Source: Bacteroides fragilis NCTC 9343 (lineage in GTDB: Bacteria > Bacteroidota > Bacteroidia > Bacteroidales > Bacteroidaceae). Taken from it: a stretch of DNA of 64,000 nt. Below, piece by piece: positions 1 to 64,000 of this stretch. Both the position numbers and the translations under genes were made by a program. How positions within the stretch are numbered: the first letter of the stretch is position 1; every line of letters starts with the position of its first letter. The notes below the pieces were generated by a model. The model was not told the DNA's origin. It did not search any database and was given only the letters and a program-made list of their open reading frames with translations. The stretch is from positions 1,612,001 to 1,676,000 of the forward strand of contig NC_003228.3 of assembly GCF_000025985.1 (NCBI RefSeq), in the 5' to 3' direction.

Positions 1-1797
1 AATTTCTGCTTCAACCAGTTCGCCCTGAGGACGTTCGAACCAGGGAGAAGAAGGGAGCAGGTTGAATACATCGAACAGGACAGGGCCTGCCGTACGGGCA
101 CCAACCAACCCGGGTTTTCCCTCACCCGTAGCATTCCCTACCCATACACCCACTGCATATTTAGGAGTTACACCCACTGCCCAGGCATCCCGGAAACCAT
201 AACTGGTACCGGTTTTCCAGGCAATGGTTTGCATGGAAGGAATGGTACGCCAGTCTATTTCTTCCGGTCGGTTCACTTCTTTTATTGCATCAAAAGTCTG
301 CCAGACGGCTCCGGATTGGAACGATGGACGATGAACGGAGGTGGAATCCGACAGGAGGAGTGTACACGGGAATTGAGGTAACCGGTTGAGGCTGCGTCCC
401 ATGTTGGCATAGGCCGAAGTGATATCCCATAACGTGGCTTCTGCACCTCCCAGAATCAGAGAAAGTCCGTAATGGCTTGAGGGACGGTTCAGGGTAGTCA
501 GTCCGATTTGTTTCAGGAAACTGTGGAACTTAGGTACCCCGTAACGTTGCAGCATTGTTACCGAAGGTATGTTAAGAGAGCGTGCAATGGCTTCCGAGGC
601 CGGTACGGCTCCTTCAAATTGCAGATTAAAATTTTGTGGAGTGAACCCATTGATGTTGACGGGAATGTCCGGCAACAAAGTATTTGGGAGAATTTCTCCT
701 TCTTGTAGCATGGCATAATAAAGAAAAGGCTTGAGAATACTGCCGGTACTCCGTGGCGACCGGATGACATCTACTTGGTTGCCGCTCTGCTCTTTGTCGA
801 AATGTACATTGCCACAATAGGCTATCGCCTGATTCGTCCGGATGTCAATCACAAGAATCGCCAGATTACGGATGTCACTCCGTTTGAATTCACTGTTCCA
901 TCGTTCTACCAAACTTTCAATTTGAGTCTGTATACCTCTGTCGATGGTCGATACGGAGTATTTTCCATTTCGGGTTTGATAGAAATAGTCTGTCAGGTGA
1001 GGCGCTATGTGTGGAAGAGGTAAAGGTTCCTGCGGAAGTGGTTCACTGATGGCCAGTTCATATGTCGAAGTATCCAAAATTCCTTTTTTATGCAGGTGTG
1101 TCAATAGTCGGTTCCGTTTATCGAGGAGTGCTTGCCGACTTTTCGAAAGATGGATCATGGCGGGTGAGTTGGGGAGTACAGCCAACATGGCCGATTCTGC
1201 CCATGATAGTTCTTCAGCCGAATGTCCGAAGTATCGCCAGGCGGCCGCATCCAGTCCTACTACGTTTCCTCCGAAGGGGGCATGTGAAATGTAAAGTGAC
1301 AGTATCTCTTTCTTAGATTTACGAAATTCCAAACGGGTGGCCCATACCATTTCAATCAGCTTTTCCTTGAATGTACGCGGCTTGTTCCGAGCCAACCGAA
1401 TGGTCTGCATGGTAAGGGTACTTCCTCCGCTGACGATACGTTTGTGCTTGAGGTTTTGAACTACGGCTCTGCCTATTGCCAAAGGATTGACTCCCCAATG
1501 ATGGTAGAACTGGCGATCCTCGAATTCAATCAGGCAAGTGGCAACTTTCTCGGGAATATTGTCGCGCGGGGGAAAACGCCATTGTCCATCCGTGGCGATA
1601 CGGGCACCGAGAAGTTCACCGTTCCGGTCTGTTACGACGGTAGAATAAGGGGAGGTGAATAATTGGCTGGGAAGGCAAAATATATACAGGACAAGAAGGA
1701 GGAAAAGGGCAGGTTTCCACCAACTTTTGATACTTATCTTCCACCCCCTCCCTTGAAAGGAGGGGGGAAGATTGTGTGGCTTAAGAATCTGATTCAT
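1..1797 (-). CDS. pbpC: Penicillin-binding protein 1C, 3' end outside the window
   Basis: Bifunctional peptidoglycan glycosyltransferase/transpeptidase of the PBP1C class, acting on the outer face of the inner membrane. The 599 residues present start with a short cytoplasmic tail and a membrane anchor (about residues 27-45). A GT51 domain follows, with the EDRQFYHHWG motif near residue 95 and GGSTLTMQ after it. The transpeptidase domain has its nucleophile in STGSILKPF (Ser about 353) and KTGTS near residue 527. Family members run to roughly 770-800 residues, so the C-terminal domain is off the left edge. The ATG is 8 bases past the stop of the alpha-2-macroglobulin gene, so the two are probably co-transcribed; the same pairing is known in enterobacteria (pbpC-yfhM). 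The N-terminal tail is partly encoded by a G/C-rich palindrome. Confidence 0.93.
   Translation of the reverse strand, partial: MNQILKPHNLPPSFQGRGWKISIKSWWKPALFLLLVLYIFCLPSQLFTSPYSTVVTDRNGELLGARIATDGQWRFPPRDNIPEKVATCLIEFEDRQFYHHWGVNPLAIGRAVVQNLKHKRIVSGGSTLTMQTIRLARNKPRTFKEKLIEMVWATRLEFRKSKKEILSLYISHAPFGGNVVGLDAAAWRYFGHSAEELSWAESAMLAVLPNSPAMIHLSKSRQALLDKRNRLLTHLHKKGILDTSTYELAISEPLPQEPLPLPHIAPHLTDYFYQTRNGKYSVSTIDRGIQTQIESLVERWNSEFKRSDIRNLAILVIDIRTNQAIAYCGNVHFDKEQSGNQVDVIRSPRSTGSILKPFLYYAMLQEGEILPNTLLPDIPVNINGFTPQNFNLQFEGAVPASEAIARSLNIPSVTMLQRYGVPKFHSFLKQIGLTTLNRPSSHYGLSLILGGAEATLWDITSAYANMGRSLNRLPQFPCTLLLSDSTSVHRPSFQSGAVWQTFDAIKEVNRPEEIDWRTIPSMQTIAWKTGTSYGFRDAWAVGVTPKYAVGVWVGNATGEGKPGLVGARTAGPVLFDVFNLLPSSPWFERPQGELVEAEI
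1744..1766. repeat. G/C-rich near-palindrome inside the pbpC start region
   Basis: Two 11-base arms, CCCCCTCCCTT and AAAGGAGGGGG, face each other across one base with a single mismatch. They encode the Pro/Gly-rich stretch of the cytoplasmic tail just ahead of the PBP1C membrane anchor. Such palindromes occur widely between genes in Bacteroidetes; here one lies in coding sequence. Confidence 0.6.
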
Positions 1798-1805
1798 CAG
1801 TTTTC

Positions 1806-4800
1806 TTATTCGATGCTTTGTCTGACAACTTTAGTTCTGCCTGCCTGTGTCCTTGCCTGTACATTGGCATCATACATCGCTTCACACTGGATGGCCGGCA
1901 TGACAAAGTCACCGGAATACGTTGCCTGCAACCGGACGGTAAATGTTTTGGCTTGTCCCTGTTGCAAATTAAAGTAAGTCAGTATCCGGTCATCGCGGAT
2001 ATCCTGATAGCTATAAGGAGCAGAAGTGCTAATCTGTCCTGTCATTCGTTCATTGAAAATCTCCCATCCGGCAGGGATGATGTGTGTTAATGCCAGATTT
2101 GTATAATCGGTTGTACCGCTGGTATTGGCAACAGTTACCACTGCCATAAAATTTGTTCCTTGATGCAGAGAATGCGTATCTATCGGTGAACCGTTATTAT
2201 CAACGTACTTTACACTTATCCGCAGGTTATTGGCTATCGGAGGCAGTGTGTCGTTCAGTAATTGGGTCCGTGTGATCAGGTCTGCATTCAAAGCTCCTTT
2301 TCCATTGTTTTTCAGAATTACCTTTCCTTCACGTGATGAAGTGGAAATAAGTGTCTCGTATACTGCTTTTGCTGATTTTACTGCCGGTTGCTGTTTTCCG
2401 TTCAGTGTCCAACTGAAATCCAATGTGCCGGACAACTTTTCTGCCAGACGTCCCATTGCCATCAGTGAGAAAGCGGTGGACTGTGTACTGAACCACGTCT
2501 CTCTTGTCAGATTATGTGAAACGATTTTAGCTTGTTCCATGGCTTCGCGCTGACGATTCATTAGCAATAGCGTTTCAAGTATCATTGCTTCGTCCCGGTC
2601 GGATGAACCATATACATAATTATTCGATGAATAGGGTTCTACAGTCGTTTTTGCACTGAATACCAGTTCGCCGGCTGCTTTTTCTTTACCGTTGAGTGCA
2701 TAAGCGGCTGCCAAACGCCATTTGGCTTGTTGCGAAAGTGTAGGCAGTTCTTTCATGCGGTTCATTGCTCCATGTTCTGGTGCTCCGGCCATGGCCAATG
2801 TATAGAGGCGGAAGGCCTGCTGGAAATCTGCCTGCCAATACCACCAGCTCTGTTCTTGGGCAACGGGTTGCCAGTTTTGGGCTGCTGCCCGTTGGAAACG
2901 TTTCCATTTGTTCAGTACATTACTGTTTACTGCATAACCCTTTTCTTGTGCCAGTACCAGGAACATACCGGCATAGGAGGTGATCCACTCGTCTGCCGAG
3001 GCATTTCCGGGCCAATAAACGAAACCTCCGTTCGGTAGCTGGCGTCCGTATAACTGACGGATAGCTTCCTGTACATTGACTTTTATCTTTTCCGATTCTT
3101 CGTTGTCTACTGTTTTGAACTGGCTGATAAATAGCAAAGGGAGAGCTTTAGAGGTTAATTGTTCCGTACAGTTGTGCTGATAATTGTAGAGAAAGTCAAA
3201 ACGGCGGCTGATGTCGACAGACGGAATACGTGAGACTTCGAGCTGTATACTGTTTCCTTCCGAGCCACTGCTTAACTGATAATTGAGTTCTTCGCTCTTT
3301 CCGGTTTCCACCCATTGGCTTTCACGCAGGGTGACCACCGGATTCGGATTACGAACCTCTATCTCAATGGTCTCTTTGGTGTTTTGTCCGTTTCCGTTGG
3401 CAGTAAGATGAATGGTGGCTTTTCCGGTTTTCGTACCTGTCTTTAACTTGAAAAAGATCAGGCGGTCACCCGTTTGAGTGAAGGTAAGCGTTTGTTGCTT
3501 GTTACCTGTCACTTGTGTTCCTGCACCGGAAGCTTGTATGGATACGTTGACGTTCTTTACATTGTTTTCCAATGCAAATACGTTGACTGGTACTTCAATC
3601 TCTTCATTGGTGCTCAAAACTCGTGGCAATGTTGAAAGAATCATCAAAGGGGTACGTACCGGAACTGTCTTTTCGGCATTTCCGTATGCTCCGTCCTGAC
3701 CTGCTACTACCATAGCACGGACAGAACCTACATACATGGGTAAAGTGATTTGGTGCGTACGGCTTTTCCCCTTACCGATACTGAAAGGACCGATAAATTT
3801 CACAACAGGTTTGAAGCGGTTCGCTTTTGGGTCCGATGGCTTCAGTGTCTCGTCACCACCTGTGCTGAACATTGATCCATAGCTTCCTGCCGTGGCTCCT
3901 AATACATCGTCGTACATATCCCACGTACGGATTCCCAATGCTTCGCGGGCATAAAAATTATTCCAGGGATCCGGTGTCTTGAAATTGGTCAAGTCTAATA
4001 GACCGTCATCTACAATGGCAAGTGTATATGTCATCGGCCTGCCATGCTTCTCGTTTATGGTAAGGTTGAATGCCTGTTCGGGACGAAGTACTTCCGGCAT
4101 CTTGATTTGCGGTTCAAGAACGGTTTGCTTGTCGGTCACGAATACCGGCATAATGCCGTACATCCGGATAGGAAGATCGTTCACCGTCTGTGCATGGGGC
4201 TGTAGCAAGCTGATATGGAGATAAACATTCGGAGCCATTTCAGGGGTTACCTTAAATTGATATTTAGTGTCTTCTTTCCCTGATACCTCGATCCATTCCC
4301 GTTGAATTACAGACGAACCGTTTTCGAGTGTAACCAGGGCCCTTCCACCGGCAGATGCCGGTAATATGGCTGTTACGGTTTCTCCCGGTTCGTAAGAGTC
4401 TTTGTCAATGGAAAAAGATAACATTTTGATGCCACTCGGGTCACTCTTATTAGAACGCCCTCGCCAGTCAGGCCAGTCCACGTAGATGGTACCTCCTGTA
4501 GCATGTCCGCTTTCACGGTCTTTGACGTAAACCAAATAGCGTCCCCAATCCGGATAATTCACTTTGAAACTGAATTGTCCTTTGCCGCCTGTTGTGTTGA
4601 GTCTTCCCGTAGCTACGGGGGTGATGGAACTGCTGTTGATGTATGTTTCAAATGATTCGTTGTCGTTTTCCCACCACCAACTCCAACTGATGCGGTATAT
4701 TTTGTATTCCAGACCGGAACGATTTATCGGCTTTCCGTCGGAGTTGACCGTTACGATATCAAAAATATGCTCTTTGTCTGTTTCGATATATCTGCCTTGT

Positions 4801-7400
4801 GGCTGGTTCAGATTGATACCCACGTATGACGGGAAAGGAGAGTAGGGAACTGACAGAGTCTGGATACTGGCATCTCCGCCCGGTTCGAATACCTGAGTCG
4901 TGATATTGGCACGAAGCATTCCCGGAGCATTCTCAGAGGTCGGAAGTTTCAGCATGAACCCGGTATTACCATTTTCATCCAGGGTACCGTTGAAAATATC
5001 GGTTCTTATTGATGTGAATTCTGTTGCCGGATTATTAAAGATGTATGTCTCGTAGTTCTTGAATTGTGTATTGACTTTCGACAGAGACATTTCGACTTTT
5101 GCTTTCAGACGCGATGCCGTTGCTCCGGTCAGCCAAGCTGATGAAAGATGTGCTTGTACTTCTTTATCCGCAGCTTTCAGAATCTCTCCGGGCAGTTTCA
5201 GGTTTATTTTCAGACGGTTCGGCTTTATGGTCTCCACACGGAGTGATTTGTGGAAAGCGGTACCTCCTACTTTTACATAAGCGTTCCATAATCCGGTGGG
5301 ATCTTCCGGTTGTGTCGGGACCTTGAATGCATAGAAACCATTCAGCCCATTGGTTGAAATTTGTTTACTGTAAAATTGTCCTCTTGGATTGTAAAGCTCC
5401 AAAGTTACGGGATGTTTATCCGGAATACGTTTGTTACGGTCCTCCAGAACAAACGAGATATGCAAGGTGTCTCCTGGTCGCCATACACCTCTTTCACCGT
5501 ATACAAATCCTTTCAAGCCTTTTTGGATGTCTTTGCCGCCTACATCAAAACGACTGGTAGACTGCTCTTCTCCATCGGCTACTTTTACATAAGCTTTCTG
5601 TTTTTCCGATTCTGCCACTACAATAAAAGGTGTTCCTTTCGTTTCTATTATTGCAAAACCTTCCGCATCTGTCAATGCTTCTCCGATAGGCTGTAACTGG
5701 AAGTTGTAGACAATGACTTTAGCTTTTTCTACCGGTTTGGTGTCCAGAATATTGCTTACGGCTATCCAAAGTTTGTTCATCGAATTACGTTTTACGATCA
5801 TACCTATGTTGGAAGCCAGTACGTTACAAGCTGCTATCCGGTCGGACGTCATATAATAGGACGGATGGCAGGGATTATCCCGTTCATCCCATCGATATTG
5901 GCTCCAGTCGGCATTTTCATTCCCGCTGAAGTAATAATATGTTTCCGGTTTGTCCCAGACGGCTTCATCTTCTTCCGAAAGGATATCAGATTTGACCTTG
6001 GTCAGAGATTCGGTTTCTTCGGAAAATTGCATTTTCGGATTCTCACCACTGCCGCAAGGATAAGCCGAATATTCCTGCTTGAAGGATAGGATAACACGAT
6101 AAATAGCACCCGGTTCCTGATGAATCAGGCCTGCCAGGTCGATGGAATAGTTTTCCCATTTATGGAGATCTTTTGAAGGATCTTTACCCAAAAACAGTGT
6201 CTTTTTATAAACCAGTCTTCCCGATCGTCTTAGTTCGTTGGCCGAGGACAGTGAGTTATTTTGCATAAACATTAGCACATTGTTCTCAAAAATGCGGATA
6301 ACCCGTAGGTCTACAGCATACAGACTGACAGCCCGGAAAGGAATTACAAGATTTTTTGAATCGGGAATGATGGCACCTGCAGAAGATATTTCGACTTGAG
6401 GTTTCAGGTTCAGTTCGCTGAAAGAGATAGAATGGGAACCGCCCAATGCTTTGCCTTGATTGTTTTTCACTCCTTCATGTATTTTCAGGGTCAGTTTACT
6501 GAGATGACCGGCTTCAAAATAAACATTTACCTTATTATCCGTAATCTGGAAAATATAGGATGGAATCTCGGGTATTTCGATTAGACCTTTTAAATCCTGA
6601 GTATCAGAAACCGGATCAGAGAAGACGATTTGTATCCCGTTCTCAGGCTGACTGATACGTTCGGCGGAAAGGAAACGGAAGCTGTCTTTGGCAGGAATCG
6701 TAATGGACTCACTTTGTTTCCTGTCCATTCCGACAGGTTCCCCGTCTGCTGTAATTTTAAGATCGTAATCCTGTTCTTTTCTTTGGATATTACTGATAAT
6801 GAAACTATATTCTAATGGATTAGATGTGGATCCTATGGTGATTGTAGAGGTACCGTTAGTGGAAAGTATTTTTTCAACTTGTTCTTTAGTCATTTTATCA
6901 CTAAAACGGATTTCTCCCTTTACGGTTACCTTATCGGGTGAAGAAGAGGCTATTTCCAATGGAGCGGTATGCAGTGTGAAATTACTTTCTTGTACCCGGA
7001 AAGAGAAATCGAAAACTTTCAATTTGCTATCCACTTCGACAAAATCGCCTAGTTGGAACGAGCCTTGATATAACTTGCCCGGCTTTAGTTCTCCTTCTTC
7101 CGGAAGAAATTCGATGGTGTTATTACTCACCCAATAAGCTTTGCCTTTTAACGATGGAGTAAAACTGAACGGACAGTCTTTCAGTTCATTGTTAAGGTCT
7201 ACCATTGGTTGATCTTGAGTCAGTTCGATTCGTATGGGAGAAGATTGAGAAATGACTCCACCTGTATAAGCATTGACATAAGGAGCATATTCCGATGACG
7301 GAATAATTTCTTTTGCGCTGCGTGTGCAAGCGAACAGTCCTGCGATAATTACTGTAAGAACACAGGAGAATAGAATTAAAAGATTCTTTTTTCCTTTCAT
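1806..7400 (-). CDS. Bacterial alpha-2-macroglobulin family lipoprotein
   Basis: A 1,864-residue protease-trapping envelope protein. It begins with a signal peptide ending in the lipobox LFAC (Cys25), so it is a lipoprotein, probably periplasm-facing. The MG2-type and bait-region-bearing middle is followed by the thioester region, where HNCTEQLTSKA (Cys about 1408) keeps the C-x-E-Q thioester motif; an alpha-toroid and a C-terminal macroglobulin domain follow. In this family the thioester captures proteases that attack the cell, and the partner PBP1C is thought to repair the wall. The length (about 1,650 in E. coli) fits the longer Bacteroidetes form. The 190-base upstream leader is preceded by a TAnnTTTG box. 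pbpC follows after 8 bases, consistent with a two-gene operon. Confidence 0.9.
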   Translation of the reverse strand: MKGKKNLLILFSCVLTVIIAGLFACTRSAKEIIPSSEYAPYVNAYTGGVISQSSPIRIELTQDQPMVDLNNELKDCPFSFTPSLKGKAYWVSNNTIEFLPEEGELKPGKLYQGSFQLGDFVEVDSKLKVFDFSFRVQESNFTLHTAPLEIASSSPDKVTVKGEIRFSDKMTKEQVEKILSTNGTSTITIGSTSNPLEYSFIISNIQRKEQDYDLKITADGEPVGMDRKQSESITIPAKDSFRFLSAERISQPENGIQIVFSDPVSDTQDLKGLIEIPEIPSYIFQITDNKVNVYFEAGHLSKLTLKIHEGVKNNQGKALGGSHSISFSELNLKPQVEISSAGAIIPDSKNLVIPFRAVSLYAVDLRVIRIFENNVLMFMQNNSLSSANELRRSGRLVYKKTLFLGKDPSKDLHKWENYSIDLAGLIHQEPGAIYRVILSFKQEYSAYPCGSGENPKMQFSEETESLTKVKSDILSEEDEAVWDKPETYYYFSGNENADWSQYRWDERDNPCHPSYYMTSDRIAACNVLASNIGMIVKRNSMNKLWIAVSNILDTKPVEKAKVIVYNFQLQPIGEALTDAEGFAIIETKGTPFIVVAESEKQKAYVKVADGEEQSTSRFDVGGKDIQKGLKGFVYGERGVWRPGDTLHISFVLEDRNKRIPDKHPVTLELYNPRGQFYSKQISTNGLNGFYAFKVPTQPEDPTGLWNAYVKVGGTAFHKSLRVETIKPNRLKINLKLPGEILKAADKEVQAHLSSAWLTGATASRLKAKVEMSLSKVNTQFKNYETYIFNNPATEFTSIRTDIFNGTLDENGNTGFMLKLPTSENAPGMLRANITTQVFEPGGDASIQTLSVPYSPFPSYVGINLNQPQGRYIETDKEHIFDIVTVNSDGKPINRSGLEYKIYRISWSWWWENDNESFETYINSSSITPVATGRLNTTGGKGQFSFKVNYPDWGRYLVYVKDRESGHATGGTIYVDWPDWRGRSNKSDPSGIKMLSFSIDKDSYEPGETVTAILPASAGGRALVTLENGSSVIQREWIEVSGKEDTKYQFKVTPEMAPNVYLHISLLQPHAQTVNDLPIRMYGIMPVFVTDKQTVLEPQIKMPEVLRPEQAFNLTINEKHGRPMTYTLAIVDDGLLDLTNFKTPDPWNNFYAREALGIRTWDMYDDVLGATAGSYGSMFSTGGDETLKPSDPKANRFKPVVKFIGPFSIGKGKSRTHQITLPMYVGSVRAMVVAGQDGAYGNAEKTVPVRTPLMILSTLPRVLSTNEEIEVPVNVFALENNVKNVNVSIQASGAGTQVTGNKQQTLTFTQTGDRLIFFKLKTGTKTGKATIHLTANGNGQNTKETIEIEVRNPNPVVTLRESQWVETGKSEELNYQLSSGSEGNSIQLEVSRIPSVDISRRFDFLYNYQHNCTEQLTSKALPLLFISQFKTVDNEESEKIKVNVQEAIRQLYGRQLPNGGFVYWPGNASADEWITSYAGMFLVLAQEKGYAVNSNVLNKWKRFQRAAAQNWQPVAQEQSWWYWQADFQQAFRLYTLAMAGAPEHGAMNRMKELPTLSQQAKWRLAAAYALNGKEKAAGELVFSAKTTVEPYSSNNYVYGSSDRDEAMILETLLLMNRQREAMEQAKIVSHNLTRETWFSTQSTAFSLMAMGRLAEKLSGTLDFSWTLNGKQQPAVKSAKAVYETLISTSSREGKVILKNNGKGALNADLITRTQLLNDTLPPIANNLRISVKYVDNNGSPIDTHSLHQGTNFMAVVTVANTSGTTDYTNLALTHIIPAGWEIFNERMTGQISTSAPYSYQDIRDDRILTYFNLQQGQAKTFTVRLQATYSGDFVMPAIQCEAMYDANVQARTQAGRTKVVRQSIE

Positions 7401-7589
7401 AGCAAATAAGCGTTTAGTTTATTATTATTTTGTCAACCAATGATTTATATTTCTTTACTCTGTACTGAATTTCACTTTAGGCTTTAACCAGCTTCCATCT
7501 GTCAGTCAAATCGCAGATATTATTACATCTGTATCTCTATCGGAAGTTTACAGGCCAGATCAATCATATATTTTCAAGGTTTATATTCA

Positions 7590-7597
7590 CAAAGATA
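7590..7597 (-). promoter_or_regulatory. Candidate -7 box for the alpha-2-macroglobulin/pbpC operon
   Basis: The minus strand reads TATCTTTG, the Bacteroides -7 consensus TAnnTTTG, about 190 bases before the ATG. No good TTTG -33 box lies at the usual distance, so this is a weak call. The 258-base gap (7401-7658) shows nothing else clear. Confidence 0.4.
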
Positions 7598-7658
7598 CAA
7601 TTTATCCTATAAAGAGTTTACTATTTGCACCCTCAAATTTATGCTTCGTATCTTTAGG

Positions 7659-8966
7659 TTATTCCTCAATAAAATCTGAATGTTCGGAAACGATTCGGAC
7701 TATTATTACCCGCTTTGTGTTCTCGTTTACCTTAAATCGGTTATCCGTACGTTCTCCTATCAGCCAGGCTATTTGTTCTCCAAAGCATAATACCCATTGC
7801 TTTTCTTTTTCACTCAAAGAGAATTTTTTATCCGTCAGGTAGTCACTGACATGTTTTTTACCGGTCATTCCGAAAGGTATAAAAACATCTCCTGGTTTCC
7901 ACTTGCGTATCTCCCATGTTTTATTTATTTTGTCAGCATCGAAACAAGCCGTGTTTTTATCTTTTGGAATTATAAATTCAGAAGTATAATCGTACTCTTC
8001 CATAACTAACCGGAAAGGTGGCTGGGACTTTTCTGCAGTTGTATCTTCTTCGATTAATAACAGGTCACGGTCTTTTATGACTCTCCATCCTTTACCAAGG
8101 AAGGTTTTTCCTGGTTGTCCGTCGAGCGTTTGCCTTATATTATCTATTTGGGTCGTGTTGAATCCTAGCGGGTGTAATACTTCGAATAAAATGGCTTCGG
8201 GTACCGGTTCTTGCAGCAAGGCTTCTATCCGGATGCCTTCGGGGGTCAATATACGTTTACGCGCCTCCCCTATACTTTGATTGTATAAAGTTGCTGCGTC
8301 ATTCAGATAGTTGGTAGTGCGGATGATACTCTCTTTCACCGATGGATTGATCTCTTTCATCAGGGGCAATAAGTTTAAACGAATCTTATTCCGGGTATAT
8401 TCATCCAAAAGATTGGTGCTGTCCGTTACGTAATCTTGGTCGATATATTGCAGATAGGCTATTATTTCTTCGCGACTCAGGCAAAGTAAAGGGCGAACAA
8501 TGTTACCGTTTCGTGGACGAATTCCGAGTAATCCGTTGATACCCGTACCGCGAATCAGGTTCAACAATACGGTTTCTACACTGTCATCTTTATGATGCGC
8601 TGTTGCGATAACACTGGCTTCACGTTGTCTCCTAAGCGTTTCGAACCATTCATAACGTAATTCCCGGGCAGCCATCTCAATAGAAATATGTTTCTTTGCG
8701 GCGTATTGGGTTGTATCGAAATGTTCTATGTGTAAAAGAACCCCTGATTCATGGCATAATCGGCGCACAAAAGCTTCGTCTCTGTCCGATTCTTTATCCC
8801 GCAAATGGAAATTGCAGTGAGCAGCTTCGCAGGTATACCCCATTGATAGCAGGAGACGTAGCAATGCCACAGAGTCGGCCCCTCCGCTTAATGTCACCAA
8901 TACCTTGTCATTCAGACAAAACAGCTTCTCTTTTTCGATGTATTGTGCTACTCTATTTTGTATCAT
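7659..8966 (-). CDS. tilS: tRNA(Ile)-lysidine synthase TilS
   Basis: ATP-dependent enzyme that converts C34 of tRNA-Ile(CAU) to lysidine so that the tRNA reads AUA. The 435-residue protein has the PP-loop SGGADS at residues 27-32, the N-type ATP pyrophosphatase core with HCNFHLR and [13 protein letters not shown], and a C-terminal TilS substrate-binding domain (about 360-430). Length and motifs are normal, so it is expected to be active and essential. A TATCTTTG box (minus strand, 8971-8978) lies only 5 bases before the ATG, so the transcript may be almost leaderless if that box is used. Confidence 0.95.
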
Positions 8967-9033
8967 ATTGCAAAGATAATAGTTTTGCTAATAATGATAA
9001 GAAATCTTCCTTATTTAAAAACAATCTAAATAA

Positions 9034-9065
9034 TTTGCATGCCCCAAAGTTATGAATTATCTTTG
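9034..9065 (+). promoter_or_regulatory. Bacteroides-type promoter of feoAB
   Basis: TTTG at 9034-9037, 20 bases, then TATCTTTG at 9058-9065. The predicted start of transcription is near 9072, giving a leader of about 20 bases before the feoAB ATG. Confidence 0.75.
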
Positions 9066-9090
9066 CGGAAAATTTTGAGGTACACACACT

Positions 9091-11574
9091 ATGCGATTGT
9101 CCGAATTAAAAACAGGTGAGAAAGGAGTCATTGTAAAAGTTTTGGGACACGGTGGCTTCCGTAAACGAATTGTGGAGATGGGCTTTATCAAAGGTAAAAC
9201 CGTAGAAGTATTGCTTAATGCTCCATTGAAAGACCCGATCAAATACAAAATAATGGGTTATGAAATCTCTCTGCGACGACAGGAGGCTGATATGATTGAG
9301 ATTATCAGCGAGCAGGAGGCAAAGTCACAAACACAGGAGGCTGCTTATCATCAGGGGCTTACTGAAGATATCGATGTGAAGGAGGAAGACTTGAAACGGG
9401 TTGCTCTTGGAAAGCGACGCACGATTAATGTGGCGTTGGTCGGTAACCCGAATTGCGGTAAAACGTCTCTCTTCAATCTGGCTTCAGGTGCTCACGAACA
9501 TGTGGGTAATTATAGTGGTGTGACGGTAGATGCTAAAGAAGGGTATTTTGATTTCCAGGGTTATCACTTCAAAATAGTTGATTTGCCGGGTACTTATTCT
9601 TTGTCTGCCTATACTCCCGAAGAAATTTATGTGCGCCGTCATATTATCGACGAGACACCTGATGTGATTATCAATGTGGTTGATTCTTCAAATCTGGAGC
9701 GTAACCTCTATCTCACTACCCAGCTTATTGATATGAATGTACGTATGGTAGTGGCTCTTAACATGTATGATGAACTGGAAGCCAGTGGTAATACGCTTGA
9801 CTATCTCCTGTTAGGAAAGTTGTTCGGAGTTCCGATGGTGCCTACTGTCTGTAAAAGGAATATCGGTGTGGACCGTCTTTTTCATGTAGTCATCAACCTT
9901 TATGAAGGTGCCGACTTTATTGATAAAAAAGGGCATATACATCCGGAGGTGGCAAAGGAAATTATGGATTGGCACCAGTCCTTACCCAATTTTAAAGACC
10001 ATGGTGAACATCCGGCTGATTATACCCATGGCAAAGAACCGGTGGGTAAAGTGTTCCGCCATATTCATATCAATCATGGACCCGATTTGGAGAAAGCCAT
10101 TGATGCAGTGAAAGAGGAGATTTCGAAGAACGAGTTTATCCGTCACAAGTATTCTACTCGTTATCTTGCTATCAAGTTATTGGAGAATGATCCGGAAATA
10201 GAACGTTTTATTCATACTCTGCCCAATGCTGTGGAAGTAGAAAAGAAGCGGGATAAAGCAGCCCGTCGCATTCAGGAGACGATGAATGAAGATAGTGAGT
10301 CGGCTTTGACTGATGCCAAATATGGTTTTATCAGTGGTGCTCTGAAAGAGACTTTTACCGATAACCACCTGGAGCAGGAACAGACAACCAAGGTGCTCGA
10401 CTCTATTGTAACCCATCGCATTTGGGGATATCCCATCTTCTTTCTTTTTATGTATCTGATGTTCGAAGGTACCTTTGTGATCGGTGAATATCCGATGATG
10501 GGTATCGAATGGCTCGTTGAGGCACTGGGGAATCTGATCAGGGATAATATGTCTGAAGGTCCGCTGAAGGATCTGATGATTGATGGTATTATTGGTGGAG
10601 TAGGAGGAGTTATCGTCTTTTTGCCTAATATCCTGATATTATATTTTTGTATTTCTTTGATGGAGGATTCGGGCTATATGGCTCGTGCAGCTTTTATTAT
10701 GGATAAGATCATGCACAAGATGGGGTTGCATGGCAAGTCGTTCATTCCTTTGATTATGGGTTTCGGTTGTAATGTACCTGCTATTATGGCTTCGCGTACT
10801 ATTGAAAACCGAAAGAGCCGTTTGATTACCATGCTTGTTAATCCATTGATGTCATGTAGTGCCCGTTTGCCTATCTATTTGTTATTGGTCGGTGCTTTTT
10901 TCCCAAAGAATGGTAGCTTGGTCCTATTGGCTATTTATGCTATCGGCATTGCATTGGCAGTTATCATGGCGCGTCTGTTCAGTCGTTTTCTGGTCAAAGG
11001 GGATGATACTCCGTTTGTGATGGAGCTCCCTCCTTATCGTATGCCGACCATGAAATCCATCTTCCGCCATACATGGGAGAAAGGTGCGCAATACCTCAAA
11101 AAGATGGGAGGAATCATCATGATTGCTTCTATCATTATCTGGTTCTTGGGGTATTATCCCGATCACGATGCTTATCCTACCCAGGCAGAACAGCAGGAAA
11201 ATTCTTATATTGGTCAAATCGGTCAGGCAGTGGAGCCTGTGCTCAAACCGTTGGGCTTCGACTGGAAGCTGAGTATCGGTTTGCTCTCCGGTGTCGGTGC
11301 CAAAGAATTGGTGGTAAGTACACTTGGCGTACTCTATACAAATGATGCCGATGCCGATGTAGTCAGTTTGGCCGAACGAATTCCGATTACACCGCTTGCG
11401 GCATTTAGCTATATGCTGTTTGTGTTAATCTACTTCCCGTGCATTGCCACGTTGGTAGCCATCAAGCAGGAATCCGGTAGTTGGAAGTGGGCTATCTTCA
11501 CGGCAGGATATACCACGGCGTTGGCATGGCTTGTTTCATTTGCCGTCTATCAGATAGGAGGAATGTTTTTATGA
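9091..11574 (+). CDS. feoB: FeoA-FeoB fusion ferrous iron transporter
   Basis: Inner-membrane ferrous iron uptake protein of 827 residues. Residues 1-72 form a FeoA (SH3-like) domain, fused ahead of FeoB; in many bacteria these are separate genes. The GTPase domain has G1 GNPNCGKT near residue 118 and G3 DLPGTYS near 166. The membrane domain carries two Gate-type repeats with GFGCNVPA and a second GVGAKELVV segment. The start is supported by the promoter just upstream and by the FeoA domain beginning at residue 1. It overlaps the next gene by 4 bases (ATGA), so the two are translationally coupled. Iron regulation is likely, but I see no clear Fur box. Confidence 0.95.
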   Translation: MRLSELKTGEKGVIVKVLGHGGFRKRIVEMGFIKGKTVEVLLNAPLKDPIKYKIMGYEISLRRQEADMIEIISEQEAKSQTQEAAYHQGLTEDIDVKEEDLKRVALGKRRTINVALVGNPNCGKTSLFNLASGAHEHVGNYSGVTVDAKEGYFDFQGYHFKIVDLPGTYSLSAYTPEEIYVRRHIIDETPDVIINVVDSSNLERNLYLTTQLIDMNVRMVVALNMYDELEASGNTLDYLLLGKLFGVPMVPTVCKRNIGVDRLFHVVINLYEGADFIDKKGHIHPEVAKEIMDWHQSLPNFKDHGEHPADYTHGKEPVGKVFRHIHINHGPDLEKAIDAVKEEISKNEFIRHKYSTRYLAIKLLENDPEIERFIHTLPNAVEVEKKRDKAARRIQETMNEDSESALTDAKYGFISGALKETFTDNHLEQEQTTKVLDSIVTHRIWGYPIFFLFMYLMFEGTFVIGEYPMMGIEWLVEALGNLIRDNMSEGPLKDLMIDGIIGGVGGVIVFLPNILILYFCISLMEDSGYMARAAFIMDKIMHKMGLHGKSFIPLIMGFGCNVPAIMASRTIENRKSRLITMLVNPLMSCSARLPIYLLLVGAFFPKNGSLVLLAIYAIGIALAVIMARLFSRFLVKGDDTPFVMELPPYRMPTMKSIFRHTWEKGAQYLKKMGGIIMIASIIIWFLGYYPDHDAYPTQAEQQENSYIGQIGQAVEPVLKPLGFDWKLSIGLLSGVGAKELVVSTLGVLYTNDADADVVSLAERIPITPLAAFSYMLFVLIYFPCIATLVAIKQESGSWKWAIFTAGYTTALAWLVSFAVYQIGGMFL

Positions 11575-11783
11575 ATTGGCAGGAATGGGTAGTCGGGCTA
11601 CTGATTGTATTGTGCGTAGCCCGTATTCTTTATGGTATTTATCTTTTTTTTCGTCGTGTGAAGGAAAATGATAACCCTTGTGCGAGTTGTGCAAGTGGCT
11701 GTGAATTAAAGGATATGATGGAAAAGAAGCAGAAGGAGTGCTCGTCCAAGAAAAAGAATACAAAGAAAAATTGTTGCAGATAG
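11571..11783 (+). CDS. FeoB-associated Cys-rich membrane protein
   Basis: A 70-residue protein starting in the ATGA overlap with feoB. One transmembrane helix (about residues 7-27) is followed by a basic tail with the cluster NPCASCASGCELK and further cysteines, ending KKNCCR. This matches the small Cys-rich proteins found after feoB in many bacteria (the FeoB-associated or FeoC/P-like group), which may bind iron or assist FeoB; the exact role is unproven. An upstream in-frame ATG exists at 11481, but it lies deep in feoB and has no support. Confidence 0.85.
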   Translation: MNWQEWVVGLLIVLCVARILYGIYLFFRRVKENDNPCASCASGCELKDMMEKKQKECSSKKKNTKKNCCR

Positions 11784-11814
11784 TTTGGTAGTTTCAAAAT
11801 TTGTACTACCTTTG
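11784..11814 (+). promoter_or_regulatory. Promoter of the tRNA-Cys gene
   Basis: TTTG at 11784-11787, 19 bases, TACCTTTG at 11807-11814: a perfect Bacteroides promoter. It begins right after the stop of the FeoB-associated gene; transcription should start about 14 bases before the tRNA. Confidence 0.8.
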
Positions 11815-11834
11815 CAACCGCAAACGAGAAACAA

Positions 11835-11906
11835 GGTTCCTTGGATGAGTGGCTTAGTCAGCGGTCTGCAAAACCGTGTACGGCGGTTCGAATCCGCCAG
11901 GAACCT
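11835..11906 (+). tRNA. tRNA-Cys (GCA)
   Basis: The acceptor arm GGTTCCT pairs with AGGAACC and is followed by U73, the discriminator base typical of tRNA-Cys. The anticodon stem GCGGT/ACCGT encloses the loop CTGCAAA, giving anticodon GCA. The T arm GGCGGTTCGAATCCGCC is intact. CCA is not encoded. The 3' end doubles as one copy of an 18-bp direct repeat (see 11895-11912). Confidence 0.93.
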
Positions 11907-11912
11907 CTTAAA
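11895..11912 (+). repeat. Left copy of 18-bp direct repeat (candidate att site at tRNA-Cys)
   Basis: CGCCAGGAACCTCTTAAA spans the 3' half of the T arm, the acceptor stem and six bases beyond the tRNA. An exact copy lies at 13469-13486. Repeats of a tRNA 3' end are the classic footprint of site-specific integration. Confidence 0.75.
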
Positions 11913-11965
11913 AAACTCTTGTAACTAACTGAATTTCAGTATATGTTACAAGAGTTTTTTCTTTT
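11910..11965 (+). terminator. Terminator after tRNA-Cys
   Basis: The arms AAAAAACTCTTGTAAC (11910-11925) and GTTACAAGAGTTTTTT (11945-11960) pair perfectly, with a smaller inner stem ACTGA/TCAGT, and a T-rich tail follows. It ends the tRNA transcript and lies inside the bracketed island. Confidence 0.85.
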
Positions 11966-11980
11966 TAGGATTAGAAGGGG

Positions 11981-12563
11981 CTCACCGTAAAAATCTTGAC
12001 TATGTTCCTCCCTTCAGGCATACTCGCTTACTTTGATTTAGTCAATCATGTCTCCTGAGTAACTTGCTTCATCCTCTTCCTTGAGGAAAAGTCTTCGATT
12101 CCTGAAAAATACTCCCATTTACATCTTCATTCCAAAGGCTTCTTTCCGGAAATAGAAGTACAAGACTTCCCCATTCGCGGCAAGACAGTATACCTTCGTA
12201 TCAAACGTCGTCGTTGGGAAGATCCTGAAACAGGTCAGACCTATAGTCACGATTGGAAAAGAGGCCAGGGCAAAGAGAGAAAGCTATGAGCCGGAGGTCT
12301 TTAGCAACGGGGATACTCTTAGGCAATTGTTGGCTAGAAGCCGGTATCTGCTGTTCAAGGCACCGGGCAAGTGGACGGACAGCCAAAAACGGAGGGCTGG
12401 AATCCTGTTCAAGCAATTCCCGGATATAAAGGCCGTGTGTTATTATGCGTTAAGATTGGGAAAGATTTTTACTGATTATATAGACAAGGATGTGGCGTGT
12501 GCCAAAAACTTAGAGGTGGGTGTTAAGAATAGAACTTTTATAATGGAAGTGTGCTGTATCTAA
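11981..12563 (+). pseudogene. Relic of an ISAon1-type transposase
   Basis: Recognisable pieces lie in two frames. The first frame has FLPSGILAYFDLV, an in-frame TGA, then FPEIEVQDFPIRGKTVYL and KRRRWEDPETGQTYSHDW, which resembles the N-terminal region protein of Bacteroides ISAon1/ISL3-like elements, ending at a TGA near 12286. A second frame, overlapping it, continues YEPEVFSNGDTLRQLLARSR and YLLFKAPGKWTDSQKRRAG, then LRLGKIFTDYIDKDVA, as in the catalytic subunit, and stops at 12563. The DDE core and both element ends are missing. Stop, frame change and internal deletion make it non-functional. The family assignment is from memory of the conserved motifs. Confidence 0.65.
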
Positions 12564-12636
12564 GTACTTTTTAGTAGTTTTGCATAATAATGAAATCGAG
12601 AAATAAAATCTCTCTTTTAAGCAATAGATAGGATAT

Positions 12637-13380
12637 ATGAAACATATCTTCAATAAGGAACAATGCCAAAAAGCAACATTCATTCTTGAAAGCCCTTTGG
12701 CTAAATTGTCGGAACTTTACTCAAGCGAGATAAAAGACTTGGCTGTTGTATGGTGCTATTATTCGGGGAGAATAGAGGGTAATACCTATACCTATGTTGA
12801 AACAGAAGCATTACTTAAGGACGGCATCACTTCCGAAAAAAAATATGAAGATGCTAAAATGCTGAAAAATCTATATAATACATTCATTTCCGAACTGGAA
12901 TATATTCATCAAGAGAAAAATAAGGAGATTATAGATGAACGTACTCTTTTCAGACTTCATCAATCTATTTCCACAGGTTTGGTTTCTAATGAGGAATCAG
13001 GCTTTTTAAGGACACGTGCAGTTAGGATCAGCGGTACTGATTATGCTCCTCCAAAAGATTTGCAAGAAATAAAAAGTAAATTGGGAGAGATATTATATGA
13101 GCAAGACGTTTATACTAATCCATTGGAAAAGGCAGTTTTCTTACATTGTAATATTGCACGGCTGCAACCTTTTATAGATGGGAATAAAAGAACTTCTCGC
13201 ATGATAGAAAGTGTTGTCATGATGAATGCTGATATTATTCCTGTATATTCAGCAAAAGATGCTGATATTTTGAATTACAGGAAAGGGTTGATTCGATTTT
13301 ATGAAACGGGGGATTACACTAGGTATTCTGACTACTTTCTAAATAGGCAGTTGGAACGCATTAAAGAAATAGATATATAA
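12637..13380 (+). CDS. Fic-family protein with altered active-site motif
   Basis: A 247-residue single-domain Fic protein. Active Fic enzymes transfer AMP or another nucleotide part onto target proteins using HxFx(D/E)GNGRxxR. Here the motif reads LQPFIDGNKRTSR (residues 176-188): the catalytic His is Gln177 and the second Gly is Lys184, while Phe179, Asp181, Asn183, Arg185 and Arg188 are kept. Near the N-terminus SGRIEGN (43-49) matches the inhibitory helix motif (S/T)xxxE(G/N), with Glu47 as the expected ATP-clamping residue. Without the His base, standard AMPylation is doubtful; it may bind nucleotide, use another chemistry or be decaying. It stands alone between the tRNA-Cys repeats, and no antitoxin-like gene is adjacent. 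Confidence 0.85.
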   Translation: MKHIFNKEQCQKATFILESPLAKLSELYSSEIKDLAVVWCYYSGRIEGNTYTYVETEALLKDGITSEKKYEDAKMLKNLYNTFISELEYIHQEKNKEIIDERTLFRLHQSISTGLVSNEESGFLRTRAVRISGTDYAPPKDLQEIKSKLGEILYEQDVYTNPLEKAVFLHCNIARLQPFIDGNKRTSRMIESVVMMNADIIPVYSAKDADILNYRKGLIRFYETGDYTRYSDYFLNRQLERIKEIDI

Positions 13381-13468
13381 TTTAAATCAAGACTAATTTA
13401 GTCGAATGTAAGAACTGTATTTGCTAATTTCCTTGATAATCAATGATATTAGGGAAATTTTAAAAAAA

Positions 13469-13486
13469 CGCCAGGAACCTCTTAAA
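13469..13486 (+). repeat. Right copy of the 18-bp tRNA-Cys repeat
   Basis: An exact copy of CGCCAGGAACCTCTTAAA, starting 1,574 bp after the copy that overlaps the tRNA-Cys 3' end. Only the 3' tail of the tRNA is present here, so it does not form a second tRNA. Confidence 0.75.
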
Positions 13487-13556
13487 GAAAAGGGAGTAAA
13501 GGATCATATCTGAATTCGGGATCGTCCCTAAATTTTGAGGGATTATTTTATTATGC

Positions 13557-13800
13557 ATGAGTCATAGCTACAATTCACTTTACAATTACCTCTGCTTACT
13601 CTATTCACAACCTACTTATGAAGATAAGAAGGATAAACAAAAGATATTTCGACTGTATAACGATTTGTTTTCTGAGCAAAAAGAATATCCGAATGCTTAT
13701 CCGTGTGTTATAATGGGTGACGGATAATACCAATGCGGTCTTGTTACTTGATGAAGAAGACTCTGCACGTTATATCGTTTATGCAGAGCCGAAAAAATAA
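13557..13800 (+). pseudogene. Small hypothetical gene, apparently frameshifted
   Basis: An ATG at 13557 opens 56 codons (starting MSHSYNSLYNYLCLLYSQPT and ending CVIMGDG) up to a TAA at 13725. In the frame reached by slipping one base near 13722, the coding look continues as DNTNAVLLLDEEDSARYIVY and ends AEPKK at 13800. The join GDG/DN suggests one original protein of about 80 residues broken by an indel. I do not recognise the family. It lies just outside the tRNA-Cys repeat pair. Confidence 0.45.
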
Positions 13801-14149
13801 TATTTTTTTTACCATCCACTTTATCTATATAGGTACCAGTTCTTATTTCAGCTTTTCCAAGAAAAAAAACTCTATTTATGCTTATGCTATTTGCATGTGC
13901 TGATTGTTTTCTTATTGCCAAACGTTACTTGCAGATTATTTTAGTATTCACTCTGGAGTGGATGTCCCGATATGTACTGATTTTAGTGGTATAGATGCTT
14001 GATTTTTGATGTGCGAATTGGGGTACTTTATAAGTTCTTACCGTTTAAATCCATATAAATTTAGGTTTTTCCCTATAAGTAATTATAGAATTCACAGATC
14101 AGGTATGATTTTCCTGCTTTACTTTTGTTGCAAACCTAAAAAAAACATC
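13801..14149. other. AT-rich gap with no convincing gene
   Basis: Short open stretches in several frames end quickly and show no family motif. An ATG at 14006 is in frame with the repeat protein downstream, but the segment it would add looks like non-coding sequence, and the true signal peptide begins at 14150. Confidence 0.5.
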
Positions 14150-14743
14150 ATGAAAAAGATTTTATTTATTCTATTTACAGTTCAGTTTATTCTGATCCCT
14201 CGGATAACAGGAAGTTATGGTGCAAATTCTATCGGAAATAATCATGGACATTCGGTAACTAATCAAGGAAAGAAAACCATCAAGAAAGACATCTTTGGAG
14301 ATACTGTCATTGAGGACAATCACGGTAATAGGAAAACCATTAAGAAAGATATCTTTGGAGATACTGTCATTGAGGACAATCGCGGTAATAGGAAAACTAT
14401 CAGGAAAGACATTTTTGGAGATACTGTCATTGAGGACAATCGCGGTAATAGGAAAACTATCAAGAAAGACATTTTTGGAGATACTGTCATTGAGAACAAT
14501 TGCGGTAATAGGAAAACCATTAAGAAAGACATCTTTGGAGATACTGTCATTGAGGACAATCGTGGTAATAGGAAAAGCATCAAAAAAGATATCTTTGGAA
14601 ATACTGTCATTGAAAATAATAAAGGTTATAAAAAGACCATTAAGACAGATATATTCGGTAATAAAATAATCGAAGATAATCATGGGAAAAAGCAAATTAT
14701 TAAAAAAGATATATTCGGGAATGTTATTATTGAGAATTACTAA
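14150..14743 (+). CDS. Exported protein of eight 20-residue repeats
   Basis: A 197-residue protein. An N-terminal signal peptide (MKKILFILFTVQF onward, cleavage probably near residue 25) leads to a short linker and then eight tandem units of the form KTIKKDIFGDTVIEDNRGNR (residues 42-197; the last unit lacks four residues). The charge pattern (KK-D, ED/EN, NR) and the short alternating strands suggest a stacked beta-repeat fold. The first five units are nearly identical; the last three drift. The start at 14150 is chosen because the signal peptide begins there. I do not recognise the family; no enzyme motif is visible. The flanking fragments look broken, so this is the only intact gene in the stretch from 13.5 to 15.1 kb. 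Confidence 0.7.
   Translation: MKKILFILFTVQFILIPRITGSYGANSIGNNHGHSVTNQGKKTIKKDIFGDTVIEDNHGNRKTIKKDIFGDTVIEDNRGNRKTIRKDIFGDTVIEDNRGNRKTIKKDIFGDTVIENNCGNRKTIKKDIFGDTVIEDNRGNRKSIKKDIFGNTVIENNKGYKKTIKTDIFGNKIIEDNHGKKQIIKKDIFGNVIIENY
14273..14743 (+). repeat. 60-bp tandem repeat, eight units
   Basis: Units start at 14273 and every 60 bases up to 14693. Units 1-5 differ from each other by only a few bases, units 6-8 by more. Because the period is a multiple of three, frames on both strands stay open across the array and create long spurious ORFs. Confidence 0.95.
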
Positions 14744-14765
14744 GGCATCTATCTAAGTATGATAA

Positions 14766-14947
14766 AGAGCAGGACTTGCAGTGTGGACTTATGCTCAGAA
14801 TCAAAAACATTTTTTATATAATATCAACAACAATAGACTGATAATGACACGGACTATGGAGTATTACTGTTAACTGCTTCTCAGCGTGAGGATGACGAGG
14901 AAAAGAAAGAAAATCCGATACCGGAAAATTTTGTTTTTTACAATTGA
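14766..14947 (+). pseudogene. Fragment of a small hypothetical gene
   Basis: One frame reads AGLAVWTYAQNQKHFLYNIN and runs to a stop; a second frame picks up as DNDTDYGVLLLTASQREDDE and ends at a TGA at 14945-14947. The motif DnTn/DtDy followed by VLLL is shared with the broken ORF at 13557-13800, so the two may be relics of related genes either side of the repeat protein. No start codon is evident. Confidence 0.35.
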
Positions 14948-15064
14948 ACCTGAGGTCGTAGCATTGGCTGCAAGTGAATTTTGTCAATCTTGTGGATTCT
15001 TCTAATATGTCTGTTTTTTTATATATTAGCTTCGAAAATTAGACTGAGTCAGTTTAAAAATGGA

Positions 15065-15112
15065 GGTGTGCCGGGATGTACTTTCCCGCCTGGTCAGCAT
15101 TTTCGGCACGCC
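15065..15112 (-). terminator. Hairpin downstream of the glycoside-hydrolase-like gene
   Basis: GGTGTGCCG (15065-15073) pairs with CGGCACGCC (15104-15112) with one G-U pair, and a smaller CGGGA/TCCCG hairpin sits inside. It lies about 20 bases past the stop of the minus-strand gene. There is no long T-run, so strength is uncertain. Confidence 0.4.
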
Positions 15113-15131
15113 CCCATCCATGTATCTACTT

Positions 15132-18100
15132 TTATTCCAGAATAAAGATGAATCCTTTGTCTTTGGGAACTTTTATTTTATCTTTTGGCGACAGGCCGAA
15201 TCCTTCCTGGAAACCTTTGATGTCAGGAGCCGTCAGCCTGGCTTTATCAGCGTCAATGCCCAGTTTCTCCCAATCTATCTGCAGTTTTATATCACTGTCT
15301 TTTTTTGCCCAACTGGCAATGGCAATCATTACTTTGCCATCTTTCACAAACGAGGTTGCCAGAATGTCATTGCGTCCTGTCTTCACTGGATTGTAGGATA
15401 CCCAATAGCCCATCATGCGGCTGTCTTTTATGCCGAATGCATCCCACACCTTCCAGAGTTGTGAGGGGACGGATTCCATCGGTTCGCGTGCGGTCATCCC
15501 GTACAGCATGCCCCGGTAAGGATTGCCGCCATCCTGCAACATTTCGCTCATCATGCCGAAGGGGATACCCGATACGTCTGTCAGCCAGTATTCCGGTGAC
15601 TTTTCGTATTTAAAGTATTCTCCAAACCAAAGGCGGTCCAGGTAAGGCATGTGTTCCATGTAAAGGAATATGCTGTTGATGTAACCGTCGGCCGGATTGA
15701 ACTGATTGGCTGAATGGACATCGATGCGCGGATCGGGACGGTTACTTTCCAGTACCCGGCGGATGCGTTTCATCGTGTTACGATCGAAAGCCAAGTCATC
15801 GATATAGACTCCGTCGATGCCGACATTTTTTGTCAGCCAGTTCAGTCCTTCCACATAGAAGTTGTGCCAGCGCGAAATGCCGGTGTTCACGATTGCCGCA
15901 TCCTTGTAAGCATCTACAAACCAGGCTCCGATGTAGTCGCCGTCCAGATGTTCCTGTAGCCAGGCATAGCCTCCTCCCTTGCCCGGTGAGAAGATTTCGT
16001 GTCCAAGGCTCTTCAGGGCAAACAGCTCCGGTGCATGGTTCGTCAGTTCGCGTACCGTATAGTATATTTTCACTTTATATCCTTTGGCATGCGATTCGTC
16101 TACGTACTGCTTCATGAAGGCAGGGCGGAAGAAAGGATAGTTGATATGCGGATTCACCGCATTGCCGTGATGCAGGTTGATAACGTTTGCTCCTGTTTCT
16201 CCCACAACGTCTACAGCCTGGTAGGCGTGTGCGTCGCCCTCTTTCAGTTTCTCGGCAGGCTGGTATCCGTGGTAGTAGTGGTCGGTCCATTGCTTCATCG
16301 TGTCGATGGGCTTGAAGGGAGTTACCAGTACCAAGAAGTCGAAGTTCAGCTCTTCGCCCTTTTGGAGGGTACGGCTGCCACTGTATGTCTTGATGTCTAC
16401 CTGGTTTCCTTTCTCTTTATAGCTGATGCCGCCTTTACCGTCGTTAAACCAGGATGGAGGCATGTTCAACGGTTGCATTTTGTAGAAGTTTGTGTTTAGT
16501 GGACGGCGATAGTTCTCTGCACGGAACAGGCATTGCATGCCGGCGTTTACATCGCCAAACCAGAAACCTTCCTGATTCCGCTCCACATTCCATTTCCATT
16601 GGTCGCTTTTCGGGCGCAGTGAGCCTTCATAACCCATTCCCAAACGATATTTGGCCGTTGTTGCCGGCATGGAAGTTAACAGGGCTATATCGTCTACCGA
16701 TGTATTTTCGGCAGCCTTTACTTTGATCTGATAATTCATGAAACCATCGAATTCCATACTTGCAAGTACTGTTATGTCCAGTGCCCCTGCTTTTCCGGTA
16801 GCGGTCCAGCTTACCGTTCCGTCTTCCTTCTTGCCGAACTTTAGCGGTGAAGTGATGGTGACGGGCAGTGGCTTTCCATTCTGGCGAATGACAAATTCCA
16901 TCGGTTGTGACAGAATGTCTTTGGGTTCTTTGCCTATGGAAGTCATCTCTTCGGTGAAGTAACTCTGGATGGAAGCCGGCAGTCCCAGTTCGCCGGCAGT
17001 GACGCTGCGTCCCAGCACGCTGATTGTACGGTCTGCCACCTTTATCGGAATGAATGGCTTCACCGGCCGGTTATTGACTGCATACTGTGAATTCAGCCAG
17101 CGCAAACGTGACAAACGCCACAAGTCTCCGTCTCCTTTGTCTACCAGTACGTTGTCCGACAGGTTAATGGCTATGTTCACTTCCTGTGAAGCACCGCTCA
17201 GGTCGCTCACGGTGACCGTGCCCCGGTAGATCCCTCTGCCGGCATGTTCCGGCATCTGGATGCCGATCCATAAAGGTTGTACACGGCCTTTGCCGACGTT
17301 TACCTCCGGATGTATCGGGCGTCCCAGCCAGTCGGTTCCTTCCGTGTTGAAACACGTAAGAGCTGATGCAGGTATACTTCCGTTCTTTCCTTTCAGGTCG
17401 GTAAAGGTTACTTTGACTCCGTTCACCGGATTCTTGAATGCCCACAGTCCCAGTTGCAGCACATAGTATTCGTTCAGATCCGCTTCACCGAAAAACTCGC
17501 CTGTGGCTCCTTGCGTCACCTGGCGGTATGACAGATCATCGAACATGCGAATGGGATATTTACGGTCTTCGGGCAACAGCAGGAAAGGCTTGTTGCTGTT
17601 AGCATCGATCAATGCCTGCTTCTCCTGTGCTGTGGCGATGATTTCCATCGGATAGAAGCTGTTGAAACTGCCCAGCGATTCGAAACGTACCAGCTTGGCT
17701 TGTACCGCCTTTCCGGCCGGAGTGGCTTTACAGGTTGCTTTCCATTGCGGATCCGCCTTATCCGGTTGCTGAGGATAGTTTACTTTCGGATAGGGCCCTC
17801 CCGAGGTGTGGTAGGGGAGGTAGTACACATAATAATCTCCGGCATTTCCGCTTGCGTCAAATCGGATGCGTCCGTATTCACGGTTGATTTCCACCGGAAG
17901 TACATTGTCTACCGCTTTGCCGGTAGATACATTGATCACAATAATCCCTTTTTGTTCGGGATTGGCGTCACGTCTGCGCCAGGGGATATAAGCTTCCGCT
18001 ACGGAGGCGGGAGTGTTCACGGAAACAATGGCGCGATGGTTACCCAGTGTGTCGGGTGTCCAGTAGTTTTCGCCGTAAAACGAGGCTTCGGGGACGAAGT

Positions 18101-18161
18101 CTTGAGCCGCTGCCGGAAGGGTTAACAAAGCTGACAGTGCCCATAAAAAGAGTTTCTTCAT
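15132..18161 (-). CDS. Secreted glycoside-hydrolase-like protein (DUF6067/GH123-like)
   Basis: A 1,009-residue protein with a signal peptide (MKKLFLWALSALLTLPAAAQ). The N-terminal half is beta-rich (residues about 20-550), resembling the GH123 N-terminal/DUF6067 type. The C-terminal half looks like a TIM barrel: VKIYYTVREL, then GAWFVDAYKD and GIDGVYIDDLAFDR, where paired acidic residues at a strand end could be catalytic, as in clan-D-like enzymes. It probably acts in the periplasm or on the cell surface on a host or dietary glycan; the substrate cannot be told. No SusC/SusD pair or regulator is adjacent. A TAAATTTG box lies on the minus strand at 18185-18192, 24 bases before the ATG. Confidence 0.65.
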   Translation of the reverse strand: MKKLFLWALSALLTLPAAAQDFVPEASFYGENYWTPDTLGNHRAIVSVNTPASVAEAYIPWRRRDANPEQKGIIVINVSTGKAVDNVLPVEINREYGRIRFDASGNAGDYYVYYLPYHTSGGPYPKVNYPQQPDKADPQWKATCKATPAGKAVQAKLVRFESLGSFNSFYPMEIIATAQEKQALIDANSNKPFLLLPEDRKYPIRMFDDLSYRQVTQGATGEFFGEADLNEYYVLQLGLWAFKNPVNGVKVTFTDLKGKNGSIPASALTCFNTEGTDWLGRPIHPEVNVGKGRVQPLWIGIQMPEHAGRGIYRGTVTVSDLSGASQEVNIAINLSDNVLVDKGDGDLWRLSRLRWLNSQYAVNNRPVKPFIPIKVADRTISVLGRSVTAGELGLPASIQSYFTEEMTSIGKEPKDILSQPMEFVIRQNGKPLPVTITSPLKFGKKEDGTVSWTATGKAGALDITVLASMEFDGFMNYQIKVKAAENTSVDDIALLTSMPATTAKYRLGMGYEGSLRPKSDQWKWNVERNQEGFWFGDVNAGMQCLFRAENYRRPLNTNFYKMQPLNMPPSWFNDGKGGISYKEKGNQVDIKTYSGSRTLQKGEELNFDFLVLVTPFKPIDTMKQWTDHYYHGYQPAEKLKEGDAHAYQAVDVVGETGANVINLHHGNAVNPHINYPFFRPAFMKQYVDESHAKGYKVKIYYTVRELTNHAPELFALKSLGHEIFSPGKGGGYAWLQEHLDGDYIGAWFVDAYKDAAIVNTGISRWHNFYVEGLNWLTKNVGIDGVYIDDLAFDRNTMKRIRRVLESNRPDPRIDVHSANQFNPADGYINSIFLYMEHMPYLDRLWFGEYFKYEKSPEYWLTDVSGIPFGMMSEMLQDGGNPYRGMLYGMTAREPMESVPSQLWKVWDAFGIKDSRMMGYWVSYNPVKTGRNDILATSFVKDGKVMIAIASWAKKDSDIKLQIDWEKLGIDADKARLTAPDIKGFQEGFGLSPKDKIKVPKDKGFIFILE

Positions 18162-18319
18162 AATGTTTATCTAATAACTATGTGCAAATTTACAAAGAAT
18201 CATTTATGGATTTGGCAGATCGGCCGTTTTTTTATTATAAACCGTTTCTGCCCAAAAGCCTGTGTGGTAATCGGGTATGCGATTAGCGATGTTTCGCTCC
18301 GATTATCCGGAAGAATCTT

Positions 18320-18352
18320 TTTGTGGGAAAAATATTTTTTATATTATCTTTG
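18320..18352 (+). promoter_or_regulatory. Promoter of the metalloprotease-propeller operon
   Basis: TTTG at 18320-18323, 21 bases, TATCTTTG at 18345-18352. Predicted transcription start is near 18359. This favours the ATGs at 18363 or 18381 over any upstream start. Confidence 0.7.
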
Positions 18353-18380
18353 CGCCCTCAAAATGAATAAACCCTACACT

Positions 18381-19475
18381 ATGAACAGAAAGCAAATTCT
18401 GTGTATCTCGCTTCTGGCATTCTCGCTGTGTGCCTGTCAGGATGATGATACAGCCGATATTCTCGATGCTTTTGGCACTCCGCCTGCTTTGACGAAGATG
18501 ACGGCACAAGAGTTTCTCGATCAGGGAGAACAGATGTTTGAAGATGGCGAAAGCGTGGACGAGATTGTTTCCGCCGATCGTGCCTTCTATGTGAATAACC
18601 CCTTTAATGTTTCGATGGCGGATGGAAAGCTCCGGCTGTTCAACGGCATGGCGCACGATTTCAAGGAAGTCTCCCTTTGGCTGACGATGCCCCATTTGCG
18701 TGACACCATCCAATTGATGCAATTTGAGGAAGTCCCCGGTTTTTATAACATCAAACTTGATTCTCCATTGAAAATGGGAGAGGCCGTCTACGCTTCGAAG
18801 AGTGGAAAGCCTGTCCGTGTGAATAATCTGGCACTGCTGTCGCCCGACCAGTATGAATTGCTGCTTTCGTGCAACGACTCCGTATTCGATATGCTGAAGA
18901 CCATCAAGATGAAAACCCGTATCCAGATGGGAAAGTACGGCAGTGGAAACTGGGGAGTCATGACAGCAAATGCAGCCCGCTACTATGCCACATCGGCGGT
19001 GAATATGGCTGTCATGTTCAGTTCCGAAATTTTTCGTGATTCATTGATGAACTACAAAGGTAGCATTCACAATGATGCAGGAAAAGAGATCGACCGTGAA
19101 GGGCTACTGAATTCGATTCTCAATAAACAAAGTCTTGTGTTCGGAGTGGTTACCGGTTCCGGTATCGCCGGGCTCGGTGGAGGAAATGCTTTGGGATTGC
19201 GTGAAGAATATCTGGCCGGATTCTTCTACCAGAACCGGGTGGCAATCGATTGCAACTGGGTGCTTCATGTCTGGATTCACGAGCTAGGCCACTGTCTGGG
19301 CTATGGTCATTCCAGCAGCCTGTGTTACGGGTCGGTGCCCGATGAAATAGTACCGAAAGTGTATCGCTACATGATGAAGCACCGCATGCTGCCTTATATC
19401 ATCAATCCCTTTAAGAGTTACAATGATTATAATCCCGGCATCAACGATGCCGACAATCCCGACATAGAGCTATGA
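18381..19475 (+). CDS. Metzincin-type zinc metalloprotease lipoprotein
   Basis: A 364-residue lipoprotein with lipobox LCAC (about residue 18). Near the C-terminus the sequence HELGHCLGYGH (residues 300-310) is a full metzincin zinc site, HExxHxxGxxH, with Glu301 as catalytic base. A Met-turn may be the MMKHRM stretch some 30 residues later. The N-terminal 280 residues are not recognisable to me; they could be a propeptide or binding region. It overlaps the start of the next gene by 4 bases, and a propeller lipoprotein pair follows, so protease and propellers are probably made together. An alternative ATG at 18363 adds six residues. Surface or periplasmic proteolysis is inferred from the motif only. 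Confidence 0.75.
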   Translation: MNRKQILCISLLAFSLCACQDDDTADILDAFGTPPALTKMTAQEFLDQGEQMFEDGESVDEIVSADRAFYVNNPFNVSMADGKLRLFNGMAHDFKEVSLWLTMPHLRDTIQLMQFEEVPGFYNIKLDSPLKMGEAVYASKSGKPVRVNNLALLSPDQYELLLSCNDSVFDMLKTIKMKTRIQMGKYGSGNWGVMTANAARYYATSAVNMAVMFSSEIFRDSLMNYKGSIHNDAGKEIDREGLLNSILNKQSLVFGVVTGSGIAGLGGGNALGLREEYLAGFFYQNRVAIDCNWVLHVWIHELGHCLGYGHSSSLCYGSVPDEIVPKVYRYMMKHRMLPYIINPFKSYNDYNPGINDADNPDIEL

Positions 19476-20485
19476 TGAAGAGACATAACATACTGACGGT
19501 ACTGGCAGTCCTGCTGCTCACCTTTGCCGCATGCGATAAAAATAGTGCCCCCGGATTCAGTTTCACGACCGACTCCATCCTTACATTGACTTTCGATAAA
19601 GAGCTGGATGCCGCCTTTGTCGGAGTGGGGACCCAAAATTACAATCCGGTGGGAATGCGGCGTTCGGGAGATACTCTTTTCATTGCCAACCGTGCCGAAG
19701 GTTCTGACGGTGTGTGGGTGGTACGCGCTTCGACCGGGGAGTTGCTTTATTCGCTGACCGGCTGGACCTACAACGGGAAAAACGAGAAGTTCGACAATCA
19801 GGTGATGGATGTGGCGGTCAGCAGCGATTACATCTTTGTGGTGAACCGTTCATCCCGGATCGACCTGTTCCGACGGAACGATTATTCGTATGTGACCACC
19901 ATCGGGCGTACCGGATGGCAGTCGAGTTCTCTGTTGCAATGCGAAGCGGCCGAAGTGGCCGGTGATAAATTGTTCATCCGTGACAAACAGAAGATTAAAG
20001 TGGTGCAGATTTCAGATTGTACGCCTGAAAATCGTTTTAAGGTTCCTGTCTTTGCTCAGAATACGGACAGTACGTCTTCTAATAACGGTTTTAATCTTGA
20101 GTCCGTCGCGCGGCATGAAGGCTTGATCTATGTGTCCGACTACGAAACCTCACGCATCCTGGTGATCGATCCCGCCACCGTGGCGGTCAAGGGAGAGCCG
20201 GTACGCTTTTTGCGCTCTTACCGCATGCCGAACAAACCGCTCAGTATGGGATTCTTTCAGAACGAAATGTATGTTGTCTGCGCAAATAACTGCATCGTGA
20301 GAGTAGACCTCCGTACCGGGAAAGAGCTCGGCTCTTATTCATCCTTTGCCGGAGGAGTGGGGCTGGGAACTCCCGGACGCCTCTTGTTCCATAATGATAC
20401 ATTCTATCTTGCAGGACGCAATGCCAATGCTCCCCGGCTGATACAGGGGAAAGTTATGTTTGTTGAAATATCCGAGCTGGACTAA
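19472..20485 (+). CDS. Beta-propeller lipoprotein
   Basis: A 337-residue lipoprotein (signal peptide, lipobox FAAC). The mature part consists of NHL/six-bladed-propeller-like repeats: short segments such as GDTLFIANR, DYIFVVNRSSRIDLF, EGLIYVSDYETSRILVID and NEMYVVCANNCIVRVDL each end in a hydrophobic strand. Propellers of this type serve as binding or sensing platforms. It starts inside the stop of the metalloprotease gene (ATG at 19472) and is followed by a paralogue, so the three form one operon. A direct protease partner role is inference. Confidence 0.7.
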   Translation: MMKRHNILTVLAVLLLTFAACDKNSAPGFSFTTDSILTLTFDKELDAAFVGVGTQNYNPVGMRRSGDTLFIANRAEGSDGVWVVRASTGELLYSLTGWTYNGKNEKFDNQVMDVAVSSDYIFVVNRSSRIDLFRRNDYSYVTTIGRTGWQSSSLLQCEAAEVAGDKLFIRDKQKIKVVQISDCTPENRFKVPVFAQNTDSTSSNNGFNLESVARHEGLIYVSDYETSRILVIDPATVAVKGEPVRFLRSYRMPNKPLSMGFFQNEMYVVCANNCIVRVDLRTGKELGSYSSFAGGVGLGTPGRLLFHNDTFYLAGRNANAPRLIQGKVMFVEISELD

Positions 20486-20604
20486 AAAAATGAATAATTA
20501 CGATTCGCTGCAGATTATGCAGGTTTGTACACTCCTCTATATCCGGATGACGGTTTAAGAGAAGAAAACTTTCTGTGTCGTCTGTGGTGAGAAAACAATC
20601 AAGC

Positions 20605-21609
20605 ATGAATTTGAAATTTTTATATCTGTTATTATTGATATCTGCCCTGTGTATATCCTGTTCCAAGGACGAAGAACCTTCGGATAAGGGCAGTACTTCT
20701 CCCCAAGAGCCGGTTTACACCACCTTTACAGATGCCGGCGAAGTGGTTGTTCCCGGAGTGCTTCCGGCCAATTTCACTCCCCGGTCCGTACGGGTCAAGG
20801 GGGACACTTTGTTTGTTGCCAATACCAATGCCGCTGACCGTTCCGTGCTGTTGCTGAACCTGACGACAGGCGAACTGATCGGACGTATCGATTCATGGGT
20901 ACGGAAAGGTGTCAAAGAGACCTTTAATGCCGAGATAGGCGACATGGCTGTTTCTGACCGTTATATCTTTGTGGGTATGTACAACTCCCGTATTAATATT
21001 TTTGACCGTCGCACCCTTCAGTTTGTCAATGCCATCGGGCGTTCAGACGGAAAGTGGGGAGACGATATTTATAGCATGACCCATTGCTACGGACTTCGTG
21101 AGTGTGGCGAGAGACTGATGGTGCGTGATAAAAATACCATTCGCGGCTATTGGATTTATGAAGCCGTTACCGAACCTGCGTTCCGGGTTCCCTGGATCGG
21201 AAAGGTGAAAGTGCCCGAAGGAGTCGGATATGACTATCAGGCCCGTATCCATGGTATGGCAGAGTATGACGGGCGTATGTATCTGACCGACTGGTACAAC
21301 AAGAGTGTGCAAGTGTTCACTCCGTCGAAAATGGAGATCGTGTTCGGTGAAGAGACACATATCACTTCCGATGCCGTGTTTAAGTACGATGATATTCAAC
21401 CGCTCGGACTGCTTGCCTACGGAGGCGAATTACTGATGTCGGTACAGAAGAGTGGGAAAATACAGCGTTATGATCCGGAGACAGGAGACCTGCTCGGAGT
21501 GCTGGCCGAGTTTCCGGGTAAGGAGATCGGGCGCATGGAGATAGCCCGGGGAATGCTTTACTACATTGACCTCAAAGCCGGGAAACTGATGAAGGCAAAA
21601 GGAGAATAA
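20605..21609 (+). CDS. Beta-propeller lipoprotein, paralogue of the preceding gene
   Basis: A 334-residue lipoprotein with lipobox CISC. It shares with its neighbour the pattern VRVKGDTLFVAN, LNLTTGELIG, IGDMAVSDRYIFV and DRRTLQFVNAIGR, so the two arose by duplication and diverged. The start at 20605 is preferred because the signal peptide begins there; an in-frame GTG at 20575 would add a charged extension. A 119-base gap separates it from the upstream gene, so it could also have its own promoter. A strong hairpin follows. Confidence 0.7.
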   Translation: MNLKFLYLLLLISALCISCSKDEEPSDKGSTSPQEPVYTTFTDAGEVVVPGVLPANFTPRSVRVKGDTLFVANTNAADRSVLLLNLTTGELIGRIDSWVRKGVKETFNAEIGDMAVSDRYIFVGMYNSRINIFDRRTLQFVNAIGRSDGKWGDDIYSMTHCYGLRECGERLMVRDKNTIRGYWIYEAVTEPAFRVPWIGKVKVPEGVGYDYQARIHGMAEYDGRMYLTDWYNKSVQVFTPSKMEIVFGEETHITSDAVFKYDDIQPLGLLAYGGELLMSVQKSGKIQRYDPETGDLLGVLAEFPGKEIGRMEIARGMLYYIDLKAGKLMKAKGE

Positions 21610-21617
21610 AGAACGGC

Positions 21618-21679
21618 GAGAGTGTGTCATGACTCACCACAGAGCAATCTGTGGTGAATACGAGTTTCGACACACCCTC
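21618..21679 (+). terminator. Nested hairpin after the propeller operon
   Basis: The outer arms GAGTGTGTC/GACACACCCTC enclose a perfect inner stem CACCACAGA/TCTGTGGTG. It begins 9 bases after the stop codon. The CACCACAG core recurs in two other intergenic hairpins of this window. Confidence 0.7.
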
Positions 21680-22572
21680 ATTCTTTCATCTGCATGTCCT
21701 ATCCGAAGCAGAAGTAATACTCAGAACCGTCGCTGACATAAAAAGAATCTGCTTTCTTTTCGATAAAAAGAACTGTTCTCTTTTGCCAACCATCCGACAG
21801 CAAGCATTACATCGTCTATATTCAGGCAGGTCAAGCTGCAAAGTTCTTTCACAGAGACTTTTCTTGCATGTATAAGTATTCGTCATACTTTTCTGGAGTT
21901 TTCTCCGATTTTCACTTTTTCCATATTACTATTTATAGCCTATTTAAATTAAATTTGGTGGTAAATTCTTTATCTCCAAGTTGATAATTGTCCTTTTTGT
22001 TTGCTTTTATAAGAAAAAACAGACACAGGCTGAATAAGATAACTTAAGTTTCGGAAGTGAGTTTACGCCGTCTGAACCGGTATCTTCATCTTTGTACCTT
22101 TTTTCAATTAACATTGTTAACGCTTTTTGCAGGTTCGTTCAGGTTCTTGTGCGCAAATAACAAGTCTTTTGCATTTAAAGAACTTCTTATTCACATCCAA
22201 AGAACAAGCTTTAACTCTGTGTTAAAACAAAGCTTTTGAAGACAGAAATCTTACTTTTTAAAGATGTTGATTTTCAGATAGTTTAGTCTAATATTCGCTT
22301 CTTCACCTCACGAATGGACACTTCGGGCGAAAGCCGGGATACTTGCTTTTTTGTCAACTATAAACGAGGGCTTGCACTTCCGAAAACTGAATTAGATTCC
22401 ATGAGTAAAAGAAAACTTACCACCAAACCTGACGAAGAACCTGTTTTCTAAAGTAGGTGTCGTCTCGCGCGTAAGGAGAAATTTTTTTGTGTAAATGATA
22501 GGAGGCTAGGGTACTTACCTATTGGACTACAAACAGATACGTAATATAAAGTAGATGGAAGAAAAGGGGAGG
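21680..22572. other. About 0.9 kb without a convincing gene, upstream of the capsule promoter
   Basis: Only short, weak ORFs occur, none with a family signature. A 16-codon ORF at 22401-22451 (MSKRKLTTKPDEEPVF) reads like the start of a lost gene. A small hairpin CTTCG/CGAAG lies near 22322. The stretch separates the propeller operon from the invertible capsule promoter and may hold untranslated RNA or regulatory sites I cannot identify. Confidence 0.5.
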
Positions 22573-22612
22573 GGTGTTTCAAAAAACGTTCGTCTTTTGG
22601 AACACCTTTTTT
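22573..22612 (+). terminator. Intrinsic terminator overlapping the left inverted repeat
   Basis: GGTGTTTCAAAA (22573-22584) pairs with TTTTGGAACACC (22595-22606), 12 pairs including one G-U, loop of 10, followed by six T (22607-22612). The 5' arm and loop are mostly the left inverted repeat; the 3' arm and T-run lie inside the invertible segment. In the present orientation it would stop rightward read-through before the capsule promoter. Confidence 0.75.
22575..22593 (+). repeat. Left 19-bp inverted repeat of the PSA promoter switch
   Basis: TGTTTCAAAAAACGTTCGT, the exact reverse complement of 22787-22805. In B. fragilis such repeats are recombined by the serine invertase Mpi, which is encoded elsewhere. 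Confidence 0.9.
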
Positions 22613-22746
22613 CGACCTTTTCTAAAAATCATGTTCTTATAGAAAAAACACATATATAAAGATTCTATTTCATGTATATAATACTCTTATAATCAGTACA
22701 CTAAAATAGATAAAGAAAGAAAAACTCAATTTATTTATAAAAATAT

Positions 22747-22777
22747 TTTGTTGTTATAAAAATGTGCCTTACCTTTG
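22747..22777 (+). promoter_or_regulatory. Promoter of the PSA capsule operon
   Basis: TTTG at 22747-22750, exactly 19 bases, TACCTTTG at 22770-22777. Transcription should start near 22784, just inside the right inverted repeat, giving a leader of about 150 bases. Confidence 0.9.
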
Positions 22778-22786
22778 TGTTTATAA

Positions 22787-22805
22787 ACGAACGTTTTTTG
22801 AAACA
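22787..22805 (-). repeat. Right 19-bp inverted repeat of the PSA promoter switch
   Basis: ACGAACGTTTTTTGAAACA, partner of 22575-22593. It lies just downstream of the predicted transcription start, so it forms the 5' end of the leader RNA. Confidence 0.9.
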
Positions 22806-22848
22806 ATTTCATTCGTTTTACCACTAAAAATAGTTTCGGAAATTCTTA

Positions 22849-22883
22849 CGGTTTGAATGGGAAAAGATGTCTCGTCCAAACCG
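22849..22883 (+). promoter_or_regulatory. Leader hairpin ahead of upaY
   Basis: CGGTTTG (22849-22855) pairs with CAAACCG (22877-22883) in the 5' leader. UpxY proteins are known to prevent premature termination in their own leader, so a structured RNA here is a candidate loading or pausing site. No T-run follows, so it is not itself a simple terminator. Confidence 0.45.
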
Positions 22884-22931
22884 CGTAGCGCACCCGAAAG
22901 TAACCTCTCGACTTTTAATATCCACTAATAA

Positions 22932-23450
22932 ATGTCTGAACAACAGGAGTATTGGTTTGCCGCTCGGACAAAGAAGGACCAGGAGTTTTCTGTTCGCAAT
23001 GCTTTAGAAAAGCTTGGAATAGAATACTTTCTTCCAACACAATTTGTCATCCGTCAACTGAAATATCGTCGTCGTAGGGTAGAAGTTCCTGTTATCAAGA
23101 ATCTTATTTTTGTCCGGACCACGAAAGACCGTGCTTGGTCTATCACGAAGGATGATCATGTTCCTCTTTATTATATGAAGGATCTCTATACCCATACTTT
23201 GTTGATCGTTCCCAACAAACAGATGGAAGATTTCAAGTTTGTGATGGATTTAGCTCCGGAAAATGTAACTTTTGATGATCTTCCCCTTACCGTTGGTACA
23301 AAAGTGCAGGTCGTCAAAGGAGAGTTTTGTGGCATTGAGGGCGAATTGTCCAGCCTTGCCAACCGTACTTACGTAGTGATTCGTATCCACGGAGTTCTTT
23401 CTGCCAGCGTCAAAGTACCTAAAAGTTACCTTCGTATTCTTTCAGCGTAA
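22932..23450 (+). CDS. upaY: UpxY-family antiterminator of the PSA locus
   Basis: A 172-residue NusG-like protein: NGN domain (residues about 5-100, starting EYWFAARTKKDQEFSVRNAL) and a C-terminal KOW domain (VGTKVQVVKGEFCGIEGEL). In B. fragilis each capsule locus begins with its own UpxY, which lets RNA polymerase read through the leader of that locus only. First gene after the invertible promoter; upaZ follows after 19 bases. The base composition is close to the genome average, unlike the AT-rich structural genes behind it. Confidence 0.92.
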   Translation: MSEQQEYWFAARTKKDQEFSVRNALEKLGIEYFLPTQFVIRQLKYRRRRVEVPVIKNLIFVRTTKDRAWSITKDDHVPLYYMKDLYTHTLLIVPNKQMEDFKFVMDLAPENVTFDDLPLTVGTKVQVVKGEFCGIEGELSSLANRTYVVIRIHGVLSASVKVPKSYLRILSA

Positions 23451-23469
23451 TTCGTAATTTCAAAATTAT

Positions 23470-23943
23470 ATGAATCAAGTCCAAAATCTGCAACACATTG
23501 CCCGTGAGTTGCTTTATTTGGGTATGGATGGTTCTCCCATCTATACCGATCATTTCCGTCAACTGAACACCGAAGTTTTTCGCTTGTCCGAAGCCCTTTT
23601 CTCTATGAAAGGTGCCACATCCGAGGAAGAAGCAGCGATTTGTCTGTCCCTGTTAATGGGCTATAATGCTACCATTTACAATGATGGCGACAAAGAATCT
23701 AAGATACAAAGCATTTTAGATCGCTCTTTTGCCGTATTGGACCATCTTCCCGCTTCTCTATTGAAATGCCAATTGCTGACTTATTGCTATGGCGAGGTAT
23801 TCGAGGAGGATTTAGCACAAGAAGCACATCAAATAATGGATAGCTGGAAAAATAGGGCACTTTCAGAAGAAGAATTGGAAGTGATGGAGACATTGCAGAC
23901 AATGGAAGATAATCGGTATCCGTGTAGCGAGGTAGAAGATTGA
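23470..23943 (+). CDS. upaZ: UpxZ-family inhibitor of other capsule loci
   Basis: A 157-residue acidic, mostly helical cytoplasmic protein in the second position of the locus. UpxZ proteins are known to block the UpxY antiterminators of other capsule loci, so that one capsule tends to dominate per cell. Sequence features are the leading NQVQNLQHIARELLYLG helix and an acidic C-terminus. Identification rests on position after upaY, size and the typical N-terminal sequence. Confidence 0.9.
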   Translation: MNQVQNLQHIARELLYLGMDGSPIYTDHFRQLNTEVFRLSEALFSMKGATSEEEAAICLSLLMGYNATIYNDGDKESKIQSILDRSFAVLDHLPASLLKCQLLTYCYGEVFEEDLAQEAHQIMDSWKNRALSEEELEVMETLQTMEDNRYPCSEVED

Positions 23944-24010
23944 AGAGTCTTTTTTAGGATGAATTTTCTACCTTCTTTTAAAGGTTTTATGAATATGAAC
24001 TTAGATAATA

Positions 24011-25459
24011 ATGGGACAATCAATAAAGAATAACTTCCTACTGAATCTAAGTACTACAATTACTGGGCTATTATTTCCACTAATAACTTTTCCCTATGCT
24101 TCACGTATATTAATGGCAGATGGTATAGGGCAAGTACAATTTTTCCAATCCATAATTGACTATGTCTCTCTTTGTACTGCTTTGGGAATCCCTTTGTATG
24201 CCGTTAGAGAAATTGCAAGAATAAGGGATAATAAGGAATTAAGAAGTAGAACAACAATCGAAATACTATTGCTTCATGCTATTTTGACTTTAGTCGGATA
24301 TATAGTTGTTTTTATACTTGCTAAGACCGTTGCCAAAATAGAAATAGATGCTTCTCTTTTCTTTTTGTTAAGTACAACTTTATTTTTTAACACGATAGGA
24401 GTTGCATGGTTTTATCAGGCAATTGAAGATTTTAAATACATAACTTTACGTTCCTTATTTGTAAGGATACTATCTTTAGTGGCCTTATTTATCTTTGTTA
24501 AGACCAAGCAAGATCTGTTTTATTATGCTGGAATATTAGTTATTGGTACTGTTGGTAATAATATATTTAATTTTTTTCGATTACGTAAATATATAAAACT
24601 TAGTAAAGGCGAATTTAAGCGTTTGAATCTGTTGAGGCATTTAATACCTGCACTTAAAATTTTTATATTAAATTTGGTTATAAGTATTTATGTGAATCTT
24701 GATTCTGTGATGCTTGGATTTCTTAAAAATGAAGAATCAGTTGGTTATTATGCTGCTGCTACTCGACTTACAAAAGCTATTTTGGGTATAGTTTCTTCAT
24801 TAGGAGCTGTTTTATTACCTCGTTTTAGTAATATGATAACTAATGGTCAAAAAGAAGAATTCCAATTATTGGCAAATAAAGCTGCTAGTTTTACAATTGC
24901 TTTAAGTCTTCCTATGAGTGTGGGACTTATTTTTATGGCAGCACCTATTATACATATTTTTTGTGGAAATGGTTTTGAACCTTCTATTTTGACATTAAAA
25001 TTAGTTGCACCTATTGTTTTATTTATTGGATTATCTGGAATTATTGGAATGCAAATATTGTATCCGCAAGGGAGAGAAAAGTACGTAATTATATCTACTA
25101 TGGTAGGAGCATGTATAAATCTCCTTATAAACTATTTACTAATACCCCAATATGGGCAGTATGGAGCGGCGCTTGGGACTGTTATCGCAGAATTTATGGT
25201 AACGGTTATAATGATTTTGCTGGGAAGAAAATATTTACCTATAAATATTCTCTCCAAGCAGAATTTACACTATCTAATAGGTTCTATAGTGATATCTATT
25301 CTATTAGCTTTTTTGTTTGTCTTCCCTTTACATGAAGTAAATTATTTATTGATAGGTATACTGTTATCTGTTATTGTTTATTACGCATATTTATTAATGA
25401 TAAAAGATACCCTCGCATTACAACTAAAGAAATTATTACTTTCAATATTTAAACAATGA
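24011..25459 (+). CDS. wzx: Polysaccharide flippase of the Wzx type
   Basis: A 482-residue inner-membrane protein with about 12-14 hydrophobic helices, of the MATE/polysaccharide-transport superfamily (opening SIKNNFLLNLSTTITGLLFP). It should move the undecaprenyl-linked PSA repeat unit to the periplasm. From here to about 31.7 kb the DNA is markedly AT-rich. It overlaps the glf-type gene by 4 bases. Third gene of the PSA order. Confidence 0.88.
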   Translation: MGQSIKNNFLLNLSTTITGLLFPLITFPYASRILMADGIGQVQFFQSIIDYVSLCTALGIPLYAVREIARIRDNKELRSRTTIEILLLHAILTLVGYIVVFILAKTVAKIEIDASLFFLLSTTLFFNTIGVAWFYQAIEDFKYITLRSLFVRILSLVALFIFVKTKQDLFYYAGILVIGTVGNNIFNFFRLRKYIKLSKGEFKRLNLLRHLIPALKIFILNLVISIYVNLDSVMLGFLKNEESVGYYAAATRLTKAILGIVSSLGAVLLPRFSNMITNGQKEEFQLLANKAASFTIALSLPMSVGLIFMAAPIIHIFCGNGFEPSILTLKLVAPIVLFIGLSGIIGMQILYPQGREKYVIISTMVGACINLLINYLLIPQYGQYGAALGTVIAEFMVTVIMILLGRKYLPINILSKQNLHYLIGSIVISILLAFLFVFPLHEVNYLLIGILLSVIVYYAYLLMIKDTLALQLKKLLLSIFKQ

Positions 25460-26550
25460 AAAAAAAATATGACTATCTAATTGTCGGAGCCGGACTTTAT
25501 GGTTCTGTTTTTGCATATAAAGCGCAACGGAATGGGAAAAAATGTTTGCTTATTGACAAACGTCCACACAATGGAGGAAATATTTATTGCGAAAATATTG
25601 AGGGTATAAATGTACACAAATATGGTGCACATATTTTTCATACTTCTAATAAAGAGGTTTGGGACTTTGTAAATGCCATAGTGGAATTTAACCGCTATAC
25701 TAATTCCCCTATTGCCAATTATAAAGGCAAATTATATAATTTACCTTTTAATATGAATACTTTTTATGCTTTATGGGGGACAAAAACTCCAGAGGAAGCA
25801 AAAATGAAGATAGAAGAGCAAAGGAGAGAAGCGGGGATTCTTACGCCGAAGAATCTAGAAGAACAGGCTATCTCTTTAGTAGGAAAGGATATTTATGAAA
25901 TATTGATAAAAGGATATACTGAGAAACAGTGGGGGCGGAAAGCAACTGAACTTCCTGCTTTTATAATCAAGCGTTTACCTGTCAGATTTACTTTTGATAA
26001 TAATTACTTTAATGATAAATATCAGGGGATTCCTGTTGGTGGCTATAATAAATTGATAAATGGTTTATTAGATGGTATTGAAGTTAGAACAAATACAGAC
26101 TTTTTTCAAAATAAAGAATATTTTAAAGGTCTTGCGGATAAAATTCTATTTACTGGCAAAATTGATGAATATTATAATTATCAATTTGGGAGATTGGAAT
26201 ATCGTACTGTTGAATTTGAAACACAAGTGCTTGATTGTGAGAATTATCAAGGGAATGCAGTTGTGAATTATACTGAAAGGGAAGTGCCTTATACTCGTAT
26301 TATAGAGCATAAACATTTTGAATTTGGAACACAGCCCAAAACCGTAATTTCCAAAGAATATTCTTCGGAATGGAAAGATGGTAGTGAACCCTTTTATCCT
26401 GTTAATGATGAGAGGAATAATTCTTTGTATTTGGAGTATAAGAAATTGGTCGATAGAGAGAAGAATGTTTTGTTTGGAGGGAGATTAGCTGAGTATAAGT
26501 ATTATGATATGAATGTGATTGTGGAAAAAGTTATAAATAGTGACTTATGA
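25456..26550 (+). CDS. wcfM: UDP-galactopyranose mutase
   Basis: A 364-residue FAD enzyme that converts UDP-galactopyranose to UDP-galactofuranose, the donor for the PSA side branch. The FAD site YLIVGAGLYGSVFA lies at the N-terminus, with KYGAHIFHTS and KGYTEKQWGR further on, all typical of Glf. Length is normal. It overlaps both neighbours by 4 bases, indicating tight coupling. Confidence 0.92.
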   Translation: MKKKYDYLIVGAGLYGSVFAYKAQRNGKKCLLIDKRPHNGGNIYCENIEGINVHKYGAHIFHTSNKEVWDFVNAIVEFNRYTNSPIANYKGKLYNLPFNMNTFYALWGTKTPEEAKMKIEEQRREAGILTPKNLEEQAISLVGKDIYEILIKGYTEKQWGRKATELPAFIIKRLPVRFTFDNNYFNDKYQGIPVGGYNKLINGLLDGIEVRTNTDFFQNKEYFKGLADKILFTGKIDEYYNYQFGRLEYRTVEFETQVLDCENYQGNAVVNYTEREVPYTRIIEHKHFEFGTQPKTVISKEYSSEWKDGSEPFYPVNDERNNSLYLEYKKLVDREKNVLFGGRLAEYKYYDMNVIVEKVINSDL

Positions 26551-27422
26551 AGATATTTGCTGTAGTTGTGACCTATAATCGTTTAGCATTACTAAAAAAG
26601 GTCATAGATTTACTTAAAAGACAGACACGTCAATTAGATAGTATAGTTATAGTAAATAATGGCTCTACTGATGGAACAAAAGAATGGTTAGAACAGGAGA
26701 AAAATATAACATTAATAAATCAATCTAATTCTGGTGGGGCTGGTGGATTCGAAACGGGGGTAAAATATGCATATGAGAATGAGGCAGATTGGATTTGGAT
26801 GATGGATGATGATGTTTTTCCTAATATAGATTGTTTGGAAAAACTCTTAGGGTGGACGAGTATTTCTCAATGTATCCAACCACGTAGGTATTATTCGGAT
26901 GATGTAGAAGTAAATTTTGAACAATGGTTGGATCCAATTACTTATAGTAAATTTGGTTATTGGCAAGAAAAATCATTTAATAATGGTAAAAAGTTTTGTG
27001 CTATTAATGTAGGCTGTTTTGAAGGGATGTTTGTTTCGAAAAGCATTGTTAATAAAATAGGATTTCCTGATAAGCGTTTTTTTATAGCGGAAGATGATAC
27101 AATATATGGGTTTGCAGCTAGTTTTTATACCAACGTAATTTTAGTATCTGATGCTATCATGGTTCGTGCTAGAAGATCATCGGATCGTAGCGTTAGCCCA
27201 ATGTATACTTATTATGCATGTCGGAATTTTCATTTAGTATATGAGTCACTTAATTTATTATTGGATAAGAAAAATAGGTTTTTATATATTAAATATATTT
27301 ATCAATTTGTTCATCAGATTTATTTATCTATTTTTTTATATGATAATAAGATGAAACACTTAATATCTGTTTTTCGTGGCTTTTATGATTGCTTTCGTAA
27401 AAAAAATGGAGCTACCTATTAA
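26547..27422 (+). CDS. wcfN: GT2 glycosyltransferase, probable galactofuranosyltransferase
   Basis: A 291-residue GT-A enzyme. The N-terminus KIFAVVVTYNRLALL, the segment IVNNGSTDGTKEWL and MMDDDVFPN (metal-binding DDD) are GT2 hallmarks; WMMDDDV and the later AEDDTIYG resemble GlfT-type galactofuranosyltransferases. Following the mutase gene, and by PSA gene order, it should add the Galf branch to GalNAc. The specificity is from published PSA work, not from this sequence. Confidence 0.85.
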   Translation: MKIFAVVVTYNRLALLKKVIDLLKRQTRQLDSIVIVNNGSTDGTKEWLEQEKNITLINQSNSGGAGGFETGVKYAYENEADWIWMMDDDVFPNIDCLEKLLGWTSISQCIQPRRYYSDDVEVNFEQWLDPITYSKFGYWQEKSFNNGKKFCAINVGCFEGMFVSKSIVNKIGFPDKRFFIAEDDTIYGFAASFYTNVILVSDAIMVRARRSSDRSVSPMYTYYACRNFHLVYESLNLLLDKKNRFLYIKYIYQFVHQIYLSIFLYDNKMKHLISVFRGFYDCFRKKNGATY

Positions 27423-27426
27423 TTAA

Positions 27427-28731
27427 ATGACTAGTACTTCTTTCTTTATTATTAAGGCTATATCTTTTATAGTATTTGTTTATAATTTAGCGAGTTCTGA
27501 TTGGAGTAATCTTTCTCGAGTATTGTTATTTATAATTTCGTTTTTTGTCTTTTTATTAGTAACAAATGTATATCAAAGAAAAGTAAAAATAGTAACACTA
27601 GGTTATTTGGTCTATTTCTTTTTGGCTTTTTTAGCTCAAAATGTAGGTCCATATGCAATTATTTACAATTCTCACATACAGAATTTGATACAGAGGTTTC
27701 CTAATATTTGTGTACCAAATGATCATTACACTTTATACTTTCTTATTTTTATTTTTGTTTCAACTGTTATTTATATTTATCTTTTATGTATTGATAAAAT
27801 TTCTATTGAGCAGAAAGTATGGGTATACATGCCTACAAGACAAGAAGCTCGAAAAATAATGATGGCATTTTTTATAATCTTGTTGCCTATATGGATATTA
27901 GGGAATAGGTCCTATGCTACAATTCTAGTTCCTTTTACAAGTTATTTTATCATTTCTATTTGGAAATATCCTTTTACAAGGAAAATAGTAGTATTTATTA
28001 TTGGTTTTATTGCATCGGTATTGATCCTTATTTCGCAATTATTTTCTCGGTTTATATTCGTTCAATATGTGTTCCCTTTTATTTTAATTTGGTTTTTGAA
28101 TAATGGATTGCTATTTTCAAGAAAAGAAAAAATAAGTTATAAAGTTATTGGCTTTTTTCTATTGTTTTGTTCTTTAGCGATTTTGTATGGTATCATTTCA
28201 GAGATGATGAAGTTAAATGCAAATTTTGATGGAAACTATACTTTCAATGATATGTTTGAAGTATTAAGTGAGCCGCAATTATTGCAAAATTGGTTATCTA
28301 GGCAAACATATCGTATTTTTGATATTTGGTCACATTTGGGGGGGAATATAATAGATTATATTGACCAGAAAGGATATTTATGGGGAATTACATATGTAAA
28401 GAGCTTTGCACCTATATTAGGTTTTGATTATGTAAGCCTTCCATTAATTTCAGCAAATATGATTGGTGCAGATTATGCTCAACCTGGTTTGGTGGCAGAA
28501 GGGTACGCTAATTGGGGAATATATGGGGCTATAATTAATATGATATTTGTTTTTTTCGTTGCAGAGTTATTGTTTGATTATTTTTTACGAAAACAATCTA
28601 CCTTAAATTTGTTACTTTATATTGGAACTTTTTCCCAGGTATTACTAGATGGGGGGACCATTAATTCTATTATTTTCATGTCTATATTTTGTTTCTTAAC
28701 TTGTTTGTTTAATGCCAAAATCAAATTTTAA
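27427..28731 (+). CDS. wzy: Capsule repeat-unit polymerase (Wzy type)
   Basis: A 434-residue protein with about ten to twelve hydrophobic segments and a larger periplasmic loop before the last helices, the layout of O-antigen polymerases. Wzy proteins have little sequence conservation, so the call rests on topology and on position in the PSA locus. It would join lipid-linked repeat units in the periplasm. The gene is about 70% AT and starts 4 bases past the wcfN stop. Confidence 0.8.
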   Translation: MTSTSFFIIKAISFIVFVYNLASSDWSNLSRVLLFIISFFVFLLVTNVYQRKVKIVTLGYLVYFFLAFLAQNVGPYAIIYNSHIQNLIQRFPNICVPNDHYTLYFLIFIFVSTVIYIYLLCIDKISIEQKVWVYMPTRQEARKIMMAFFIILLPIWILGNRSYATILVPFTSYFIISIWKYPFTRKIVVFIIGFIASVLILISQLFSRFIFVQYVFPFILIWFLNNGLLFSRKEKISYKVIGFFLLFCSLAILYGIISEMMKLNANFDGNYTFNDMFEVLSEPQLLQNWLSRQTYRIFDIWSHLGGNIIDYIDQKGYLWGITYVKSFAPILGFDYVSLPLISANMIGADYAQPGLVAEGYANWGIYGAIINMIFVFFVAELLFDYFLRKQSTLNLLLYIGTFSQVLLDGGTINSIIFMSIFCFLTCLFNAKIKF

Positions 28732-28741
28732 TATTATATAT

Positions 28742-29785
28742 ATGAGGAAGATATTATTAACATATGGAGATATTAAAACCATAAATATTGGTGATTATAT
28801 TCAGAGTATCGCCGCTAAACAATTTTTTGATGATGATAATTATATATTTTTCAATCGTGATGAATTAAAGTTGTATAAAGGGGAACCTGCAAAAGTCATA
28901 ATGAATGCTTGGATGACTTATAAACCATATAATTGGCCTCCTTCATCTCAGGTTTATCCATTATTTGTTGCATTACATATCAATTCTTCTGCAGAAAGTC
29001 GCTTTTTGTCACATGATAGTATTAAGTATTTAAAAAAGTATGAACCCATAGGGTGCCGCGATTATCATACAATGAATATTTTAAAAGGAAAAGGTGTTAA
29101 TGCTTATTTTTCGGGATGTCTTACTACTACTTTGGGTAAAACTTATAAATATAATGGAAAACGTGAGGGGATATACATTGTTGATCCACTTTCATACATG
29201 CCTAATGGGAATAATTTTTTTGAAATAATGAAAGCTGTTGTACAAACTGTTTTTTATATGAAGCCTGTGCTAAAGATTCTTAGAAATTATAAAAAGAATA
29301 ATAGATTTACTATTAATATATCCAAAGTAGGAATAGGACGTTTATTGTTAATAACCAAGTCTTATTTGCTTTTGAGAAAGCTAGTAGTTCCTGACGTATT
29401 ATACAATGCAATATTTATAACACAATTTAATATGTCTAATGAATATTCTTCTGAATCAGAAAGATTTGCTCGGGCTGATGAATTATTAACTAAAATGGCC
29501 TCAGCTCAATATGTGATAACTTCTAGAATCCACTGTGCTCTTCCTTGCTTAGGCTTTGAGACCCCTGTGGTTTATATTAGAAATCTATCAGAAAGCAAGA
29601 AGAGCACTTGTCGATTAGGGGGACTTGAATCTCTATTTAATGTGATAACTGTGAAGGGGGAAAATGTTACTTCCAATTTTTTTGATGGACTATTTAAACG
29701 AGATTCTTCTTTTAAGAATAAAATTGATTTTGTAGAATATAGAGATCGATTAATTAATATATGTAATAAATTTATGATGTCATGA
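28742..29785 (+). CDS. wcfO: Polysaccharide pyruvyl transferase
   Basis: A 347-residue member of the polysaccharide pyruvyl transferase family (PF04230): the opening RKILLTYGDIKTINIGDYIQ, the internal GCRDYHTMNILKGKGVNAYF and the late segment ITSRIHCALPCLGFETPVVY are characteristic. It should put the 4,6-pyruvate ketal on the galactose of the PSA repeat. The ATG at 28742 is preferred because the family begins with this strand; an in-frame ATG at 28712 would add ten residues and overlap wzy. Confidence 0.85.
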   Translation: MRKILLTYGDIKTINIGDYIQSIAAKQFFDDDNYIFFNRDELKLYKGEPAKVIMNAWMTYKPYNWPPSSQVYPLFVALHINSSAESRFLSHDSIKYLKKYEPIGCRDYHTMNILKGKGVNAYFSGCLTTTLGKTYKYNGKREGIYIVDPLSYMPNGNNFFEIMKAVVQTVFYMKPVLKILRNYKKNNRFTINISKVGIGRLLLITKSYLLLRKLVVPDVLYNAIFITQFNMSNEYSSESERFARADELLTKMASAQYVITSRIHCALPCLGFETPVVYIRNLSESKKSTCRLGGLESLFNVITVKGENVTSNFFDGLFKRDSSFKNKIDFVEYRDRLINICNKFMMS

Positions 29786-30918
29786 GGGATGGAAAGCCCA
29801 TTGAAATACTGCATATTGTAGGGACTAGACCTGTTGGAGGAATTGGTGCTTTATTGAAAAATATAAACACTTCTATTGATTTAAATAAATTCCATTTTAC
29901 ATATGTGTTTTCTGCCGATAGTAATATTGGAGATTTTGATAATTATGTGAGAAAATTAGGTAGCGATATTGTTGTATTCCCTTCATATCATTTGAAATAT
30001 TTATTTTTATATTTAAAGGTGATTTTCTGTTTTTATAAGAGAAATGCAAAAAAATATGATATAATTCATGTACATAGTGCTAATACAGGAGTATTAGACC
30101 TTTTATTTGCAAAGATATATGGAATACGGATAAGGATTTTACATAGTCACAGTACAAAATATTCTAGTAAAAAAATAAGGTCCATTAGAAATTATTTTTT
30201 GCAATTTCCTACAATATATTTAGCAAACACTTATTTTGCATGTGGATACAAAGCTGCTGAATTCCTTTTTGGAAAAAAGAGACTTGAAAAAGTTTATATT
30301 ATTCATAATGCAATTTTTTCTAAAAAATTTATTTATAATGCAACTGTTAGAGAGAGAGTTAGAGTTGAGTTGAAAATAGAGAATGACTGTTTACTGTTGG
30401 GGCATATCGGTAACTTTACGAAAGAAAAGAATCATGGTTTTTTAATAGATATATTGGAAGAATTATTGAATATTAATGACAATGTTAAGTTGCTGTTAGT
30501 AGGGGATGGCCAACTTAGAAGTGAAATAGAGGAAAAAGTAAAATTAAAAAGATTGCAGAAGTATGTGTGCTTTTTAGGTCGGAGAACTGATATATCAGAA
30601 TTATTACAAGCTATGGATTTTTTAATTTTTCCTTCTTTTTTTGAAGGTCTACCAGTGACTCTGATTGAAGCGCAAGCTTCTGGTTTAAGATGTGTCGTTT
30701 CGGATCGTATTACTTTGGAAACAAAGATAACGAATAATATAAGTTATCTTAATCTCAATCGAGATCCTTCAACTTGGGCTGAAGTTGTTTGGAAGTTGTT
30801 TGAAGATAAAACTTTTATCAGGAAAGATACGTCTAAAGAAATATGTGAATCAGGATATGATATACATTTAGAGAGTGAATATCTCGAAAGAATATATTTA
30901 AATCTTTTACATAAATGA
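29782..30918 (+). CDS. wcfP: GT4 glycosyltransferase, probable GalNAc transferase
   Basis: A 378-residue GT-B enzyme. The N-domain begins EILHIVGTRPVGGIGALLKN; the C-domain has LGHIGNFTKEKNHGFLIDIL and LIFPSFFEGLPVTLIEAQAS, the E(x7)E nucleotide-sugar motif of GT4. By PSA gene order it adds GalNAc to the pyruvylated galactose. It overlaps the neighbours on both sides by 4 bases. Confidence 0.85.
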   Translation: MRDGKPIEILHIVGTRPVGGIGALLKNINTSIDLNKFHFTYVFSADSNIGDFDNYVRKLGSDIVVFPSYHLKYLFLYLKVIFCFYKRNAKKYDIIHVHSANTGVLDLLFAKIYGIRIRILHSHSTKYSSKKIRSIRNYFLQFPTIYLANTYFACGYKAAEFLFGKKRLEKVYIIHNAIFSKKFIYNATVRERVRVELKIENDCLLLGHIGNFTKEKNHGFLIDILEELLNINDNVKLLLVGDGQLRSEIEEKVKLKRLQKYVCFLGRRTDISELLQAMDFLIFPSFFEGLPVTLIEAQASGLRCVVSDRITLETKITNNISYLNLNRDPSTWAEVVWKLFEDKTFIRKDTSKEICESGYDIHLESEYLERIYLNLLHK

Positions 30919-31721
30919 AATTGGCTGTCATTTCTTCTATCTACAAAAATGATTCGCTTTCTAAAATAAAGCAATCCTTACAAAGTTTGTTGAATCAAGA
31001 AAATGTTACTTGTGATATTTATTTATATTGTGATGGTCCTGTTTCGATTGATATTGTGCATTTCTTAGACTCATTTGATCAAAACTCACTTTATATATTT
31101 AAGCAAGAACAAAATAGAGGATTGGCTCATGCACTAAATGAATTATTGAATATCGTTCTTACAAAAGAATACGAATATATTGCTCGTATGGATGCTGATG
31201 ATATTTCCATGCCGGAACGTTTTGTGAAGCAGATCGCATTTATGAATTCACATCCGGATATTGATTGCCTTGGTACTTGGGCAATAGAAATTGATGATGA
31301 CGGAAAAGAATATTTTCGAAAAAAAATGCCGATAACTCATGAAGAATGTTTGGAACTGTTTAAAAAGCGGGATTGTATGATTCATCCTACTGTGATGTTT
31401 CGACGTTCATATTTTGAGAAAGCTGGTTTATATCCCGAAGACACCTACTTTGGAGAAGATACTATGATGTGGGCTAAAGGTTTTAAAAGTGGATGTAAAT
31501 TTGCCAATGTACCCGAATATCTGTTTAAGTTTAGATTGGATTCAAACTTCTTTGAAAGAAGGCGGGGGTGGAAACATGCAAAATCTATTTATACTTTACG
31601 TCATCGTGTTAATAGAATGTTAGGGTTCGGATGGAAGGAAGATTGTTATGCATTGCTATATGCTATGGCCAAATTAATGCCTAAATCTATTCTTGACATA
31701 ATCTATAAAACAGTACGTTGA
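30915..31721 (+). CDS. wcfQ: GT2 glycosyltransferase, probable galactosyltransferase
   Basis: A 268-residue GT-A enzyme: KLAVISSIYKNDSL, a QNRGLAHALNELL segment, and YIARMDADDISMPERF with the DADD metal site. GIHP-like DCMIHPTVMFRRS and FGEDTMMW follow. In the PSA pathway this position adds galactose to the lipid-linked first sugar. Last of the strongly AT-rich genes. Confidence 0.85.
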   Translation: MKLAVISSIYKNDSLSKIKQSLQSLLNQENVTCDIYLYCDGPVSIDIVHFLDSFDQNSLYIFKQEQNRGLAHALNELLNIVLTKEYEYIARMDADDISMPERFVKQIAFMNSHPDIDCLGTWAIEIDDDGKEYFRKKMPITHEECLELFKKRDCMIHPTVMFRRSYFEKAGLYPEDTYFGEDTMMWAKGFKSGCKFANVPEYLFKFRLDSNFFERRRGWKHAKSIYTLRHRVNRMLGFGWKEDCYALLYAMAKLMPKSILDIIYKTVR

Positions 31722-31749
31722 TTTTACTTTTCTTATAAAACATAAACTC

Positions 31750-32973
31750 ATGAAAATACCTTTTTCACCACCTTATATTGACGAGGCGGTCATCAACGAA
31801 GTCGTTGATTCGTTACGTTCCGGTTGGATCACATCCGGTCCGAAAGTGAAGGCTTTGGAGGAAGAAATTAAATCTTTCTCAGGAGCAAAAGAAGTGCTTT
31901 GTGTCAATTCCTGGACATCAGGAGCTATTATGATGTTGCGTTGGCTGGGAGTGAAGGAGGGCGATGAAGTGATTGTTCCTGCCTATACTTACAGTGCAAC
32001 GGCATTGGCTGTGCTCCATGCCGGAGCCAAACCGGTAATGGTGGATTCCGGAACTGATTTTAATATTTCGGTGGAGGCTGTTCGTAAAGCTATTACTCCT
32101 AAAACAAAGGCGATTATACCCGTAGATATTGCTGGTTTTCCCTGCGATTATGAAAGAATCATGGCACTGGTGCAGGAACCAGAAATGGTAAAACTGTTCC
32201 GTTCGGAATCTCCTGTGCAAGAAAAATTGGGACGCATCTTGGTGATGAATGATGCTGCCCACTCTTTGGGAGCACGTTACAGTAGCCGTCAGCGTACCGG
32301 TTGTGAAACTGATGTGGCTATCTTTTCACTTCATGCCGTGAAAAATGTGACTACTGCCGAAGGTGGGGCCATTTGCCTGAATCTGCCTAAGCCGTTCGAT
32401 AATACGGAGTTGTATAAAGAGCTACGGATGACAAGCTTGAACTGCCAGACCAAGGATGCTTTTTCGAAATCTAAAGCCGGAGGATGGCGTTATGATATTG
32501 TCGGTTTCGGGATGAAAATCAATATGGCCGATGTAAATGCCGCCATAGGACTGGCACAGATACGAGAATATCCGGAATTGCTGAAAGAACGAAAGCGGGT
32601 GTTTAATGCTTATAGCGATGCTTTTTCGGCTTGTGACTGGGCCATCGTTCCGCCTTCTGTGGATGGGGAAAAGGAAAGCTCTTATCACATTTATGCTTTG
32701 CGTATTAAGGACTTTACCGAAGAACAACGCGACCGGATGATTGATGAAATCGCTAAAAGTGAAGTGGCTGTCAATGTGCACTTTATACCGATGCCGATGT
32801 TGTCGTTCTTCAAATCGATGGGATATGATATAAAGGATTATCCACAGGCTTATCAGAACTTTAAGAGCGAGATATCATTGCCGATATATCCCCAATTGGA
32901 TAGTGAAAAATTGAATTTCATTATTGAAACCGTAAAGGCGGCCTATGCGACCGTAATTGCAGAAAACCGATAG
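31750..32973 (+). CDS. wcfR: DegT/DnrJ/EryC1 sugar aminotransferase
   Basis: A 407-residue PLP enzyme. The opening PFSPPYIDEAVINEVVDSL and SGWITSGPKVKALEEE, the segment IVPAYTYSATALAVLHAGA and the PLP lysine region FSLHAVKNVTTAEGG (Lys in HAVKN) are standard for the family. It makes the 4-amino group of UDP-2-acetamido-4-amino-2,4,6-trideoxygalactose, the first PSA sugar. The base composition returns to near genome average here, as in upaY/upaZ. Confidence 0.9.
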   Translation: MKIPFSPPYIDEAVINEVVDSLRSGWITSGPKVKALEEEIKSFSGAKEVLCVNSWTSGAIMMLRWLGVKEGDEVIVPAYTYSATALAVLHAGAKPVMVDSGTDFNISVEAVRKAITPKTKAIIPVDIAGFPCDYERIMALVQEPEMVKLFRSESPVQEKLGRILVMNDAAHSLGARYSSRQRTGCETDVAIFSLHAVKNVTTAEGGAICLNLPKPFDNTELYKELRMTSLNCQTKDAFSKSKAGGWRYDIVGFGMKINMADVNAAIGLAQIREYPELLKERKRVFNAYSDAFSACDWAIVPPSVDGEKESSYHIYALRIKDFTEEQRDRMIDEIAKSEVAVNVHFIPMPMLSFFKSMGYDIKDYPQAYQNFKSEISLPIYPQLDSEKLNFIIETVKAAYATVIAENR

Positions 32974-33004
32974 TATATTTACAAACACTAAATAGATAAG
33001 TTGC

Positions 33005-33592
33005 TTGATCCGTTTTTTTGATATCGTTTTTTCCCTTTTGGGAATTCTTCTGCTTTCTCCCGTTTTTCTTCTTCTTTATATAGCCATTTGTCTCGAAAGT
33101 AAAGGAGGTGGTTTCTATAAACAGCTCCGTGTGGGAAGGTACGGAGGGGATTTTTATGTTTATAAATTTCGTTCGATGCGTGTAGGGGCTGATAAAAAGG
33201 GGTTGATAACGGTAGGAGGGAGAGATCCGAGAATAACTCGTACCGGATACCTGATCCGGAAGTATAAATTGGATGAATTGCCTCAGTTGTTTAACGTACT
33301 GAAAGGAGATATGAGTCTGGTAGGGCCCCGTCCTGAGGTTCGTAAGTATGTGGATTTATATACCGATGAACAAAAGAAAGTATTGAGTGTACGTCCGGGG
33401 ATTACGGATTATGCTTCTATTGAGTATGTAGATGAAAATATGATTCTTGGAGAGGCTTCGGATCCTGACAGAGCATATATAGAACAGATTATGCCCGATA
33501 AGATACGGTATAATATGAAATATATCTGTAATCGTTCGGTGAAGGAATATTTTAAAATTATATTTCTGACATTTTGGAGCATCATTCGTTAG
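33005..33592 (+). CDS. wcfS: Undecaprenyl-phosphate sugar-1-phosphate transferase
   Basis: A 195-residue monotopic phosphoglycosyltransferase (bacterial sugar transferase family). One hydrophobic N-terminal segment is followed by KFRSMRVGADKKG, YKLDELPQLFNVLKGDMSLV and GPRPEV, with the catalytic Asp-Glu pair in KLDELPQ. It loads the amino-trideoxygalactose phosphate onto undecaprenyl phosphate, the first step of PSA assembly. The only usable start in frame is TTG at 33005; a TAG lies 12 bases upstream and no ATG or GTG lies between. Confidence 0.9.
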   Translation: MIRFFDIVFSLLGILLLSPVFLLLYIAICLESKGGGFYKQLRVGRYGGDFYVYKFRSMRVGADKKGLITVGGRDPRITRTGYLIRKYKLDELPQLFNVLKGDMSLVGPRPEVRKYVDLYTDEQKKVLSVRPGITDYASIEYVDENMILGEASDPDRAYIEQIMPDKIRYNMKYICNRSVKEYFKIIFLTFWSIIR

Positions 33593-33594
33593 GT

Positions 33595-33669
33595 ATGTTT
33601 TTAAGGAAACTGGGGGAAGTTCTTCTTTTTGTTTTCGTACCCTATTATGTGAGAAAGAATAAGGAGTAG
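33595..33669 (+). CDS. Possible 24-residue membrane peptide after wcfS
   Basis: An ATG two bases past the wcfS stop opens MFLRKLGEVLLFVFVPYYVR followed by KNKE. It has a hydrophobic centre with positive ends, like a small membrane peptide, and could be translated by coupling to wcfS. It may also be chance or the relic of a lost gene. No relative is known to me. Confidence 0.35.
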   Translation: MFLRKLGEVLLFVFVPYYVRKNKE

Positions 33670-33694
33670 ACGGAAGTTTCGAAGAGAAGTTAAT

Positions 33695-33744
33695 TCAATA
33701 AAAAAGAAAGGATCAGCAATTGCCGATCCTTTCTTTTTTATTGA
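33695..33744. terminator. Bidirectional terminator between the capsule operon and tRNA-Thr
   Basis: TCAATAAAAAAGAAAGGATC (33695-33714) pairs perfectly over 20 bases with 33725-33744. The A-run on one side and the T-run on the other let it stop both the capsule transcript and the opposing tRNA transcript. Its last base is the discriminator position of the tRNA. Confidence 0.88.
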
Positions 33745-33817
33745 GCCTCTTGTCGGATTCGAACCAACGACCCCGAGATTACAAATCACGTGCTCTGGCC
33801 AACTGAGCTAAAGAGGC
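33744..33817 (-). tRNA. tRNA-Thr (TGT)
   Basis: The minus strand gives acceptor GCCTCTT pairing with AAGAGGC, the D arm TAGCTCAGTTGG, the anticodon loop TTTGTAA (anticodon TGT) and the T loop GGTTCGAATCC. CCA is not encoded. It has its own promoter at 33839-33869. Confidence 0.93.
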
Positions 33818-33838
33818 GTCATTTCTGTTTTGCGGGTG

Positions 33839-33869
33839 CAAAGGTAGGAAAAACTTTTAAACTTGCAAA
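33839..33869 (-). promoter_or_regulatory. Promoter of tRNA-Thr
   Basis: On the minus strand TTTG (33866-33869), 19 bases, TACCTTTG (33839-33846). Start of transcription is expected near 33832. Confidence 0.8.
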
Positions 33870-33902
33870 TACTTTGAAAAAAAATGCTTCATAAAAATAG
33901 TG

Positions 33903-33933
33903 TTTGATAAGTCGGATTCTTTGTTTACTTTTG
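33903..33933 (+). promoter_or_regulatory. Promoter of the TlpA-like gene
   Basis: TTTG at 33903-33906, 19 bases, TACTTTTG at 33926-33933, about 25 bases before the ATG. Confidence 0.75.
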
Positions 33934-33957
33934 CAAATCAATTAATTATAGGAAAGT

Positions 33958-34554
33958 ATGAAGAAAAACTTTTTTTATGCAGGTGGTCTGTCATTGCTTC
34001 TTTGGGGTATGGCAGCATGTTCCGGACAAGGAAAAGCGGATAAAGCAGCTGTTGTTGCGGATAGTGTAGTGGTGAAAACGGATAGTGTTGCGGCAGACAG
34101 CACAGGATATATTGTGAAAGTGGGAGAGTCAGCTCCCGATTTTACCATTACTCTGACCGACGGAAAGCAGATGAAACTCTCCGAACTTCGCGGTAAAGTG
34201 GTGATGTTGCAGTTCACAGCCAGCTGGTGCGGAGTATGCCGTAAAGAGATGCCTTTTATAGAGAAAGATATCTGGCTGAAGCATAAAAACAATCCTGAGT
34301 TTGCTTTGATAGGCATTGACCGTGACGAACCTCTCGATAAGGTGATCGCATTTGGAAAGTCGGTAGGGGTGACGTATCCGTTGGGATTGGATCCGGGAGC
34401 GGATATCTTTGCGAAGTATGCATTGCGTGAATCGGGCATCACCCGGAATGTCCTGATAGACCGGGAGGGTAAGATTGTGAAGCTGACTCGTTTATATAAC
34501 GAAGAGGAGTTTGCCTCACTGGTGGATCAAATAGATGAAATGCTGAAAAAATAA
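33958..34554 (+). CDS. TlpA-like thiol-disulfide oxidoreductase lipoprotein
   Basis: A 198-residue lipoprotein (lipobox MAAC). The thioredoxin-like domain (about 55-195) has VGESAPDFTITLTDG, typical of AhpC/TSA-Redoxin-type TlpA proteins, and the active site FTASWCGVCRKEMPF with CxxC as CGVC. It probably reduces or rearranges disulfides in envelope proteins. Its own promoter and a terminator frame it as a single-gene unit. Confidence 0.88.
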   Translation: MKKNFFYAGGLSLLLWGMAACSGQGKADKAAVVADSVVVKTDSVAADSTGYIVKVGESAPDFTITLTDGKQMKLSELRGKVVMLQFTASWCGVCRKEMPFIEKDIWLKHKNNPEFALIGIDRDEPLDKVIAFGKSVGVTYPLGLDPGADIFAKYALRESGITRNVLIDREGKIVKLTRLYNEEEFASLVDQIDEMLKK

Positions 34555-34566
34555 GTTGAACAAGCA

Positions 34567-34611
34567 GGGGTGATTTTCTGTTTTTAACATAGATCACCCC
34601 ATCTTTTTATT
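34567..34611 (+). terminator. Terminator after the TlpA-like gene
   Basis: GGGGTGAT (34567-34574) pairs with ATCACCCC (34593-34600), followed by a T-rich tail ending just before the next ATG. Confidence 0.75.
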
Positions 34612-34613
34612 TT

Positions 34614-36479
34614 ATGGCTATAACGATTATCATTCTCGTACTGTCGGCTGTCTTTTTTATGAGTGGAAAGGTACGTTCCGACTTAGTGGCGTTGTGTGCG
34701 CTGGTATTATTAATCCTTTTCAATATCCTCACTCCGGAGGAGGCGCTTTCAGGATTTTCTAATTCTGTTGTTATTATGATGGTCGGCCTGTTTGTAGTAG
34801 GTGGTGCCATCTTTCAGACGGGGCTGGCAAAGATGATCAGCAGCCGTATCCTGAAATTTGCCGGAACAAGCGAACTGAAACTTTTTATCCTGATTATATT
34901 GGTGACGGCTGCCATCGGCGCTTTTGTCAGCAATACGGGAACGGTGGCGTTGATGCTGCCTATTGTGGTCAGTATGGCCATGAGTGCCAATATCAATGTA
35001 AGCCGTTTGCTGATGCCTCTTGCTTTTGCCAGTAGTATGGGTGGGATGATGACATTGATTGGTACACCGCCCAACCTTGTGATACAAAATGCCTTGATTG
35101 AAGCCGGCTATGAACGTCTCTCTTTCTTCACTTTTACTCCTGTAGGCTTGGTGTGTGTCACTGTCGGGCTGATTGTGCTGATTCCGCTGAGTAAGATCTT
35201 CCTGACGAAGAAAAGTGATAAAGAGGCACGGGGAAAGCGCAAGAATAAGTCGCTTCAGGAGTTGGCGGGTGAATACCAGTTATCACAGAACCTTTATCGG
35301 GTGGAGGTTGAAGAGTCTTCCGGTTTTGTAGGTAAGACCATACAGGAGCTAGGGATTCCGCAGAGGTATCATGTGACGATTTTGGAGGTTCGCCGCCGTT
35401 CGGTTTCGTCCCGGCACTTCTTCAAGACAAAAAAGCAGGAGATGGCAGAAGCCGGAACTCTGATTGAGGCGGAAGATATTCTTTATGTATTAGGAGAATT
35501 TGAAAATGTAAAACGCTTTGCAGGTGAGAACCGTCTGTCTTTATTGGATACACATAAGACCGAGGGGAGTCTGCATGATACGGACGAGGGATTCGATTTT
35601 CAGGAGATAGGCATTGCTGAAATTCTGTTACTGCCTACCGCTAATCTGATAAACAAACCGGTGAAAGCTTCCGGATTCAGGGAGAATTATAGCATCAATA
35701 TATTGGGTATTCAGCGTAAGCGTGACTATCTGCTGAAGAATCTGAAGGATGAAAAGATGCATTCGGGAGATATCTTGCTGGTGCAGGGAAGTTGGGCAAA
35801 CATAGCCAGGCTTGGTGAGGATCAGTCACAGTGGGTCGTTCTGGGGCAGCCGTTGGCTGAAGCGGCCAAAGTAACCCTGAATCATAAAGCACCGGTAGCG
35901 GCACTGATCATGTTGGGTATGATTGTAACCATGATGTTTGACTTTATTCCGGTGGCTCCTGTGACGGCCGTAATTGTAGCGGCACTGCTGATGGTACTGA
36001 CTGGATGTTTCCGCAATGTGGAAGAAGCTTATAAAACAATCAACTGGGAGAGTATTGTGCTGATAGCGGGTATGCTGCCCATGTCATTGGCATTGGAGAA
36101 AACCGGAGCTTCGGAGGTGGTGTCGCAATCGTTGGTGAATGGGCTGGGAGCTTATGGCCCTTTTGCTTTGTTGGCAGGTATTTACTTCACAACTTCGCTG
36201 ATGACAATGTTTATCAGCAATACGGCCACTGCTGTGCTGCTTGCTCCTATCGCTCTTCACTCGGCCGTACAGTTGGGGCTGAGCCCTTATCCGTTCCTGT
36301 TTGCCGTGACAGTGGCGGCAAGTATGTGTTTTGCTTCACCTTTCTCCACGCCGCCTAATGCGTTGGTGATGCCGGCAGGACGCTATACGTTTATGGATTA
36401 CGTAAAAGTAGGTCTGCCGCTTCAGATCATTATGGGCGTGGTAATGGTGTTCGTATTGCCGCTACTGTTTCCGTTTTAG
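34614..36479 (+). CDS. SLC13-type anion permease with two TrkA-C domains
   Basis: A 621-residue inner-membrane transporter. Two transporter halves, each with a re-entrant SNT motif (FVSNTGTVALMLPI and MFISNTATAVLLAPI), flank two cytoplasmic RCK/TrkA-C domains (about residues 215-300 and 320-400). This is the divalent-anion/sodium symporter family layout (sulfate, dicarboxylate or phosphate); the substrate cannot be told. ATG at 34614 lies right after the terminator of the gene before, so it may have weak leader sequence or its own promoter within that stretch. Confidence 0.85.
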   Translation: MAITIIILVLSAVFFMSGKVRSDLVALCALVLLILFNILTPEEALSGFSNSVVIMMVGLFVVGGAIFQTGLAKMISSRILKFAGTSELKLFILIILVTAAIGAFVSNTGTVALMLPIVVSMAMSANINVSRLLMPLAFASSMGGMMTLIGTPPNLVIQNALIEAGYERLSFFTFTPVGLVCVTVGLIVLIPLSKIFLTKKSDKEARGKRKNKSLQELAGEYQLSQNLYRVEVEESSGFVGKTIQELGIPQRYHVTILEVRRRSVSSRHFFKTKKQEMAEAGTLIEAEDILYVLGEFENVKRFAGENRLSLLDTHKTEGSLHDTDEGFDFQEIGIAEILLLPTANLINKPVKASGFRENYSINILGIQRKRDYLLKNLKDEKMHSGDILLVQGSWANIARLGEDQSQWVVLGQPLAEAAKVTLNHKAPVAALIMLGMIVTMMFDFIPVAPVTAVIVAALLMVLTGCFRNVEEAYKTINWESIVLIAGMLPMSLALEKTGASEVVSQSLVNGLGAYGPFALLAGIYFTTSLMTMFISNTATAVLLAPIALHSAVQLGLSPYPFLFAVTVAASMCFASPFSTPPNALVMPAGRYTFMDYVKVGLPLQIIMGVVMVFVLPLLFPF

Positions 36480-36486
36480 TCTTTTA

Positions 36487-36518
36487 GGGAGGGACGGTTT
36501 ATTGGAAACATTCCCTCC
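36487..36518. terminator. Convergent hairpin between permease and methyltransferase
   Basis: GGAGGGA (36488-36494) pairs with TCCCTCC (36512-36518). It sits between two converging genes and could serve both. Confidence 0.55.
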
Positions 36519-36521
36519 TGT

Positions 36522-37256
36522 TTATAAGGCAACAGTCAGCCGGGCCAGATAGTCATAGTGCTTACCCTCTTTTATCATTTCGGCCTTGAAGCCATTGTCG
36601 GCAGCATAGGCGCTGAGGGTCTGGAAGTCGATATACAGCCAGTCGAAAGGATCGCCTTGAATATCTTTATATTGCATGCGGAAGTCAATTTCTCCATAAT
36701 AATCTCCTGCCAGGTCGATCAGGAAGCTGCCGTCTTCATCTTCGAACAGATAGCGGAGGTCACTCGAATCCATCAGGATGCAACCATCCGGGCGGAGTAA
36801 TTGTTTCATCTTGCGGAAGAAGAGAGGCATATTCTCCAAACGTCCGATAATGCCGGAACCGTTCATCAACATAAGGATGGTATCGAAAGTCGCGGCAAAG
36901 CGTTCGTCGAACAGATTGACTTGGCGGGCATCTTTCACTCCCCGCAGTTTCATCACTTCGACGGATAAAGGGGAGATGTCGATGGCGGAAACTTCTTTAC
37001 CGCTCTCTTGAAGGGCAAGAGCGTGGCAACCGCTTCCGGCACCTACGTCGAGTATTGTTCCGGTAGCCATTGCGAGGGCTGTGCGTTCGAGTAGAGGCAT
37101 TTGTCCGGCTTTGCGGAAAAGTTGTTTGACGGGTATTTCGTCTTCATCGAACTGAGAAGAAAATACGCGTAATCTGTCTGCTTTTTGGCGATGATAAAAA
37201 TCGGCTATGGCAGCACCCATGGGGTCTTTTTCTGCCGGGAGCAGGGATGTATTCAT
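36522..37256 (-). CDS. Class I SAM-dependent methyltransferase
   Basis: A 244-residue Rossmann-fold methyltransferase. Motif I is ILDVGAGSGCHALALQ, followed by EVSAIDISPLSVEVM and NLFDERFAATFDTILMLMNG. The substrate is unknown. The start at 37256 is chosen because a TATCTTTG promoter box on the minus strand (37284-37291) lies between it and the further upstream in-frame ATG (37301). That promoter would give a 20-base leader. Confidence 0.8.
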   Translation of the reverse strand: MNTSLLPAEKDPMGAAIADFYHRQKADRLRVFSSQFDEDEIPVKQLFRKAGQMPLLERTALAMATGTILDVGAGSGCHALALQESGKEVSAIDISPLSVEVMKLRGVKDARQVNLFDERFAATFDTILMLMNGSGIIGRLENMPLFFRKMKQLLRPDGCILMDSSDLRYLFEDEDGSFLIDLAGDYYGEIDFRMQYKDIQGDPFDWLYIDFQTLSAYAADNGFKAEMIKEGKHYDYLARLTVAL

Positions 37257-37283
37257 TGATTGGTTTTTAGTTGTTACAGCGGG

Positions 37284-37319
37284 CAAAGATAGGGAATTCA
37301 CAGAAAAAGAGTATCTTTG
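37284..37319. promoter_or_regulatory. Two divergent -7 boxes 20 bases apart
   Basis: The minus strand has TATCTTTG at 37284-37291 for the methyltransferase; the plus strand has TATCTTTG at 37312-37319 for the small basic protein. Their -33 regions must overlap the opposite promoter, so the two may compete. Neither has a clean TTTG -33 box. Confidence 0.6.
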
Positions 37320-37353
37320 TCCACGGAAAATATAGAATAAGAAAGGAAAGATT

Positions 37354-37542
37354 ATGAGCTTAGAAGATGCGATTATGGGTGGAATTGTCTTTAAAGGAAA
37401 GAAAGAAGGCCCGAAGAAAGATGAAAATAAAGTGAAAACAAAAGCGAAGAAAACAACCTATATAAAGGGAACTCACGGTTCCGGAGCTGCCAAGATGAAA
37501 GCTGAGATCCGGAGAAAGAGGGCGAACAGACATAAACGGTAA
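37354..37542 (+). CDS. Small Lys/Arg-rich protein
   Basis: A 62-residue, strongly basic cytoplasmic protein (opening MSLEDAIMGGIVFKGKKEG, closing AEIRRKRANRHKR). Composition suggests binding to RNA, ribosomes or DNA, but no family is recognised. A promoter box lies 35 bases upstream. An inverted repeat follows directly. Confidence 0.65.
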   Translation: MSLEDAIMGGIVFKGKKEGPKKDENKVKTKAKKTTYIKGTHGSGAAKMKAEIRRKRANRHKR

Positions 37543-37544
37543 AT

Positions 37545-37617
37545 AACGAATAACGATGAACGATAAACTCACTGCGATATCAACGCACAGCCTGTTTATC
37601 GTTCATCGTTATTCGTT
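37545..37617. repeat. 24-bp perfect inverted repeat between converging genes
   Basis: Arms at 37545-37568 and 37594-37617 are exact reverse complements built on AACGATGAACGATAAAC. They enclose 25 bases with CAACGCAC. A degenerate relative lies at 54450-54540. It may act as a bidirectional terminator, though no T-run is present. Confidence 0.75.
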
Positions 37618-37998
37618 TTAAAGTCGTTCCGGTAATATTTCAATCCAGTAGTCATCCGGATCATTGATGAAATAGAGCCCCATGGAAGTATTCTCAAAGC
37701 ATACGCAGTCCATTTCTTTGTGATATTGGCGTACGGCATCATAATCTCCCGCTACACGGAAGCAAAGATGACTTTCGTTCTCTCCCAATTCATAGGCTTC
37801 GGTATGGTCTCGCAGCCAGGTGAGTTCCAATAAAAAACCGGTGGTGTTATCTGTGAGATATACCAGGATAAAAGAGCCGTCGGCTGCCTCTTTCCGGTGA
37901 TGTTCTTTCAATCCCAATGCTTTTTCGTAGAAAGCAATGCTACGTTCCAGATCAGTCACATTGATATTGAAGTGGTCAAATCTACTTTTTATTTCCAT
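37618..37998 (-). CDS. VOC (glyoxalase/bleomycin-resistance) family protein
   Basis: A 126-residue protein with two beta-alpha-beta-beta-beta units. The metal-ligand positions are His (RFDHFNINV), Glu (LLELTW), His (ESHLCFRV) and Glu (WIEILPERL), as in glyoxalase I, so a lactoylglutathione-lyase-like activity is possible; other VOC enzymes share the fold. The gene ends at the edge of the 24-bp inverted repeat. Confidence 0.82.
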   Translation of the reverse strand: MEIKSRFDHFNINVTDLERSIAFYEKALGLKEHHRKEAADGSFILVYLTDNTTGFLLELTWLRDHTEAYELGENESHLCFRVAGDYDAVRQYHKEMDCVCFENTSMGLYFINDPDDYWIEILPERL

Positions 37999-38045
37999 TG
38001 TTTCTAAGTTTGTTTTTTAGATTAAAATAGAGCTTATAAAGTTTA

Positions 38046-38113
38046 CACCACAGGTTACACGGATGATTTATGGCAATGATCCGGTCAAAACTCAATCTGT
38101 GTAACCTGTGGTG
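38046..38113 (-). terminator. Inverted repeat of the CACCACAG family after the DUF4468 gene
   Basis: CACCACAGGTTACAC (38046-38060) and GTGTAACCTGTGGTG (38099-38113) are perfect reverse complements, 6 bases past the stop of the minus-strand gene. It probably terminates that transcript. The same core recurs at 21634 and 58587. Confidence 0.65.
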
Positions 38114-38119
38114 ACTGAT

Positions 38120-39196
38120 TTATTTCATAAATGCTTTGGTTATTTTACCTGCATAAGTTCTGGGCTGTCCTTCCATAGGTGTCGGGGCCGGTAGTTTCTG
38201 ACATTCCAGTATGACGGACGGTTCTTTTTGTCCGGTAGGATAGAAGCGTATGCTGTATGTTTCTGCTTTCTCCAACTGTTCGTAAGGCTGGTCGGGAGAA
38301 AGGATACTGAATACAACAGGACTTCCCGAAATTTTTCCTATGGATCCTCCGGCGTTGGCTGTCATCATGGTCATATTGAAAGGATCAGAACCGATAGCAA
38401 TCACCAGTCGGCCTGCACCCATCTGAATGGCATTGGCAGGAACCTGGTCGGGGGCTACTTCTTTATAACCCGACATCGTGCTTGGAGAGGTAACGGGAAT
38501 TGCAGGGGTAAGTTCTGCTGCTTTTTCTACTTTTCCAGTCTCTTGATTATCACCGATAACCACGACTTTCGGAGCGGTTACTACGGCAGGCTTTTTCGGA
38601 GTGGTTTCTGCTTTTGCTTCCATAGGTTTCTGACTCAGTGCCTTTGCAGCTTCTTCAAAGAGGTTGTCGGCAAAGTTGACTGTCTTTCTGCGCCATTTGG
38701 CTAGACCACGTACCATTTTCGTTTTCGCTTTGTTTAGAGCGTATTTATCGGTGATCCATTCTTCGGCCGCATATTTTTCTTTTTCACGATAGGTGTATCG
38801 GATTTTCTCTACCTCCATTGTACACTTTTGGGGCTGGCAGTTTACGGTGACTTGGTATGTCAGCCAGGTGCGGTCCAGAGAAAGGGCGGTAGAACTGAAT
38901 ACCAACCACTCTTCACCGGCTGCGGCGATGACTCCTTTTTCTTTATATACCACCCGGCTATTGTTTTTGTTCTGGGCCATGCGTCCGTCAAGCCACTTGA
39001 GCATCCGTTCATAGATTTCGTCTTGCGACATACCGGGGATACTGAATTCGCGGCTGAAAACTACCCGTCCGTCAACTTCGGGCACGGCGCCTGCAAGGTA
39101 TCTGCTGTCATCATCATCTTTGTCATTGTCTGCCCAAAGCGTCACGGGCAGGCAAATCATAAATAACACGAGGAAAATTTGTGTCAGTTTGTTCAT
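38120..39196 (-). CDS. DUF4468-containing exported protein
   Basis: A 358-residue protein with a signal peptide (MNKLTQIFLVLFMICLPVTL). Residues about 40-140 match the DUF4468 (TBP-like fold) family common in Bacteroides: VVFSREFSIPGMSQDEIYER and MEVEKIRYTYREKEKY. A Lys/Ala-rich linker leads to a C-terminal beta domain (about 240-358). Its role is unknown. It shares direction with the hydrolase gene upstream, 19 bases away, so they may be co-transcribed. Confidence 0.75.
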   Translation of the reverse strand: MNKLTQIFLVLFMICLPVTLWADNDKDDDDSRYLAGAVPEVDGRVVFSREFSIPGMSQDEIYERMLKWLDGRMAQNKNNSRVVYKEKGVIAAAGEEWLVFSSTALSLDRTWLTYQVTVNCQPQKCTMEVEKIRYTYREKEKYAAEEWITDKYALNKAKTKMVRGLAKWRRKTVNFADNLFEEAAKALSQKPMEAKAETTPKKPAVVTAPKVVVIGDNQETGKVEKAAELTPAIPVTSPSTMSGYKEVAPDQVPANAIQMGAGRLVIAIGSDPFNMTMMTANAGGSIGKISGSPVVFSILSPDQPYEQLEKAETYSIRFYPTGQKEPSVILECQKLPAPTPMEGQPRTYAGKITKAFMK

Positions 39197-39215
39197 AATT
39201 GTATGTTTTATTTAG

Positions 39216-39941
39216 TTATATATCAAAGCTTTCGCCCCGGTGGGTGATGGTTATGAAACGGCATCCGCCGGCTTCGGCTATAGATCGGAAGGCATTGCCT
39301 CCTTCGTAGTCTTCGCTAAAGTGCATGGGTACAAATATAGTAGTTTTTATTCGTTCGATGAATTGTTGGGCTCCTTTCATGTAATCTTTTCCCATTCGGC
39401 GGTCTACGGGAAACATTACCAGGTCGATGGTCGGAACTGCTGCCTGAAGATATTTTATTTCTGCCAGGAAGTCTCCTTCTGCTTTGCGTATCTCTTGTTC
39501 GGTAGATTCTTCGCTCCAATGCCAGTTGTTCAGGTCACCGGCATGAAAAATGCTCTTGCCTTGCAGATGGATCAGAAAGGAGATGCCCACATCCGTAGAA
39601 CCGAATGCCTGAATACGTAGCATATCATCTTCGTATTCCTCACCTTTATTAATATAGATCGCATCTTCTTTCTGTGCTCGATGGTGTTTCAGAATGTCTT
39701 TTGAGAAGATATAGATGATATCCGGACGTTGCTCTTTCCATGTCAGTACTTCCCGGTTGAAGTGGTCGGGATGGAAATGTGAGGCAAGCACATACAGTTT
39801 TCCGGGACGTTGGAGCAGACGGTCGTGCACGATTCCTTTATTCAGTTCCGTTTCTGAAGAGTCTTTGTAATAATCAATGATAAGGGTTACACCTTCTGCT
39901 TCGATGGCGAACCCGCTGTGGTATATATAATCCAGAATCAT
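39216..39941 (-). CDS. Metallo-beta-lactamase-fold hydrolase
   Basis: A 241-residue cytoplasmic protein with the MBL metal motif HFHPDHFNRE (HxHxDH), a further His in FHAGDLNNWHW and another in VPMHFSEDY. It resembles the UlaG/UPF0173-like branch of the superfamily; the substrate is unknown. Transcribed toward the DUF4468 gene. Confidence 0.82.
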   Translation of the reverse strand: MILDYIYHSGFAIEAEGVTLIIDYYKDSSETELNKGIVHDRLLQRPGKLYVLASHFHPDHFNREVLTWKEQRPDIIYIFSKDILKHHRAQKEDAIYINKGEEYEDDMLRIQAFGSTDVGISFLIHLQGKSIFHAGDLNNWHWSEESTEQEIRKAEGDFLAEIKYLQAAVPTIDLVMFPVDRRMGKDYMKGAQQFIERIKTTIFVPMHFSEDYEGGNAFRSIAEAGGCRFITITHRGESFDI

Positions 39942-40012
39942 AGGCGGATGTATTTTATGGATGCAATATTACGTATTATTTGTTGGTTGCGCAAGTACAA
40001 TAACCGGAAATA

Positions 40013-40720
40013 TCAGGGAGCAAGCCTCTCTTTCTGCCAGCTTCCGTCCGGTTGAAGGGAATATAGAAAGCGATCGTGAAGCCGGTTTGCCCTACCTTGC
40101 CAGAACTCGATCCGATGCGGAGTGACGGCATATCCTCCCCAGTGTGCGGGGCGCTCTACTTCTCTGCCTACCCATCGGGCTGCTTCTGCAACGAAATTGC
40201 GAATCAGTTGCATCCGGCTTTTCAACGGACGGCTTTGAGGAGAGATGCGTGCTCCTATACGGCTTTTGTAGGGACGTTGGCGGAAATAGGTATCAGACTC
40301 TCCGGCAGGAACTTTTGAGGCAATGCCTTCAATGTGTACCTGCCTTTCCAGCGCGTGCCAAACGAAAGAGAGGGAAATATACGGATTCTTTGCCAGATGG
40401 GTACCTTTCCGGCTTTCGTAATTGGTATAAAAGATAAACTTTCCATCATGCAAATCCTTTAGCAGTACGGTACGGGTCGATGGTTGCCCTTCGGGAGATA
40501 CGGTGCCTACCAGCATGGCAGTAGGTTCGTCTACCTGTGCATCGATAGCTTCGTGGAGCCATCGGTTGAAAAGAGAAAGCGGGTTGTCGGGAAGATCTCC
40601 TTCCTTCAGCCCGCCTTTGGTGTACTCCTGCCGGATGGCAGCGAGGTTGATAGCCTCACTCCCGATCCCGTTTCCGTGAAGAGGGGAGTCGGGATGTGTG
40701 GATACATGATCGGTTGACAT
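40013..40720 (-). CDS. pdxH: Pyridoxamine 5'-phosphate oxidase
   Basis: FMN enzyme making pyridoxal 5'-phosphate from pyridoxine or pyridoxamine phosphate. The 235-residue protein has the typical IRQEYTKGGL start, FNRWLHEAIDAQV, RTVLLKDLHDGKFIFYTN, SRIGARISPQS and the C-terminal signature WGGYAVTPHRIEFWQGRANR with R-x-H-D-R. All the cofactor-binding segments are present. It shares direction with the pirin gene 17 bases upstream. Confidence 0.94.
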   Translation of the reverse strand: MSTDHVSTHPDSPLHGNGIGSEAINLAAIRQEYTKGGLKEGDLPDNPLSLFNRWLHEAIDAQVDEPTAMLVGTVSPEGQPSTRTVLLKDLHDGKFIFYTNYESRKGTHLAKNPYISLSFVWHALERQVHIEGIASKVPAGESDTYFRQRPYKSRIGARISPQSRPLKSRMQLIRNFVAEAARWVGREVERPAHWGGYAVTPHRIEFWQGRANRLHDRFLYSLQPDGSWQKERLAP

Positions 40721-40737
40721 AAGCGATTACTTTAAAT

Positions 40738-41442
40738 TTACATCGGTACTTCTATCAGTAGTATTTTAGAGTCTTTCAGAGTTTCTATCTCAAAATTCTT
40801 GATTTCGGATATTCCCAATCCGTCGCGGCGAGTCAGGATCACATCATCTATCTTTACTTCTCCTTCGATCAGGAAAACGTAGACTCCCATATCCGTCCCA
40901 TGCAGTGTATATTCAACTGTCTTTCCGGCTCCTATCTCACCCATCGAGAACCAGGTGTCCTGCAATAGTTTGGCAGGTGTACTTCCGTCAGGTGATAGTA
41001 TGAAGGCCAGTTCGTCTTTTTTCAGTAATCCCCGGATGTCATAATCCTGATAGAGGGGATGAGTGTTCCGTTCTTTCGGTATGATCCATATTTGCAGAAA
41101 TTCCACCGGTTCCGATTTGCTGCCGTTCATCTCGCTATGATAAATGCCTGTACCGGCACTCATCACCTGAATATCGCCTACAGTAATGGTACGACTGTTC
41201 TTTTTACTGTCGCCATGTGCCAGAAGACCCTTTAAAGGTATGGAGACGATTTCCATATTTTTATGGGGATGGGTCTGAAAACCTTCACCCGGGGCTACCC
41301 GGTCATCGTTCAGTACCCTCAGAGCACCGAAATGAACCCGTTCGGGATTGTAATATTCGTCAAAGCTGAAACTGTGATGGCTGTCGAGCCAGTCATATAC
41401 GGATCGTCCGCGGGTATCTGAGCGGTGAACTACTTTTTTCAT
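40738..41442 (-). CDS. Pirin-family protein
   Basis: A 234-residue bicupin protein. The N-terminal cupin has FGALRVLNDDRVAPGEGFQT and HPHKNMEIVSIPLKG, with metal ligands HPHKN and HSEM; the C-terminal half is the less conserved second cupin. Bacterial pirins include quercetinases and redox-linked regulators; the role here is open. Probably in one operon with pdxH. Confidence 0.88.
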   Translation of the reverse strand: MKKVVHRSDTRGRSVYDWLDSHHSFSFDEYYNPERVHFGALRVLNDDRVAPGEGFQTHPHKNMEIVSIPLKGLLAHGDSKKNSRTITVGDIQVMSAGTGIYHSEMNGSKSEPVEFLQIWIIPKERNTHPLYQDYDIRGLLKKDELAFILSPDGSTPAKLLQDTWFSMGEIGAGKTVEYTLHGTDMGVYVFLIEGEVKIDDVILTRRDGLGISEIKNFEIETLKDSKILLIEVPM

Positions 41443-41633
41443 GATGTATATCCTTTCTTTTATAAATAGATTTTATAAACCAAACAATCGGGGGATGTAA
41501 ATGGTTTGAGACGTTCATTTTTTATAGGAATCAGAAGCTATAATAAGGAAATAGAAAAGAAATGGACAACTCTCTGAAAGCCGGCAAACAGAAAAGAGTT
41601 GAATACGTTCGGTAAATAAGAGATAGGAAAAAT

Positions 41634-41663
41634 TTTGTTGTCAATATCATTGTCTTATTTTTG
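41634..41663 (+). promoter_or_regulatory. Candidate promoter of the TPR-AraC regulator
   Basis: TTTG at 41634-41637, 18 bases, TATTTTTG at 41656-41663, about 30 bases before the ATG. The rest of the gap 41443-41694 shows no gene. Confidence 0.55.
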
Positions 41664-41694
41664 TGCTTCTAAAATTAGCCAATAGATAAGAGAT

Positions 41695-43512
41695 ATGAGA
41701 AAGTTATTGTATGTTATTCTGTTACTACTTTTCCGTTTATTGATGTTTCCGGGGGCTGTTTGTGCCGAAATACTCTCTTTGCCGGACAGCTTGATAACGG
41801 ATGATAACGTATATAAATATACTTTCTCCGATTTTGATAAGGCACAGCAGGTTATGGAACAATTGAGAAAGCGGAAATCTCTTTCCATGTTCCGGATGGA
41901 TGTGGTGGAAGGTGATTTATATTTCAATGTTGGCCAATATTATAAGGCGTTGAAGTTCTATAAGCGTGCTTTGGACAGTGACTCGGTGCGCAATAATGAT
42001 AAGAACTATATGGAACAGGTGCATCGCATGATCTCTTGTTACGACTGTTTGCATAATGAAAATAAAAAATCGCTGTATGTCTATTTACTTTTAAAAAGGG
42101 CAGAGCAGTGCGGGGATAAAGCCATGCAGTCCGTTGCTTTGTTCAATATGGGTAAAATGCTGTATTATCAGGGTAATAAGGAGAAGGGATATGAATATCT
42201 GGAACAGGCGATTGAAATGATGTCAAAGACGGACTATCGGTATAAATACGATAATCTGCGTTATGATTACAACACTTTACTGATATTCCAGAAGTCGGAC
42301 AGGCGTAATGAGGAGGCTCTCAGGACACTGGCTGCGTTGGAAAAGGTGGTGACCGAAGAGACCGGCAGTGAAACTCCGATGGAGGGGTTGAGTGCAAAGG
42401 AGAAAAAAGCAATGTATGCCCATTATGCTGTCGTTCTTTTTCGGTTGGGGCAGGCGGAAGAGGCCGAACGTTACTACCGGAAATTCCTGGCGGAAAGTGA
42501 GGAATATGACCGTGACGATTACCTGATTATGCCTTATTTGTTCGACAGGAAGATGTATGACCAAGTGATCCGGATGAATGCCGCCCGTGAGAAGATGTAT
42601 ATCATGCGGGGGGATACGGTGAACTATTACATGACTACGATCAAGAGATCTCTTGGATGGGCTTATCGTGATAAGGGCGATTACCGTACTGCTGCAAGAT
42701 ATTTTGAGCAGTTGGCTGTGTTGCGCGACAGCATTAAGAATCGTGAACAAAAAAGTGCGGCATTGGAATTGGCAGCTGTTTATGAAACGAATGAAAAGGA
42801 TTTGTTCATCCAGCAGCAGGCGGCTGATATGCAAAAGAGGAATCTCTTATTGGTATTTACCCTCTGTATCGTTTTTCTGTTGGGTGTGCTTTTGTGGCGG
42901 ACGATACGGCATAACCGGATTATACGTCGCAAAAATAAGGCGATGGTAGGCACTATCGAAGATTTGCTGATACATAAAGAAGAATTGTATCGGAAAAAGG
43001 AGGAGAATCTTATTCTGAAAGAGCAATTGGAGAGGGAGCAGAATTTAAGGATGTCCGCAGGTGGGGGATCGCTATCAACCGATAAGGACGGGAAAGCGGA
43101 AACAACTGTTGTTCCGGAACCTCAAGCCGGAGATGGAAATGACATACACGATAGGATATTGTTCGACAAGTTGGAACACGAGATCATTAGCCGTCAGCTC
43201 TATCTTCAGCCGGACTTTTCGAGGGAGGAACTGATCAAGACAATCTATATTCCCAAAAATAAATTTGCTCCTCTTTTCAAGCAGTATGCGGGAATGAGCT
43301 TTTCGAAGTATATTAATAATCTTCGTTTGGAGTATGCGGCTAAGATGTTAAAGAACCACCCCGATTATACAGTAGATACGATAGCCCAGGAGTGTGGCAT
43401 GTCGACTCAATCTCTTTATCGCCTCTTTTCGGGAAAGTTTGGAGTGACTCCGACAGATTTTCAGGTGGGGGTACAACATATTAATAATAAGAATATTACT
43501 GAGGACAAGTGA
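41695..43512 (+). CDS. Membrane-bound TPR regulator with AraC-type DNA-binding domain
   Basis: A 605-residue protein. A signal/anchor segment is followed by periplasmic tetratricopeptide-like helices (residues about 50-370, for example GQYYKALKFYKRALDSDS and KGDYRTAARYFEQLAVLRDS), one transmembrane helix (about 384-402, LLLVFTLCIVFLLGVLLW), a charged linker, and a C-terminal AraC helix-turn-helix domain (about 495-600). That domain contains the segment SKYINNLRLEYAAKML and TIAQECGMSTQSLYRLF. The layout suggests an envelope signal is read by the TPRs and passed to DNA. Two direct repeats and a promoter lie just downstream, before the protease inhibitor gene, which is therefore a likely target. 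Confidence 0.85.
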   Translation: MRKLLYVILLLLFRLLMFPGAVCAEILSLPDSLITDDNVYKYTFSDFDKAQQVMEQLRKRKSLSMFRMDVVEGDLYFNVGQYYKALKFYKRALDSDSVRNNDKNYMEQVHRMISCYDCLHNENKKSLYVYLLLKRAEQCGDKAMQSVALFNMGKMLYYQGNKEKGYEYLEQAIEMMSKTDYRYKYDNLRYDYNTLLIFQKSDRRNEEALRTLAALEKVVTEETGSETPMEGLSAKEKKAMYAHYAVVLFRLGQAEEAERYYRKFLAESEEYDRDDYLIMPYLFDRKMYDQVIRMNAAREKMYIMRGDTVNYYMTTIKRSLGWAYRDKGDYRTAARYFEQLAVLRDSIKNREQKSAALELAAVYETNEKDLFIQQQAADMQKRNLLLVFTLCIVFLLGVLLWRTIRHNRIIRRKNKAMVGTIEDLLIHKEELYRKKEENLILKEQLEREQNLRMSAGGGSLSTDKDGKAETTVVPEPQAGDGNDIHDRILFDKLEHEIISRQLYLQPDFSREELIKTIYIPKNKFAPLFKQYAGMSFSKYINNLRLEYAAKMLKNHPDYTVDTIAQECGMSTQSLYRLFSGKFGVTPTDFQVGVQHINNKNITEDK

Positions 43513-43546
43513 AAAAATGAGAGACTCAAAGTGAAAAAATGAGAGA
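43507..43546 (+). repeat. Two 18-bp direct repeats at the end of the regulator gene
   Basis: AAGTGAAAAAATGAGAGA occurs at 43507-43524 and 43529-43546, a 22-base period (two helical turns). They lie 19 bases upstream of the promoter of the inhibitor gene, a good place for an AraC-type operator. The first copy overlaps the regulator's stop codon. Confidence 0.65.
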
Positions 43547-43564
43547 ATAACCTACTCGAAATGT

Positions 43565-43595
43565 TTTGATTTGAAAATCCTTCCTTCTACCTTTG
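43565..43595 (+). promoter_or_regulatory. Promoter of the protease inhibitor gene
   Basis: TTTG at 43565-43568, 19 bases, TACCTTTG at 43588-43595: perfect consensus. The leader of about 150 bases includes a hairpin AATCTGCCG/CGGCAGATT at 43637-43666. Confidence 0.78.
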
Positions 43596-43748
43596 AACCA
43601 CATCAACGAAACTGGTTTAGGTGATGTACAGTACCCAATCTGCCGGGAGGTCTCTCTCGGCAGATTATTCTCGATAAGGCTGATCGGCATATCAGACCAT
43701 TAGAAAACCTTTCTTAATGAATTAATCTTTCAAAAAACACGTATTGTT

Positions 43749-44291
43749 ATGATTGAAAAAGTATTCAAAGTGGGTGATACAATCACCATCAAACGTACCT
43801 CACAAGCAGGTACTGGTTATCGTTACGCTTTAGTACGCCTGACCGGCGGAGTTGCCCTTGTAGAGGAATTGTCAGAAGATGCCGATACTCCGGGAGGAAC
43901 GTCTGTACAGTCTTTTATCTTCCGGTTTTTACAGCCGGGGCAGGTAGAGATTCAGTTTGCCTATTACCGTGACTCTGAGGAAGTGCTTTACGAAGATGTA
44001 TTCTCTTATGAGGTGGTTACTTCGGAGAAAGCGAACCCGATAATAGGGGGCTGGGGAGAATTCAAACCGTTGACGGATCAGGAGAAAGAGATATTCCGTA
44101 CTTGCATGACATTGAAGGGTGTGGACTATACTCCGCTTCTGGTTGCCAAGCAATTGGTAAGCGGATATAACTACCGCTTCATCTGTATGACTGAATCACT
44201 AATCCGCGAGCCCAAGTATGGTTTTGCCAAAGTCACTATTTATGCTCCGCTGAGAGGAGAACCCATATTAGAGAGTATTATAGAGTGTTGA
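43749..44291 (+). CDS. Double protease inhibitor: chagasin-like plus cystatin-like domains
   Basis: A 180-residue protein without a signal peptide. Residues 1-90 resemble the chagasin/I42 fold: GTGYRYALVRLTGG, the PGGTSVQSFIFRFLQPGQVE strands and an AYYRD turn. Residues 95-180 look like a cystatin: IIGGWGEF with the N-terminal GG, a helix, KQLVSGYNYRFIC matching QxVxG with the following strand, then GFAKVTIYAPLRGEP. Both families block papain-like cysteine proteases, so the two halves would give a two-headed inhibitor. Lack of a signal peptide points to protecting the cytoplasm, perhaps from the cell's own secreted C10-type proteases. It lies behind the TPR-AraC regulator with its own promoter. 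Confidence 0.7.
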   Translation: MIEKVFKVGDTITIKRTSQAGTGYRYALVRLTGGVALVEELSEDADTPGGTSVQSFIFRFLQPGQVEIQFAYYRDSEEVLYEDVFSYEVVTSEKANPIIGGWGEFKPLTDQEKEIFRTCMTLKGVDYTPLLVAKQLVSGYNYRFICMTESLIREPKYGFAKVTIYAPLRGEPILESIIEC

Positions 44292-44509
44292 CTCTGAACA
44301 GAGGAACCGAAAATCCATAATAGAGTAGGAACTTGATTTAAAAAGAAATAGTTATGAGTCAATTATATTTTTCGTCTAAGAAAAGGAATGATTGATGAAC
44401 AGCCATCCCGGACATTATACGTTAAAGTTCGGGCAAACCTAATAAGGTCTGCCGCTTCTTTCGCAGGAAGCGGTGGCACTATTGCAACCGAAGCTTCTTT
44501 TTGATGCCT
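44292..44509. other. Gap with a 13-codon ORF and a hairpin
   Basis: A tiny ORF at 44353-44394 (MSQLYFSSKKRND) follows a purine-rich stretch, and a hairpin CCGCTTC/GAAGCGG lies at 44452-44473, close to the end of the opposing ldhA gene. The hairpin may terminate the inhibitor transcript. The short ORF may be chance. Confidence 0.4.
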
Positions 44510-45520
44510 TTAGGCATTGCTCAACTTGACTTCGTTCACCAAAGGCTTCTGATTTTTGAAATCCCGTATATTCTCCAGAGTCGTTGCTGCGATGTTGGCC
44601 AGCGCTTCACGGGTAAAGAAAGCCTGATGGGAGGTTACGATTACATTATTGAACGACAGCAATCGTGCCAGTACATCGTCGTCGATGATACGGTCCGATT
44701 TGTCTTCATAGAAGTACTCGCTCTCCTCTTCATATACATCCAGTCCGGCCGAACCGATCTTTTTATTTTTCAGTCCCTCGATCAGTGCATTGGTGTGGAT
44801 CAGTTGTCCACGGCCGGTGTTGATGATCATTACGCCGTCTTTCATCTTACTGATGGAGTAGTCGTTGATCAGATACTTGGTCTGCTCCGTGAGGGGGCAG
44901 TGTAGTGAGATGATGTCCGAACTGTGATACAACTCGTCGAGTGTGGTGTATACTATTTGATTCTCTCTGGCAAAGTTGTAATCCGGATAAAGGTCATACG
45001 CCAGTATGTTCATGCCGAACCCTTTTAATATATGTATCAGTATTTTGGCTATCTTTCCCGTACCGATGATACCGGCTGTCTTTCCATGCATATCGAAGCC
45101 TAACAGTCCGTGCAGTGAAAAGTTTCCATCCCGGGTGCGCCATGATGCCCGTGGAATTTTCCGGTTGAGCGAGAGCATCAGTGCCACTGTATATTCGGCT
45201 ACTGCGTATGGAGAATAGGCAGGAACACGAACAACGGTTACACCGTTGTCGGCTGCAGCTTTCAAGTCTACATTATTATAACCAGCACAACGAAGGGCGA
45301 GTAGTTTTACTCCGTTGGCAGCCATTGTTCTGATTACTTCGGCATCTGCGGTATCGTTGACAAAGATGCAGACGGCATCCACTCCCTGAGTCAGCAATAC
45401 GTTGTGTCGGTTCAGATGACCTTTGAAAAATCGGAGTTCGAATCCGAATTCCTTGTTTTTCTCGTTGAAGGAAGCTTCATCATAAGGTTTGGTACCAAAA
45501 AATGCGATTGTATATGCCAT
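44510..45520 (-). CDS. ldhA: D-lactate dehydrogenase (2-hydroxyacid dehydrogenase family)
   Basis: Reduces pyruvate to D-lactate with NADH. The 336-residue protein begins YTIAFFGTKPYDEASF. It has the NAD-binding segment TAGIIGTGKIAKILIHIL, the catalytic Arg in INTGRGQLIHT, Glu in LDVYEEESEYFYEDKSDR, and the His in VTSHQAFFTREAL. The DKSDR and FNNV segments are typical of LdhA. A fermentation step; monocistronic, with a TATTTTTG box on the minus strand at 45675-45682 giving a long leader. Confidence 0.92.
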   Translation of the reverse strand: MAYTIAFFGTKPYDEASFNEKNKEFGFELRFFKGHLNRHNVLLTQGVDAVCIFVNDTADAEVIRTMAANGVKLLALRCAGYNNVDLKAAADNGVTVVRVPAYSPYAVAEYTVALMLSLNRKIPRASWRTRDGNFSLHGLLGFDMHGKTAGIIGTGKIAKILIHILKGFGMNILAYDLYPDYNFARENQIVYTTLDELYHSSDIISLHCPLTEQTKYLINDYSISKMKDGVMIINTGRGQLIHTNALIEGLKNKKIGSAGLDVYEEESEYFYEDKSDRIIDDDVLARLLSFNNVIVTSHQAFFTREALANIAATTLENIRDFKNQKPLVNEVKLSNA

Positions 45521-45706
45521 AATTTTCTTATTTTACATTCTATAATAATAGAACGTTTATGGGGAGAGTAATGTTTGTGTCCGGGGGCGGCATTTCTTTC
45601 TCCGGATTCTTATTCGTTTCAGTAGAAACAGTTTGTGTTTTCAATTAATTTGTTTGTGAAATGGAAATTAGGTGCACAAAAATATTCGTCATGTGCAATA
45701 TTATTG

Positions 45707-45714
45707 TACCTTTG
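45707..45714 (+). promoter_or_regulatory. -7 box of the FadL-type gene
   Basis: TACCTTTG, 28 bases before the ATG at 45743. No matching -33 TTTG at the usual distance. Confidence 0.6.
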
Positions 45715-45742
45715 CGCCCGAAATAACTTAAAAAAGATTTAG

Positions 45743-47248
45743 ATGAGAAAATTATTCTTGATTAGCATCGGGTTGCTAATCGTTTCAACTTCAACTTTTG
45801 CGGGAGGTCTCCTGACGAATACCAATCAGCACGTATTGTTTTTGAGAATGTTGGCTCGTGATGCTTCTACACAAATTGACGCGGTATATTCCAATCCGGC
45901 GGGTGTGGCTTTCATGGAAAACGGCTTTCACTTGTCACTCAACGGACAGAGTGCGTTCCAGACAAGAACTATCACTTCTACTTTCGCTCCGTTTGCAGGG
46001 TTTGGAGGAAACGCTACCAAAGTATATAAAGGAGAAGCTTCGGCTCCGTTCATTCCCAGTGTATTTGCAGTATATAAGAAGGATAAGTGGGCATTTTCGG
46101 GGAATTTTGCGGTAACCGGTGGTGGCGGTAAGGCTACTTTTAATGAAGGGCTGGGTTCATTTGAGTCATTGGTATCTGTAGTACCCGGCATGTTGGTAGC
46201 TGCGGGCAATGAAATGGTGGATAAAGGTGTTCTGCCGATTAACATTTTTAATGGAACCAATAAATACTCTGTTGACAGCTACATGCGTGGTAAGCAAATG
46301 ATTTTTGGCCTTCAGCTGGGTGCCACATATAGAATCACAGATTACTTGTCTGCATTTGCCGGTGTGCGTATGAACTACGTAAGCAATGGTTACGAAGGAC
46401 ACATTCGTAACATTGAGGCTAACATCGGTGGTGGAGAAATGGTAAACGTGAATAAGTATTTCAGTGATTATGCCAAGCAGGCCAGAACAGCCGCAGATGC
46501 TTATCTGGCTGCAAATGATCTGGCTAATTATGCAAAATATGATGCCATTGCAAAAGAAGCAACCAAGGTTGCCGGACTGACGGCCGATAAAGAACTGGAT
46601 TGTGACCAAACCGGTTGGGGAGTAACTCCTATTCTGGGTCTGGACTTTAAGATGAATAAATGGAACATCGGTGTGAAATACGAGTTTAACACCAAATTGA
46701 ATGTAGAGAACAAGACCCGTATAGATAATACAGGACTGTTTGCGAATGGGGTAAATACTCCGCATGACATTCCGGCTCTGCTGACAGTAGGTGTTTCTTA
46801 TGAAATTCTTCCTGTACTTCGTGCTTCAGTTGGCTATCATCATTTCTTCGATACCAATGCACGTATGGCCGATGCTAAAGATCCTGTGACCGGTCAGACT
46901 ATGGGCAAACAGCATTTCATCAAACAGGGTACCAACGAGTATCTGGGAGGTATCGAATGGGATGTGTGTAAATGGGCTCAGGTAAGTGCCGGTATGCAAC
47001 GTACCAAATATGGTGTGGGTGATAATTATCAGAGTGATATGAGTTTTGCAGTCAGCTCTTATTCATACGGTTTCGGTGCCGGATTCGATATTGCGAAGAA
47101 CCTGAAATTGAATGTCGCTTATTTCTGGACCGATTACGATAAATATACAAAAGAGACTCCTAACTATGGGGGTACCGGAATCGCCGGAAAAGATGTCTTC
47201 ACCCGTACCAACAAAGTGTTCGGTATCGGTCTCGACTATAAGTTCTGA
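45743..47248 (+). CDS. OmpP1/FadL/TodX-family outer-membrane protein
   Basis: A 501-residue outer-membrane beta-barrel with a signal peptide (cleaved near STFAGG). FadL-type features include the early DAVYSNPAGVAFMENG hatch segment, GVRMNYVSNGYEG and a C-terminal aromatic residue (GLDYKF) for barrel assembly. Such proteins bring long-chain fatty acids or other hydrophobic compounds across the outer membrane; the substrate here is unknown. A helical insert rich in Ala (about residues 240-285) is larger than in E. coli FadL. A terminator follows. Confidence 0.88.
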   Translation: MRKLFLISIGLLIVSTSTFAGGLLTNTNQHVLFLRMLARDASTQIDAVYSNPAGVAFMENGFHLSLNGQSAFQTRTITSTFAPFAGFGGNATKVYKGEASAPFIPSVFAVYKKDKWAFSGNFAVTGGGGKATFNEGLGSFESLVSVVPGMLVAAGNEMVDKGVLPINIFNGTNKYSVDSYMRGKQMIFGLQLGATYRITDYLSAFAGVRMNYVSNGYEGHIRNIEANIGGGEMVNVNKYFSDYAKQARTAADAYLAANDLANYAKYDAIAKEATKVAGLTADKELDCDQTGWGVTPILGLDFKMNKWNIGVKYEFNTKLNVENKTRIDNTGLFANGVNTPHDIPALLTVGVSYEILPVLRASVGYHHFFDTNARMADAKDPVTGQTMGKQHFIKQGTNEYLGGIEWDVCKWAQVSAGMQRTKYGVGDNYQSDMSFAVSSYSYGFGAGFDIAKNLKLNVAYFWTDYDKYTKETPNYGGTGIAGKDVFTRTNKVFGIGLDYKF

Positions 47249-47287
47249 TGCAACCCTTATAGGCTAATCTTTATTTATATAAACCTC

Positions 47288-47330
47288 AAAAAGGGATCGG
47301 ATAGACTAAATTATCCGGTCCCTTTTTTTG
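47288..47330 (+). terminator. Terminator after the FadL-type gene
   Basis: AAAGGGATCGGATA pairs with TATCCGGTCCCTTT with one G-U, followed by a run of T. Its T-run supplies the TTTG -33 box of the next promoter. Confidence 0.85.
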
Positions 47331-47358
47331 ATATACTGCTTAATTAAATTTATCTTTG
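47327..47358 (+). promoter_or_regulatory. Promoter of the broken propeller lipoprotein gene
   Basis: TTTG at 47327-47330, 20 bases, TATCTTTG at 47351-47358, about 20 bases before the ATG. Confidence 0.7.
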
Positions 47359-47378
47359 TTTTTCTAATCCCGCAAGAT

Positions 47379-48530
47379 ATGAAAAACACATTTATTCTTT
47401 TCCTCGTTGCTCTGAGCTTTGTTTGCAGCTCTTGTAATCGGACTCCCTCTGTGGAAGAGCCCGATGTTCTGAAAGTAGAGTTGAAGGAAACTCCTGTTTC
47501 TGTTTCCGATTTCTTTTCTAAAGTTGAAGTGATTCCGTTGGAAACTTCGGACAGTTGTCTGCTGGCCAGAATCTTGAGAGTACGGGTTTCCGGGGATACT
47601 ACTTATATATTGACTCAGGATTATCCCACCTTCAGGCATATCACGTTGATGGCTTTTGACAAGAAGGGGAACTACCTTCGTTCTATCGGGCGAGTAGGAC
47701 AGGGTCCCGGTGAATATTCACAGGTTTATGATGCCGTTATTAGTGAGCAGCGGAACCGGGTATATATGTTATCTCCTTTCGGATCGATGTATACCTATCG
47801 TTTGGATGGTTCGTTTATAGACAGAAAGATATTGCCGCAGAAAATGAACTTTCAGGAGATTGGACTGACTCCGGATGGCGATCTGCTGACGTGGTCGGCG
47901 CAGAACAAGGATGACGGGGCTTGTATCATGCGGTTGGATGCCGATTCGGCGAAGTTGATCAATGAGTTCTAGTCCGATGATTTCTGGTTGAACTGGGCTT
48001 GTAGGGATATGTTCTATTCCTATCAGGGCAAAGCTTACTTTGCTCCCGCTTTTTATGAAGAGGTCTACGAACTTACGAGCGATAGCTTCCGTGTAGCCTA
48101 TCGCTGGGATATGGGAGAACAGAATATAAATATAGCACAATATCATTTCAATTCGAATCCGGACACACGCAGGGAGGAGGACAGGCGGCTGAACGAATAT
48201 CGTGAAACCGGTAAAATAGCCTTTAATTTCACCAATCAGTACCAAAACGGAAAGTACTATTATGCTCAATTGCTCAGCTTGGCATCCAAGCCCAAATGGA
48301 AATACACAAATCTTTTTTATCGTAAAAAGGATGGAGCTGTCTTCTATTTTGAGAAGACACGAGAGGGTATCCGAATCGATCCGGAAGTGTTAACCGAGGA
48401 TTTTATGCTTTGTATCGTTCCGACAGAAGAGCTGGAGAATTATAAAAGTATCCTTCCCGAGGAAGAATATCGGGTGCTGAGTAAAAGGGTGGAAGATGAT
48501 AATCCCTGTGTGGTGAAATTTTATTTTTAG
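47379..48530 (+). pseudogene. Six-bladed-propeller lipoprotein interrupted by one TAG
   Basis: The reading frame runs 383 codons from ATG (47379) to TAG (48528) with a single in-frame TAG at 47970-47972. The N-terminal part has a lipobox CSSC and the family pattern IPLETSDSCLLARILRV and GNYLRSIGRVGQGPGEYSQV. After the stop, the same frame continues SDDFWLNWACRDMFYSYQGK to a normal C-terminus. This is the Bacteroides '6-bladed beta-propeller' lipoprotein type (about 380 residues). Promoter and the rest of the frame are intact, so the break is recent, a sequencing error, or a tolerated stop. If real, only 197 residues are made. Confidence 0.8.
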
Positions 48531-48564
48531 CCCCATCTCCGTAGGGTAACAACAGAGACGGGGC
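48530..48564. terminator. Hairpin between converging genes
   Basis: GCCCCATCTC (48530-48539) pairs with GAGACGGGGC (48555-48564) with one mismatch. It overlaps the last base of the propeller gene's stop codon and lies between two converging genes. Confidence 0.6.
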
Positions 48565-48618
48565 AAGGTTCGTCCTTAGACTTTTTTTACGTTAGAGTTC
48601 GGAGAGATTTATAAAAAG

Positions 48619-49908
48619 TTAGAACGAATATTGTACCAATGCATTCATACGGTTGGCATGGCGGGTATTGCTGCTGAAGTCTGTGCGCCAGCCCCTTAGA
48701 TATTCGGCACCTACCTGCAAGTTGCTGGTTACATTCCAGAACAGGTTGGCTACCAGGTATTGGCCTTTCCGGTACATATCGGGCTCGTCGCTCGGATAGG
48801 TATGTTCCGAATAAAGACGTGACAGACTGTAAGTGCCCGATACAAAGACGTTTTTGCTGATGTTATATTGCAGCCCGGCGAACCATCCCAACATGGGGAG
48901 CGTCTGCATACGCCCTTCTTTCTCCGGATTGGGAACGATATCCACATTCAGGTTACTCAAATCATTCAGATATTGTCCGATTCCTTTTCCGTAATTCACC
49001 TGTCCGTATACCTGCCATTTCGGAGTTACGTTGAAGGAAGTCGAAGCCTGAAGGCCGTATCCGGCTTTTGAATGTGCCTTGTTGTCCACAGAACTCGAGT
49101 AAGTCATGCTGCGTACGATGGCGGCCAGTTTCAGGTGGCTGTTGGCATTCCAGTTATACTGTGCTGAAGCGGTAAAGTCCGGCATACGCTGGGTGTTGAT
49201 GGTAAGATACTGGTTCGTGGTACCGTCTACCGAAGGCATTTCGACACCGACGCCGAATTTCCAATTTTTCAGTTTGTCACACATGTAGCTCAATTGGGTG
49301 GTACGATAGAAAGCTGAGCCGTTAGGGCCGGCGAAGTCGATGGTGGGCGGTAGGGCGGCCAGGTCCATAAAGTTACCATAACTGTATCCCAGGGTAAAGC
49401 CGAGGAAGGTGGCATAAGCATTTTGCAGTTCGAAGGTTTTTCCGTCTCCACGGAAGTTTGCAGCGGTGTAAACAACGAAATCCCCTAAACGTTTGGTATG
49501 TCCCACCAGCTTCAGGAAGAGGGTGGAAGTGCTGATATCCATCTGGAACTGGTTGCGGGCACGGTCGGCAGAACCTTTGTTGGGGATCAGTGCCGGATAG
49601 AAATCCACATCCTTCACAATACCTCCGAAGTCATATTCGGCAGTTGCCCGGACATATCCACCAATACCCAGTGCGAATTTTCCTTGTCGGTCGGTCAGTA
49701 CAAAGCGTGGAGCCTTCGGTTCGTGGAAACGCGGGAGGCGTGTTTCGTTCATTATCCGGATAATCTCGTCTCCGGCTTTGTTTGTCGATACAAACATCAC
49801 GGAGTTCGGTTCTTCATCTTCGATGATTACTTTTTTCTGGGCATGTGCCGCTACAGGCAAGAGTCCCAGTCCGAGTAGCATAGCTACAGATCTAAAAAAT
49901 GTTTTCAT
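48619..49908 (-). CDS. DcaP-type trimeric outer-membrane porin
   Basis: A 429-residue protein with a signal peptide (MKTFFRSVAMLLGLGLLPVA, ending AHAQ). An N-terminal periplasmic stretch of about 60 residues precedes a barrel with GKFALGIGGYVRATAEYDF, RNQFQMDISTSTLFLKL, GLTLGYSYGNFMDL-like strands and a C-terminal Phe (ALVQYSF). This matches the DcaP family, which forms trimeric channels for anionic solutes. The gene stands alone on the minus strand. The substrate is unknown. Confidence 0.78.
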   Translation of the reverse strand: MKTFFRSVAMLLGLGLLPVAAHAQKKVIIEDEEPNSVMFVSTNKAGDEIIRIMNETRLPRFHEPKAPRFVLTDRQGKFALGIGGYVRATAEYDFGGIVKDVDFYPALIPNKGSADRARNQFQMDISTSTLFLKLVGHTKRLGDFVVYTAANFRGDGKTFELQNAYATFLGFTLGYSYGNFMDLAALPPTIDFAGPNGSAFYRTTQLSYMCDKLKNWKFGVGVEMPSVDGTTNQYLTINTQRMPDFTASAQYNWNANSHLKLAAIVRSMTYSSSVDNKAHSKAGYGLQASTSFNVTPKWQVYGQVNYGKGIGQYLNDLSNLNVDIVPNPEKEGRMQTLPMLGWFAGLQYNISKNVFVSGTYSLSRLYSEHTYPSDEPDMYRKGQYLVANLFWNVTSNLQVGAEYLRGWRTDFSSNTRHANRMNALVQYSF

Positions 49909-50071
49909 TATAAGTTAAGTTTTAGGTGAATTGCCCTATTGAACAACTTAAATGGGAAATGGTTGAGGGGGCGAGGGAAAAATCGCCAAATTATGCGGAA
50001 GAATTGCTATAGCATAGACCGTTTAAAATGCGAATCTTTGCATATTCGATAATTAGAAAGGAAAAAGAGCA

Positions 50072-50575
50072 ATGGAAAAGATGAATATTACCCATAAGAT
50101 AGTGGCTATGCAGCCCGAACTGGAGCATTTTGCGTATAAATTGACTGCCGACAGGGAGTCGGCCAATGATCTGGTACAGGATTGTCTGTTGAAGGCATTG
50201 GACAACAAAGAGAAATTTGTGCATACCCAGAATTTCAAGGGATGGATGTATACCATCATGCGCAATATCTTTATCAATAATTACCGTAAGTCATTGCGCG
50301 AAGTAGACATGACCGACTCTACTTATAATCTCTATGCACAAACCATGACGGAAGGCGAGGAAGGGAACCGGTTTGAGACGATCTACGACCTGAAGGAGCT
50401 CTACAAAGTGATTAATGCCGTTCCCGAAGACCTGAAGAAGCCTTTTATGATGTTCGTGGCTGGGTTCAAGTATCGTGAGATAGCCGAGAAGATGGATTTA
50501 CCGGTAGGGACTATCAAGAGCCGTCTGTTCCTGATCCGTAAAAGATTGCAGCAGGATTTGAAAGATTTCTCGTAA
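50072..50575 (+). CDS. ECF-type RNA polymerase sigma factor
   Basis: A 167-residue sigma-70 family ECF factor. Region 2 has YKLTADRESANDLVQDCLLK and FKGWMYTIMRNIFINNYRK; region 4 has VPEDLKKPFMMFVAGFKYRE with IAEKMDLPVGTIKSRLFLIR. No anti-sigma gene is adjacent, so it may be controlled by its own expression or by a distant partner. Converging inverted repeats follow about 50 bases downstream. Confidence 0.9.
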   Translation: MEKMNITHKIVAMQPELEHFAYKLTADRESANDLVQDCLLKALDNKEKFVHTQNFKGWMYTIMRNIFINNYRKSLREVDMTDSTYNLYAQTMTEGEEGNRFETIYDLKELYKVINAVPEDLKKPFMMFVAGFKYREIAEKMDLPVGTIKSRLFLIRKRLQQDLKDFS

Positions 50576-50626
50576 AGGATAACGGTTTAGGCACGTTAAG
50601 TGATCATTGTATGATGTCCTATTCTG

Positions 50627-50693
50627 ACGGGGCATTACATTATATGTTATTCCGATAACAATATATGTAATGCCCCGTTACATATATTGTTAT
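50627..50693. repeat. Two overlapping, mutually exclusive hairpins
   Basis: Hairpin 1 pairs ACGGGGCATTACAT (50627-50640) with ATGTAATGCCCCGT (50665-50678). Hairpin 2 pairs ATAACAATATATGTAA (50655-50670) with its perfect complement at 50678-50693, loop of 7. Both need 50665-50670, so only one can form at a time. Hairpin 2 ends directly at the -33 box of the next promoter. Confidence 0.8.
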
Positions 50694-50724
50694 TTTGTCG
50701 ATTAAAAAAGAATTGTTACCTTTG
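50694..50724 (+). promoter_or_regulatory. Promoter of the queuosine operon
   Basis: TTTG at 50694-50697, exactly 19 bases, TACCTTTG at 50717-50724. Transcription should start near 50731, so the riboswitch candidate lies in the leader. Confidence 0.82.
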
Positions 50725-50758
50725 CCGCCCGAAAACGTATGATGCCGTGAATAACGGT

Positions 50759-50791
50759 CGTGTATTCTAGAACACCACGTAAAAAACAGGA
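50759..50791 (+). promoter_or_regulatory. Candidate preQ1-I riboswitch
   Basis: CGTG (50759-50762) pairs with CACG (50776-50779); between them lies TATTCTAGAACAC, and the A-rich tail TAAAAAACAGG follows (50780-50790). The order stem, TTCTAG, ACACC, stem, AAAAAAC is that of preQ1 class I aptamers. CAGGA just before the ATG would be both pseudoknot strand and ribosome-binding site, so preQ1 would block translation. The gene behind it is a queuosine precursor transporter, the expected target. Confidence 0.6.
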
Positions 50792-50794
50792 ATT

Positions 50795-51475
50795 ATGAAA
50801 GAAAAAGTATCCGTACCCTTCATGTTGCTCGGCATTCTGTTCAATGTTTGCCTGATTGCAGCCAATCTTCTTGAAACCAAAGTTATTCAGGTAGGCAGTA
50901 TCACTGTTACTGCCGGATTGCTGGTATTTCCCATCTCTTACATTATCAACGACTGTATAGCCGAAGTATGGGGGTTCAAAAAAGCCCGTTTGATTATCTG
51001 GAGTGGCTTTGCCATGAACTTCTTTGTAGTAGCCCTCGGACTGATTGCCGTGGCATTGCCGGCGGCCCCTTTCTGGGAAGGCGAACAGCATTTTGATTTT
51101 GTATTCGGCATGGCCCCCCGTATCGTAGTAGCCAGTCTGCTGGCTTTTCTGGTCGGTTCGTTCCTCAATGCCTACGTCATGAGTAAAATGAAAGTGGCCA
51201 GTGGCGGACGTAACTTTTCCTCCCGTGCCATTTGGTCGACGATGGTGGGAGAAACTGCCGACTCACTGATTTTCTTCCCCATAGCATTCGGAGGACTGAT
51301 TGCCTGGCCGGAACTGCTGGTGATGATGGGTACTCAAATCGTACTGAAGTCTCTCTACGAAGTGATTATTCTTCCGATTACCATCCGTGTCGTGAAAGCC
51401 GTTAAGCGAATTGACGGAAGCGATGTCTACGATACGGACATCTCCTACAATGTACTGAAGGTAAAGGATATCTGA
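50795..51475 (+). CDS. yhhQ: Queuosine precursor transporter
   Basis: A 226-residue inner-membrane protein of the YhhQ/VUT family with about six helices (MLLGILFNVCLIAANLLETK, GLLVFPISYIINDCIAEVWG, SSRAIWSTMVGETADSLIFF). YhhQ takes up preQ0/preQ1 for making queuosine in tRNA. The characteristic segment FPISYIINDCIAEVWGFKKA is present. queC and queF follow within 36 and 13 bases, forming one operon for salvage plus synthesis. A preQ1 riboswitch candidate lies in the leader. Confidence 0.92.
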   Translation: MKEKVSVPFMLLGILFNVCLIAANLLETKVIQVGSITVTAGLLVFPISYIINDCIAEVWGFKKARLIIWSGFAMNFFVVALGLIAVALPAAPFWEGEQHFDFVFGMAPRIVVASLLAFLVGSFLNAYVMSKMKVASGGRNFSSRAIWSTMVGETADSLIFFPIAFGGLIAWPELLVMMGTQIVLKSLYEVIILPITIRVVKAVKRIDGSDVYDTDISYNVLKVKDI

Positions 51476-51510
51476 TAGGAGAATTTAAAACAACATTTTC
51501 AAGAATATAA

Positions 51511-52173
51511 ATGATGAAAAATGATTCAGCAGTAGTCCTGTTCAGTGGTGGACAGGATTCGACAACGTGTCTCTTCTGGGCGAAGAAACACTTTAAGAAA
51601 GTATATGCGCTCAGTTTCCTGTACGGGCAGAAGCATGCACACGAAGTGGAGTTGGCCCGGGGAATAGCCGAAAGGGCAGGAGTGGAATTTCATGTAATGG
51701 ATACCTCTTTTATCGGAAGCCTTGGCAGCAATTCATTGACAGATACCAGTATCTCGATGGACGAAGACAAGCCCAAAGATTCATTTCCGAATACTTTTGT
51801 GCCGGGACGCAACCTGTTTTTCCTGAGCATTGCCGCTGTCTTTGCTCGTGAGCAGGGAGCTTTCCATCTGGTTACGGGAGTTTCACAGACCGATTATAGC
51901 GGTTATCCCGATTGCCGGGATTCGTTCATCAAGTCGCTGAATGTCACCTTGAACCTGGCGATGGATGAACAGTTCGTCATTCACACTCCGTTGATGTGGA
52001 TCGATAAAGCCGAAACCTGGGCGCTGGCGGACGAACTCGGTGTGTTCGATCTTGTGCGGAACGAGACACTGACCTGTTACAACGGGATTCCCGCCGACGG
52101 ATGCGGACATTGTCCGGCATGTAAGTTACGCAAACAGGGACTGGAAGAGTATTTAAGTAAAAGAAACCGTTAA
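51511..52173 (+). CDS. queC: 7-cyano-7-deazaguanine synthase
   Basis: Makes preQ0 from 7-carboxy-7-deazaguanine, ammonia and ATP. The 220-residue protein has the PP-loop [20 protein letters not shown] and the zinc-binding Cys cluster [20 protein letters not shown], both diagnostic. The double ATG allows a start at 51511 or 51514. It acts upstream of QueF in the same operon. Confidence 0.95.
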
Positions 52174-52186
52174 TTATTAATAGATT

Positions 52187-52642
52187 ATGACCGAATTGAA
52201 AGAGCAGCTTTCTTTGTTGGGAAGAAAGACCGAATATAAGCAGGATTATGCTCCCGAGGTATTGGAAGCCTTCGATAACAAACATCCTGAGAATGATTAC
52301 TGGGTACGTTTCAACTGTCCGGAGTTTACCAGCCTATGCCCCATAACCGGACAGCCGGATTTTGCGGAAATACGTATCAGCTACCTGCCCGATGTGAAGA
52401 TGGTGGAGAGTAAGAGCCTCAAACTTTATCTGTTCAGTTTCCGCAATCACGGTGCCTTTCACGAAGACTGCGTAAACATAATCATGAAAGATCTGATCCG
52501 CCTGATGGATCCTAAATACATTGAAGTGACCGGCATCTTCACCCCTCGTGGCGGCATTTCGATTTATCCGTATGCCAATTACGGTCGTCCGGGGACGAAA
52601 TACGAAGAGATGGCAATCCACCGGTTGATGAATCATGAATAG
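52187..52642 (+). CDS. queF: NADPH-dependent 7-cyano-7-deazaguanine reductase
   Basis: Reduces preQ0 to preQ1. The 151-residue unimodular form has the active-site Cys in [16 protein letters not shown], the QueF motif [20 protein letters not shown], and the C-terminal [13 protein letters not shown]. It follows queC by 13 bases and completes the transporter-queC-queF set. rlmH converges on it. Confidence 0.95.
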
Positions 52643-52651
52643 GGGATGACC

Positions 52652-53125
52652 CTATTCATGGTGATAGGGTCCGCCGTTCAGTATGGTCATGGCCCTGTAT
52701 ATCTGTTCTACAAAGATCAGGCGGATCATCTGGTGCGAAAAAGTCATTTTTGACATGGATATCTTTTCGTGTGCCGCGTCATATACCTTTTGTGAAAAGC
52801 CATAAGGTCCTCCTATAATAAATACCAGGCGTTTGTTGACGTTTACCAACTTCTTCTCCATCCAGCGGGCAAACTCCACCGACCGCATCTCTTTTCCGTG
52901 TTCGTCCAGCAACACAACCACGTCTCCCGGCTGAAGGGCTTTGGCTATCAGTTCGCCTTCCTTCTCTTTCTGTTGCTCGGGTGTCAGGCTTTTCGTATTT
53001 TTCAATTCTGGAATCACCTCCATATCGAAAGAAATGAAGTGTTTGGTACGCTCTATGTAATCGTTGATTGCAGTGATATAATGCTGCTCTACAGTCCGTC
53101 CTACGACGATAAGGGTTGTTTTCAT
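52652..53125 (-). CDS. rlmH: 23S rRNA (pseudouridine1915-N3)-methyltransferase
   Basis: A 157-residue SPOUT-class enzyme that methylates pseudouridine 1915 of helix 69 of 23S rRNA on assembled ribosomes. It has the trefoil-knot segments FIIGGPYGFS, SMSKMTFSHQMIRLIFVEQI and YRAMTILNGGPYHHE at the C-terminus, all diagnostic. A minus-strand TATTTTTG box (53152-53159) gives a short leader. Confidence 0.95.
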   Translation of the reverse strand: MKTTLIVVGRTVEQHYITAINDYIERTKHFISFDMEVIPELKNTKSLTPEQQKEKEGELIAKALQPGDVVVLLDEHGKEMRSVEFARWMEKKLVNVNKRLVFIIGGPYGFSQKVYDAAHEKISMSKMTFSHQMIRLIFVEQIYRAMTILNGGPYHHE

Positions 53126-53221
53126 TCAAGTGCAAACTCTTGTTTATTGCACAAAAATAAGAAAAAAATATTGTTTTTAGCATTAAATACTTACCTTTGC
53201 GTATCGATAATACTTGTGATT

Positions 53222-53614
53222 ATGAAAAAACGGGTACTTTTATGGATGGCCGGACTCGTATTCGCTGTAACTTCGCTCTTCGCACAGGACATACCGGTGG
53301 GCGTGGTCGTTGCGTTTAAGAAAGGAAACTCCCAAGAGCTGAACAGGTATTTGGGAGAGAAGGTGAATCTGGTGATTCAGAATCGCTCGGAGAGTGTAGA
53401 CAGGCAGGCAGCTGAAGGAACACTTGCCGCTTTTTTCAGTAGCAATAAGGTCAGTGGTTTTAATGTAAACCATGAAGGTAAGCGGGATGAATCGAGTTTT
53501 ATTATCGGTACCCTGACCACTGCCAACGGCAATTTCCGGATAAACTGCTTCTTCCGCAGAGTACAGAACAAATATTTAATAAATCAAATAAGAATAGATA
53601 AAACCAATGAATGA
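53222..53614 (+). CDS. DUF4783 exported protein
   Basis: A 130-residue protein with a signal peptide (MKKRVLLWMAGLVFAVTSLF, AQ cleavage). The mature part resembles the DUF4783 (NTF2-like) family of Bacteroidetes: IPVGVVVAFKKGNSQELNRY, AAEGTLAAFFSSNKVSGFNV and NGNFRINCFFRRVQNKYLIN. Its role is unknown. A TACCTTTG box lies at 53192-53199. It overlaps the nadC start by 8 bases, so both are expressed together. DUF4783 next to nadC is a recurrent arrangement in this group. Confidence 0.8.
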   Translation: MKKRVLLWMAGLVFAVTSLFAQDIPVGVVVAFKKGNSQELNRYLGEKVNLVIQNRSESVDRQAAEGTLAAFFSSNKVSGFNVNHEGKRDESSFIIGTLTTANGNFRINCFFRRVQNKYLINQIRIDKTNE

Positions 53615-54446
53615 GTTAATAGACAGACTGATCGATCTGGCCTTTGCCGAAGACATAGGTGATGGCGACCACACAACACTTTCCTGTATTCCCGCCACTG
53701 CAATGGGAAAATCGAAACTTTTAATCAAAGAAGCAGGCGTGTTGGCCGGCATCGAAATTGCCAAAGAAATATTCCACCGTTTCGACCCGACGATGAAAGT
53801 CGAGGTATTTATTAACGATGGTGCCGAAGTGAAACCGGGTGATGTGGCAATGATTGTGGAAGGTAAGATTCAGTCTCTGCTCCAGACAGAACGTCTGATG
53901 CTGAACGTGATGCAGCGCATGAGCGGTATTGCCACTATGACACGCAAATACGTGAAGCAGTTGGAAGGCACGAAAACACGTGTGCTGGATACCCGCAAGA
54001 CTACTCCCGGACTCCGTATGCTTGAAAAAGCGGCGGTAAAGATTGGCGGCGGCGTGAATCACCGTATCGGACTTTTCGATATGATTCTCCTGAAAGACAA
54101 TCATGTGGACTTTGCCGGTGGCATTGATAAAGCTATCAACCGTGCCAAGGAGTATTGCAAGGAGAAAGGAAAAGATCTCAAGATCGAAATCGAGGTGCGC
54201 AACTTCGATGAACTCCGGCAAGTATTGAGCATCGGCGGAGTAGACCGCATCATGCTCGATAACTTTACTCCCGAAAATACAAAGAAGGCTGTTGAGATGA
54301 TCGGCGGAAAGTATGAAACCGAATCGTCGGGCGGCATCACGTTCGATACGCTTCGCGACTATGCCGAGTGTGGTGTAGACTTTATTTCAGTTGGTGCCCT
54401 TACCCATTCGGTGAAAGGACTCGATATGAGTTTCAAGGCATGCTGA
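53607..54446 (+). CDS. nadC: Nicotinate-nucleotide pyrophosphorylase (carboxylating)
   Basis: Converts quinolinate and PRPP to nicotinate mononucleotide in NAD synthesis. The 279-residue protein begins with the DLAFAEDIGDGDHTTLS-type segment and has RLMLNVMQRMSGIATMTRKY, the substrate-binding DTRKTTPGLRMLEKAAVKIG, and the KDNHVDFAGG loop. Near the end are ESSGGITFDTLRDYAECGVD and the SVGALTHSVK phosphate loop. Length is normal. Confidence 0.96.
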   Translation: MNELIDRLIDLAFAEDIGDGDHTTLSCIPATAMGKSKLLIKEAGVLAGIEIAKEIFHRFDPTMKVEVFINDGAEVKPGDVAMIVEGKIQSLLQTERLMLNVMQRMSGIATMTRKYVKQLEGTKTRVLDTRKTTPGLRMLEKAAVKIGGGVNHRIGLFDMILLKDNHVDFAGGIDKAINRAKEYCKEKGKDLKIEIEVRNFDELRQVLSIGGVDRIMLDNFTPENTKKAVEMIGGKYETESSGGITFDTLRDYAECGVDFISVGALTHSVKGLDMSFKAC

Positions 54447-54710
54447 TTTCCAAACGATGAATGATCTTTAACAAGTAATGATGAACGGTGGACAAATTGT
54501 GCGTTGAGGCTGCAAGTTGTTCATCGTTTATTGTTTGAAAAAAACACTTCATCGCAGATCACATTCATCGTTCACGGTCGATCGTTTGAGGACCTTGATC
54601 GTTAAAACGATTATTTTAACTTCTTTTTTCATTTTCGTTTGCAGCATTCGCTGCATCCTTGCGTCTAATAGACAAACGACGCAGACATACGTTCGATTTT
54701 AAAAAGGCAA
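54447..54710. repeat. Gap with a degenerate copy of the 37.5-kb inverted repeat
   Basis: AAACGATGAA near 54453 faces TTCATCGTTT near 54520, around a core with GTGCGTTGAGG, the complement of the CAACGCAC core at 37580. A further CATTCATCGTTCAC copy lies near 54570. It may end the nadC transcript. No gene is seen. Confidence 0.5.
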
Positions 54711-55268
54711 TTGACATTGGAAAACGAGATAGAACTGATAAAGGGCTGTCGGGCAGGAAAGGATTCGGCTCGGAAGGAACTTTATACCCTATACTCGAGG
54801 CAAATGCTGGCGGTATGTTTCCGCTATACGGGCGATATGGAAGCGGCGCACGATGTACTGCATGACGGTTTCATCAAAATATTCACCAACTTTTCGTTTC
54901 GTGGCGAGGCTTCGCTCGGAACGTGGGTGACCCGGGTGATGGTGACTCAGGCACTGGATTACCTGCGAAGGCAAAAGCGGGTTAGTCAGTTGGAGGTACA
55001 CGAGGAACAGCTACCTGACATCCCCGACCTTCCGGAAGGAGGGGAGGCAGGGCGAATTTCCGAAGAACAGTTGATGAAGTTCGTCGCAGATCTGCCCGAT
55101 GGGTGCCGGACGGTTTTCAACCTTTATGTGTTTGAAGAGAAGTCGCACAAAGAGATAGCCGATATGCTGGGTATCAAAGAGCATTCATCCACTTCGCAGT
55201 TGCACCGGGCCAAGTTTTTATTAGCAAAAAGGATTAAAGAATATAGAAACCATGAAGAAAGAAAATGA
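54711..55268 (+). CDS. ECF sigma factor, TTG start
   Basis: A sigma-70 family ECF factor of about 185 residues: region 2 IELIKGCRAGKDSARKELYT, DVLHDGFIKIFTNF and TWVTRVMVTQALDYLRRQKR; region 4 LPDGCRTVFNLYVFEEKSHK followed by EIADMLGIKEHSSTSQLHRA. There is no ATG or GTG in frame before the domain: two TTG codons (54711 and 54717) are the candidates. A purine stretch AAAAAGG sits 9 bases before 54717, which favours that one. It overlaps the next gene by 17 bases, a sigma/anti-sigma pair. Confidence 0.88.
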   Translation: MTLENEIELIKGCRAGKDSARKELYTLYSRQMLAVCFRYTGDMEAAHDVLHDGFIKIFTNFSFRGEASLGTWVTRVMVTQALDYLRRQKRVSQLEVHEEQLPDIPDLPEGGEAGRISEEQLMKFVADLPDGCRTVFNLYVFEEKSHKEIADMLGIKEHSSTSQLHRAKFLLAKRIKEYRNHEERK

Positions 55269-56292
55269 TGAAATAACCGATCTGTTCCGTTCCCGTCTGG
55301 GAAATGCCGAAATGACCGTGCGGGACGGTTTCTGGGAAGAACTGAATTCTGAGATGATGGTGCGCAGCCATCACCGGAAAGTAGTTTTCTTTCGTGTAGC
55401 GGCAGCAGCTTCCGTACTGCTGGTATTGGCTGCTTCGTCGGCTGCTTTCTGGTTCTTCTCTCCGAAAGCGGAGATAGAAGAAGCTTTTACCCAAGTGGCG
55501 GTTGTCAGCGGAAATACAACACATCTGGATGGAGACGTGGTGAAACAGGATTTTACCCCTATGCGCTCCGAACCGTTTTTGGGTAAACCGGCTCCCAAGC
55601 GTTCCGGTGTTTTGGCACAATCATCGGGAGAGGAAGATGATTCGGTATCGGTTACGGTCTCCATGTCATTCAGTTTCTCTTCTACGACTACACGCAGGAG
55701 ACAAAATAATCATCCGGACAAAAGTTATTGGCAAGCTGGTGGAGAAGGTGGGGCTTTGGTAAGTTCTGCTGATGGACCCCGGCCGGACGATCACACAGTT
55801 GTGGCGGACAAATCGAGGACATGGGCTGTGAAAGCTGCTGTGGGTACCGCTTTGCCTGCCGCTAACGGTAAGTACAAGATGCCCGTAACTGCCGGACTGA
55901 CGGTAGAGAAAAAAATAAATAAACATTTAGCTGTCGAAACCGGTTTATTGTATTCAAACCTGCGTGCCGAACAGAATCTGCATTATCTGGGAATTCCCGT
56001 AAAACTGAATGTGACGCTGGCGGAAACTCCCAAATTTGATCTATATGCTTCGGTAGGCGGAGTTGCAGATAAGTGCATAGCGGGAGCGCCGGATAACAGT
56101 TTTAAGAATGAACCTGTGCAGCTGGCTCTGACTGCGGGCGTAGGAATGAATTATAAGATTAATGATAAACTGGCTTTATTTGCCGAACCGGGAGTAACGC
56201 ACCATTTCAAGACAGACTCCAAACTGGAAACAGTACGTTCGGCGAGGCCTACGAATTTTAACCTGATTTGCGGTCTGCGTATGACCTATTAA
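55252..56292 (+). CDS. Membrane anti-sigma factor with barrel-like C-terminal domain
   Basis: A 346-residue protein. The cytoplasmic N-terminal part (1-45) is short and acidic, with MTVRDGFWEELNSEMM, as in Bacteroidetes anti-sigma factors. One transmembrane helix (about 50-70, VAAAASVLLVLAASSAAFWF) follows, then a Ser/Thr-rich linker. The last 155 residues look like an outer-membrane-beta-barrel domain (AVETGLLYSNLRAEQNLHYL, FDLYASVGGVADKCI, LALFAEPGVTHHF, ending GLRMTY). A barrel domain joined to an inner-membrane anchor is unusual; it could span the periplasm as a sensor of barrel assembly. Overlap with the sigma gene by 17 bases supports the anti-sigma role. Confidence 0.72.
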   Translation: MKKENDEITDLFRSRLGNAEMTVRDGFWEELNSEMMVRSHHRKVVFFRVAAAASVLLVLAASSAAFWFFSPKAEIEEAFTQVAVVSGNTTHLDGDVVKQDFTPMRSEPFLGKPAPKRSGVLAQSSGEEDDSVSVTVSMSFSFSSTTTRRRQNNHPDKSYWQAGGEGGALVSSADGPRPDDHTVVADKSRTWAVKAAVGTALPAANGKYKMPVTAGLTVEKKINKHLAVETGLLYSNLRAEQNLHYLGIPVKLNVTLAETPKFDLYASVGGVADKCIAGAPDNSFKNEPVQLALTAGVGMNYKINDKLALFAEPGVTHHFKTDSKLETVRSARPTNFNLICGLRMTY

Positions 56293-56310
56293 CCATTTAG
56301 TACGGATGTT

Positions 56311-56841
56311 ATGAAAAAAACATTTTTAATGCTGCTCACACTTGTTCTGTCATTGCTTACTTGCGTAAGTTGCAGCGAAGAGACATTAGATTACAACAAC
56401 CCCGATGTAGACCTTTTCGTAAGGCAACTCAAAGCGGGAAATTATAATACCAAGAGTCCGAAGGGCTTTGTAGAAGTACCTAAATTTACGGAGAAGGATA
56501 TTCCGACATTGCTCAATTATGCCGAAGATCTGACTTTGATCACTTCTTTTCCGCTTCCGCCGGTGTCTGCTTATTATAGTGGCAAGGTCCGCTTGGGTGA
56601 ATGTATGTTGTGGATTGTGGAAACCATCCGGTTAGGTCATTATGCTTCGTTTGGCTGCAAAATGGTGAGAGCCAATGCCGAGAACTATGAAGGTATCTAT
56701 TTCCTGACTGATGAAGAGTTGCTCGATGCTGCTGCCCGATACCGTCGCTGGTGGGAAAACAGACAGTATCCTCGTACGGCATGGACCATCGACGCATGCT
56801 TTGACGAGCCCCTTTGCGGAAGCGGATACCGTTGGTGGTAA
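56311..56841 (+). CDS. DUF4943 lipoprotein
   Basis: A 176-residue lipoprotein (lipobox CVSC). The rest has FVRQLKAGNYNTKSPKGFVE, VPKFTEKDIPTLLNYAEDLT and a C-terminal RRWWENRQYP segment, matching the DUF4943 family found in Bacteroides. No function is known. It lies 18 bases after the anti-sigma gene and is probably part of the sigma regulon operon. Confidence 0.7.
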   Translation: MKKTFLMLLTLVLSLLTCVSCSEETLDYNNPDVDLFVRQLKAGNYNTKSPKGFVEVPKFTEKDIPTLLNYAEDLTLITSFPLPPVSAYYSGKVRLGECMLWIVETIRLGHYASFGCKMVRANAENYEGIYFLTDEELLDAAARYRRWWENRQYPRTAWTIDACFDEPLCGSGYRWW

Positions 56842-56854
56842 AAAATTAAATCAG

Positions 56855-57559
56855 ATGAAACGTATTGTCTTTCTGATGCTGTCTTTAGGGATGGCAGTGA
56901 CCCTTCATGCCCAATGGACCGCGAAAGATTCGGTGAATCTGCAGCGCATCCTGAATGGCAAAGAGGATATTAAGCTGAATATGGATGCTGTGAAACAGAT
57001 TGATTTCAACAGTTCGCCGACTGTTCCTAAAATGTCGAAGGAACGGCCCGGTCTGAGATTGGATGAAACGCTTCCGCAGGTACTTGAAAAGAAGAAGGTG
57101 GTGCTGACCCTCCGTCCCTATACGGCCAATACCAAATATAATTGGGATCCTATTTATCAAAAGAAGATTCGGGTAGATGCCGATACATGGAGGGGAGATC
57201 CGTTTGTCGAGTTGTATCAGACGGTTCCTTCCAACTGGGCTAAGAATGTATATGATAAAGGTATACGCAGTTCATACGAAGAGATACGTTCCAGTGGATT
57301 GAGGCATAATCTGTTTGGCGAACGTGCCAATGGAATGATGGTGCCTACGCAGAGCATGGTACATACCTCTGCCATGAAACTTGGAAAAAGCGGCGTGACC
57401 GTGAATGGAGGTACGATTGGCGGACTTGATTTAATGACCATTTTTACAAAGGACTTCTGGGACAAGAAGGGACGCAACCGGAGATCGCGCACGTTGGAGG
57501 TGCTGAAGGCTTATGGCGATTCAACAACAGTGCTGCTTCCTGAACCGATTGTGCACTGA
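56855..57559 (+). CDS. DUF4858-like exported protein
   Basis: A 234-residue protein with a signal peptide (MKRIVFLMLSLGMAVTLHAQ). The mature part has DSVNLQRILNGKEDIKLNMD, DETLPQVLEKKKVVLTLRPY and VTVNGGTIGGLDLMTIFTKD; I place it in the Bacteroides DUF4858 group with moderate certainty. The start at 56855 is the signal peptide; a further upstream ATG lies inside the preceding gene. Last gene of the sigma/anti-sigma cluster. Confidence 0.65.
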   Translation: MKRIVFLMLSLGMAVTLHAQWTAKDSVNLQRILNGKEDIKLNMDAVKQIDFNSSPTVPKMSKERPGLRLDETLPQVLEKKKVVLTLRPYTANTKYNWDPIYQKKIRVDADTWRGDPFVELYQTVPSNWAKNVYDKGIRSSYEEIRSSGLRHNLFGERANGMMVPTQSMVHTSAMKLGKSGVTVNGGTIGGLDLMTIFTKDFWDKKGRNRRSRTLEVLKAYGDSTTVLLPEPIVH

Positions 57560-57616
57560 ATTTGTTAAAAGATAAACAAAGGTATCCTTGTTCCTTTTTC
57601 AAAAAACGATATAACT

Positions 57617-58561
57617 ATGAACAGAATTTCTTCTCTTTTCGGTATTCAGTATCCCATTATTCAGGGAGGTATGGTGTGGTGTAGCGGCTGGAAGCTTGCT
57701 TCGGCTGTCAGTAATGCCGGTGGTCTGGGACTGATAGGCTCCGGTTCGATGTATCCCGACGTTTTGCGTGAACATATTCGTAAATGCCGGGCGGCTACCG
57801 ACAAACCTTTCGGGGTAAATATTCCGTTGATGTACCCACAGATAGAGGAAATCATGAACATCGTGGTGGAGGAAGGCGTCAAAATCGTATTTACCTCCGC
57901 CGGAAATCCGAAAACGTGGACCGGATGGTTGAAAGAGCGCGGCATCACAGTGGCACATGTCGTTTCTTCCTCCAAATTTGCCATGAAATGTGAAGAGGCG
58001 GGAGTCGATGCCATAGTGGCTGAAGGATTTGAAGCCGGCGGACATAACGGGCGGGAAGAGACTACAACTCTTTGCCTGATTCCGGCAGTGCGTGAAGCCA
58101 CCACTTTACCTTTGATTGCAGCCGGAGGCATTGGTACGGGAGAGGCGATTTTTGCCCTGATGGCGTTGGGAGCCGAAGGAGTTCAGATGGGCACCCGTTT
58201 TGCTTTGACGGATGAAAGTTCGGCAAGCGACATTTTTAAAGAGTATTGCTTGCGGCTGAACGAAGGCGATACCAAATTATTGCTCAAAAAACTCGCACCG
58301 ACCCGGCTTGTGACCAATTCGTTTCGTGATAGGGTAGAGGCCGCTGAAGGACGGGGGGCTTCTGCCGAGGAACTTCGTGAACTGTTGGGTAGAGGTCGTG
58401 CCAAGAAAGGAATCTTTGAAGGAGACCTGGAGGAAGGAGAACTCGAGATAGGACAGGTTGCTGCCCTGTTCCGCCGTAGACAAAGTGTGGACGAAGTGAT
58501 GAAAGAACTTTTAGAAGGATACCGGAGGGCTTCGGACAAGATACGTTCTGCCGGGTTATAA
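57617..58561 (+). CDS. NAD(P)H-dependent flavin oxidoreductase (nitronate monooxygenase/FabK type)
   Basis: A 314-residue TIM-barrel FMN enzyme. Diagnostic pieces are IQYPIIQGGMVWCSGWKLAS, SNAGGLGLIGSGSMYPDVLR, VAEGFEAGGHNGREETTTL and IAAGGIGTGEAIFALMALGA with GVQMGTRFALTDES. The family includes 2-nitropropane dioxygenases/nitronate monooxygenases and the enoyl-ACP reductase FabK; sequence alone does not settle which. EAGGHNG with its His is common to both. It converges with ald across an inverted repeat. Confidence 0.85.
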   Translation: MNRISSLFGIQYPIIQGGMVWCSGWKLASAVSNAGGLGLIGSGSMYPDVLREHIRKCRAATDKPFGVNIPLMYPQIEEIMNIVVEEGVKIVFTSAGNPKTWTGWLKERGITVAHVVSSSKFAMKCEEAGVDAIVAEGFEAGGHNGREETTTLCLIPAVREATTLPLIAAGGIGTGEAIFALMALGAEGVQMGTRFALTDESSASDIFKEYCLRLNEGDTKLLLKKLAPTRLVTNSFRDRVEAAEGRGASAEELRELLGRGRAKKGIFEGDLEEGELEIGQVAALFRRRQSVDEVMKELLEGYRRASDKIRSAGL

Positions 58562-58586
58562 ACAGTGCCGGGAGAAGCACTGCGGA

Positions 58587-58651
58587 TTTCACCACGGGGT
58601 AATCACAGGGTAGAATAATGACGCTTAACCCTCTGTTACTCCGTGGTGAAA
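58587..58651. terminator. CACCAC-family inverted repeat between converging genes
   Basis: TTTCACCACGG (58587-58597) and CCGTGGTGAAA (58641-58651) are perfect reverse complements; the inner parts pair partly. It lies between the flavin oxidoreductase and alanine dehydrogenase genes and can serve both. Related to the repeats at 21634 and 38046. Confidence 0.65.
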
Positions 58652-58656
58652 CTCTT

Positions 58657-59766
58657 TTATTCTAAGTTCAATTGCTCGTATTTCAGGCCGAATACATCGG
58701 CTATCGCTCGATATACCACTTTCCCTTCTACCACATTCAGACCTAAAGCCAGCGCCGGATCTTCCTTGCATGCCTTTCTCCATCCTTTGTTTGCCAATGC
58801 TATGACATAGGGCAGAGTGGCGTTGGTCAATGCCAATGTAGAGGTGTAAGGCACTGCCCCCGGAATATTGGCTACAGCATAATGTACGATTCCATCGACT
58901 ACATACGTCGGTTCACTATGAGTTGTGGGATGCGAAGTCTCGAAACATCCTCCCTGGTCGATGGCTACATCTACCAATACCGTACCCGGTTGCATCATTT
59001 TCAGCATATCACGGGTGATCAGGTGCGGAGCCTTGTCTCCCGGAATCAGTACCGAACCTACTACAAGATCCACGTCCGGCAACTCTTTTTTCAGCCTCAC
59101 TTCCGAGGCGTATAGTGTTTTTACATTTTTCGGTAACGTCTCGCTCAGGTAGCGAAGACGGCTCAGGTTGATGTCTGCAATTGTGACATCGGCTCCCAAT
59201 CCGGCTGCCATCTGGGCCGCATTACTACCTACGATCCCTCCACCCAGGATTAACACTTTTGCCGGCTTTACCCCCGGTACACCACCCGGCAAAATGCCTT
59301 TTCCACCTTGTGGCTTTTCCAGAAAACGGGCACCTTCCTGTATGGCCATGCGTCCTGCTACTTCACTCATAGGTATCAGCAGCGGGAGAGAATGGTCGGC
59401 TTTTTCCACTGTTTCGTAAGCCAGGCAGACCGAGCCGTTCTCTATCATGGCAAGAGTCAACTCTCTATCGGAAGCGAAATGGAAATAAGTGAACAACAAC
59501 TGTCCTTTGCGGATCAGTCTGTACTCCGGTGCGATAGGTTCTTTTACTTTTACTATCATCTGGGCCATAGCGTATGTCTCTTCCATAGTGGGCAGTATTT
59601 GTGCTCCTACGGCTGTATATGCCTCGTCCTGAAAACCACTGTTCTCTCCTGCGGTGTGCTGTATGTATACAGTATGCCCGCGTTTCACTAACTCGGCGAC
59701 TCCCGAGGGCGTCATGCCCACACGGTTCTCGTTGTTCTTAATCTCCTTAGGTACTCCGATAATCAT
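58657..59766 (-). CDS. ald: Alanine dehydrogenase
   Basis: NAD-dependent interconversion of L-alanine and pyruvate plus ammonia. The 369-residue protein opens IIGVPKEIKNNENRVGMTPS, has YFHFASDRELTLAMIE, the NAD site VLILGGGIVGSNAAQMAAGL, and VDVAIDQGGCFETSHPTTHS. Length and motifs are standard, and the enzyme is usually a hexamer. Transcribed alone on the minus strand. Confidence 0.95.
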   Translation of the reverse strand: MIIGVPKEIKNNENRVGMTPSGVAELVKRGHTVYIQHTAGENSGFQDEAYTAVGAQILPTMEETYAMAQMIVKVKEPIAPEYRLIRKGQLLFTYFHFASDRELTLAMIENGSVCLAYETVEKADHSLPLLIPMSEVAGRMAIQEGARFLEKPQGGKGILPGGVPGVKPAKVLILGGGIVGSNAAQMAAGLGADVTIADINLSRLRYLSETLPKNVKTLYASEVRLKKELPDVDLVVGSVLIPGDKAPHLITRDMLKMMQPGTVLVDVAIDQGGCFETSHPTTHSEPTYVVDGIVHYAVANIPGAVPYTSTLALTNATLPYVIALANKGWRKACKEDPALALGLNVVEGKVVYRAIADVFGLKYEQLNLE

Positions 59767-59954
59767 AACGTTACTCTATTAAGGGTTAAACATGGCACAA
59801 TGTAGGAAAATTCTGCTTACGTTGTTATCCATGTAGGGATGTTTTACAGCAGAATGATAGTAGGGTGGCGGATAGGAATAAAATCCACCCTTCTGTTTTC
59901 TAATATGGCAGGAATGATGTATTTTTGCAAAGATTCCATTTTTAAGCAAACTAC

Positions 59955-61607
59955 ATGAAACAGTATATAGTTGCCTTGATGCTTGCCTGCAGCATTCAGG
60001 GACATTCACAAGATGTGAAGCAGGCTACTTTTGTTTCTCCATTTGACTTTACACTGACTCTGAGCGGCAACTTCGGAGAAATCCGGGCTAACCATTTTCA
60101 TGGAGGGCTCGATTTCAAGACTCAGGGTGTCATTGGCAAACCGGTACGTGCGCTCGCCGACGGATATATTTCCCGTATTCGCGTCACCAATGGGTCGGGA
60201 CATGTACTCGATGTGGTGTATAACAACGGTTATACGACAATCAACCGACACTTGAGCGGTTTCATGCCCGATATTGCCCGGAGAGTGGAGAAACTGCAAT
60301 ATGAAAAAGAAGATTGGGAAGTCGAGATTGTTCCCGAGCCGGGTGAATATCCGGTGAAGGCCGGGCAGCAAATAGCCTGGAGCGGTAATACCGGTTATTC
60401 ATTCGGTCCGCATCTGCATCTGGATGTGATGGAGACCGCTACCGGTGAATCGATTGATCCGATGCCCTTTTTCAAGTCGAAAATAAAAGATAACACCGCT
60501 CCGCGGGCAGAAGGAATCATGCTGTTTCCACAGCCGGGAAGTGGGGTAGTGGGAGGGAGCCCGGAACGGCAGAGCTTCCCGATAAACACAGCGCGTCCCA
60601 TCGAGGCATGGGGAGTGATCGGGTCGGGCATCAAGGCCTACGATTATATGGATGGTGTGCACAACCGTTATGGAGTGCATACCGTTGTGCTTAGAGTGGA
60701 CGGTACGGAAGTGTTCCGCAGTGTGGTCGACCGTTTTTCACAGGATGAAAACCGGATGATAAACTCTTGGACCTGCGGACAATATATGAAGTCGTTTATT
60801 GATCCGGGCAATACGCTCCGCATGCTTCGGGCTTCGAACGACAACCGGGGACTGGTCACCATTGATGAAGAGCGGGACTATAAGTTCGAATACGAATTGA
60901 AGGATGCTTTCGGCAATACTTCCCGCTACCGTTTTACGGTGCGTGGAAAGAGACAGCCGATTCAGCCGCTCGGGCATCGGGAGAAATATTTCTTTGCCTG
61001 GGATAAGACGAACTTTCTGCAAGAACCCGGATTGACCCTTACCGTTCCCCGGGGAATGTTATACGATAATGTGCCTCTCAACTACGAAGTGCATTCCGAT
61101 AGTGGGGCGATAGCCTATACTTATCAGTTGAATGACGAGAAAGTGCCGTTGCACGGGGAATGTGAGTTGCGTATCGGTCTCCGACGTCAGCCGGTTGCCG
61201 ACAGCACCAAGTATTATGTGGCACGTGTCACTCCCAAAGGAAGTATGTACAGTGCCGGAGGTACTTACGAGGATGGATTTATGAAGACCCGAATCCGTGA
61301 ATTGGGAACTTATACGGTTGCTGTAGACACAGTGCCCCCCGAAATTACCCCGGTAGGTAAGAATACCTGGGGCCGTAATGGGAAGGTCGTTTACAGGTTG
61401 AAGGACAAAGAAACCGGCATCCGTGCCTATCGTGGAACTATCGATGGAAAATTTGCCTTGTTCGGACGTCCCAACTTGACCAAATCCCATTGGGAGTGTA
61501 AGCTCGATCCTAAGCATGTCAAGAAGGGGGTACGTCACACTGTAGTAATGACTGCGACAGACGATTGCGGAAACGAAACAACGGTTCGAGACACCTTTGT
61601 CTGGTAG
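59955..61607 (+). CDS. Secreted M23 (LytM-type) metallopeptidase
   Basis: A 550-residue exported protein (signal peptide MKQYIVALMLACSIQGHSQ). The M23 domain has NHFHGGLDFKTQG (HxGxD-type: His49, Asp53) and GPHLHLDVMETATGESIDP (HxH), giving the zinc site of lysostaphin-like peptidases that cut peptidoglycan cross-bridges or peptides. Residues about 190-550 form beta-rich accessory domains of unknown use. A TATTTTTG box lies at 59920-59927. It is followed by the C69 peptidase gene 48 bases later, perhaps in one transcript. Confidence 0.88.
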   Translation: MKQYIVALMLACSIQGHSQDVKQATFVSPFDFTLTLSGNFGEIRANHFHGGLDFKTQGVIGKPVRALADGYISRIRVTNGSGHVLDVVYNNGYTTINRHLSGFMPDIARRVEKLQYEKEDWEVEIVPEPGEYPVKAGQQIAWSGNTGYSFGPHLHLDVMETATGESIDPMPFFKSKIKDNTAPRAEGIMLFPQPGSGVVGGSPERQSFPINTARPIEAWGVIGSGIKAYDYMDGVHNRYGVHTVVLRVDGTEVFRSVVDRFSQDENRMINSWTCGQYMKSFIDPGNTLRMLRASNDNRGLVTIDEERDYKFEYELKDAFGNTSRYRFTVRGKRQPIQPLGHREKYFFAWDKTNFLQEPGLTLTVPRGMLYDNVPLNYEVHSDSGAIAYTYQLNDEKVPLHGECELRIGLRRQPVADSTKYYVARVTPKGSMYSAGGTYEDGFMKTRIRELGTYTVAVDTVPPEITPVGKNTWGRNGKVVYRLKDKETGIRAYRGTIDGKFALFGRPNLTKSHWECKLDPKHVKKGVRHTVVMTATDDCGNETTVRDTFVW

Positions 61608-61655
61608 CTTTCCGGATAAAGACAGAATAAAGACAATGTATTAATAATTTATTAT

Positions 61656-63293
61656 ATGAAAAGAATCTTTCTCTTTGCCGCTCTTCTGACTGCGGCAGTG
61701 GCGGAAACCTTCGCCTGTACTAACTTAATTGTCGGCAAGAATGCGTCTACTGACGGTTCAACCATCGTTTCCTATTCGGCCGACTCGTACGGACTTTTTG
61801 GCGAGCTGTATCACTATCCGGCAGCCACATATCCCAAAGGCACCATGATGGATATTCACGAATGGGATACCGGCAAATATCTGGGACAGATCGAACAGGC
61901 ACGCCAGACTTATAATGTAATCGGTAATATGAACGAGTTTCAGGTAACCATCGGTGAGACGACTTTTGGAGGCCGTCCCGAATTGGTGGATACGTTGGGA
62001 ATTATCGACTACGGAAGCCTGATTTACGTGGGGTTGCAACGTTCGCGTACTGCCCGTGAAGCCATCAAGGTGATGACTGAACTGGTGCAGGAATACGGAT
62101 ATTACAGCAGTGGCGAGTCGTTCACCATTGCCGATCCCAATGAAATATGGATTATGGAGATGATAGGTAAAGGTCCCGGCATCCGGGGAGCCGTATGGGT
62201 AGCTGTCCGAGTGCCGGACGACTGCATTTCGGCACATGCCAACCAGTCGCGCATCCATCAGTTCGATATGGCTGACAAGGCCAACTGCATGTATTCTAAT
62301 GACGTTATTTCTTTTGCCCGCGAAAAAGGATATTTCAGCGGTGTGAACAAAGACTTCAGCTTTGCCGATGCTTATGCACCGCTCGATTTCGGTGCCCGCC
62401 GTTTCTGTGAAGCCCGTGTGTGGAGCTACTTCAATATGTTTACCGACCAAGGTGAAGCCTATCTGCCTTATATCCAAGGAAAGACCAATGACCCTATGCC
62501 TCTGTTCGTAAAGCCGAAACGCAAACTCTCCGTTCAGGATGTAAAGAATGCCATGCGCGACCATTATGAAGGAACCGCCCTCGACATCAGCAATGATTTT
62601 GGTGCCGGACCTTATAAAACACCTTACCGCCTCTCTCCGCTGACTTTCAAGGTAGGCGACCAGGAGTATTTCAATGAGCGTCCCATCTCTACACAACAGA
62701 GCGGTTTCGTTTTTGTGGCTCAGATGCGTGCCAATCTTCCCGATGCTGTAGGCGGTGTGCTTTGGTTTGGTACGGATGATGCCAACATGACTGTTTTCAC
62801 TCCCGTATATTGTTGTACTACCAAAGCTCCGGTATGCTATACGCGTGTAGACGGTGCCGATTACATCACCTTCTCCTGGAACTCCGCTTTTTGGATTTTC
62901 AACTGGGTGGCCAACATGGTATATCCCCGCTACGATTTGATGATCGGCGATGTACGTGCTACGCAGAACGAACTTGAAACCACCTTCAACGAGGCACAGG
63001 AAGGTATTGAAGCAGCTGCTGTTAAGTTGTACGAGAAGAATCCGGAAACGGCTGTGAAGTTTCTGACCAACTATACCGACATGACAGCGCAAAGCACTTT
63101 CAATACTTGGAAACGCTTGGGCGAATTTATCATTGTGAAGTACAATGATGGTGTCATCCGTAAGATGAAGGACGGCAAGTTCGAGCGTAATGCCATTGGT
63201 CAACCCGCAGGCGTGGTACGTCCGGGCTATTCAAAGGAATTCCTTGAAGAGTATGTGAAGCAAACAGGAGAACGCTATAAGGTAACCGAATAA
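61656..63293 (+). CDS. C69-family dipeptidase
   Basis: A 545-residue Ntn-hydrolase of the PepD type. The signal peptide ends right before Cys21 (FACTNLIVGKNASTDGSTIV), which after cleavage becomes the N-terminal nucleophile. YSADSYGLFGELYHYPA, ESFTIADPNEIWIMEMIG and SAHANQSRIHQFDM are typical. It cuts dipeptides or small peptides in the periplasm or outside. A second exported C-terminal region continues to residue 545. Length is normal. Confidence 0.9.
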   Translation: MKRIFLFAALLTAAVAETFACTNLIVGKNASTDGSTIVSYSADSYGLFGELYHYPAATYPKGTMMDIHEWDTGKYLGQIEQARQTYNVIGNMNEFQVTIGETTFGGRPELVDTLGIIDYGSLIYVGLQRSRTAREAIKVMTELVQEYGYYSSGESFTIADPNEIWIMEMIGKGPGIRGAVWVAVRVPDDCISAHANQSRIHQFDMADKANCMYSNDVISFAREKGYFSGVNKDFSFADAYAPLDFGARRFCEARVWSYFNMFTDQGEAYLPYIQGKTNDPMPLFVKPKRKLSVQDVKNAMRDHYEGTALDISNDFGAGPYKTPYRLSPLTFKVGDQEYFNERPISTQQSGFVFVAQMRANLPDAVGGVLWFGTDDANMTVFTPVYCCTTKAPVCYTRVDGADYITFSWNSAFWIFNWVANMVYPRYDLMIGDVRATQNELETTFNEAQEGIEAAAVKLYEKNPETAVKFLTNYTDMTAQSTFNTWKRLGEFIIVKYNDGVIRKMKDGKFERNAIGQPAGVVRPGYSKEFLEEYVKQTGERYKVTE

Positions 63294-63400
63294 TCGCTTC
63301 CAAAGAGTTTTCTGATTAAAAGATAGGAATTTCAAACTTATTCTTTTACATTTGTATTTTAAATAAACTAATTATTAATCTCTAAAATATAGATAGAACC

Positions 63401-64000
63401 ATGGGGAATGAAGAACTAATCAAACAGGTGACTGAGAAAGCCGAAAAGTGGCTGACCCCGGCGTATGATGCCGAAACTCAGGCTGAAGTGAAACGCATGC
63501 TGGAGAACGAAGATAAGACAGAATTGATCGAGGCCTTTTACAAAGATCTCGAGTTTGGTACGGGCGGACTCCGTGGGATCATGGGCGTAGGTACCAATCG
63601 TATGAACATCTATACTGTCGGAGCTGCTACCCAGGGACTCTCTAACTATCTGAACGCAAACTTTAAAGATATGAAACAGATTTCGGTTGTAGTCGGATAC
63701 GATTGCCGTAACAACAGTTCTCTGTTTGCCAAGATCTCTGCGGATATTTTCTCGGCCAATGGCATTAAGGTATATTTGTTCGAAGAGATGCGTCCCACTC
63801 CGGAGATGTCTTTTGCCATCCGTCATCTCGGTTGCCAGAGCGGCATTATCCTGACTGCTTCACACAACCCGAAAGAATACAACGGTTATAAGGCTTATTG
63901 GGACGACGGTGCGCAAGTACTGGCTCCGCACGATAAGGGCATTATCGATGAAGTGAATAAGATTGCTTCTGCTGCCGATATCAAGTTCCAGGGTAACCCG
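63401..64000 (+). CDS. Phosphohexomutase (phosphoglucomutase/phosphomannomutase), 3' end outside the window
   Basis: The first 200 residues of an alpha-D-phosphohexomutase. FGTGGLRGIMGVGTNRMNIY is the N-terminal phosphate-binding loop, and SGIILTASHNPKEYNGYKAY carries the catalytic Ser in TASHNP, with the metal site still to come. The family moves phosphate between C1 and C6 of glucose or mannose; which sugar cannot be told from this part. The full protein should be about 580 residues. The ATG at 63401 follows a 100-base gap. Confidence 0.92.
   Translation, partial: MGNEELIKQVTEKAEKWLTPAYDAETQAEVKRMLENEDKTELIEAFYKDLEFGTGGLRGIMGVGTNRMNIYTVGAATQGLSNYLNANFKDMKQISVVVGYDCRNNSSLFAKISADIFSANGIKVYLFEEMRPTPEMSFAIRHLGCQSGIILTASHNPKEYNGYKAYWDDGAQVLAPHDKGIIDEVNKIASAADIKFQGNP

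Follow-up and report, generated by a model that had tools for sequence, protein, structure and literature searches.

Among the closest described counterparts of the switch analysed here is that of cwpV in C. difficile, for which RecV, the recombinase, is a tyrosine recombinase. According to the available portion of PMC2784873, the OFF orientation alone is predicted to form a 9-bp stem, with four G-C pairs and a poly-U after it, where the left repeat meets the invertible segment, and this OFF terminator was proposed to switch the gene off. Orientation-dependent termination of the Rho type has been described for fimE/fimS in E. coli and for the switch of flgB in C. difficile (PMC5386303 and PMC8844915, in their accessible parts). 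Given the cwpV, fimE, and flgB precedents, the principle of orientation-dependent termination is already known, and an earlier note on this DNA, which knew of no description of a terminator that exists in one orientation of a capsule switch, went too far in that respect. For the form seen here in Bacteroides, in which the candidate terminator lies inside the segment, behind an invertible promoter, and is built on the site of a serine recombinase, no description was found in searches of an open-licence library, which is weak evidence of absence. For the B. fragilis capsule promoters controlled by Mpi, the serine recombinase named for them in the available text of PMC4747536, the excerpts of PMC4747536 and PMC12632263 describe promoters that are invertible, lie between repeats, and stand upstream of upxY/upxZ; in the same excerpts, no mention of a terminator at the capsule-promoter repeats was found, the one "terminator" of PMC4747536 belonging to a sequencing kit. 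The candidate novelty is a terminator that would ride behind an invertible promoter and be built on that promoter's own recombination site.

The window (the whole 64,000-nucleotide stretch of DNA analysed) is part of contig 1 in a genome that comprises two contigs and 5,241,700 bases, and its capsule locus is presumably PSA of B. fragilis. The invertible segment is bounded by a perfect 19-bp inverted pair (left repeat, 22575 to 22593, + strand; right repeat, 22787 to 22805, − strand; 100% complementary), with the centres, TT at 22589 to 22590 and AA at 22790 to 22791, placed by dyad symmetry. Within the segment, a single full promoter match (22747 to 22777, + strand; −33 element TTTG at 22747 to 22750, −7 element TACCTTTG at 22770 to 22777) faces the capsule genes and is directed to upxY, so the assembly represents the ON state. 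Capsule genes begin at 22932 and encode the antiterminator UpxY (22932 to 23450, + strand; NF033644, PF02357), UpxZ (23470 to 23943, + strand; PF06603), a flippase-type polysaccharide protein, and a UDP-galactopyranose mutase. The element appears to be one of the Mpi-controlled capsule promoters, and the genome has three matches to the Resolvase family (PF00239).

At the left junction, a rightward hairpin is predicted on the + strand, with its 5′ arm at 22573 to 22584, its 3′ arm at 22595 to 22606, and a six-T tract (TTTTTT) at 22607 to 22612, directly after the stem. The 5′ arm consists of the outer half-site part of the left crossover site preceded by GG (22573 to 22574) from the upstream flank; the 3′ arm consists of the inner half-site part followed by CC (22605 to 22606) and lies, like the T-tract, within the invertible segment. 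This bears out the geometry given in the earlier note, in which the left repeat provides the 5′ arm and the segment provides the 3′ arm and six T; more precisely, 10 of the 12 bases of the 5′ arm belong to the repeat and the GG lies outside it. What the earlier note missed is that the arms, judged by their sequence, are the crossover half-sites. The 12 pairs (22573 to 22584 with 22606 to 22595) comprise four G-C, seven A-T, and one T·G (22579/22600), the loop (22585 to 22594) has 10 nt, and the folding energy of this ON junction is −14.5 kcal/mol. The structure combines a stable G-C-containing stem, a loop within the range of about 3 to 10 nt, and a U-tract directly after, as in an intrinsic terminator, for which the available part of PMC2784873 quotes at least four G-C pairs and a loop of 3 to 10 nt. 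The upstream flank (22560 to 22574) stands out for its high G content (GGGGAGGGG), which may serve some purpose besides pairing.

Folding of positions 22560 to 22620 gave −22.9 kcal/mol (z, −3.22), and 1 of 200 shuffles was equally good, a result that overstates what needs a terminator because the recombination-site dyad makes up most of the pairing. A chance hairpin was ruled out by the shuffles, although that dyad accounts for most of the fold. Among the 39 hairpins of the 64-kb window (both strands) that have ΔG of −8 or lower and at least six T within the next 8 bases, the junction hairpin tied for eighth place. The automated terminator scan did not report it, probably because of the scan's loop limit of 8 nt. 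We rejected a bidirectional terminator, since a C-rich spacer separates the leftward hairpin from its T-rich stretch. In the window as a whole, the terminator candidate with the greatest stability (33704 to 33735) follows the open reading frame (ORF) at 33005 to 33592 and has T-tracts on both strands.

The hairpin and its U-tract span the junction of repeat and segment and face the capsule gene in a single orientation. After inversion, rightward T-tract hairpins at the junction reach −1.5 at best, with no comparable capsule-facing terminator, in keeping with the earlier claim that the terminator meets rightward transcription in ON alone; the left-facing junction that inversion makes is weaker than the ON junction (−9.2 versus −14.5). 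A predicted hairpin with poly-U at a repeat/segment junction in one orientation only is also what the available account of cwpV gives. There, however, the promoter lies outside the segment, the terminator is predicted in OFF, and it is proposed to turn the gene off, whereas here the promoter lies inside, the hairpin is present in ON, and its position upstream of the promoter would make it at most insulating. The capsule element therefore resembles the cwpV kind without being a cwpV switch. The recombinases differ as well, RecV being a tyrosine and Mpi a serine recombinase. With fimE and flgB, as far as the accessible texts describe them, the locus shares termination set by the orientation of an invertible segment; their termination is Rho dependent, whereas the capsule site has a hairpin and U-tract at the recombination site.

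Upstream, the nearest ORF (20575 to 21609, + strand, 344 amino acids) is co-directional and is a possible source of read-through toward upxY; it had no Pfam family at E ≤ 0.001 and one NCBIfam match, far under its cut-off. Between this ORF and the repeat, the other rightward T-tract hairpins have values of −6.0, −7.3, −9.4, and −7.1, all weaker than −14.5, which leaves the junction hairpin as the strongest stop predicted ahead of upxY. The gap itself (21610 to 22570) contained no rightward T-tract hairpin matching the junction one and no full TTTG...TAnnTTTG promoter; a few matches there resemble E. coli-type promoters and a single weak site resembles a terminator, and shuffles give similar rates. 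Searching 21000 to 24500 against Rfam gave no family above its gathering score and one weak let-7 match, taken as chance. In the two nearest orthologues (UpxY 97.7% identical), the T-run is kept and the GG is absent, and the junction folds at −8.4 with either flank; this junction-fold comparison included five elements with hand-assigned promoter sides, none of them among the 108 elements described below.

Elements for comparison were collected by their repeat pair (49 elements from 17 of 158 genus genomes, including the window's genome) and by a promoter-end search matching 47 of 133 genomes, from which 76 further elements (L175 to L250) were taken by eye among the matches listed. Of the resulting 125 loci, 17 yielded no element and 108 were kept, 87 with a UpxY match and 21 without; L001, a match that is GC-rich and lacks a promoter end, was excluded. 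The 87 UpxY-linked elements (18 ON, 69 OFF) gave 43 non-redundant ones at <80% identity; these are still related, so the p-values below are optimistic. The seventh capsule locus of the window's genome, which has a different core, stands outside the counts of 87 and 43, and a wider contig scan, which returned mostly unrelated organisms among the matches listed, was used for no count. Flank A denotes the flank away from upxY, flank B denotes that on the upxY side, and the inner ends are termed distal or promoter. The feature is not family-wide, the exact repeat-pair pattern being present in 12 of 398 genomes of the family sample, all from the window's genus.

Crossover sites of the Hin/hix type have two half-sites around a central dinucleotide, and the title of a 2003 paper reportedly likens the repeats of B. 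fragilis to those of hin. The present site shares that layout, with hairpin arms that are mainly the two crossover half-sites, about 14 bp each side of the central TT; we know of no T-tract or terminator role at hix. Among the 43 elements, with positions numbered outwards from the central TT, the outer and inner half-sites pair at positions 1 to 5 and 9 to 14 in at least 27, for all four combinations of flank and inner end, and at positions 6 to 8 in 14 to 38; across all 87 capsule elements, a partial dyad is found at both ends. The features of a serine-invertase site (symmetric half-sites, a central dinucleotide, and inverted copies at both ends) are therefore present, with partial symmetry at positions 6 to 8. 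Since the dyad is there at both ends regardless of termination, the hairpin by itself does not speak for termination. In the window, the hairpin equals the crossover site plus GG:CC pairs at positions 15 to 16, and its terminator-like character comes from this extension into the upstream flank together with the T-run. In two elements (L180 and L215, from the Bacteroides genomes G006 and G031), the capsule-side flank and the distal arm covary (TATC/GATA versus TGTC/GACA), which reads as compensation within the OFF-state dyad and is what a recombination site should show.

Runs of at least five T starting at distal positions 13 to 20 occurred in 15 of the 43 non-redundant elements, against 31 of 559 background segment windows and 0 of 43 promoter ends, the last being a weaker control than the background windows because the −7 box constrains the sequence there. 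The fragilis group, defined by us as G000, G017, G022, and G134, had such runs in 19 of its 22 elements and supplied 19 of the 31 found among the 87; outside it, they were present in 12 of 65 elements versus 45 of 845 background windows (p = 0.00035). Hairpins of −6 or lower with a T-tract were formed by flank A and the distal end (ON, capsule facing) in 18 of 43 elements and by flank B and the distal end (OFF, facing away) in 14 of 43, and at the promoter end by flank A in 1 of 43 and by flank B in 0 of 43. Lying on the promoter-distal end, the T-tract therefore travels with the promoter, always behind it and with the same facing. The terminator-like unit, on this sequence evidence, belongs to the distal end, and only ON would let it face upstream read-through to the capsule genes.

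The window's genome has eight UpxZ loci, and elements were found at seven. A run of five or six T follows the distal half-site at six of these seven invertible capsule loci, namely, five of the six with the standard core and the seventh locus, with core CGATCG and six T. The comparison with the other capsule promoters that the earlier note asked for is thus mostly favourable and fails at one locus (L002), which has the most stable fold of flank A with the distal end among the six standard-core loci (−17.3) yet no T-run. At the seventh locus (L260; G000:C1:4360400-4364500, with UpxZ at 4360210 to 4360518), the central AT of the core is self-complementary, as opposed to TT/AA in the other six, and the OFF junction is more stable than the ON junction (−16.7 versus −13.8).

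With modest confidence, we favour the reading that the left crossover site of the capsule-promoter recombinase also serves as the stem for an intrinsic terminator. The hairpin itself is, it seems, a by-product of the recombination site, and measurable termination in ON cells at this locus, for which the mechanism is plausible, has about an even chance. In ON cells, the junction terminator would stop some of the RNA polymerase coming from upstream, and capsule transcription would therefore start mainly at the invertible promoter. Inversion would leave OFF cells with the weaker hairpin, pointing away from the capsule genes, and with an open upstream junction; the invertible promoter, firing against upstream read-through, would reduce it. 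A site for recombination only, in which the dyad serves recombinase binding, the T-run is incidental or inherited, and termination is negligible, is a real possibility, somewhat short of probable. It accords with the partial dyad at both ends in all flank combinations and with the matching of flanks to distal ends, where folds of an element's own flank with its own distal end beat swapped flanks by about the same excess on the upstream (A; z, −3.00) and capsule (B; z, −2.80) sides in permutations stratified by repeat type; the promoter end gave no excess of own over swapped flanks (z, −0.92 and 1.15). Symmetry matched to both flanks is what one would predict of a recombination site, with the promoter end held by the −7 box. 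Nor was any association found between T-run and stem strength (−9.29 in elements with a run of five versus −10.25 in the others; p = 0.34), and most runs of five come from the one species group. Against recombination alone stand the T-run enrichment that persists outside the fragilis group and the first pair past the dyad, where the upstream flank is complementary more often than the capsule-side flank (24 of 43 versus 11 of 43). In favour of insulation, flank A is the G-rich one next to the site (0.41 versus 0.14 G in flank B at positions 15 to 22; 43 elements); the distal end folds better with flank A than with flank B (29 better, 10 worse, 4 tied; p = 0.0014), a point for the terminator reading as well; against both, flank A is also the better when folded with the promoter end.

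The T-tract may alternatively act as DNA, as a bend beside the crossover site or a host-factor site aiding inversion or its direction, and its presence at one end only would suit such a role, as would the accessory factors known for Hin-type invertases; we consider this very unlikely, a run of five being absent in 28 of 43 elements, including one capsule locus of the window's genome. Selection for insulation, whether it prevents read-through from occluding the invertible promoter or keeps capsule expression strictly dependent on the switch, seems rather unlikely. The terminator-like unit does stand behind the promoter in both orientations, T-runs are enriched, and the upstream gene at the window locus is co-directional. 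However, T-runs of at least four showed no link with the direction of the upstream ORF (co-directional, 8 of 13; divergent, 10 of 22; p = 0.49; 8 of the 43 elements were without an ORF to judge by). As raw totals, pairing summed over both junctions was also nearly equal in ON (−16.20) and OFF (−15.82) and so gives no sign of an ON-specific excess. The two orthologues without the GG, locus L002 with its stable fold and no T-run, and the seventh locus with its stronger OFF junction count against insulation and against the terminator reading too. The suggestion of the earlier note that inverting insulation is a function of the switch hence drew no support from upstream direction, stem strength, or ON/OFF pairing totals.

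A broader generalisation, which we consider unlikely, is that Mpi-type capsule promoters are portable self-insulating cassettes whose rear crossover site would serve twice, the recombinase using it as DNA and the polymerase as RNA. Inversion would then move promoter and terminator together and change which neighbour is shielded, and ON and OFF would differ in read-through as well as in initiation. If termination works, a second output has to enter models of capsule phase variation, with OFF cells differing in upstream read-through as well as in promoter direction, and this would bear on how tightly expression of a single capsule locus is kept. A dyad recombination site could become a terminator by a few added T, a route open to any serine-invertase switch; hairpins at invertible repeats should not be called terminators without a U-tract test.

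The feature is not confined to capsule loci, as 7 of the 21 elements without UpxY in the fetched flank carry a T-run of five. Two elements without a UpxY match (L156 and L162) have the same site type and are flanked on each side by long outward-pointing ORFs, so either neighbour may be served by the promoter. Two 137-bp elements in contig 1 of the window's genome (L193 and L194; G000:C1 near 89801 and 4866106, respectively) have the same promoter-end motif and no UpxY match, and the distal core of L193 is CGTTCCT.
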